Of a stretch of DNA of 29,260 bases, positions 1 through 29,260 are shown one piece after another. Origin of the DNA: a virus. Position 1 is the first letter of the stretch. Each line of letters starts with the position of its first letter. The notes under the pieces were generated by a model that saw only the letters and a list, made by a program, of their open reading frames with translations, was not told the DNA's origin and did not search any database. Where the stretch lies: the IMG/VR virus record IMGVR_UViG_3300045421_000582, positions 1 to 29,260 of that record. The stretch is one strand, 5' to 3'. A program made the position numbers and the translations under genes.

Positions 1-26
1 CTTACAAAAAAAGTTATATGAGTCCC

Positions 27-34
27 AATAAATA
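27..34 (+). promoter_or_regulatory. T4-late-like promoter octamer (AATAAATA)
   Basis: AATAAATA lies in the non-coding first 143 bases, one base from the T4 late consensus TATAAATA. By the T4 geometry (octamer at about -13 to -6) transcription would start near position 40 and read into the inverted-repeat region at 60-132. A second octamer-like element sits directly before the first gene, so this upstream copy may serve a separate structured RNA or a longer leader. The motif is short and AT-rich, so chance is a real alternative. Confidence 0.4.
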
Positions 35-59
35 CTTTTGAAGGCGACGTAGTATATTC

Positions 60-132
60 GTATACCAGGGGTGGGTAGGTGGGAATCTTTTCGAAGGTTA
101 CTGGTATACTTGAAAAGCTTTTTTTATTTTTT
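60..132 (+). other. Inverted repeat with G-rich loop and T-tract (possible structured RNA or terminator)
   Basis: GTATACCAG at 60-68 and CTGGTATAC at 101-109 form a perfect 9-bp inverted repeat. The 32-nt loop holds four guanine runs at about 68-83. A second complementary pair, CTTTTC at 87-92 and GAAAAG at 112-117, interleaves with the first, so the two helices would form an H-type pseudoknot or exclude each other. A T-rich tract follows at 119-132, as in an intrinsic terminator. No open reading frame occupies this stretch. It could be a terminator for a gene left of the window, a small RNA or a leader; which one cannot be settled from sequence alone. Confidence 0.4.
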
Positions 133-137
133 AAATA
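130..137 (+). promoter_or_regulatory. T4-late-like promoter abutting a GTG start
   Basis: TTTAAATA is followed by 6 nt and then the GTG at 144. This is the same spacing seen at several other starts in the window. There is no Shine-Dalgarno before this GTG. The T-rich tract just upstream weakens specificity, since the first bases of the octamer belong to it. Confidence 0.45.
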
Positions 138-143
138 TTCATA

Positions 144-620
144 GTGAAAAAAATACTTCTTTCTGAAGATCAATTTCAAAAAGCTAAAGAATTTGCCTTA
201 TTAGTTGAAAAAAAGGACGTGTATAAAAATACTGGGTCTTTTAAAAATCATTTAGTTGGCCGCCTTGGTGAAGTTGCTTACGGGCTTTTTATTAATGTAA
301 GTCCAAATTGGGATGTATGGAACAATAAAGGAGACGATGGAGTTGATTTTGGTATCAATGGAGCGCAAGTTAAAACAACAACGTATACTAAATCACCAAA
401 AAGATTATTAGTGAGACGTAAATTTAACTCACTAACAGAAGATATAAAGCGATTTGTTTTAGCGTATGTAGATTATGATAAAAATCCTTATACTGTTTTT
501 CTTATCGGTGAAATAAGTTATAATAATTTTATGTTAAGAAAATTTACCTTTACAGATAAATTTAATACTGTGTATGATACTGTCAATGAAAGGGATCTCG
601 ACATACATTATCGACCATAA
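144..620 (+). CDS. PD-(D/E)XK nuclease-like phage protein
   Basis: A 158-residue protein starting at GTG, chosen because a late-like octamer lies 6 nt upstream and no other start explains the conserved N-terminal part. It shows an ordered set of residues typical of restriction-endonuclease-fold enzymes: GRLGE with Glu43, an acidic GDDGVDF segment with Asp68, then Q75-V-K77 on the predicted next strand, followed by a basic segment. That E-D-QxK layout is seen in many phage PD-(D/E)XK proteins. No signal peptide or membrane segment is apparent. The substrate is unknown; DNA or RNA cleavage is inference from the motif only. A catalytically dead relative is also possible. Confidence 0.5.
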   Translation: MKKILLSEDQFQKAKEFALLVEKKDVYKNTGSFKNHLVGRLGEVAYGLFINVSPNWDVWNNKGDDGVDFGINGAQVKTTTYTKSPKRLLVRRKFNSLTEDIKRFVLAYVDYDKNPYTVFLIGEISYNNFMLRKFTFTDKFNTVYDTVNERDLDIHYRP

Positions 621-624
621 AATC

Positions 625-632
625 AATAAATA
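625..632 (+). promoter_or_regulatory. T4-late-like promoter abutting an ATG
   Basis: AATAAATA ends 6 nt before the ATG at 639. The spacer is ATATAA and there is no Shine-Dalgarno, so a transcript starting at the T4 late position would be leaderless or nearly so. Confidence 0.6.
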
Positions 633-638
633 ATATAA

Positions 639-854
639 ATGAGTAGGTGTTTGTCTGGCCAGCACATTTGTATGGAATATAACTACTCAACATCTGCATT
701 ATATCAACGATTTCTTGAAGAGAGAAATTGTATATTAGAAAATAAATGGTATATGTCTGAAAAAGCAGGTTTTGATGTTGGTTTTGAGAGAGCATTGATG
801 GATTGGGTAATGAACCATAGATCTAATTGGTTAAGTAGTAGAAAATTAAAATAA
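639..854 (+). CDS. Small conserved-looking hypothetical protein
   Basis: A 71-residue protein. The most conserved-looking part begins at an internal Met (residue 12): an FLEERN segment, then KWYMSEKAG, DVGFERALMDW and a basic HRSNW end. I have an impression of similar short proteins (FLxER, KWxxSE, DVGFExAxxDW, HRxxW) in bacterial and phage genomes, but no function is known to me. The upstream ATG at 639 is preferred because a late-like octamer lies exactly 6 nt before it; the internal ATG at 672 would give 60 residues. It lies 18 nt after the nuclease-like gene on the same strand. Confidence 0.6.
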   Translation: MSRCLSGQHICMEYNYSTSALYQRFLEERNCILENKWYMSEKAGFDVGFERALMDWVMNHRSNWLSSRKLK

Positions 855-858
855 TACC

Positions 859-866
859 TATAATTA
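859..866 (+). promoter_or_regulatory. Promoter-like TATAATTA before guaC
   Basis: TATAATTA can be read as a sigma70-type -10 box (TATAAT, 859-864) or as a variant late octamer. The GTG of guaC is 7 nt after TATAAT, or 5 nt after the octamer. No convincing -35 is visible at 16-18 nt. Either reading places the transcription start at or next to the start codon. Confidence 0.4.
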
Positions 867-871
867 GATAG

Positions 872-1831
872 GTGAAGCGTTTCTTACACTATAAAGACAT
901 TTTCTTAATTCCAAAAATGTCTGGTCTTCCTACTCGTAAAGTTGCTTCTACATTTACTAAGTTAGGTAACCATATATTTAAAGTGCCTGTTGTGCCTTCC
1001 AATATGAAATGTTCTATCAATGAAAAATTAGCAAAACTATTATCTGAAAACGAATACTTTTATATTATGCATAGATTTAATGTAGATAATTTTGAGTTTG
1101 TAAAAAAGGCTAATGAAGAAGGGTGGAAGACTATTTCTATTAGTGTAGGGGTACATGATAAAGATTATATAGATTTAGAAAATATATTTGCAAACAATTT
1201 ACGATTAGATTTTGTAACTATTGATGTTGCCCACGGTCACCATTCGTTTGTAAAAAACATGTTAGAACATATTTGTAATTTAAAAACAAGCGAAACATAT
1301 GTTATAGCAGGTAATATTGCTACCTCTCAAGCTGCAGAAGATTTGGTTGGATGGGGTACGGATGGTATAAAAGTAGGCATTGGTCAAGGATATGTATGTA
1401 CTACAAAAGATAAAACTGGCTTTACAATGCCTATGTTTACCTGTATTCAAAGCATAGCGGAAAGATGTAAGGTAGATATTATTGCCGATGGAGGAATACG
1501 TTGTAATGGAGATATAGCAAAAGCTATTGTAGCCGGGGCCAGCATGGTAATGTGCGGCGGTATGTTTGCATGTTTATACGACAGCCCCTCACTACTAGTT
1601 AGAGACCCAAATAGCCCGACATTATTTTATAAAGAATATTACGGATCTGCTAGTTTTTATAATAAAGGAACGGAAAATAACGTAGAAGGTAAATTGGAAT
1701 TAATTCCCATGCAGCATAATACATATCTCTGGAAATTAAATGAGATACAACAAGACCTTCAAAGTGCAATTAGTTACGCCGGGGGCGAAGATTTAGAAGC
1801 TTTGTATTATGTAGATATTGGATATAATTAA
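872..1831 (+). CDS. guaC: GMP reductase (NADPH: GMP to IMP + NH3)
   Basis: A 319-residue TIM-barrel enzyme of the IMPDH/GMP reductase family, close in length and motifs to the Bacillus-type GuaC (about 326 residues). Visible landmarks are LGNHIFKVPVVPSNM (31-45), YFYIMHRF (62-69), ISVGV (90-94), the TIDVAHGH segment (117-123), AGNIAT (146-151), a catalytic-loop Cys176 in KVGIGQGYVCTTK, IIADGGIR (203-210), the YKEYYGSAS phosphate-loop region (253-261) and the QDLQSAISYAGG end (294-305). There is no CBS domain, which argues against IMP dehydrogenase. The start is GTG at 872, with a TATAAT box 7 nt upstream and no Shine-Dalgarno. The stop overlaps that of the convergent spike gene in a shared TTAA. 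In infection it would lower GMP and feed the adenine branch. The 7-deazaguanine operon nearby suggests, but does not prove, a link to guanine handling. Confidence 0.92.
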   Translation: MKRFLHYKDIFLIPKMSGLPTRKVASTFTKLGNHIFKVPVVPSNMKCSINEKLAKLLSENEYFYIMHRFNVDNFEFVKKANEEGWKTISISVGVHDKDYIDLENIFANNLRLDFVTIDVAHGHHSFVKNMLEHICNLKTSETYVIAGNIATSQAAEDLVGWGTDGIKVGIGQGYVCTTKDKTGFTMPMFTCIQSIAERCKVDIIADGGIRCNGDIAKAIVAGASMVMCGGMFACLYDSPSLLVRDPNSPTLFYKEYYGSASFYNKGTENNVEGKLELIPMQHNTYLWKLNEIQQDLQSAISYAGGEDLEALYYVDIGYN

Positions 1832-4800
1832 GCGTTAGTCTTTTTCGCATTATTAACAGGTTCTGGTGGTACCGGAGATCCACTATTCATAGCTAGCGCT
1901 ACTTCTCTAACATCAACATTACGCTCTTTAGGATCTGTTGCTATACCAATAAACTGGTGGCTATGAGGTTTAATGGTTATACTATTTTCATCTCTACCGG
2001 TACCGTAAATCATAATAGGCATTAGTTCTGCATTAAGACCCGCTATACCTGCATCGGATCCTTTTACACATCCTGCACCAATTAAACCAGCACCTCCTAT
2101 AGGTCCTGACGGGAGATTTGATCCTACACCGGATCCAAATACTGGAGTATCAAATCCTGCCACACTACTACCATTAGATGATGCTAAAACCGGTACATCG
2201 AGACCACCGGATATTAATCTAGATGCTTTAACTTCAATAGGAATTATGTTAGTGCATATAACAGTTGCACCTTGAGAATCTGTTCCTTGAACATTGCATG
2301 TACCTGCTGGTATATACCCAACAGTTAAATCAGCTTTAATATATCCAATAGGTGTATTAACTTGTAGCCGTCCACATGGAATAGTAGCATCTGTAAATCC
2401 TATATATGGAGGACCCGAAACACCTGCAGTACCTGGTTCATATGCTACAGTACCAAATTCATTAACTATAGGTACCGGCCAATTTGAAAGGGGTACACCA
2501 AAACCAAGTATTTTACCTTTTGTATTAGACATTGGTTCTAATACTGTGGGAGCTCCTTGGAGCGTGGCTTGTTCTGTGGCTTGAATTTCTTTTGGTAGTG
2601 TTATATGATTAGCGCATAGTTCTCCTTCAACATGAAGGCCACCGGCTATAATAACGTTTTTTGTTACTCCTAGATTGCCTTCGACAACAACTTGACCACC
2701 ATTACGCTGACGTAAACTAAGTATATCGCCCACTAACGATAACCGCTTTCCGCCATCAATATTGACTTCGTTTTCACTTGCTACATTAACCTGGGTACCA
2801 GCAATATTCATTATCGTGCCTGTCATATTCACTGGCCCATAAGATTTAAAATTTATACCCCCGGCACCTACTTGAAGGTTGTAACGATTGCATACGTTTA
2901 ATGTGTAATTGCCCCCTGGTAGATCATCTACATGAACATATTCTACAAGAGGTGAAGGTGTTCTATTATAAAATACCCCACCTTTTCCAACACGTACTTC
3001 TGAAACTTCCATCTTACCTTTTGCATCTACTCGAACAGACCCAAAATCATTCATTGTCATACCAATGTTTTCGAATTTGTGCTTTGTTATTTCAATGATT
3101 TGACTTCCACCAATTCCCATTTTCTTTTCTAGATCTGCTAATTCTTTCATTTTTCTAAGAGTTAATTCTTTAACAAACCGCTTACGTGTTTCATTTGCAA
3201 ATGTACCATCTGCAGAACTTGGACTCTTACCTGGAGTGGGTCTTGATTCGCCAAGCATTATAAAACGTTCTTCACCGGGGTCGGGATTACAAGCCGGGCA
3301 CCTTACCCCAAATATCCATCCAGGTCCATTGTTTCCTCCTGAATCACCACCAAAGAATTTTTGAGATAATTCTGGACCGCTTCCAAATTCCGGCTTTCCC
3401 TGAACACCTACTTTTTTTGCTGCAAAGCCGATTGCACCTCCAATTATAGTTTGACTAAAAATAAAATCGCCCGCAGTGTCAGCTATAGTACCAAAAACTT
3501 CATTTTTGTAATCATTTTTTGTAGAGTTATTATAAGCCCAGTATCTATCTTTTTTACCATACATATCTTTAATTGCAGTACAGACTGGACAATCTGCATG
3601 CTGCCCGCTTTTAAATTGACTGGGAGCTGTAAGCTGTAAAATACTATCTTCTATTCTTTCAGCTCTTCTGATTTCAAATAACTGCTTTGTATCTGCTATT
3701 TCTTTAACTATCTCTCTCCATTTTTTATGATAGTCAGCTTTTAAATTTCCAATTTTTAAATAATGATCTCCTTGTACTAAAAAATCTAAATTATTTCCAG
3801 TAAATTCGTTTCTATCTCCCCGAACTGTTAAAAACTGATCATTCAAAACTAACTTTTGATCATTATTAGTAGCAAGTTCAACATTTACTAGATTTGTAAA
3901 TTCTTTAAATGAACCGGAAAAATGAGACATCTTTATTGATTCTCGGTTATCGGTATTTACTATTTGTATAGTACCACCTTTTTGATTTAGTACATATTTG
4001 TTTCTATAAACTTCTGTGTTAATATCATAATTTTCTTTTTGTATGTTTTCGTAAGTTCCTGGATAATCTAAACCTTTATCAGCATTAAATGATGTCCCAT
4101 CAAAAGACTCGCTGCCACCCGTGGTAGTCTGGTAAATTGTTCTCCAATCTTCATTACCGTAAGAAGCAGCAAAATAAACTGGTTTTAAAGGGTCACCTGC
4201 ATTAAAAAATATCCAGACGTGCGCGCCTACGTTGGGTATACTAAAACTTCCTTTTGCAGCATTGCTGTAAGTTTCAGGTAAATAATTAAAAGCAAAAATG
4301 TTTGTATTGTTTGCGTTTGTTTCCTTAGGGTTAATAAAAGCATCATTTAACCGAAAATAATCTTTATCGTAAACTGCACCGGGTTTTTCTCCTATAAGAT
4401 CAAAATTTTGTGTATACTGATATTTTTCAACGACATTCTTATAATTTATTTCACTGCTTGACAATGAATTCACTGTTAACTTTAACTTACTACTATCGCT
4501 AATAGAACCGACATTGTAAAATTTATTATAACGACCACTACTCGACTCCCCTGCTATAGGAGCTGCACATTCAGCCCAAGGCAAAATTCTTTTTAAGTCC
4601 TCCATTATATCTGTCAAATCGCTATTAATATTTGCCCCTAAAAACTTAAACTGCTTATCTTTATTGACTTCATTCCAGTTTTTGTAAACTGTGGGCGTTA
4701 TATGGGGAACAAAAACCTTAATTCGACCACGTTTAGCTGGGTCGTTATTCTGTATTACTATTCCTAAATAATTTCCTAAATACTGTGGATAATCAGACAT
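1828..4800 (-). CDS. gp5-like baseplate hub / central spike protein
   Basis: A 990-residue protein. Residues 10-35 (YLGIVIQNNDPAKRGRIKVF and following) are the OB-fold start typical of T4 gp5 and VgrG-type spikes, and NVGAHVWIFFNAGDPLKPVY (190-209) is a second hallmark. Repetitive beta segments at about 625-725 (NYTLNVCNRYNLQVGAGGI, VNMTGTIMNIAGTQVNVAS) suggest a trimeric beta-helical spike. A region at 400-505 carries two Cys pairs, CPVC (404-407) and CPAC (501-504), suited to one zinc or iron site. Residues 945-948 read PHSH near the C-terminus, resembling metal-binding HxH spike tips. I saw no T4 lysozyme-type catalytic segment, so it is longer than T4 gp5 (575 residues) yet seems to lack that domain. 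It acts at the tail tip during penetration. A degenerate octamer lies 11 nt before the ATG. Confidence 0.8.
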   Translation of the reverse strand: MSDYPQYLGNYLGIVIQNNDPAKRGRIKVFVPHITPTVYKNWNEVNKDKQFKFLGANINSDLTDIMEDLKRILPWAECAAPIAGESSSGRYNKFYNVGSISDSSKLKLTVNSLSSSEINYKNVVEKYQYTQNFDLIGEKPGAVYDKDYFRLNDAFINPKETNANNTNIFAFNYLPETYSNAAKGSFSIPNVGAHVWIFFNAGDPLKPVYFAASYGNEDWRTIYQTTTGGSESFDGTSFNADKGLDYPGTYENIQKENYDINTEVYRNKYVLNQKGGTIQIVNTDNRESIKMSHFSGSFKEFTNLVNVELATNNDQKLVLNDQFLTVRGDRNEFTGNNLDFLVQGDHYLKIGNLKADYHKKWREIVKEIADTKQLFEIRRAERIEDSILQLTAPSQFKSGQHADCPVCTAIKDMYGKKDRYWAYNNSTKNDYKNEVFGTIADTAGDFIFSQTIIGGAIGFAAKKVGVQGKPEFGSGPELSQKFFGGDSGGNNGPGWIFGVRCPACNPDPGEERFIMLGESRPTPGKSPSSADGTFANETRKRFVKELTLRKMKELADLEKKMGIGGSQIIEITKHKFENIGMTMNDFGSVRVDAKGKMEVSEVRVGKGGVFYNRTPSPLVEYVHVDDLPGGNYTLNVCNRYNLQVGAGGINFKSYGPVNMTGTIMNIAGTQVNVASENEVNIDGGKRLSLVGDILSLRQRNGGQVVVEGNLGVTKNVIIAGGLHVEGELCANHITLPKEIQATEQATLQGAPTVLEPMSNTKGKILGFGVPLSNWPVPIVNEFGTVAYEPGTAGVSGPPYIGFTDATIPCGRLQVNTPIGYIKADLTVGYIPAGTCNVQGTDSQGATVICTNIIPIEVKASRLISGGLDVPVLASSNGSSVAGFDTPVFGSGVGSNLPSGPIGGAGLIGAGCVKGSDAGIAGLNAELMPIMIYGTGRDENSITIKPHSHQFIGIATDPKERNVDVREVALAMNSGSPVPPEPVNNAKKTNA

Positions 4801-4827
4801 TGATATACGAGTATTTACTTATATAAT
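4800..4827 (+). promoter_or_regulatory. Sigma70-like promoter of the 7-deazaguanine operon
   Basis: TTGATA at 4800-4805, a 16-nt spacer and TATAAT at 4822-4827 form a near-consensus host-type promoter on the plus strand. The ATG at 4834 falls 7 nt after the last base of the -10, which is the expected +1, so the message would be leaderless or carry at most a nucleotide or two. An AGG lies directly against the ATG, too close to act as a normal Shine-Dalgarno. This suggests early or middle expression by unmodified host polymerase, unlike the late-type promoters elsewhere in the window. Confidence 0.6.
4812..4819 (-). promoter_or_regulatory. Late-like octamer before the gp5-like gene
   Basis: Read on the minus strand this is AGTAAATA, followed by 11 nt to the ATG at 4800. 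The predicted leader is about 5 nt and lacks a Shine-Dalgarno. It overlaps the spacer of the oppositely directed sigma70-like promoter for the DpdA operon. Confidence 0.4.
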
Positions 4828-4833
4828 ATTAGG

Positions 4834-5646
4834 ATGCTAATAAAAGTATCTCACGAATCTCCCATATCTATTATAGATTATTCACAGACATATAATGATT
4901 TTGACTACGCATTAGTTCATTTATTTGAGACAAAATCTAATTATTACAATTATTTTAAAACAGCACGGAATATACATAACCGAGAAGTTCTATTAGATAA
5001 CTCTATATTTGAACTCGGTACTGCTTTTAATAGGGATAAATTTTTTCAAGCAGCACTAGACATACAGCCAAATATGTTTATTGTACCAGATGTTTTAGAA
5101 GATTCAGATGCTACGATTGATAGTTATATAAATTTTAGAGATCAGGCCGGAGCATTAAAAAGTTCTTTCTTTTCTCGAGCTATTGGTGCTATACAAGGTA
5201 AAAATTGGCAAGACTTGAAAGATTGTTATGAATTTATGTCTAATGAAACAGATATGATTGCGATTAGCTTTGATTTAAGTTATTATCAAGTAACCGGTGA
5301 AGGTCATTCAAAATTAGAAAAGTTTTGTTCAGGAAGAAAGCGGTTTATATCACAGCTAATTGATTGTGGTTTATGGAATTGGAATAAACCACACCATTTA
5401 CTTGGTTGTTCGTTAGCAAAAGAATTTAGATTTTATGTTGATAAAAATATTTATAATATTGTAAGTTGTGATACAAGTAACCCGGTTGTCGCCGCTATAC
5501 ACGGCTTAAAATATGATGCTGATTATGGTATACCCACAAAACCAACAACAAAGTTAGCTGATTTAATTGACCACGAGCTTACACCTACGCAATTGAATAT
5601 TTTAAATTATAACGTAAATATGTTTAAAAAAATTATTCGTAGATGA
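4834..5646 (+). CDS. dpdA: DpdA-like DNA guanine transglycosylase (TGT superfamily)
   Basis: A 270-residue TIM-barrel-type protein matching the pattern of phage TGT/DpdA enzymes, which exchange guanine in DNA for a 7-deazaguanine. The VLLDNSIFELG segment (52-62, Asp55) corresponds to the DSGGFQ region of tRNA TGT. MFIVPDVLED (81-90) and IGAIQGKNWQDL (117-128) are typical of phage members. HHLLGCSL (187-194) leads to SCDTSNPVV (211-219), where Asp213 is the likely nucleophile. It is shorter than tRNA TGTs and shows no clear C-terminal zinc cluster. It starts the operon, overlapping the formyltransferase by an ATGA, and QueF in the same operon fits the same chemistry. The DpdA subfamily cannot be assigned by eye. 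Confidence 0.82.
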   Translation: MLIKVSHESPISIIDYSQTYNDFDYALVHLFETKSNYYNYFKTARNIHNREVLLDNSIFELGTAFNRDKFFQAALDIQPNMFIVPDVLEDSDATIDSYINFRDQAGALKSSFFSRAIGAIQGKNWQDLKDCYEFMSNETDMIAISFDLSYYQVTGEGHSKLEKFCSGRKRFISQLIDCGLWNWNKPHHLLGCSLAKEFRFYVDKNIYNIVSCDTSNPVVAAIHGLKYDADYGIPTKPTTKLADLIDHELTPTQLNILNYNVNMFKKIIRR

Positions 5647-6215
5647 GACCCTGGGTTACATTTTTTTCACAAACAGGAACTGAAATTTACGACTTAAGTA
5701 ATGCACTTGGTGTGTATCCTGACAGTATAGTTACCAATAGACATACCAAGGACGGGATAAATCAAAAATTAATCGAACTAACTAAGTTTCGTGCTACTAA
5801 ATTAAATAAGCCACATACCTGGTATATGATACCGAATAAACCGACTATTGAAAATTATGAAAATGTTTTGAGTGTATATAGTAATCCGATTGTGACTTTA
5901 CACGGCTACTTAAGAATTATACCAAAGCAGATTTGTGAAAAGTATGAGATATATAATTTGCATCCCGGCCTTATTGATAAGTTTCCTTCTATGAAAGGAT
6001 TTAATCCGCAAGAGAGGGCTTTCCGTGAAGGATATAAATTGGCTGGTTGTGTCATACATCGTGTCACACCGGGTGTAGATGAAGGTGAAATTTTGATGAG
6101 TCAAGGAGAGCAAATTGATGGATTATCTTTAGACGATGTCTATACTAAATTAAGAAAAGTGGCGCTAGATTTATGGATAAGTTTTTTAAAAGGATGTAAG
6201 ATATTAGAGAAATGA
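5643..6215 (+). CDS. dpdN: PurN-fold formyltransferase, probable dPreQ1 formyltransferase (DpdN-like)
   Basis: A 190-residue protein with the glycinamide ribonucleotide formyltransferase fold. The N-terminal VTFFSQTGTEI resembles the phosphate-binding start. The catalytic Asn-His-Asp set is in place: N105 and H107 in YNLHPGL, and D146 in PGVDEGEIL. The segment AFREGYKLAGCVIH (126-139) matches the PurN region before the catalytic Asp. Formyltransferases of this fold linked to DpdA have been predicted to make 7-(formylamino)methyl-7-deazaguanine in phage DNA, using 10-formyltetrahydrofolate. The ATGA overlaps with dpdA and with the next gene, and the presence of queF, favour that role over purine synthesis. 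PurN activity remains the alternative. Confidence 0.75.
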   Translation: MRPWVTFFSQTGTEIYDLSNALGVYPDSIVTNRHTKDGINQKLIELTKFRATKLNKPHTWYMIPNKPTIENYENVLSVYSNPIVTLHGYLRIIPKQICEKYEIYNLHPGLIDKFPSMKGFNPQERAFREGYKLAGCVIHRVTPGVDEGEILMSQGEQIDGLSLDDVYTKLRKVALDLWISFLKGCKILEK

Positions 6216-6559
6216 CCTCTCAAGAAATTATTCAATATGTAGAAACTACATATCCTGAAACATGTAGTGAATTTAAAAAAATACAATCTGAACATTATGA
6301 GACGTTTTGTAAAAAACAATTTGACTACGGACCACATAATATTAGCCTAGGTTCCGATTTATTTAAACAAGAAGATATAACAGCATCAGTTTCTGCTATT
6401 GTTGTACGGTTGAATGATAAGATTCAAAGATTAATTAATCTTGTGCTACGTAAAAAAACTTTTGATACAGCAAATGAGCCTGTATTCGATGCTTTTAGTG
6501 ATACTTCGGTATATTGTATTATTGCCGAAATAGTAAAAAGAAGAAAATGGTGTAAATGA
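6212..6559 (+). CDS. Nucleotide modification associated domain 1 (Nmad1/DUF1599) protein
   Basis: A 115-residue, largely helical protein. Diagnostic segments are KKQFDYGPHNISLG (34-47), VRLNDKIQRLINL (65-77), the NEP at 88-90 and DAFSDTSVYCIIAEIVKRRKW (93-113). These match the DUF1599/Nmad1 family, which comparative genomics has associated with hypermodified phage DNA; its biochemical activity is not settled to my knowledge. It is translationally coupled by ATGA overlaps on both sides, to the formyltransferase and to a 49-residue ORF. Its place between dpdN and queF makes a role in modified-nucleotide supply or processing the natural inference. Confidence 0.75.
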   Translation: MTSQEIIQYVETTYPETCSEFKKIQSEHYETFCKKQFDYGPHNISLGSDLFKQEDITASVSAIVVRLNDKIQRLINLVLRKKTFDTANEPVFDAFSDTSVYCIIAEIVKRRKWCK

Positions 6560-6705
6560 AGAAAAAAGAGCGCCCGAAGTATGTTTGGGTTGATGATGAT
6601 AATCATCTACTAAAGGGATATTTTAAATTACAAGAAATAGCTGACAATGCCACAATAACTATTTTTAAGAAATTAAAAGCTTGTATTAAAAAATTATTCC
6701 GTTAA
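6556..6705 (+). CDS. Small basic hypothetical protein, 49 residues
   Basis: This ORF starts with an ATG overlapping the Nmad1 stop (ATGA) and ends at TAA, 10 nt before the kinase. The product begins MKKKERPKYVWVDDDNHLL and ends in a Lys-rich helix (FKKLKACIKKLFR). I recognise no domain. The coupling signal, the exact fit into the gap and the shared strand support a real gene. The basic, amphipathic C-terminus could bind nucleic acid or membrane, but that is guesswork. Confidence 0.55.
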   Translation: MKKKERPKYVWVDDDNHLLKGYFKLQEIADNATITIFKKLKACIKKLFR

Positions 6706-6715
6706 GATATAGTTA

Positions 6716-7303
6716 GTGAATATAACGTTTACGGGCCCGCATTGTTCAGGTAAAACTACTTTGCTAAAGAAAATGAAAGAAGAAGAGAGTATTAAATGGC
6801 TTGGAGATAGGTTTTTTTATATTGATGAAGTTACTCGGTTAGTTAAAAGAGAATTTAATGTTAGTATAAACGAAGAAGGTGCTAATGACATTACTCAACT
6901 GTTAATTATTAATAAAGAACTAGAAAATTTATTTAGAGCTGATATATTGTCATCATGTAAAGGTGCAGTTCATGATAGGTGTCTTATGGATGGGTTTTTA
7001 TATACAGATTATTTTCACGATAAAAAACTAGTTAGTGATAATGTATGGATGCAGTCTATGTGGTATTGGCTTAGATATCATACTAAATACGATATTATTT
7101 TATATCCTGACCCTACTGATGTAATACTGATTGATGACGGTGAAAGAAGTGTAGATCAGAATTTTAGAAATATAATGATAGAAAAGTTCGAACACTATAT
7201 AAAGCAATCGCAATGGAAAGATAGGGTATATAGACTAAAAGGAACAATTGAAGAAAGGATGAATCAAATTAAATTAATAATAAATGAACACACAACTCGA
7301 TAA
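6716..7303 (+). CDS. P-loop kinase of the AAA_28 / NadR-like type
   Basis: A 195-residue protein with a Walker A at residues 7-15 (GPHCSGKTT), a DEVTR segment at 37-41, and HDRCLMDGFLY (86-96), the DR-containing lid-proximal motif seen in small nucleotide and nucleoside kinases of the NadR/AAA_28 group. A YDIILYPDPT strand (115-124) and a GERSVDQNFR segment (137-146) complete the fold. The start is GTG at 6716; no Shine-Dalgarno is evident. Its end overlaps the start of queF by 20 bases. The substrate is unknown: a free nucleotide, nicotinamide riboside or a modified base are all possible. A second AAA_28-like kinase lies at 28457-29212. Confidence 0.7.
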   Translation: MNITFTGPHCSGKTTLLKKMKEEESIKWLGDRFFYIDEVTRLVKREFNVSINEEGANDITQLLIINKELENLFRADILSSCKGAVHDRCLMDGFLYTDYFHDKKLVSDNVWMQSMWYWLRYHTKYDIILYPDPTDVILIDDGERSVDQNFRNIMIEKFEHYIKQSQWKDRVYRLKGTIEERMNQIKLIINEHTTR

Positions 7304-8198
7304 TAGTAATATTTCAAAGCATTTAGGCAAGATTACTGGTTACAAATGTACATATGACCCGTCTTTATTAGTACCTGAACCAAGACAAAATAATAGAAAA
7401 CATTTAGGCATAAAGGACGACAATTTACCTTTTAAAGGATATGATATTTGGAATGCATATGAAGTATCTTGTTTAACAGCAGAAGGCATGCCAATAGCAG
7501 CAATAGCAAAAATTGTTTATCCCTGTAATAGTGAGTACATCGTAGAATCTAAATCGATCAAATTGTATCTTAACTCATTTAACATGGAAAAATTTAAAGG
7601 TAATATTATAAGTGTATTGAATCAATTACAAGATAAAATTAGTATAGATCTTTCTTTACTATTAAAAACAGATGTCCTTGTATATGTAAGATCTACTACA
7701 TCTATTGATGATGGTGCTTATTATCCTCCAGTATTTCCCAATAGTGAATATCCTAATTTAGAATTAGAAATTGATGTAACGATGATACAAGCATTATCTT
7801 ATAGTGAGAATCCTAATCTTTTAAATGCTATTGAAATACCAGAATCTAGGACCCAAAGATTTCATTCTGCTTTATTAAAAAGTAACTGCAGAGTAACATC
7901 TCAGCCAGATTGGGGCGATGTTTACATACATTACAAAGGTAGGTATGAAATTAATAAAGTTTCATTACTGCAATATATTATATCATTCCGAGATGAATGT
8001 CATTTTCATGAAGAGATTTGTGAGACAATTTATAAACGTTTTTATGATAAATTTAACCCTGAAGAGTTAGTTGTATCGTGTTTATATGTCCGGCGTGGCG
8101 GTATTGATATTAATCCAACTCGCGCAAGCAGTTATGATTTATTAGATAGAAACCTAGTTGATAAGTTTAAGTACTTTACGAAAACTGTCAGGCAGTAA
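7284..8198 (+). CDS. queF: NADPH-dependent 7-cyano-7-deazaguanine reductase (preQ0 to preQ1)
   Basis: A 304-residue long-form (bimodular, E. coli-type) QueF. DNLPFKGYDIWNAYEVSCL (46-64) matches the E. coli start region. The signature ESKSIKLYLNSFN is at 88-100. LLKSNCRVTSQPDWG (197-211) holds the catalytic Cys202 and Asp209, FHEEICE (241-247) supplies the substrate-binding Glu, and the C-terminus reads RRGGIDINP (270-278) and TVRQ. Long-form E. coli QueF has 282 residues. QueF performs the four-electron reduction of preQ0 to preQ1. Here it closes the operon that begins with dpdA, so preQ1 is the expected base or precursor for DNA modification. No folE, queD, queE or queC is present in the window. 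Confidence 0.95.
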   Translation: MNTQLDNSNISKHLGKITGYKCTYDPSLLVPEPRQNNRKHLGIKDDNLPFKGYDIWNAYEVSCLTAEGMPIAAIAKIVYPCNSEYIVESKSIKLYLNSFNMEKFKGNIISVLNQLQDKISIDLSLLLKTDVLVYVRSTTSIDDGAYYPPVFPNSEYPNLELEIDVTMIQALSYSENPNLLNAIEIPESRTQRFHSALLKSNCRVTSQPDWGDVYIHYKGRYEINKVSLLQYIISFRDECHFHEEICETIYKRFYDKFNPEELVVSCLYVRRGGIDINPTRASSYDLLDRNLVDKFKYFTKTVRQ

Positions 8199-8564
8199 TT
8201 AGCCTTCTAAATTTGTACGTCTTAATTTTTCAGGACTAACCGAATTAAAGCCAGCATCTGTAAGTGTCTGAGCATCGTTTGTTGCAATATTTAAAGTAAA
8301 TTCAAATGCTGTACCGTTAGTTAATAATATAGAAATAAGCTTATTATTATAACTATTATCAATAGAAAATCTTGTGGCAACGTTGTTTGCTGTAACAGTG
8401 ATTAACGTTGTTGAACCAGTAAGAGTATTTTCTTTATTAAATAAAATGGCACTAGCATTACTACCTAAACTTCTAATAATAACACCGTTAGATGTTAAAG
8501 AAAGATTTAATGAAACCGGGTCTGTTGCCTGCGGGTTTGCTACCATGCTATTAAAAATTGCCAT
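8199..8564 (-). CDS. Hypothetical protein, possible virion decoration
   Basis: A 121-residue Ser/Thr/Asn-rich protein without Cys and with alternating beta-type segments (SLNLSLTSNGVIIRS, STTLITVTANNVATRFSI, KLISILLTNGTAFEFTLNI). I recognise no family. It is transcribed alone: the capsid terminator lies upstream, and its own late-like octamer ends 5 nt before the ATG. Its stop directly abuts that of queF, converging with no gap. A late promoter, beta-rich composition and position next to the major capsid gene suggest a small structural or decoration protein, which is inference only. Confidence 0.6.
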   Translation of the reverse strand: MAIFNSMVANPQATDPVSLNLSLTSNGVIIRSLGSNASAILFNKENTLTGSTTLITVTANNVATRFSIDNSYNNKLISILLTNGTAFEFTLNIATNDAQTLTDAGFNSVSPEKLRRTNLEG

Positions 8565-8569
8565 GTAAA

Positions 8570-8577
8570 TATTTATT
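8570..8577 (-). promoter_or_regulatory. T4-late-like promoter abutting an ATG
   Basis: Minus-strand AATAAATA is followed by 5 nt (TTTAC) and the ATG at 8564. It lies between the capsid terminator and the gene it would serve. No Shine-Dalgarno is present. Confidence 0.65.
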
Positions 8578-8597
8578 CTAAAAGTTTATATTTTTAC

Positions 8598-8631
8598 AAA
8601 AAAAAAGAGAGACCGCAAGATCCCTCTTTTT
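8598..8631 (-). terminator. Intrinsic terminator downstream of the major capsid gene
   Basis: Reading the minus strand, AAAAAGAGGGA (8631-8621) pairs with TCTCTCTTTTT (8612-8602) around the loop TCTTGCGG, an 11-bp stem with one G-T pair, and the T-run continues to 8598. It sits about 60 nt after the capsid stop. It is the only clear rho-independent terminator I found in the window. Confidence 0.85.
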
Positions 8632-8690
8632 AAATTTCCTAGGACTTACTAGGTGAAAATACTTTCTTTTTGTCGATTCTAATCAGTTGA

Positions 8691-10199
8691 TTAGAAGTAC
8701 ACGGATTGTGTTCCAGGTGTAAATGCAGTGCCTAAACCACGTAAGATAATTACGTGATAGTACAAGTTAGCACCGAAGATGTTGTCTACAACGCCATAGC
8801 GAGTAAGCAACCCGACTCTCGGAGAGAAGTCGTTCGGGCCAATTGTGCGCTGCACCATTACCGGGATGTACGGGCAATAAATGATACCGGTGTCATAAAA
8901 CTCCGGACCCTTATAACCGAGAAGCGCGTATTCAACCGGCTGGGAGCGTGTGCCACCAGCGGCGCCAGCACCGATACCACCGAAGTTACCTCCGGGGTAG
9001 GCTTGGAATTGGGCTTCTGTTCTCGTATCACGGTAAACGTTGAAACGGCCACCAAGTGAACCAACCTTTGCTACACCAACGGGCTGTGTGTTAACATTTC
9101 CCTGTACCGGTGCCCACTGGAACTCGGGTAACATTTCGAGGATTGCACACACACGAGGTGTTGCAACGACGAAGTTAGCCGCGCCACGGCGGTTACGGAC
9201 AGCGATTCTGTTAGCCTCGATGATTAACCTCTGATAGAAATCGCGGTTGCGCTCTACGAGCCAACGACCATCCGCCGAAGCGGGTGACCATACCGAGAAC
9301 CCAGTGCCGAAACCGGCATTGAGTGCAGTCTGGATCATTCTGATTATCATTTCACGGTCGATTTCGGCCTGTAACTCATACGACATTGCGTTAGTGAGTT
9401 CCGTGTCGATATCAATACCGTTCATGTTCTTCAAGTCTTGCTCGAGTTCAACTGACCAGCGAGCAGCGAGCCTACGAGTTCCAGCTTCAACAGCTGTCTT
9501 TTCGAAGCTAACTACAATCTGGGGAATCTTAGAGGTTAACTCAAAGTTAGCGAGCAACTGAGCAACACCTTGGTCCTGAGGGACGAAGGGGAAGAAAGTT
9601 GAATCACCAACCAAAGCAGAAGAAGATGTACCAGTAAATCTCGTATCGAGGTACTGATAACCTAATTCAGCTCCATCAGAACCGCCGGCTGAAGCGCCCG
9701 GCCACACGGTAGTGCCTGAGGCTAATGAGCCGTCAAGACCTTTACCGTTAGTAGCACCGAGTGCATCACCGTCATATCTGTATCTGAGGGCAAAAGCTAA
9801 TCCAACAGGGCCGCTCATCGGCTGAACACCAACGATTTCGTTAGTGATCAATTCCGGGAACGTACGACGAATCATCGGAATAAGAATCTTAGGAAGGCGA
9901 GCATCACCCGGGGCATAGGAGTCACTGTTCGGGGGAAAAGCGCCACCGGTACCGCCAGCATTGACGGAACCGAAAACACTTGTCGTACCACCAGCAATGT
10001 TACCACTATTTGTACCGTAAGCTTCAAAGCACCACTTCTCTTGGTTTTCCAAAAGAATAGCGGTGTTTAAGCGGGTGTGATCATCTTCGATTGCGCGGAC
10101 ATTGTCGGAAGTGTAATCCAATACTGGGCTCCACTTTTCGAGCAATACCTTTGCGCGATTCTCATCGATGTACGCCTGTGAAGGACGAATTTGTGCCAT
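8691..10199 (-). CDS. 23: Major capsid protein, gp23-like
   Basis: A 502-residue T4-type HK97-fold capsid protein. Strong landmarks are LIPMIRRTFPELITNEIVGVQPMSGPVGLAFALRYRY in residues of the first third, and an N-terminal propeptide-like region of about 59 residues ending LLENQEKWCFE. A gp21-type cleavage after Glu59 is plausible because T4 prohead cleavage follows a hydrophobic-x-Glu pattern. Unlike its neighbours, the gene is visibly richer in G and C at third positions, which suggests selection for high expression. Its ATG has a strong Shine-Dalgarno (AAGGAGA, 10 nt upstream) and a late octamer 74 nt upstream, and it ends before an intrinsic terminator. It assembles on the gp22 core together with the gp20 portal. 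Confidence 0.96.
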   Translation of the reverse strand: MAQIRPSQAYIDENRAKVLLEKWSPVLDYTSDNVRAIEDDHTRLNTAILLENQEKWCFEAYGTNSGNIAGGTTSVFGSVNAGGTGGAFPPNSDSYAPGDARLPKILIPMIRRTFPELITNEIVGVQPMSGPVGLAFALRYRYDGDALGATNGKGLDGSLASGTTVWPGASAGGSDGAELGYQYLDTRFTGTSSSALVGDSTFFPFVPQDQGVAQLLANFELTSKIPQIVVSFEKTAVEAGTRRLAARWSVELEQDLKNMNGIDIDTELTNAMSYELQAEIDREMIIRMIQTALNAGFGTGFSVWSPASADGRWLVERNRDFYQRLIIEANRIAVRNRRGAANFVVATPRVCAILEMLPEFQWAPVQGNVNTQPVGVAKVGSLGGRFNVYRDTRTEAQFQAYPGGNFGGIGAGAAGGTRSQPVEYALLGYKGPEFYDTGIIYCPYIPVMVQRTIGPNDFSPRVGLLTRYGVVDNIFGANLYYHVIILRGLGTAFTPGTQSVYF

Positions 10200-10269
10200 A
10201 TATATTAAGTCTCCTTAATGTGTCGACCTTGGGATTCTATTCAGGCAAATGCCTCAGAAGCTCTAAAAA
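10200..10269 (-). promoter_or_regulatory. Capsid mRNA leader with strong Shine-Dalgarno
   Basis: This is the 70-nt gap between scaffold and capsid genes. AAGGAGA (10216-10210) lies 10 nt before the capsid ATG and is the best ribosome-binding site seen in the window. With the octamer at 10281-10274 a leader of about 68 nt is predicted. A small AGGC-ATTT-GCCT hairpin can form in its first half. Most other late-type starts here have neither leader nor Shine-Dalgarno. Confidence 0.7.
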
Positions 10270-11154
10270 TTAATATTTATTGAGCTCTTTAAGATAGAGA
10301 TCAAAAGCAGGGTCTCTTAGTTCATCATTACTAGACTTTGCTTTTTCTTCAATAACAGGGCGATCTACTTTTTGAGCTACGCTCTCTGTTACTGCCTCTT
10401 CCTTAAGATTTGCAAGCCGCTCTTCTTCAGTTTTTTCAAACAGCTTAAGTGTATAATCAAAATTTTCATTTATAAACTGCGGCGTCTTGCCAGAAAGCAT
10501 TTTCTTCATGTAAGCTTTTTTATCGCTATCTAATGAAGATAATTTCTTTTCTAAGACAAGCTGTGCTTCAGCTTTATTTAATGATTCACTTAATTTCTTA
10601 ACTTTTGAATCAGCGGCTTCAAGCTGTTTAACAGCTTCATCAAGTCTATTCTTTCCATCTATAACAGCTTCTTTAATGCTGTCTTTTGCAAGAGCATCAT
10701 TAACAGAAAGCATATTACGCATTTCGCTTAACATTTTAGTTGCTCTCTTATTGTTTACTGCATCTTGAATCTGAGCGGAAGGAATTTTCTCGTCCAGGTA
10801 AATTTCTAAATATTTGCTTACTTGTTCAACTAAATTATTTTTGAAACCTACCGCTTCCTCTTTAATTGTCTTTTCGTATTTTTCGACAATCGTTTGAAGT
10901 TTTTTAGCATGATTTTTATCTATTGCTTCGACAACTTGATTTAATTTAGTTGTATGGTCAGCATCGATAACATCAACAAGCTTTTCTAATTTTTTTGCGT
11001 AATCCTCATCCTGTTCATTGAGAGCTTTTTCAACATGAATTTTTACTTTATCATTAACTGTAGTATTGAAAGCCAATTCGATTTCTTTTAAGATATCTTC
11101 AGAAAGAATATCTTTGGTTGCTTCTTTAAGAATGTCTGTAACAGATTTGCTCAT
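10270..11154 (-). CDS. 22: Prohead core scaffold protein, gp22-like
   Basis: A 294-residue, highly charged and largely coiled-coil protein (Lys/Glu/Ala/Leu-rich, no Cys) placed directly before the capsid gene, as gp22 is in T4. Repeated motifs around residues 50-95 (DYAKKLEKLVDVID, DHTTKLNQVVEAID, NHAKKLQTIVEKYE) form a three-fold heptad-like repeat. The segment MKKMLSGKTPQFINENFDYTLKLFEK (about 216-241) matches a region conserved in T4-like scaffolds. It should form the inner core and be degraded by gp21 during maturation. Its ATG overlaps the stop of the upstream core gene (ATGA). Confidence 0.85.
   Translation of the reverse strand: MSKSVTDILKEATKDILSEDILKEIELAFNTTVNDKVKIHVEKALNEQDEDYAKKLEKLVDVIDADHTTKLNQVVEAIDKNHAKKLQTIVEKYEKTIKEEAVGFKNNLVEQVSKYLEIYLDEKIPSAQIQDAVNNKRATKMLSEMRNMLSVNDALAKDSIKEAVIDGKNRLDEAVKQLEAADSKVKKLSESLNKAEAQLVLEKKLSSLDSDKKAYMKKMLSGKTPQFINENFDYTLKLFEKTEEERLANLKEEAVTESVAQKVDRPVIEEKAKSSNDELRDPAFDLYLKELNKY
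10274..10281 (-). promoter_or_regulatory. T4-late-like promoter for the major capsid gene
   Basis: Minus-strand AATAAATA overlaps the last codons of the scaffold gene (Asn-Lys-Tyr-stop). It lies 74 nt before the capsid ATG, as in T4, where gene 23 has a late octamer, a leader and a Shine-Dalgarno. Confidence 0.6.
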
Positions 11155-11453
11155 TTAAATAATTTGTTCTTCAAGGCTGTTTGAATCTTAGTCTTTAACT
11201 TTGAATCTACAACCTCGCTTAAATATTTATTAGCCTCGGCATAATTTTTTTGAGAAAGTTGCTGTAAAAACCTTACAACGCTTATACTTTCATTATTCGT
11301 CTTTTTAGGCATTTTGCCGTTTCCGCCTCTAGCTTTATCAATAGCTTTACCTCTCGCCCTTTCATATTTTGACAATTTACCATCTTTATCCAGATCCGAC
11401 TTTTTTACGTCAATTTCATCCTGCGAAACTGTCTTTTTTTTAGCTTTGCTCAT
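11151..11453 (-). CDS. Small prohead core protein (gp67/68-like) with EF-hand-like segment
   Basis: A 100-residue basic protein between the gp21 and gp22 genes, the neighbourhood of gp67 and gp68 in T4. The N-terminal half carries KSDLDKDGKLSKYERARG (18-35), whose DxDxDGxLxxxE spacing is that of an EF-hand-like calcium loop. The C-terminal half (VVRFLQQLSQKNYAEANKYLSEVVDSKL) resembles short core proteins of T4-like phages. It is overlapped by gp22 through ATGA and has its own late-like octamer 6 nt before its ATG. A role in core assembly is inferred from position and composition. Confidence 0.6.
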   Translation of the reverse strand: MSKAKKKTVSQDEIDVKKSDLDKDGKLSKYERARGKAIDKARGGNGKMPKKTNNESISVVRFLQQLSQKNYAEANKYLSEVVDSKLKTKIQTALKNKLFK

Positions 11454-11459
11454 TTTTAT

Positions 11460-11467
11460 TATTTATT
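11460..11467 (-). promoter_or_regulatory. T4-late-like promoter abutting an ATG
   Basis: Minus-strand AATAAATA followed by 6 nt (ATAAAA) and the ATG at 11453. It lies in the short gap after the gp21 gene; no Shine-Dalgarno is present. Confidence 0.65.
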
Positions 11468-11474
11468 GCTATTG

Positions 11475-12146
11475 TTAATGATTTCCAAGAGATTTAAAGA
11501 AAGACATAATTTGTTCCTTTAAATAGTGGGCAACTTCTTTTTTGGGTAAATTTGAAACTGCTTGCTCAAACTTACCATAAAACTCTTCTAAGCTACCGTC
11601 AGCTTTTAAAACAAATTCTTTGCTTTCTAAAATACCATTAACAAAAGCTTTAGGACACGACGGATCAGCAACACAATCTATAGCAATTAATCTCATATCT
11701 TGAACAAGATTAATTCCATTTTTTTCCTCTACAAGCTTACCCAAGGCACGGCTAGACATACCAACTCTTGCACCATCATTAATAAGAGAACGAACTAATA
11801 ATCCCATTGGAGTAGAAAGTACTTGGGATTTTCCAAATACAAAATTGTCTTGCATTTTAAGTTCTGTAACCATATGACAAGCGCGTTCTAAATTTACTTC
11901 TGCAGATGTAGGGTGATTTAATTCACCCATGGCCCTTTTAGGTTCAACCATTTCCTTAACATAACGATTAACTTCCCGCGTCATGTCATCTTTACTATAT
12001 TTACGCAGATTTTTATTAATAGTTTCACACATCATGTAAGGCCCAGAAATATACAATTTAGATGGTTCTTTAGGGTTCTTTTCCTCAACAATATACTCAA
12101 ATTGCTCGTCCGGAGCTGGTGTTTCTACAAGTAGTCTAAAAGCCAT
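11475..12146 (-). CDS. 21: Prohead core maturation protease, gp21-like
   Basis: A 223-residue serine protease of the T4 gp21 type, the herpesvirus-assemblin-like fold. GELNHP (74-79) supplies the catalytic His78 and VGMSSRALG (128-136) the nucleophilic Ser131 or Ser132. GPYMMCETINKNLRKYS (35-51) and AIDCVADPSCPKAFV, near residues 155-170, are also family landmarks. It would cleave scaffold, core and capsid precursors after hydrophobic-x-Glu sites and then itself. It lies between the gp4 and core protein genes and has a late octamer 6 nt upstream. Confidence 0.92.
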   Translation of the reverse strand: MAFRLLVETPAPDEQFEYIVEEKNPKEPSKLYISGPYMMCETINKNLRKYSKDDMTREVNRYVKEMVEPKRAMGELNHPTSAEVNLERACHMVTELKMQDNFVFGKSQVLSTPMGLLVRSLINDGARVGMSSRALGKLVEEKNGINLVQDMRLIAIDCVADPSCPKAFVNGILESKEFVLKADGSLEEFYGKFEQAVSNLPKKEVAHYLKEQIMSFFKSLGNH

Positions 12147-12152
12147 ATAAAA

Positions 12153-12160
12153 TATTTATT
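12153..12160 (-). promoter_or_regulatory. T4-late-like promoter abutting an ATG
   Basis: Minus-strand AATAAATA followed by 6 nt (TTTTAT) and the ATG at 12146, in the 21-nt gap after the gp4-like gene. No Shine-Dalgarno is present. Confidence 0.65.
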
Positions 12161-12167
12161 CTTTATA

Positions 12168-12626
12168 CTATCTAATTCCTAATTCTTTCTCAGTAAGGAT
12201 TAAAAATTTATAACCCTTTTTTTCACACCATTTTTTAGCAGCCTCCCATTTAGCTGTATTTTGTACATACCTTGTAGCCTCATATATTTTTGTCGACATT
12301 TTTTTTCTATTTGAATTTTCTGGTTTGACTGTTTGCTTACTAGGCTTAATTTCAATAATATATTTTTTAATATTATCTTGTTCTTTTATAGCAATTATAC
12401 CGTCTGTATAATATCTATGTACTTTTTGATCGATTGGGCTTACATATGGAATGATTACAGACTCACTGGCCCATTCTAGAACATTAGGGTTGTCATCACA
12501 CCATCTAAAAAATTTAAGTTCCCAACCGGACCTATATACAGGCATTCCTTTGCCAAGATATTTTTGCGGGTTTTTTGGCTTAAATAAACCTTGTCTAAAA
12601 TTATCGTTTTTTTGAATAGGGCGCAT
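12168..12626 (-). CDS. 4: Head completion nuclease, gp4-like
   Basis: About 152 residues from the ATG at 12626, which follows the neck gene stop by one base; a longer in-frame ATG at 12659 would overlap that gene by 32 bases and is less likely, and T4 gp4 is about 150 residues. The protein has a TnsA/PD-(D/E)XK-like core: YRSGWELKFFRWCDDNPNVLEWASE gives the Glu of motif I, KVHRYYTDGII the Asp, and YIIEIKPSKQT the ExK pair. This pattern is typical of the T4 gp4 head-completion family, which acts on DNA ends or stabilises filled heads. In T4 this gene is far from the portal operon. Confidence 0.8.
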   Translation of the reverse strand: MRPIQKNDNFRQGLFKPKNPQKYLGKGMPVYRSGWELKFFRWCDDNPNVLEWASESVIIPYVSPIDQKVHRYYTDGIIAIKEQDNIKKYIIEIKPSKQTVKPENSNRKKMSTKIYEATRYVQNTAKWEAAKKWCEKKGYKFLILTEKELGIR

Positions 12627-12627
12627 T

Positions 12628-13707
12628 TTACCCAACAAAAAACGCAGGTGGTGCTGCATCGCCTAAACCTGGTGCACCTTCGTAAAGCTTTCGCTCTAAT
12701 TCCTCTTTTTCTTTAAGACCTTGACTTAGTAAATCATTAGAATTAATTTGCCCTCCTCCAAATAATGTAGTACCTGTGTATTTTCCACGAACGTTACCAA
12801 TAGCTATTTTTGATAAAGCTAGAGCATATTGATATACCCAAGGTTCTTTTATTAAGTCCCTTAAAGGTCTTTCAACATAGCAACCAACGACTCCATAAAA
12901 CCGAGAGCCTGATCCCGGCGTGCGTGGTGGAGGGTTCATGGTTAGATATTGTGTACGTTCATCAAAATTGACCGCTCTTTTTATTGCTAACATGTTTTCT
13001 CTAATATCTAACCATTGTTTCAAAACATACCAACTAATTAAATCAAAACCATAGTTGCCCATAGCGTAACTAAAATATGTTTGTTGCGCTAAAGTTTGCT
13101 CAATAGTAAATAGCGTGTTTATACCCGTAGATGTTCCTTCTTCAAAATCGTAAACGTCAATAACTTTTCTATAATCCATAATATCATAGTCAAAGCTGTT
13201 AACTATTTTTTCAGCATTTATATTTGATGAAGGTGTAAAAGCAGATAATAAAGAATTGTTAAAATTGATAACTGATAGAAAATTTGTTTGTGTTAAAATT
13301 TGATTTTTAAAAATACCATCCAAGTAAGTGGAAGAAAGAGAAGTTGATGATAAAAAAATAGCTGCAGGTAGAGAGATATTTGCTACATAAACTGGTTTAG
13401 AAGGATCATTAACCCGATTAAAATTGGGTGTAATACTAAATAACTCGTCAAGCTTTAATCCCTTTCCATCTTTATAAAGATCTGAATCAAATACTAAAGT
13501 TTCTTGTGTATAACCGGCAAATTTAGCAAACATTTCACAGGCAATAGCTATATTTTCATTTAATTGATCTTGATGTATCTCCAAATTTACCATAGGAGCG
13601 CCCATAGACCGGCTAATACGATTACCTAGACGGGAAAATGAATCAATCTTACTATTAAGATTTGTACTTTGAAAAGCTGAAATAGGTGTTACAGAGGAGC
13701 AATCCAT
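12628..13707 (-). CDS. 13: Neck protein, gp13-like
   Basis: A 359-residue protein that aligns with T4 gp13 (309 residues) at both ends. The N-terminal GNRISRSMGAPMVNLEIHQDQLNENIAIA corresponds to gp13 RRLGAPIINVELTPDQ. The C-terminal WVYQYALALSKIAIGNVRGKY, then FGGGQINSNDLL, LKEKEELERKLYE and a final FFVG correspond to the gp13 tail ending in a similar GILVG. gp13 joins the portal side of the head to the tail as part of the neck. The extra length lies in the central region. It starts 4 nt after the portal gene stop. Confidence 0.85.
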   Translation of the reverse strand: MDCSSVTPISAFQSTNLNSKIDSFSRLGNRISRSMGAPMVNLEIHQDQLNENIAIACEMFAKFAGYTQETLVFDSDLYKDGKGLKLDELFSITPNFNRVNDPSKPVYVANISLPAAIFLSSTSLSSTYLDGIFKNQILTQTNFLSVINFNNSLLSAFTPSSNINAEKIVNSFDYDIMDYRKVIDVYDFEEGTSTGINTLFTIEQTLAQQTYFSYAMGNYGFDLISWYVLKQWLDIRENMLAIKRAVNFDERTQYLTMNPPPRTPGSGSRFYGVVGCYVERPLRDLIKEPWVYQYALALSKIAIGNVRGKYTGTTLFGGGQINSNDLLSQGLKEKEELERKLYEGAPGLGDAAPPAFFVG

Positions 13708-13711
13708 TTAA

Positions 13712-15505
13712 TTAAGCCGGTGTAGGCCCTCCTGCTCCTCCAGCCCCCCCGGCAGGAGCTGCTCCGCCAGGGGTCGGTGCACCGCCTGCAGGAGGCGCGC
13801 CACCAGCTTCAGGTCCCGGGCCAGGTCCAAATTCAGGAGGGGCCGGTGGTAACCCGCTAGGGCCGCCTAACGCACCGCCACCTTCAGATGGTTGACCACC
13901 ACCCGCGGCAGCTACCCCACCCTCTCTCCAATCCGGACCGCCTTGTGTAATCTGATCTAACTCCCAAAGCAATTCTCTATCTTTGCGTAAAAATTCTCTA
14001 TTTGCCATAATGTCTGTTTCAGACCAACCAAGGTATTTCTTTTGAGCATAAGTTTTAGATACTAATTCACTCTGAGTGATAGCATTAAAGTTTTCAGCTT
14101 TTAATTGAAATTTTTGGTTTTCCCTTAACTCATAAAAGTTAGTTGGAACATTAAAATATAAATCTAAATGTGTTTCTTTTAATTCATGTTTTTCCCAAAG
14201 TTTTTTAAGCTTTAAATGAGTAATAAAGCCGTTTTTGAAACCTGATGTAAAAGTTTGTTGTAGCCTTATAATAAATCGAGCAAATTTTAACTCTTCTCTA
14301 AGAATATCAGCGCCATCTTTGTATGTGTCTTCTGGGTTAATTCTCGTAACCGGTACTTTTAAAGCTTTGTATAATTTTTGAACAAAATACATCAAATCTG
14401 TAAGTTCACCAAGGTTCTGGCCACCAGGTAAAGGCGTAACTGTAGTGCCTTCACTGCCCGCTCTTTTAGCAAACCAAAAACTATCTAACATTGATTGAGG
14501 GTTAAATTTTTGAACGGTGGCTGCTTGATCAGCATCAAAAGTTTTTTTACTCCAATATTGTTGCATAAGCTTTCTTAAGTAAGCTTCTGCTTTTGGAGGG
14601 GGCATATTACCTACATCAACATTAAAAACTAACCGCTCCGGAGCCCTGACAAGTCTATAAATAACGATAGAATCTTCTATAAGGCTAAGCTGGCGATATG
14701 CTCGGCGCGCATTTTCTATAAAAGGAAGACGAACAGTTTTGCTTTCATTCCATATGCCTGAATTAATGTACGTTACTTGATTAACGTCCATAGGTACAAA
14801 TTCAGTTTTAATAATCTTAGTTGGATTCTTTAAATCAAAAACAGGCTTCTTTAAAAGATAACCCTTAATCAACATGTTTTGTACGTTACCAAAAATAGGA
14901 TCAATTAGATCGGAGGGTATTTGTATTACGCCAAGAACACCTTCTTCGGGAAATTTTTTATGAATAATATGTTCAAAATATATCTCTGCATCTACGAGCA
15001 TTTGTCTTACATACTCCCAACCGTTATGTTCTAAATCAAAATAACCTATATATTTTTGAAACTCTTTTTTAATTTCTTGCTTTACGTCTTCTGATAAATT
15101 TACATCACGAAATTTTAACTTTACTATTTCTCCATTATCATCCTTATTAATAAATTCATCACATATTTCATCCAAAGCGTTAGCAACTTCTGAAAAAGCT
15201 GCCATAACGCGATAATCCATTAACCGGCGAGATTTATCCGGTTGTATGTTTGCATACATGAATTCGTGATAATCTTTATTTTGTAAGACATTGGCTACAA
15301 GGTCATCTGTATATAAGACAGATGATGAAACACTTTGTCTTGCTAAAGCTTCGCTTTTCTTTGTACCTTTATCAAAAAATAGATTGTACTTGGGATTAAG
15401 ATCGTTAATTTTATCAGCAAGAGAGAGTTCTTTGTAAGGAAGCTTATTCGAAATAAACTTCATTAAGTCCCGACCAAACGTACTTTCCCTATTGGAATCA
15501 GCCAT
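13712..15505 (-). CDS. 20: Portal vertex protein, gp20-like
   Basis: A 597-residue portal. Diagnostic regions are EVANALDEICDEFINKD, near 105-120, the wing and stem segments DSIVIYRLVRAPERLVFNVDVGNMPP and EAYLRKLMQQYWSKKTFD, and FWFAKRAGSEGTTVTPLPGGQNLGEL followed by KVPVTRINPED. T4 gp20 has 524 residues. The excess is a C-terminal tail of about 75 residues made almost entirely of Gly, Ala and Pro, encoded by strikingly GC-rich DNA at about 13715-13940. The portal nucleates prohead assembly and is the DNA entry channel. A late octamer ends 5 nt before the ATG. Confidence 0.95.
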   Translation of the reverse strand: MADSNRESTFGRDLMKFISNKLPYKELSLADKINDLNPKYNLFFDKGTKKSEALARQSVSSSVLYTDDLVANVLQNKDYHEFMYANIQPDKSRRLMDYRVMAAFSEVANALDEICDEFINKDDNGEIVKLKFRDVNLSEDVKQEIKKEFQKYIGYFDLEHNGWEYVRQMLVDAEIYFEHIIHKKFPEEGVLGVIQIPSDLIDPIFGNVQNMLIKGYLLKKPVFDLKNPTKIIKTEFVPMDVNQVTYINSGIWNESKTVRLPFIENARRAYRQLSLIEDSIVIYRLVRAPERLVFNVDVGNMPPPKAEAYLRKLMQQYWSKKTFDADQAATVQKFNPQSMLDSFWFAKRAGSEGTTVTPLPGGQNLGELTDLMYFVQKLYKALKVPVTRINPEDTYKDGADILREELKFARFIIRLQQTFTSGFKNGFITHLKLKKLWEKHELKETHLDLYFNVPTNFYELRENQKFQLKAENFNAITQSELVSKTYAQKKYLGWSETDIMANREFLRKDRELLWELDQITQGGPDWREGGVAAAGGGQPSEGGGALGGPSGLPPAPPEFGPGPGPEAGGAPPAGGAPTPGGAAPAGGAGGAGGPTPA

Positions 15506-15510
15506 AATAT

Positions 15511-15518
15511 TATTTATT
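15511..15518 (-). promoter_or_regulatory. T4-late-like promoter abutting an ATG
   Basis: Minus-strand AATAAATA followed by 5 nt (ATATT) and the portal ATG at 15505. It lies in a 42-nt gap after the gp15-like gene; no Shine-Dalgarno is present. Confidence 0.65.
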
Positions 15519-15547
15519 AAAAGTATTCAAACATAAAGGTATAAACA

Positions 15548-16336
15548 TCACCCCGGGTATGAGTATATAACATCTGTAATAAGAGGGCTACCAGATAGAC
15601 TAAATGATTCGGTTTCAGACAATGTACTTGTACCCATCATTAATGTAGTAACATCATCATAAAGTGGAACATTTCTTTGAGCGTGGAAGTGAGTATCAAT
15701 TTGATAGATATTGCCCACATCTTGCTGTTTAACTTGAAACATCCAACCTTTTATTGTAAATGAAGTATCACCAACAATCTTATATTTTTCTGATGCATTT
15801 ATATCAGTAGGGTAAGTAAGATTAATACTACCGCTCCACAATATTTCACTTCTAATCTCTTGTTTTTGACTTAGTAAATCAGATGGTATTTTCCAAGATA
15901 TTATTATATAGGGGTTGTTGTAAGGTACAAAGTTTGAAATAATCTGATCCATATCAGATTGAAACTTTGAAAGGATAGACATATTGACAGTTATGTTAAT
16001 AGGTATTGGGCTAGCTAAAAAATTAGACTTAACATTTAAATTTGACCCAGGGAAATTAAAACCAGCCAATTTATTAAAAACACGAGTTTCGTCTCTTGCA
16101 ACGTTTGAAATGCTTATAGCAACAACTGGTACCGTTATGTTCTGCGCCTTGTTGACCAAATCGTACATTACTCTTTGTTTTGGGGAATAAACATATCTGA
16201 CTTGAAGTAAACTTTGGGCTACCCTATTCTTGTCGTATCTTTTGATAATAATATCGTCAAAAGCCGCAACGAACTGAGTAACAAGGTCCTTTACCTCGAA
16301 ATTAAATGTACGGTTCCTCACTTTATTATTTAACAA
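15548..16336 (-). CDS. 15: Tail completion / sheath stabiliser protein, gp15-like
   Basis: A 262-residue protein similar in plan to T4 gp15 (272 residues). An N-terminal NRTFNFEVKDLVTQFVAAFDDIIIKR resembles the gp15 start, followed by VRYVYSPKQRVMYDLVNK, and a central SPIPINITVNMSILSKFQSDMDQIISNFVPY that matches the gp15 segment PSPIKMIYELSIFTRYEDDMFQI. Late in the sequence TSFTIKGWMF fits the gp15 FEVNGWMY. gp15 caps the tail tube and sheath at the neck. The start is uncertain: TTG at 16336 overlaps the helicase gene by 7 nt, and a GTG five codons downstream at 16321 is the alternative. Confidence 0.8.
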   Translation of the reverse strand: MLNNKVRNRTFNFEVKDLVTQFVAAFDDIIIKRYDKNRVAQSLLQVRYVYSPKQRVMYDLVNKAQNITVPVVAISISNVARDETRVFNKLAGFNFPGSNLNVKSNFLASPIPINITVNMSILSKFQSDMDQIISNFVPYNNPYIIISWKIPSDLLSQKQEIRSEILWSGSINLTYPTDINASEKYKIVGDTSFTIKGWMFQVKQQDVGNIYQIDTHFHAQRNVPLYDDVTTLMMGTSTLSETESFSLSGSPLITDVIYSYPG

Positions 16337-17961
16337 ATTCTATCTATAAAATATTTCGGAAGTTTGACTTTTACGCGTTTAAGTGTATTAAAAATATTAC
16401 CATCCAGTATGTATGTAGTTGAAAAATCTTGCTTACTTCTTGTTGCACGCCCGCAAGCCTGTACTAGTGCATTTAGCATTTTATTTTCATACCAATCTTT
16501 ATCTAAATCAAAAAGTTTTTTAATTCTTTTAGATGATAAAGGTGGATATGGTAATTTTACTATAATTTGAAACCGCGCTAAGTCGTCTTTTAAATCTATA
16601 CCATATGCTAAAGAAGGGCTTACTAAAATTGTTGGTAAATGCGATTCAAAATGCTCTTTTAAAATTTCTTCATTATTGGTAAGATCATCGCGAAATAAAA
16701 ACCGGCAATTATCTTTAAGTTTTGTTTTTAATGTTTCGGTAATTTCATTAGAATGGGTATGTATAATTCCTTTTTCTGTGATATGATGATTGACAATAGA
16801 CTTTATTTGATCACAAATAACAGGTAAAACATTTTTTATATTTTTATAGTTAAGCTTATTTTTTGATGTTACATATATAGGAGATTTTTGCGAATCAAAA
16901 TCACTATCAACCTCAACATACGTATAATCTTCTATTCCTAGACTCCGTGCAAAATTTTTATGATCAATAATAGTAGCAGACATAAGCAAAATATTATCAG
17001 CATAATCGAAGATATGTTTGGAAAGTCTATTTACGCGTAATGGTAAAAATGAAACTTTTTTTGCATCAAAATCGACAATGTATTCGCTTTCTCTCCAATT
17101 TGCATTTACGGTGAGTAACGAGCGGTGAATATTTTTTAAATATAAAAGCTTTATGCGATCAGGCTGTGATAAAGCTCCTTCTTTCTTAGATGCTTTTACT
17201 ATGAGTGTATTTATTTTTTCGCTTAATGTTAAAATTAAATCGTTAGTCCAGCTAAACGCTCTTTCACGGTTTTCTGATATAATAGGCTTATACTCTATAC
17301 CATAATTTCTTAATTTATCATATATAATTTCTGCAGAAAATCTCTTAACAAGCTCATCTTCTAATTCCGATGCTTCGTCACAAATAATAAAGTTTTTCCG
17401 CTTCACATGGTTTGGTAGACTTAAAAACATTTTATAGTTTAAAACTGAAAATTGGGAAAGTAATGATTTGTTTCTTTGTGTATAGTAAGCACAAAAGTTT
17501 TTCTCCCAACAATCGTCCCTCAGCTTTGGTAAAAACACACAAGGGGCGGTTTCAACATCGAATCTTGTATCTACATTGCAGGCATAGTTAGTTTTGCCTT
17601 TTAATAAGTCGGTATCAGGAAATAATTTTAAATACTGATCTTGAAGTGATTTCGTTATAGTTAAAGCAAATGTCCCGAATGGGGGTTCCGATAAGCATTC
17701 TACTTCATGATTATAATTACCCACGTAATCTTGCTTATAAGCCTTATATGAAGTAATTAAATTTTTAAATTCTGTAGAAGGTTTTTGACTTAATCCGGAT
17801 AATGTTTTAGCTAAAAAACTTTTACCCGACCCCGTTGGAGCACTACAAACAACAAATTTTTTACTATTATTAAACGCTCTCTCAACGCCTTTGATTAATT
17901 TTACTTGCTGTGAACTAGGGTTGTATTCTTTTGGGAAGTGACCTAAATATCTACTCAGCAC
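16330..17961 (-). CDS. XPD/DinG-like iron-sulphur DNA helicase
   Basis: A 543-residue superfamily 2 helicase. Walker A APTGSGKS is at 41-48 and a DEAS Walker B variant at 195-198. Between them four cysteines, C128, C141, C151 and C157, are spaced as in the 4Fe-4S domain of XPD and DinG proteins. Motif III-like LLMSATI, the VSPSLAYGIDLKDD segment and the final QACGRATRS (motif VI) complete the helicase. It should unwind DNA 5' to 3' during replication or repair. The start is GTG at 17961, 6 nt after a TATAAT; an ATG two bases upstream is out of frame. Its end overlaps the gp15-like gene. Confidence 0.88.
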   Translation of the reverse strand: MLSRYLGHFPKEYNPSSQQVKLIKGVERAFNNSKKFVVCSAPTGSGKSFLAKTLSGLSQKPSTEFKNLITSYKAYKQDYVGNYNHEVECLSEPPFGTFALTITKSLQDQYLKLFPDTDLLKGKTNYACNVDTRFDVETAPCVFLPKLRDDCWEKNFCAYYTQRNKSLLSQFSVLNYKMFLSLPNHVKRKNFIICDEASELEDELVKRFSAEIIYDKLRNYGIEYKPIISENRERAFSWTNDLILTLSEKINTLIVKASKKEGALSQPDRIKLLYLKNIHRSLLTVNANWRESEYIVDFDAKKVSFLPLRVNRLSKHIFDYADNILLMSATIIDHKNFARSLGIEDYTYVEVDSDFDSQKSPIYVTSKNKLNYKNIKNVLPVICDQIKSIVNHHITEKGIIHTHSNEITETLKTKLKDNCRFLFRDDLTNNEEILKEHFESHLPTILVSPSLAYGIDLKDDLARFQIIVKLPYPPLSSKRIKKLFDLDKDWYENKMLNALVQACGRATRSKQDFSTTYILDGNIFNTLKRVKVKLPKYFIDRIC

Positions 17962-17967
17962 ATTAAT

Positions 17968-17973
17968 ATTATA
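17968..17973 (-). promoter_or_regulatory. -10-like TATAAT abutting the helicase GTG
   Basis: Minus-strand TATAAT is followed by ATTAAT and the GTG at 17961, the same 6-nt spacing as at the DpdA operon. No good -35 hexamer is found at 16-18 nt. A second TATAAT lies 10 nt further upstream, so AT-richness may explain part of this. Confidence 0.35.
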
Positions 17974-17990
17974 TCTTATTATAATTCAAA

Positions 17991-18338
17991 TTATACAGAT
18001 AAAATTGTAAGTTTTTTATTAAAAAGTTTAAAAGGTTTCTTTGTCTTAATTCTATTAATAATATCTTTTAAATTCTTATCTCCTCTACAAAAAGTATCAA
18101 CCGTATAATCAAAAACTATTTTTTCATCAAAAACTTCTATATTAAAAGGGTAGGGGATCTCATATAATATTTTTTTATTATTTTTTACCTCAGATATAAG
18201 CGTAAAAATACAGTAAAAATCTTTTAAACAAAATAATAGTATCTTACCCTCTTTTAAAGTCTTAGTATCAAGTAAAAATTTGACTTTCTTTTGAAGAAAG
18301 TTATTTACACTTTTTTCTATTTGTTCAACAGATGTCAT
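17991..18338 (-). CDS. Hypothetical protein
   Basis: A 115-residue Lys- and Phe-rich protein. Alternating hydrophobic strands (KVKFLLDTKTLKEGKILLFCLKDFYCIFTLIS) suggest a small beta-rich domain, followed by a basic C-terminus. No motif is recognised. Its ATG overlaps the stop of the upstream gene by 4 nt (ATGA), which supports a real, translationally coupled gene. No function can be suggested. Confidence 0.6.
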   Translation of the reverse strand: MTSVEQIEKSVNNFLQKKVKFLLDTKTLKEGKILLFCLKDFYCIFTLISEVKNNKKILYEIPYPFNIEVFDEKIVFDYTVDTFCRGDKNLKDIINRIKTKKPFKLFNKKLTILSV

Positions 18339-18712
18339 GCGTTCATAAAATCTATTTTTTGTTTTTGAGACATACCGGCTAATACTTCATTAAAGTATTT
18401 CCAAAACTCTTGACCTGCAGGTATAAATGTAATAAGCTCGCAGGCTGACATATTAACACAACGATAATCCTGCATAAAGATGTCCCAGGTTATTAAAAGA
18501 TTTTTTTCTGTAGGATTAAAACGAGGAGTACGCATAGCAGGCCTATAATTTAAAGCAAGTCTACCTTCTGTACTATTTAAAAGCTTTAAACTATTTGTAC
18601 AAAGCATACGTCTAGTAGGAGGAGAACCAAGCTTTGGTCTCCTACGAATAAATTTTATTTCCCCCACATTACTTAGAAGAACGTTTTTTAATGTGGGAAG
18701 CGACACTTTCAT
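18335..18712 (-). CDS. Hypothetical protein, possible small SH3-like (WYL_2/DUF2693-type) domain
   Basis: A 125-residue basic protein. The segments VGEIKFIRRRP, TRRMLCTNSLKLL, NLLITWDIFMQDYRCVNMSACELI and EFWKYFNEVLAGM show a short beta-barrel pattern in which RRMLCT and the later VWD/YR-type strand recall the phage DUF2693 (WYL_2) family; this is a weak resemblance by eye. The gene overlaps the upstream co-chaperonin gene by 44 nt and the downstream gene by 4 nt, so it belongs to the same operon. Regulatory nucleic-acid binding would be a guess. Confidence 0.6.
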   Translation of the reverse strand: MKVSLPTLKNVLLSNVGEIKFIRRRPKLGSPPTRRMLCTNSLKLLNSTEGRLALNYRPAMRTPRFNPTEKNLLITWDIFMQDYRCVNMSACELITFIPAGQEFWKYFNEVLAGMSQKQKIDFMNA

Positions 18713-19115
18713 TATCTTTCCTTAATGAACAAATACCAAAAATTCTCTGTTCATTTAGGAATACTCCTTTTTTTAATGTACCATAATTATCTACATCTAA
18801 ATTAGCTATCGGTATTCCAAGATTGTTAGGAAAGCATACGTAATCGCCAATCTGGGTATATTTAATATTGGGGCCCGCAAGTATAACTTCTCCTATTCTC
18901 CATGCACGGGTATCTGTATTAAGAGGAACAACTATACCGTTTCTAATAATAGAAGCCCCGTCCTCAGCTTCATCAACAAACTTTACTAATAAAATATCAT
19001 CTAAAAGTTTTTTTAAATTATAACCTGTAAAAACTGAATTAAATGAATTTTTAGGTGTCTCCGATAAGTCAATTAATGACTTTTTGACAGATAATAAGTC
19101 TATGTTCGCGCTCAT
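18669..19115 (-). CDS. GroES/gp31-like co-chaperonin
   Basis: A 148-residue protein whose central part fits the Cpn10 fold: LLDDILLVKFVDEAEDGASIIRNGIVVP (start strand and mobile-loop position), WRIGEVILAGPNIKYTQIGDYVCFPNNLGI (the GeVxAxGxG and vGDxVxFp elements), and NEQRIFGICSL at the end. GroES proteins are about 97 residues; T4 gp31 is 111. Here an additional N-terminal helix of about 35 residues and a basic tail are present. In T4 gp31 replaces GroES for capsid folding, and the same role for gp23 is inferred. A late-like octamer lies 23 nt upstream. Confidence 0.65.
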   Translation of the reverse strand: MSANIDLLSVKKSLIDLSETPKNSFNSVFTGYNLKKLLDDILLVKFVDEAEDGASIIRNGIVVPLNTDTRAWRIGEVILAGPNIKYTQIGDYVCFPNNLGIPIANLDVDNYGTLKKGVFLNEQRIFGICSLRKDNESVASHIKKRSSK

Positions 19116-19138
19116 TAAAATGACTTATGCGAGCGCTT

Positions 19139-19146
19139 TATTTATT
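19139..19146 (-). promoter_or_regulatory. T4-late-like octamer upstream of the co-chaperonin gene
   Basis: Minus-strand AATAAATA overlaps the end of the gp62-like gene and lies 23 nt before the ATG at 19115. The predicted leader of about 18 nt has no Shine-Dalgarno. A GCGCTCGC-rich palindrome follows the octamer. Confidence 0.45.
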
Positions 19147-19510
19147 CAATCGATAGATATTCCTTTACTTCTCTTTTAGAAATTTCGTGTTTTTTACTAA
19201 GAAGCCCAACTAAATCAATACTATCTTCATTAGATTTTGTCTCGTCTTTAATTTTCTTTACATAGCTTATATTTTTTCTAACTTTTTTTGGTATTACAGC
19301 TACTAAAAGATTGTAAAAGTCGAGTTTGTTTTCAAATGTTGATATATATTTTCCAATGCTATTTACCATTAAAGCACAATCTGGAGAATACATACTAATC
19401 CATCGATTTATGAGGTATGGTGAGAATGATTTACTATCATCAATAGACTTATATGCAGTCTTATTTTTTGTAAATAAAATATCGCTTAAAAAATCAAAAA
19501 TTGTACTCAA
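19142..19510 (-). CDS. 62: Clamp-loader small subunit, gp62-like
   Basis: A 122-residue protein. FSPYLINRWISMYSPDCALMVNSIGKYI and DFYNLLVAVIPKKVRKNISYVKK follow the pattern of the gp62 small subunit of T4-like phages: an NR(W/F)LS motif, a central helical part and a basic K-rich strand. T4 gp62 has 187 residues; marine T4-like forms tend to be shorter. It would pair with gp44 to load the gp45 clamp. gp44 and gp45 are not in the window, so the partnership is inferred. It overlaps the DUF366-like gene by an ATGA. Confidence 0.6.
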   Translation of the reverse strand: MSTIFDFLSDILFTKNKTAYKSIDDSKSFSPYLINRWISMYSPDCALMVNSIGKYISTFENKLDFYNLLVAVIPKKVRKNISYVKKIKDETKSNEDSIDLVGLLSKKHEISKREVKEYLSIE

Positions 19511-20094
19511 GTGATAACTTTAGTAGTAGCGATAAAAATATCATCGTTTAAAGTATAAAAAAGCTTTATTGCATCCTGCATAAGCCCGATAGCCTGGGTA
19601 TCATCTAAATTAGTAGAAAAAGCAAATGCAGGAGCTTTTTTACCGGCTTTAATATTAATACCTGTATGACCTAGCGCAGTTCCGTTCTTTACGTATGTTA
19701 TACTCACACTGCATTTACCACTAGTTTGGGTGACACCACCTTGAGTATGCTCTTTCTGAACAATCATATCGTCTCCGTCTACAGTAATAGGAGCCTTAAG
19801 ATAAGAAATACTTAAAATATTTGCTACCTGCGTATTAAACAGTCTTTGCCAGGCAACAGCGCCAAAAGGATCTAAATACGGTATTTCCCAAACAAAATTA
19901 ATAGCATCTTCACTGTAAATAAAGTCATTATTTAAAACGTCCTCAGTATCAATCATTCCTTCAGCTTCTACTTTCATAGGTGCACGAAACGCTAGAATAT
20001 TTCCAATAGGTAATGTTCGTTCTTTAAAGAATTTATAAGCAAAGCGATTATGAATTAAGGTACCATCATAAATTTTAATGTCTTCGGAAATCAT
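19507..20094 (-). CDS. DUF366-like protein
   Basis: A 195-residue protein. IYDGTLIHNRFAYKFF (8-23), GNILAFRAPMKV (31-42), MIDTEDVLNNDFIYSEDAINFVWEIP (47-72) and AVAWQRLFNTQVANIL (79-94) match, by my recollection, the pattern of the DUF366 family of archaea, bacteria and phages: a start DG, a central (V/I)D(L/T)EDV and a (H/N)F(I/V)xE motif. The function of that family is unknown to me. The gene overlaps the gp62-like gene by four bases. It is preceded by a weak AGGAAAA, and a 23-residue mini-ORF ends 4 nt upstream. Confidence 0.55.
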   Translation of the reverse strand: MISEDIKIYDGTLIHNRFAYKFFKERTLPIGNILAFRAPMKVEAEGMIDTEDVLNNDFIYSEDAINFVWEIPYLDPFGAVAWQRLFNTQVANILSISYLKAPITVDGDDMIVQKEHTQGGVTQTSGKCSVSITYVKNGTALGHTGINIKAGKKAPAFAFSTNLDDTQAIGLMQDAIKLFYTLNDDIFIATTKVIT

Positions 20095-20098
20095 ATTA

Positions 20099-20170
20099 TT
20101 ATTTTCCTATTATCTTAGTAAGATAAATAAAAACTGCAATACAAAGTAGAAATCCAAAAACATCAATCAT
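20099..20170 (-). CDS. Possible 23-residue hydrophobic peptide
   Basis: This ORF's ATG overlaps the TGA of the epimerase gene (ATGA), and it ends in TAA 4 nt before the DUF366-like ATG. The peptide MIDVFGFLLCIAVFIYLTKIIGK is a single membrane-spanning helix with a positively charged end. Coupling and tight packing on both sides are the only evidence; in AT-rich DNA such a short ORF could be accidental, or exist only to carry ribosomes to the next gene. Confidence 0.35.
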   Translation of the reverse strand: MIDVFGFLLCIAVFIYLTKIIGK

Positions 20171-21159
20171 ACATATATCATTCTATTAATCCAAGCATAC
20201 GTTTTACTAAGGCCTATTTCTAGAGGTTGAGATGGAGCCCATCCAATTTTTTCTTTAATCAGTTTATTATCTGAATTTCTACCTCTAACTCCTGTAGGTC
20301 CTTTTATATGTTTTTTAATTAAAGTTTTACCTGCTATCTTAGAAACTATATCTACTAATTGATTAATAGAAACTTTTTCTTCAGATCCTATATTTACAGG
20401 GCCTTCAAAATTAGATTCCATTAATTTAATAATCCCATCTAAACATTCATCAACATACAAAAAGCTTCTCGTTTGATTACCGTCTCCCCAAATCTCAATT
20501 TCGCCCCCGTCAACTGCTTGGGCCACTTTTCTACAAATAGCAGCGGGAGCTTTCTCTTTTCCGTTATTCCATGAGCCGAGCGGGCCAAAAATATTATGAA
20601 AACGAGCAATCTTTACGTTTAACCCATAATTTCGCTTATAAGCTAAATATAAACGTTCACTAAATAATTTCTCCCAACCGTATTCGCTGTCTGGATTAGC
20701 TGGGTATGCAGAGCTTTCTTCACAATTTGGGTTATCAGGGTCCAATTGATTATGCTCCGGATACATGCATGCACTACTACTGTAAAATAATTTTTTAACT
20801 TTAAATTTAGTAGCCAGATCAACAACATTTAAATTAATCGATGCAGAATTATGCATTACATCGGCATCATGATCACCAGTAAAAATATATCCTGCTCCGC
20901 CCATATCAGCAGCTAATTGATATATTTCATCTACATAAATTTCTTTACTGTTTGTATTGCTATCTTTCAATACATATAAACTATCTTTTACTATTTGTCT
21001 GTCTCGTAAATCACCTACAATAAAATCATCTGCATTTGTACTGCTAAATTCTGGAGATTTTAAATCTACTCCTCTTACCCAGTAACCAAGATCTTTTAAT
21101 TTATTTACTAAATGGTTTCCAATAAAACCACCTGCGCCACATACTAATGCATATTTCAT
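20167..21159 (-). CDS. GDP-mannose 3,5-epimerase (GME-like, makes GDP-L-galactose)
   Basis: A 330-residue extended short-chain dehydrogenase. The NAD-binding GAGGFIG is at 9-15. Features specific to plant-type GME are present: AADMGG (83-88), SSSACMYPE (127-135, Cys131 matching the catalytic Cys of GME), YGWEK (160-164, Tyr and Lys of the SDR triad), RFHNIFGP (186-193), KEKAPAAICRK (201-211), GDGNQTRSFLYVDEC (225-239) and GPTGVRGRNSDN (287-298). Plant GME epimerises both C3 and C5 of GDP-D-mannose. The gene belongs to the glycan island and overlaps the GT10 gene by ATGA. An UDP-sugar epimerase is an alternative but fits less well. Confidence 0.85.
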   Translation of the reverse strand: MKYALVCGAGGFIGNHLVNKLKDLGYWVRGVDLKSPEFSSTNADDFIVGDLRDRQIVKDSLYVLKDSNTNSKEIYVDEIYQLAADMGGAGYIFTGDHDADVMHNSASINLNVVDLATKFKVKKLFYSSSACMYPEHNQLDPDNPNCEESSAYPANPDSEYGWEKLFSERLYLAYKRNYGLNVKIARFHNIFGPLGSWNNGKEKAPAAICRKVAQAVDGGEIEIWGDGNQTRSFLYVDECLDGIIKLMESNFEGPVNIGSEEKVSINQLVDIVSKIAGKTLIKKHIKGPTGVRGRNSDNKLIKEKIGWAPSQPLEIGLSKTYAWINRMIYV

Positions 21160-21998
21160 AAAATATATTTTTTTATTGTTTTAGCTAAAGAATCATCCGA
21201 AGAGAGGTACTCTTGTGCTTTTTTAAAGTTATTTTTAATATTAACTGACCTTTCAATAAAATAATTATTAGATAGTTTTAGCTTTTCAATATCAGTTAAA
21301 CTATTAAACAAAATTAATCCTTTTAAATCAAAAAAATCACCTATATTAGGACAGCCCCAATATATAGGTATACAGCCTGTTACAAAAGCATCTATAAGTT
21401 TTTCTGTAAAATAATTATAGTATTGACAGTTTTCGATAACAAAAGTAAACTTATAGTTCTTTAAAGAATCTAATTTATCGAATATGTGTCCGGTTTTAGT
21501 ACCACCGCCAAATGCATCTATACCCTGTACTTGACGATAAATTGCATGTCTTAATTGCTGTCCGGGTAAAAAGGATTTACCTGAAAGTATAATAGAACAA
21601 TTTTTAGATTTTTCATCTTTATATAACCCATGATCATTTTCGTTTATCCAAGTACCACCAACAATAGCCGGTAGATATTTTTTTGGATTTTTTTCAATTA
21701 AATCTCTTCTAAAGGTGATGATATAATCGAACCGGTTATCTATTTTTTCTAAATTTTGCGTAACTTGAGGTTTAACACCAGGCGATTCAATACACCATCC
21801 AACCTTAGTTTTTGTTTTGACCTGTTCGGGAAAATCACTGTACATATATTCATCACTAAAAACAGTTATACCATCATAAGACATTAATTTTTCTTTATAT
21901 GAAATTAACGTAGGTTTTCTATCTTTTGTAGAAGTTAGAAACCCATTCTCATTTAAAGAATGTCCGAACGTACCATCAAATAAGTTTACTTTTATCAT
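21156..21998 (-). CDS. GT10 fucosyltransferase-like glycosyltransferase
   Basis: A 280-residue GT-B enzyme. Residues 183-215 hold the GT10 signature: a YKFTFVIENC stretch, YFTEKLIDAF and GCIPIYWG, close to the alpha-1,3/4-fucosyltransferase FEN-x-YxTEK motif and GxxPxxxG. An N-terminal SDE and the WCIESPGV segment (68-75) fit an acceptor-side domain. GT10 enzymes transfer L-fucose from GDP-L-fucose; GDP-L-galactose differs only by a 6-hydroxyl, and the neighbouring gene would make it. It starts after an AAAGG ribosome-binding site 8-12 nt upstream, after an 18-nt gap from the next gene. Confidence 0.8.
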   Translation of the reverse strand: MIKVNLFDGTFGHSLNENGFLTSTKDRKPTLISYKEKLMSYDGITVFSDEYMYSDFPEQVKTKTKVGWCIESPGVKPQVTQNLEKIDNRFDYIITFRRDLIEKNPKKYLPAIVGGTWINENDHGLYKDEKSKNCSIILSGKSFLPGQQLRHAIYRQVQGIDAFGGGTKTGHIFDKLDSLKNYKFTFVIENCQYYNYFTEKLIDAFVTGCIPIYWGCPNIGDFFDLKGLILFNSLTDIEKLKLSNNYFIERSVNIKNNFKKAQEYLSSDDSLAKTIKKYIL

Positions 21999-22016
21999 TA
22001 TCTAACCTTTCCATAA

Positions 22017-22880
22017 TCAATACCATCTTCCATAATCAATATGGTTGTCAATAAATTCATAATTGTAATTATCCCGAAGTAGAATATTTAAAAAAGAAAC
22101 ATTACTTCTCATACACAGACTGTATTTGCAAGAAGCCATTATAATAACATCCGTGAGCATATCTACACCTAATTTATATTTTTTAGCGTCATCACTATAA
22201 GCATTAGAATAATGAAGACCACCGTCTGAACCTGTAGGCATAAGCTCTGTGTTATATTTTAAAACTATACTGCCAAAATCATTTTTTACATTATCATATG
22301 TTTCTTGCTCGTCTGTAGCTAAAAATATCTTGTCGCATTTATTTTCTTTTAAAGCTTTTTCTATAGCTGGTTTAATCACAGCTTTATAATCCATTAAATA
22401 TTTTTGTCCTGCTGCATGTCCCCCTGTAACAAAATGGTCTGTACCTCTTTTGTGAATAGATAAAACATTTTGCATACCATAGTTGTTTTTGACAAAAAAA
22501 TTACCTATACCAGATATTTCTTTTTTAATTTTTAAATATTTTCTTGTGATTTTACGTATCGAATCAACAAATTCGCGATCTAAAAATTGGTCTTTATTTT
22601 GATCTTTAGTATAATCTAAAACAAAATTACCACATTTATACCAACGTGTTCTAATTTCGTATTCTCCCTTGTTAAATAAATATTCTATTTCATTTTTTTT
22701 ATCTTCAAAAGGCTGGTGAAAAAATTTATTCCAAGTATTTCCTTTGCTTGAATATAAAAGGTTTCTCATTTCAAAATATAAAAGATCGTCGTTTTGAATA
22801 TACTGTAAATTATGAATAACTCTTAAAATTGTAGAACCAAGGCCACAAGCAGAATTATCTTGAACAATTTTAAGTTTCAT
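22017..22880 (-). CDS. NodZ / alpha-1,6-fucosyltransferase-like protein
   Basis: A 287-residue protein with the features of O- and alpha-1,6-fucosyltransferase folds (GT23/GT65/GT68 relatives). An N-terminal CGLGSTILRVIHNL segment (12-25) fits the nucleotide-sugar-binding Gly-rich start, IHKRGTDH (142-149) corresponds to the HxRRxD motif, IFLATDE (185-191) is typical, and MLTDVIIMASCKYSLCMRSNVS lies near the C-terminus. It lacks a signal peptide, so it would act in the cytoplasm. It overlaps the methyltransferase gene by 11 nt. Confidence 0.65.
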   Translation of the reverse strand: MKLKIVQDNSACGLGSTILRVIHNLQYIQNDDLLYFEMRNLLYSSKGNTWNKFFHQPFEDKKNEIEYLFNKGEYEIRTRWYKCGNFVLDYTKDQNKDQFLDREFVDSIRKITRKYLKIKKEISGIGNFFVKNNYGMQNVLSIHKRGTDHFVTGGHAAGQKYLMDYKAVIKPAIEKALKENKCDKIFLATDEQETYDNVKNDFGSIVLKYNTELMPTGSDGGLHYSNAYSDDAKKYKLGVDMLTDVIIMASCKYSLCMRSNVSFLNILLRDNYNYEFIDNHIDYGRWY

Positions 22881-23493
22881 TTTTTAAAAATATTTGTGTC
22901 AAGATATTAGGATAAGCTTCGTGCTTTCTTATAATATCTTCAATATTGTTTGATCTTACTAATGTAAAATTATATTGCTCTAACGTCTGTCTTAACGAAT
23001 CATCATTAAAATACCAAATGTGTTCATCGACTTTTCTATGTTTCCATGATCTAAACCAATCATCAGAAAAATAATGACACCATGGTAAGCTTATCACCAA
23101 CCATCTACACTTTAAATCATTAAAAAAATCAATAGAAGCAAAATGTTCTAAACAATCAAAAAAAGTAATTACTTCATAAAACTGATCAGTAATATTATTA
23201 ACAAATTTTATGTGCTCCGGTAATGGATAAGCTGGCTCAATATCGTTACCATAACAGTTAGGAATAATCTTCGAGCACCACTCTAAAAAATTGCCATTGC
23301 CATAACCCACATCAAGTAAGGATTGAGGTATATAGCCTATAGTACCTAAAATATTTCCAATCCTTAAGCAAGACATAGAATTATTATCTATTTTATTAAA
23401 AGACTTTTCTATATACTCATAATCATATTTAAACGGTTTTATATTTACTTGCTTTATAGCACCGGTAGGCATTAATTCATAGTTTTCTATCAT
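22870..23493 (-). CDS. SAM-dependent methyltransferase
   Basis: A 207-residue class I methyltransferase of the Methyltransf_23 type. SLLDVGYGNGNFLEWC (58-73) is motif I, the NDIEP turn (83-87) motif II, and ITFFDCLEHFASIDFFND (about 108-125) the conserved motif after strand 4. A WHYF-type C-terminal segment (IWYFNDDSLRQTLEQY) is common in such enzymes of sugar clusters. O-methylation of a sugar in the glycan made here is the likely job. It overlaps both neighbours (ATGA on the upstream side). Confidence 0.75.
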   Translation of the reverse strand: MIENYELMPTGAIKQVNIKPFKYDYEYIEKSFNKIDNNSMSCLRIGNILGTIGYIPQSLLDVGYGNGNFLEWCSKIIPNCYGNDIEPAYPLPEHIKFVNNITDQFYEVITFFDCLEHFASIDFFNDLKCRWLVISLPWCHYFSDDWFRSWKHRKVDEHIWYFNDDSLRQTLEQYNFTLVRSNNIEDIIRKHEAYPNILTQIFLKNET

Positions 23494-24236
23494 TTTTTAA
23501 GTGTTTCTATATATTTTACATTTGGAAAATAATAATAAGGCATTTCATGTTCTATGTAATAATCCGGGTGAGGCGGAAATATACAGTCTATATCACTTTT
23601 TCTTAGGGCAGATCCTAAAACCATACCACCACTGTAGAAACATACAAATCTTTTAGCAGAAAAAATAATATCTGCATATTCAAAAATATTACTATACTCA
23701 ACAACTTGATGTTCAAAATTAGATTTAGCTAATGATTGTTTTTGAATATTTTTAGAAGATGGTCGTAAAATAAAGAAATCGTTTTTATTATAGTTTTTTA
23801 AAGTATAATTTTTAATTACAGATAAATCACTACTATAATGCTCATTTAAAGTGGTAGCAGTAAAATCCGCTACAATTTTATTAGAATAAGCTTCTAATAA
23901 ATTAGGTTTGTAATAAATTTTAGGTAAAGGAAAATCATCATCAGAATTAAAGCCGTGAACAAGCTCCCATTTTTTTATTATGTTACATTTTTTTTCCCAT
24001 GCACTTTTAGGAATAGAGCAAAATAAATGACCGCCAATATTCTGAGATAAATTTAAAGTTCCTTTTATAAAAGGGTTTTTATCCCATACTATTTCTTTTA
24101 TTTCGGTATTTCTTACTACGTTGCTTGAGGATATATATACTTCTTTGTTTACCTTACTATAAAGCTCAGGCAATGTCGAAAATTGAAGGTTATCTCCTAA
24201 CCCGCCCCACTGCTGACCAAGAATTAGATTATCCAT
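23490..24236 (-). CDS. GT9/GT-B-like glycosyltransferase or related protein
   Basis: A 248-residue protein. The GGLGDNLQFSTLPELYSK segment (11-28) resembles the N-terminal GxGDxLxxTP region of GT9-type GT-B transferases, and late in the sequence ADIIFSAKRFVCFYSGGMVLGSALRK looks like the donor-side Ser-Gly-rich loop with its preceding helix. The usual GT9 length is about 330 residues, so assignment is tentative. It sits among glycan genes and its stop overlaps the methyltransferase start. Confidence 0.5.
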   Translation of the reverse strand: MDNLILGQQWGGLGDNLQFSTLPELYSKVNKEVYISSSNVVRNTEIKEIVWDKNPFIKGTLNLSQNIGGHLFCSIPKSAWEKKCNIIKKWELVHGFNSDDDFPLPKIYYKPNLLEAYSNKIVADFTATTLNEHYSSDLSVIKNYTLKNYNKNDFFILRPSSKNIQKQSLAKSNFEHQVVEYSNIFEYADIIFSAKRFVCFYSGGMVLGSALRKSDIDCIFPPHPDYYIEHEMPYYYFPNVKYIETLKK

Positions 24237-24274
24237 GTTATATATATTACTAAAAAAATATAAACTTCAATAGC

Positions 24275-25114
24275 TTAAAAATTACTATTCTTATAAAAGG
24301 AGGAAATTTTGGCTAAACCTTCATTAATAGTTACTTCTGGCTTCCAAAAATTTAAAATGTAAGGATCAGGTTCATTTTTTTTATTTAACTGTACCGTGTC
24401 TTTATTAGTCGAAGGTATAACTGTTGTGCCAGGAAACAGATTCGCTATTTTGTAAGCAACATCAATAATTTTAAACCACTCAAAATTAGTTATATGTAAT
24501 TCTTTGTCTTTTGAAATTTTATCAAAGTTATTAGCAACAATTTCTAAGCACTTACAACAATCCTCGCTGTATAAAAGCTGTCTCTCTTCTTGGCCATCTG
24601 TCATCATATCGATAATATTATTGTGCTTTGCTTTTAAAATAAAATCCGTTATTACATGCGCTTTGGCCATATCATTTTCTATGCCGTAAACATTCCAAAA
24701 TTTAACGATTCTCCCGTTTAAATTCTTTGCGTAATATTCTCCTAAAGCTTTAGTAACGCCGTAAGGAGAGTAACTCATATTAGACATTTGACTAGAAGCA
24801 AAAATAAATGGTTTATTATATAATCTCAAAAAATGAAATGTGTTTGCAATTATACGCGTATTATTATCAATAAAATCATACGTATATTGATATTCTTTTA
24901 AGTATCTTGACCCCCCTACATCAAACGCTAAAAAATAAACAAAGTCAGTATTTTTTATATAACCACTAATAATAGAATTATCATACTCTCTCAAATCATG
25001 ATAAGCAGATTTTGTTATATCGAGCCCAACAACTCTATATCCTTTTGTGTTTAGATATTCCTCTAGCGGCTTACCAATTTGTCCTTCAGATCCTAAAATT
25101 AAAATATTTTTCAT
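24275..25114 (-). CDS. NAD-dependent nucleotide-sugar epimerase/dehydratase
   Basis: About 279 residues from the ATG at 25114, preferred because GGGAG lies 6-7 nt upstream and the ATG overlaps the upstream stop (ATGA). An in-frame ATG at 25126 would add four residues. ILILGSEGQIGKPLEEYL is the Rossmann GxxGxxG. FASSQMSN and YGVTKALGEYYAKN give the Ser and the YxxxK of the extended SDR active site, and FWNVYG and DGQEERQLLYSEDC are typical of sugar-nucleotide epimerases. It is distinct from the GME-like enzyme downstream; its sugar is unknown. A 38-nt gap follows before the GT9-like gene. Confidence 0.8.
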   Translation of the reverse strand: MKNILILGSEGQIGKPLEEYLNTKGYRVVGLDITKSAYHDLREYDNSIISGYIKNTDFVYFLAFDVGGSRYLKEYQYTYDFIDNNTRIIANTFHFLRLYNKPFIFASSQMSNMSYSPYGVTKALGEYYAKNLNGRIVKFWNVYGIENDMAKAHVITDFILKAKHNNIIDMMTDGQEERQLLYSEDCCKCLEIVANNFDKISKDKELHITNFEWFKIIDVAYKIANLFPGTTVIPSTNKDTVQLNKKNEPDPYILNFWKPEVTINEGLAKISSFYKNSNF

Positions 25115-25962
25115 AATATCTCCCAACCATCAACAAATATATCTTCCCAATCCTTCCAATTGGTAGGTTTAAACCATACACTCTCTCCAAACCAATGACG
25201 AGGGCAAATAACGTTTTCTTTTGGTTTGCCAAGATATGCACCCCACCAGCCAAACGAACTATTAGAAATAATATTTTTATCTGCAGAAGATGCTATATAC
25301 AGATCATATAACTCGCTTAGACCCCCGCCTTTATGGTCATGAAAAAAGTTAAATCCTGATTGAAAGAAAAAGACATTTTTTTGTTTAAAATTATACCTAC
25401 ACCAATCCGGTGTGTCGGTTATGATGATGAAACAAGTATCTCCGTCATTACAAATTTCATAAGCTTTATTAAAAAACTCTAAAGGCTGTACGGGGTGTAT
25501 TTTAGGAAGAAGAGTATATTCTCCTCTACGCACGTGCATAACTGTAACTTTATTTTTTTCAGCTACATTTTTTATAGATCTTACTTTTCTATCTACAGCC
25601 TCTTTTAAAGACGGGTCAAAATAAAACATATTTTTTACATCTTCTTTAAAATCTAAAAAATATTTTTGTGTTTGAAAGTATCCATCAATTATTAGGTTTT
25701 CCTTTGTTTTCGGTATTTCTACATAATTAAACTTTGGCTCATTATATACTTTAAAATCGGTTACTTTGAAATCTATAATAGGAATGTTTTTAAAAATATT
25801 GTCTTTATATTTAAGATGTGGAAAACCCTGACCGGAATAATGTTTTATGTTATAATCAATACCATAATTATCTTTAAATTTTTTAGCAAGCGCTAATACT
25901 GTTCCTATTTGAAACATTTGATTACCTAATCCGCCTTTTAATCGAGCTGTAATCATTACCAT
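25111..25962 (-). CDS. GT11 alpha-1,2-fucosyltransferase-like glycosyltransferase
   Basis: A 283-residue enzyme of the bacterial WbsJ/FutC type. The N-terminal GGLGNQMFQ (10-18) and the HVRRGEY motif (143-149) are diagnostic of GT11, with LSELYDLYIASSADKNIISNSSFGWWGAYLG near the C-terminus, the third conserved block. No signal peptide is present. GT11 enzymes use GDP-L-fucose; GDP-L-galactose may be used here. It overlaps the next gene by ATGA and the previous gene by 7 nt. Confidence 0.85.
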   Translation of the reverse strand: MVMITARLKGGLGNQMFQIGTVLALAKKFKDNYGIDYNIKHYSGQGFPHLKYKDNIFKNIPIIDFKVTDFKVYNEPKFNYVEIPKTKENLIIDGYFQTQKYFLDFKEDVKNMFYFDPSLKEAVDRKVRSIKNVAEKNKVTVMHVRRGEYTLLPKIHPVQPLEFFNKAYEICNDGDTCFIIITDTPDWCRYNFKQKNVFFFQSGFNFFHDHKGGGLSELYDLYIASSADKNIISNSSFGWWGAYLGKPKENVICPRHWFGESVWFKPTNWKDWEDIFVDGWEIL

Positions 25963-26705
25963 TTCTTAATATACTGTTTTAATTCTTCAAGAGGTATATG
26001 TGTAACTTTTGTAACTTCATTAATATTATCTTGCGTATAGTCATTATAATTAAACGATGTGTTACCTCTAAAGTGATTTAGGTGTAATAATACACCATCA
26101 GTTCTACCAATGTTAAATCCAAGACGTCTGAACCGCATTAAAAATTCATCATCGTCATAACCAACATTTTTAAAATTAGGATTACATTTACCGCCTCTTA
26201 AGAAAGCATTGCTAGAAAATACGGCACATCCTCCCCAAGAACTTTTATTGAATAAAATACATTCCTTAAGTTCTATAGGTGTATTTAAATCAGTTACTAG
26301 TTTTTTAACGGTTTCTGCAGATATATCATAAAATTTACCATCATAAGGGTAAACAATATCATATTTACCTTCCTTAATCAATATTATTGAATCAATAAGA
26401 CTTTTTTTATTTACTAATACGTCGACGTCATACCAACAAGCAATTTGATTGCTAGTAAAATCAAACAATTCATTAATACATTTCATCTTATTAAAATAAT
26501 CCTTTTCATTTTTAAAAGAAGTGTATTTATATTGAGTATATTGTTGTAGTAAATTTTTAGCCTTAGGTTCTTCTTTATAATATTCTCGAACATATACATT
26601 TTTAAACCTAGCTTTGGTTAAATAGTTTAAAACTATAGACAAGTTTCTCAGTCTATCCTCGTGATCAATTGAAACAGGAATTAAAATATCAAGTTCGGAT
26701 TGCAT
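25956..26705 (-). CDS. GT-A glycosyltransferase (galactosyltransferase-like)
   Basis: A 249-residue GT-A protein. LDILIPVSIDHEDRLRNL (5-22) is the nucleotide-binding start, WYDVDVLV (91-98) holds the metal-binding DxD (Asp93, Asp95), and SWGGCAVF with VGYDDDEFLMRFRRLG fits the Glyco_transf_7C acceptor domain of beta-galactosyltransferase-type enzymes. Metal-dependent transfer from an UDP- or GDP-sugar is expected. It overlaps the GT2 gene by 17 nt. Confidence 0.75.
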   Translation of the reverse strand: MQSELDILIPVSIDHEDRLRNLSIVLNYLTKARFKNVYVREYYKEEPKAKNLLQQYTQYKYTSFKNEKDYFNKMKCINELFDFTSNQIACWYDVDVLVNKKSLIDSIILIKEGKYDIVYPYDGKFYDISAETVKKLVTDLNTPIELKECILFNKSSWGGCAVFSSNAFLRGGKCNPNFKNVGYDDDEFLMRFRRLGFNIGRTDGVLLHLNHFRGNTSFNYNDYTQDNINEVTKVTHIPLEELKQYIKKW

Positions 26706-27507
26706 GTTTCTTATAAATGACTTTTAAAATTTCTTTGACCGTATCTTGTGGTGTATCAGGTACAGCGTTCTGCCATGAGGGTAAATATCCATGTTTCTTT
26801 TGAAATAGTAATGCACCTTCTTGAATATTTTTCTGCCAATCTTTTCTAGGGCGTATAGCACTACTGTGTTCTGAGCACTCTATTTCTTCTAGATAATCAC
26901 AGCTATTTGCTATATCAGCAAAATTCCAATAAGGTGTACCAAAGCCAGCCTTTGCAATTCTGTAATCATGATCTACATGCTCAAAAGCATTAGTATAATC
27001 TTCATCAATTAAACCAACTTTATTTAACACTTCTTTTGTATAATAACAAAAAGCACCTACACTATGCATGTTAATTGCGATTTTGATATCCCCATAATCT
27101 ACTATAAATCTTGGAACTGGCTTGCCTCCAGAAATACCTGCTTTATTAGCAGGACCGTGATAGCCGAAATTAAAATGTTGAATACCAGTCTTATTTCTAG
27201 CTTTAGTATATGCATTAAACACTTCAGGATCTTTAATAACAATATCGTCTTCTATAATAAAAATATGATCACAATTATTACTCAATAAATAACGCATTAA
27301 CTTATTTTTTGATTTACCTACACCTAAATTTGTACTGTTATGAAGATACATAAAACTTTTCTTTTTATATAATTTGTCAATATCAGCGAAGTCATCACCA
27401 TCATTAACCACGACAATATCTGTAATTGAATCGGGTATACTCATTAAACTTTTAAGAAAGAATGTAGGCCGATTACATGTAACTATACCTACACCGATTT
27501 TATTCAT
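26689..27507 (-). CDS. GT2-like glycosyltransferase
   Basis: About 272 residues from the ATG at 27507; an in-frame ATG at 27552 would overlap the divergent gene and precede a poor extension. The N-terminus MNKIGVGIVTCNRPTFFLKSL is typical of GT2, VVVNDGDD follows, and IIEDDIVI (85-92) carries the EDD acid cluster. A later GLIDEDYTNAFEHVDHDYRIAKAGF fits the GT2 ED-type acceptor helix. It is the first gene of the glycan island. No good Shine-Dalgarno is seen, and the intergenic region is shared with a divergent late promoter. Confidence 0.8.
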   Translation of the reverse strand: MNKIGVGIVTCNRPTFFLKSLMSIPDSITDIVVVNDGDDFADIDKLYKKKSFMYLHNSTNLGVGKSKNKLMRYLLSNNCDHIFIIEDDIVIKDPEVFNAYTKARNKTGIQHFNFGYHGPANKAGISGGKPVPRFIVDYGDIKIAINMHSVGAFCYYTKEVLNKVGLIDEDYTNAFEHVDHDYRIAKAGFGTPYWNFADIANSCDYLEEIECSEHSSAIRPRKDWQKNIQEGALLFQKKHGYLPSWQNAVPDTPQDTVKEILKVIYKKHAIRT

Positions 27508-27527
27508 ATGGGCTTTTAATATTTTAA

Positions 27528-27535
27528 TATAAATA
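27528..27535 (+). promoter_or_regulatory. Exact T4 late promoter octamer (TATAAATA)
   Basis: TATAAATA is followed by CTATAG and the ATG at 27542, a 6-nt spacing. This is the only perfect T4 consensus among the promoter-like sites listed here. It lies in the gap between the divergent GT2 gene and the virion-like gene; no Shine-Dalgarno follows it. Confidence 0.75.
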
Positions 27536-27541
27536 CTATAG

Positions 27542-28255
27542 ATGGCAATCAACGCGTCAAATAGTAATTTTGTTAATATTTCTCAACTCCCTACAGTTCC
27601 CGAATTGGTGGAGGGGGACTTACTTATAGTACAGACAGAACAAGGTACCAACACAATAACGTTTGAGAATTTAAATGTTGTAAAGACAGATACAGGTAAA
27701 AATGCCACTATAATGGGCACTACTTGTGCGCAAGATATTTTTGCAAACTCAATTACTTTAGCAGCTAATATTTCAGCAAATAATTTTTGTTCAAATGGAC
27801 GAACAGGTGCATCTTTGGTAAACAGCTATTATAATAAGTTTATATACACAGGTGGTATTTGTATGAGTGCAGATTATATTGTTGGTTCACCTGAATACAA
27901 TGATATAAAAACTAATTTTGTTCCGGCCGTTACTTCTTATTTAGATAATATTTTTACTAGCGTTTATGTTGCTTATGGAACCGGGATAATACAATCTAAC
28001 AATCAATATCAAACAGTAACAGTTCCTAATCCTTTACCTGCAAATTTAGCTTATACAGATGTTCTTGAAGCTGATATTAATTTAGTTTTAAATCCTGCTT
28101 ATACTTCAGTAATGCCCCTACTTTCTGGTACACTATACGTTACTAATATTTTACCCGCGGCAAACAACTGCTTTTCATTCGATGTATATCACACCCAGGC
28201 TCATAGATTGAATTTTAATCTTGGATTTAAATACAAAGTTACAAAATTCTTTTAA
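27542..28255 (+). CDS. Virion-associated (tail fibre or adaptor-like) protein
   Basis: A 237-residue protein. The N-terminus MAINASNSNFVNISQLPTV, with GDLLIVQTEQGTNTITFENL, follows a pattern seen at the start of phage tail and fibre proteins (an ISQLP element followed by a DLLIVQ strand). The rest is Asn, Thr and Ser-rich with repeated beta segments, and the C-terminus is beta-type (SFDVYHTQAHRLNFNLGFKYKV). It has an exact late promoter and lies next to the glycan island, so it could be a glycosylated virion part; that is inference. Its stop and that of the next gene share TTAA. Confidence 0.6.
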   Translation: MAINASNSNFVNISQLPTVPELVEGDLLIVQTEQGTNTITFENLNVVKTDTGKNATIMGTTCAQDIFANSITLAANISANNFCSNGRTGASLVNSYYNKFIYTGGICMSADYIVGSPEYNDIKTNFVPAVTSYLDNIFTSVYVAYGTGIIQSNNQYQTVTVPNPLPANLAYTDVLEADINLVLNPAYTSVMPLLSGTLYVTNILPAANNCFSFDVYHTQAHRLNFNLGFKYKVTKFF

Positions 28256-28470
28256 GCTCTGGTGTGAAAAAATAATGCTTTATTAATTTTTCTTAAAGCA
28301 TTTCTTTTATCGTGCCCTTCATCTACAAGTCTTTTGTATTCGTCTCTAAAAGCTTTAATAAAGTTTTCTGAAAGCTTAAAATTTTTAGGATAAAACTCCC
28401 TTTTCACTATTCTTACGGAAGTAGGGTAGCTTTCCAATAATTGTTCAAACTTGTCATTAAATTTTGTCAC
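28252..28470 (-). CDS. Small hypothetical protein, 72 residues
   Basis: A helical, charged protein starting at GTG, chosen because a late octamer lies 5 nt upstream. KLSENFIKAFRDEYKRLVDEGHDKRNALRKINKALFF suggests two helices. It overlaps the end of the upstream kinase gene by 14 nt, so the octamer is inside kinase coding sequence. No family is recognised. Confidence 0.55.
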   Translation of the reverse strand: MTKFNDKFEQLLESYPTSVRIVKREFYPKNFKLSENFIKAFRDEYKRLVDEGHDKRNALRKINKALFFHTRA

Positions 28471-29212
28471 GTAAATATTTATTGTTTACCATGATCTGCT
28501 TCTTAATTTTCTTTTCTTGTTTTTCTTCATTACTAATATTCTGTTGAGTTTCAAGTAAAGACTGCATTTCACTAAGATTTTCAAAACTTAATACACTTTC
28601 ATCAGAATCAATTAAATCACCATCTTGACCGAGATAAAACTTAATCATTTGAATACGCTCTTCTGGTTTACCAAATATTTCAATAATTGGAGGCCTATCT
28701 GCTGGATCAAAAAAAGGAGATTTATTTTGATTAGCCTGATATGAAATTGCTTTAAAGATGTTATCTATTTCTTCAATAAAAAGCCGATCAATTTCTCGAG
28801 TAGCTTTTTTCTCAAGCTTTACAGGTGCTGCCTTAGTAATTGGAATAAAGAAAATTATATCTATGAATTTCATGCTTTCTTTAACTAGAGGGATACATTT
28901 TTTTATAAATTCATCATCTATATCAGAACTACCTTTTCCATTACTCCAAAGAGAATAAACTAAATTATCTAACGGACAGCGATCAAAAAGTATTTTTTCA
29001 CCTTTACTAGTTTTTTGAACATCATTTATAAGACAATTTAAAATTTTCCATTGACCTTCCTGATTTACTCCTTTGTTTATTTTAAGCTTTTCCTCTTTTA
29101 TAACTTGCCTATAAGATTCGTCTGATTTTTTATACATTGGCCAATTATTAATAATATCATTTATTAAAGTCGATTTACCCTGGCAAGCAGATCCACAAAT
29201 TGCAATTCGCAT
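28457..29212 (-). CDS. P-loop kinase of the AAA_28 / NadR-like type (second copy)
   Basis: A 251-residue protein. Walker A GSACQGKST is at residues 7-15, the conserved FDRCPLDNLVYS at about 75-86, and the strand FIDIIFFIPIT with ATREIDRLFIEEID follows. It is larger than the 195-residue kinase at 6716-7303, with a C-terminal acidic and Gln/Lys-rich extension of about 50 residues. The substrate is unknown. The ATG at 29212 has a -10-like TAAAAT 6 nt upstream and no Shine-Dalgarno. Confidence 0.7.
   Translation of the reverse strand: MRIAICGSACQGKSTLINDIINNWPMYKKSDESYRQVIKEEKLKINKGVNQEGQWKILNCLINDVQKTSKGEKILFDRCPLDNLVYSLWSNGKGSSDIDDEFIKKCIPLVKESMKFIDIIFFIPITKAAPVKLEKKATREIDRLFIEEIDNIFKAISYQANQNKSPFFDPADRPPIIEIFGKPEERIQMIKFYLGQDGDLIDSDESVLSFENLSEMQSLLETQQNISNEEKQEKKIKKQIMVNNKYLRDKI
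28476..28483 (-). promoter_or_regulatory. T4-late-like promoter inside the kinase gene
   Basis: Minus-strand AATAAATA followed by 5 nt (TTTAC) and the GTG at 28470. It is encoded within the Asn-Lys-Tyr codons near the kinase C-terminus, so the promoter and the coding sequence share bases. No Shine-Dalgarno is present. Confidence 0.6.
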
Positions 29213-29218
29213 TTCTAT

Positions 29219-29224
29219 ATTTTA
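29219..29224 (-). promoter_or_regulatory. Weak -10-like box before the second kinase
   Basis: Minus-strand TAAAAT followed by ATAGAA and the ATG at 29212. The 6-nt spacing matches other starts in the window, but the box is degenerate and no -35 is seen. Confidence 0.25.
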
Positions 29225-29260
29225 TTTGATAAGATTAATATTTCTAGTAAATATGTATGT

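Follow-up and report, generated by a model that had tools for sequence, protein, structure and literature searches.

Gene content and layout of the locus

The window, that is, the whole 29,260-base stretch of DNA analysed here, is the entire virus record IMGVR_UViG_3300045421_000582, and this record is a fragment. The source phage is T4-like, as identified from its head and tail genes: the minus strand encodes the major head protein, portal, head protease, tail sheath stabiliser, and baseplate hub. On the plus strand, positions 4834–8198 hold five genes, in the order DpdA-like gene, formyltransferase, DUF1599-like gene, P-loop kinase, and two-domain QueF (Table 1).

Table 1. Features of the predicted 7-deazaguanine cassette and associated genes in the window
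Feature	Position	Strand	Length	Basis
GMP reductase (GuaC-like), extended cassette member	872..1831	+		1ypf
Possible sigma-70-type promoter, TTGATA-16-TATAAT, 11/12, directly 5' of DpdA	4800..4827	+		Consensus scan only
DpdA-type guanine transglycosylase, immuto/CP220 subfamily	4834..5646	+	270 aa	AlphaFold fold, HMM, motifs
Formyltransferase, PurN fold; predicted preQ1/dPreQ1 formylation (DpdN-like)	5643..6215	+	190 aa	Formyl_trans_N, model, tree
DUF1599 (nucleotide modification associated domain 1)-like protein	6212..6559	+	115 aa	PF07659 in relatives
P-loop nucleoside/nucleotide kinase-like protein (AAA_28), GTG start	6716..7303	+	195 aa	AAA_28, PHROG
Bimodular QueF (preQ0 nitrile reductase)	7284..8198	+	304 aa	Pfam, TIGR03138, structure 3bp1
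Second AAA_28 P-loop kinase	28457..29212	-		AAA_28, E 5.7e-8

The initial annotation had described a single operon of three genes, DpdA, formyltransferase, and QueF, joined by ATGA overlaps. The three genes were found at this place on the plus strand, but the DUF1599-like and kinase genes sit between the formyltransferase and QueF, and the coordinates place ATGA overlaps only at the DpdA/formyltransferase and formyltransferase/DUF1599-like junctions, joining the first three genes of the five. The DUF1599-like gene is followed by a gap of ~156 bp before the kinase, and the kinase and QueF reading frames overlap by 20 bp. The promoter-like sequence before DpdA is suggestive at most, as 53 sigma-70-type sites were found in 9 kb versus 43 expected by chance. 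Matches to the T4-type late promoter TATAAATA were fewer than expected by chance. A PADLOC search returned no match for the DpdA, the formyltransferase, or the QueF.

For the DUF1599-like protein, the window copy itself did not match PF07659, whereas 8 of 11 members of its family did (best E 1.8e-4). The GMP reductase matched the GMP reductase structure 1ypf over its full length with 360 bits. In many close relatives, its gene lies between those of the formyltransferase and the DUF1599-like protein, whereas the window copy lies elsewhere.

Transglycosylase, QueF, and formyltransferase

Sequence searches of the DpdA against Pfam and the PDB returned nothing usable, and the family was recognised only by a fold search. 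The AlphaFold model (pLDDT 93) adopts a TGT-like fold: all of the listed PDB matches were TGT, with a best E of 3e-9 and a probability of 1.0. When aligned by eye, D55-N-S-x-F (LDNSIF) corresponds to LDSGAF in the DpdA1 of phage 9g and DSGGF in TGT, and D213-T-S-N-P (CDTSNP) corresponds to CDSSS and DCVMP, respectively; hhalign against single TGT or DpdA1 sequences gave weak alignments only. Both D55 and D213, the two putative catalytic aspartates, are invariant across 40 DpdA relatives. The predicted fold and the intact motif aspartates thus bear out the assignment of a TGT/DpdA-type protein in the initial annotation.

The DpdA is 42–43% identical to the DpdA proteins of Flavobacterium phage vB_FspM_immuto_2-6A (MW353175; hereafter immuto) and of Campylobacter phage CP220. 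An HMM built from the relatives of the window protein only, with immuto and CP220 left out, scored 343 bits for immuto and 255 bits for CP220, as compared with 1.4 for 9g DpdA1, -1.6 for the DpdA2 of Vibrio phage VH7D, and 1.4 for E. coli TGT. By these scores, the window DpdA is a member of the short immuto/CP220 subfamily, outside DpdA1, DpdA2, and TGT. We take this subfamily to be the one called "DpdA3".

The QueF matched Pfam QueF_N (E 2e-35) and QueF (E 4e-22), as well as the bimodular QueF structure 3bp1 over nearly its full length (E 1e-71). C202, D209, H242-E243, and an ESKSxKLY stretch, presumably the QueF NADPH motif, are invariant in 26 relatives. The long-form QueF of the initial annotation is therefore upheld, with both domains matched and the active-site residues, including the catalytic Cys and Asp, intact. 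The score against TIGR03138 was 263.8 bits, below a cut-off of 293.45, which was curated for annotation and does not itself measure function. The invariant residues and the ESKSxKLY stretch favour a nitrile reductase, which would yield preQ1, over the archaeal amidotransferase form. The "QueF-L" of phage Dp-1 has been reported to yield dPreQ1 (PMC6884629), which agrees with this assignment.

Both QueF and preQ1 also belong to queuosine synthesis, and preQ0 genes also occur in some phages that lack DpdA (PMC6884629), as might be expected if the operon boosted queuosine in host tRNA instead of modifying phage DNA. This explanation is extremely improbable, since the first gene encodes a transglycosylase of a subfamily that is annotated as DNA-modifying in immuto. 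In addition, formyl-preQ1 is, to our knowledge, not a known queuosine intermediate.

The formyltransferase matched Pfam Formyl_trans_N (E 5.5e-16), and its model (pLDDT 95) matched PurN structures (E 4e-12). N105 and H107 show no variation, and 42 of 43 relatives, counting the window protein, have D146. The PurN fold and the N-H-D residues noted initially are thus confirmed by the Pfam match, the model, and residue conservation, and the enzyme has the 10-formyl-tetrahydrofolate formyltransferase fold and the N-H-D residues expected of a DpdN. The modified base fdPreQ1 was reportedly described in 2023, together with a predicted enzyme that formylates dPreQ1, DpdN; the definitions of DpdA3, DpdN, and fdPreQ1 are said to be those of Cui et al. 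in that year.

PurN is both the nearest solved fold and the nearest sequence family to this enzyme, and cyanophages such as P-SSM2 have PurN-type genes, which would be consistent with an ordinary PurN that raises purine synthesis and neighbours the 7-deazaguanine operon by chance. However, the enzyme scored only 56.3 bits against the PurN equivalog TIGR00639, whose cut-off is 150.1. In a phylogeny that also included PurN, PurU, and Fmt, the window-type formyltransferases and the immuto enzyme, the latter from a phage known to carry DpdA and QueF, formed one separate clade with a support of 100/100; a position inside PurN, which the initial annotation had named as evidence against its own reading, was not obtained. 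No AIRS_C genes of the PurM/PurL type were present in 19 large relatives. The enzyme shares with PurN the fold and the N-H-D catalytic residues, but its N-terminal loop reads FSQTGTE, in contrast to ISGNGSN in E. coli PurN, and its clade has other genomic partners, occurring with DpdA and QueF at 69 of 90 DpdA-seeded loci (see below). The family is nearly missing from bacteria and archaea: a search of 84,980 genomes gave two matches, both on MAG contigs, of which one clearly resembles a phage. A MAG carrying the phage-type formyltransferase has a separate PurN of its own (178 bits versus 23 bits). Among 50,697 phage records, full-length close relatives were found only in four immuto records. 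A PurN for purine synthesis was rejected on the score, the absence of PurM/PurL-type genes from the 19 large relatives, and the tree, and is very improbable.

Distribution of the cassette and source of preQ0

Genes 65–69 of immuto show the same order of DpdA, formyltransferase, kinase, and QueF, with identities to the window proteins of 42%, 48%, 28%, and 46%, respectively; the kinase is annotated there as a "thymidylate kinase". FolE, QueD, and QueE are encoded nearby, upstream of the immuto cassette, a MazG/PRA-PH-type pyrophosphohydrolase gene lies just 5' of DpdA, and a DNA polymerase A gene follows the cassette. Immuto has neither the DUF1599-like gene nor the GMP reductase in its cassette. 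Because the core genes of immuto follow an identical order, the cassette in the window represents a known type, with additional genes.

In the CP220 group (Firehammervirus), a DpdA of the same subfamily (43% identity) is followed by a kinase of the same family, without an adjoining QueF or formyltransferase. Campylobacter phages have been reported with dADG (PMC6884629). The 9g DpdA1 and VH7D DpdA2 systems follow the same logic, combining phage preQ0 genes with a TGT-like DNA transglycosylase, and VH7D also has QueF. The catalytic motifs of 9g line up with those of the window DpdA, but the latter is shorter (~270 residues, as compared with 317 in 9g and 458 in VH7D), the HMM finds no sequence similarity, and, unlike in the window, no formyltransferase is annotated at the 9g and VH7D loci.

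Among the 133 DpdA loci that had 4.5 kb or more of downstream sequence, in which some contigs are counted twice, 110 carried the formyltransferase, QueF, and kinase, 14 carried QueF and kinase, and seven the kinase only; one had none of the three and one had the formyltransferase only. In a set of 90 IMG/VR loci found through DpdA alone, 69 carried the formyltransferase, QueF, and kinase in the order of the window, 14 carried QueF without the formyltransferase, and seven carried neither. The gene arrangement is not a matter of chance, because 69 of these 90 loci share it. The formyltransferase without QueF was found in none of the 90, as would be expected if its acceptor were preQ1. This nesting corresponds to four to five independent changes on the DpdA tree, for which a sign test is not significant and gives the direction only. 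The MAG contig L197 carries DpdA and the formyltransferase, with QueF absent from the 8 kb covered.

The related phages with QueF only, or with neither gene, are tailoring variants, and such variation would also fit a different final base, in which preQ1 or dPreQ1 is made and the formyl group is placed elsewhere, or formylation is an intermediate step toward another derivative. This is unlikely, as no other gene for tailoring is found repeatedly amid the core set besides those of the DUF1599-like protein, the kinase, and the GMP reductase. The predicted formyl-preQ1 cassette, represented here by one isolated phage group (immuto), is widespread in uncultured T4-like phages, occurring in at least 69 uncultured-phage contigs, and a large sequence family is now available for DpdN-type enzymes.

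FolE, QueD, and QueC were found together in 12 of 20 larger related contigs, and QueE also in most of those; the preQ0 pathway is thus usually phage-encoded in cassette-bearing relatives. In one relative (G005), QueE, QueD, and FolE lie directly beyond the second kinase, ~25 kb from DpdA. A homologue of the second kinase adjoins QueE in contigs L128–L130 and lies near QueE in most large relatives, its gene coming directly or closely after queE. In the window, the second kinase is ~24 kb from DpdA, and the sequence ends 48 bases past it; these last 48 bases encode no QueE C-terminus, so that a QueE adjoining this kinase could not be read from the window itself.

These comparisons do not support the initial suggestion that the phage uses host preQ0. 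The simplest explanation of that suggestion is that the fragment stops about where the preQ0 genes would be: the search for folE, queD, queE, and queC that had been proposed located them in larger related contigs, whereas the window ends before the corresponding position. Judging from the relatives, the phage most likely makes its own preQ0, with FolE, QueD, QueE, and QueC encoded beyond the end of the fragment. Some members may nevertheless depend on the host for preQ0, given that none of FolE, QueD, and QueC was detected in a large relative of 147 kb (G010).

Predicted pathway and the kinase partner of DpdA

The operon very probably makes a formylated preQ1 base and inserts it into the DNA of the phage, where it would replace guanine wholly or in part. 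This prediction, the core of the initial annotation, is well supported at the sequence level by the synteny, the DpdA subfamily, the intact active sites, and the formyltransferase tree. In the proposed pathway, preQ0 would be supplied by FolE, QueD, QueE, and QueC of the phage itself, and QueF, judging from its family and intact active site, would convert it to preQ1. The PurN-fold enzyme would formylate the aminomethyl group, with 10-formyl-tetrahydrofolate as the donor, to yield 7-(formylamino)methyl-7-deazaguanine; the acceptor may be the free base, the nucleotide, or the DNA. The DpdA-type enzyme, based on its fold, subfamily, and motifs, would exchange guanine for the 7-deazaguanine base. 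The likely gain for the phage is resistance to restriction enzymes.

The kinase matched AAA_28 (E 5e-13) and the PHROG thymidylate kinase (1.4e-24), and AAA_28 was matched by all 36 members of its family, a few of which also matched dNK or thymidylate kinase. It adjoins DpdA in 89 of the 90 DpdA-seeded loci, whether or not QueF or the formyltransferase is present. Among the 50,697 phage records, the kinase was found in 18 (E 1e-3), all of them Campylobacter or Flavobacterium records, and these are also the 18 in which a close relative of this DpdA occurs. The kinase is therefore a near-obligate core partner of the immuto/CP220-type DpdA, and its link to this subfamily is closer than that of the formyltransferase or QueF.

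This constancy raises the question of whether the DpdA subfamily works with the nucleotide pool and not on DNA alone. The kinase may serve a nucleotide-level exchange route, act as an ATP-dependent partner of DpdA, or recycle the released guanine. One tentative and rather doubtful proposal is that the subfamily pairs with the kinase and nucleotide-pool enzymes (the GMP reductase and the DUF1599-like protein here, MazG-type enzymes elsewhere) such that exchange takes place on nucleotides or within an ATP-dependent complex, which would enable complete guanine replacement. The 2-aminoadenine (Z) phages, whose nucleotide-pool enzymes supply a modified dNTP, provide a parallel for the nucleotide-level route. 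Such a route, if true, would be at odds with the prevailing view, in which DpdA acts on completed DNA, and the kinase partner makes the question of complete guanine replacement directly testable.

The pyrophosphohydrolase of the MazG/PRA-PH type seen beside DpdA in immuto is also present beside DpdA in L197, and an HD-domain protein lies beside the DpdA of CP220. Nucleotide-pool enzymes thus recur next to this DpdA subfamily in other lineages.

Genes in and around the cassette

The P-loop kinase gene is close to an obligatory neighbour of the immuto/CP220-type DpdA subfamily: it also adjoins DpdA in the comparison loci L001 and L002 and in the majority of the IMG/VR loci fetched, and within the phage collection it is restricted to the neighbourhood of this subfamily. 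The GMP reductase gene of the window is a true one; in many relatives it lies inside the cassette, flanked by the formyltransferase and DUF1599-like genes, a position that suggests control of the guanine-nucleotide pool. The near-identical cassette of L211 lies on a contig that extends to the left of the window. If the sigma-70-like match ahead of DpdA is real, the DpdA transcript would have almost no 5' leader, or none at all.

Features in the window and comparison loci
Feature	Sequence	Positions	Remark
Sigma-70-like match	window	4800-4827	11/12; 3' end 6 bases before DpdA ATG
GMP reductase	window	872-1831
P-loop kinase	window	6716-7303
Ribonucleotide reductase, large and small subunits	L211 (IMGVR_UViG_3300045612_000391)	1818-5144	upstream of cassette region
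Radical-SAM, divergent DpdA	L212 (IMGVR_UViG_3300032007_000049)	1541-3464
MazG-DpdA-formyltransferase-DNA polymerase A	L197 (Clostridiales MAG contig DUVY01000197.1)	182-4391
Apparently degenerate copy (DpdA, formyltransferase)	L087	5911-7387
Distant DpdA relative	L200 (Chryseobacterium phage MA9V-3)	3980-4774

DpdA with other neighbours

The DpdA of L212 (~39% identity) occurs without the kinase, QueF and the formyltransferase, and is immediately preceded by a radical-SAM protein gene, possibly forming a different base-tailoring system. The four L197 genes are consecutive on a phage-like contig, with neither QueF nor the kinase within the stretch seen.

An apparently degenerate copy and a distant relative

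In L087, DpdA is broken across two overlapping frames, and the catalytic Asp of the formyltransferase is replaced by Ala. The L200 relative (24% identity) has changed active-site motifs and folE nearby.
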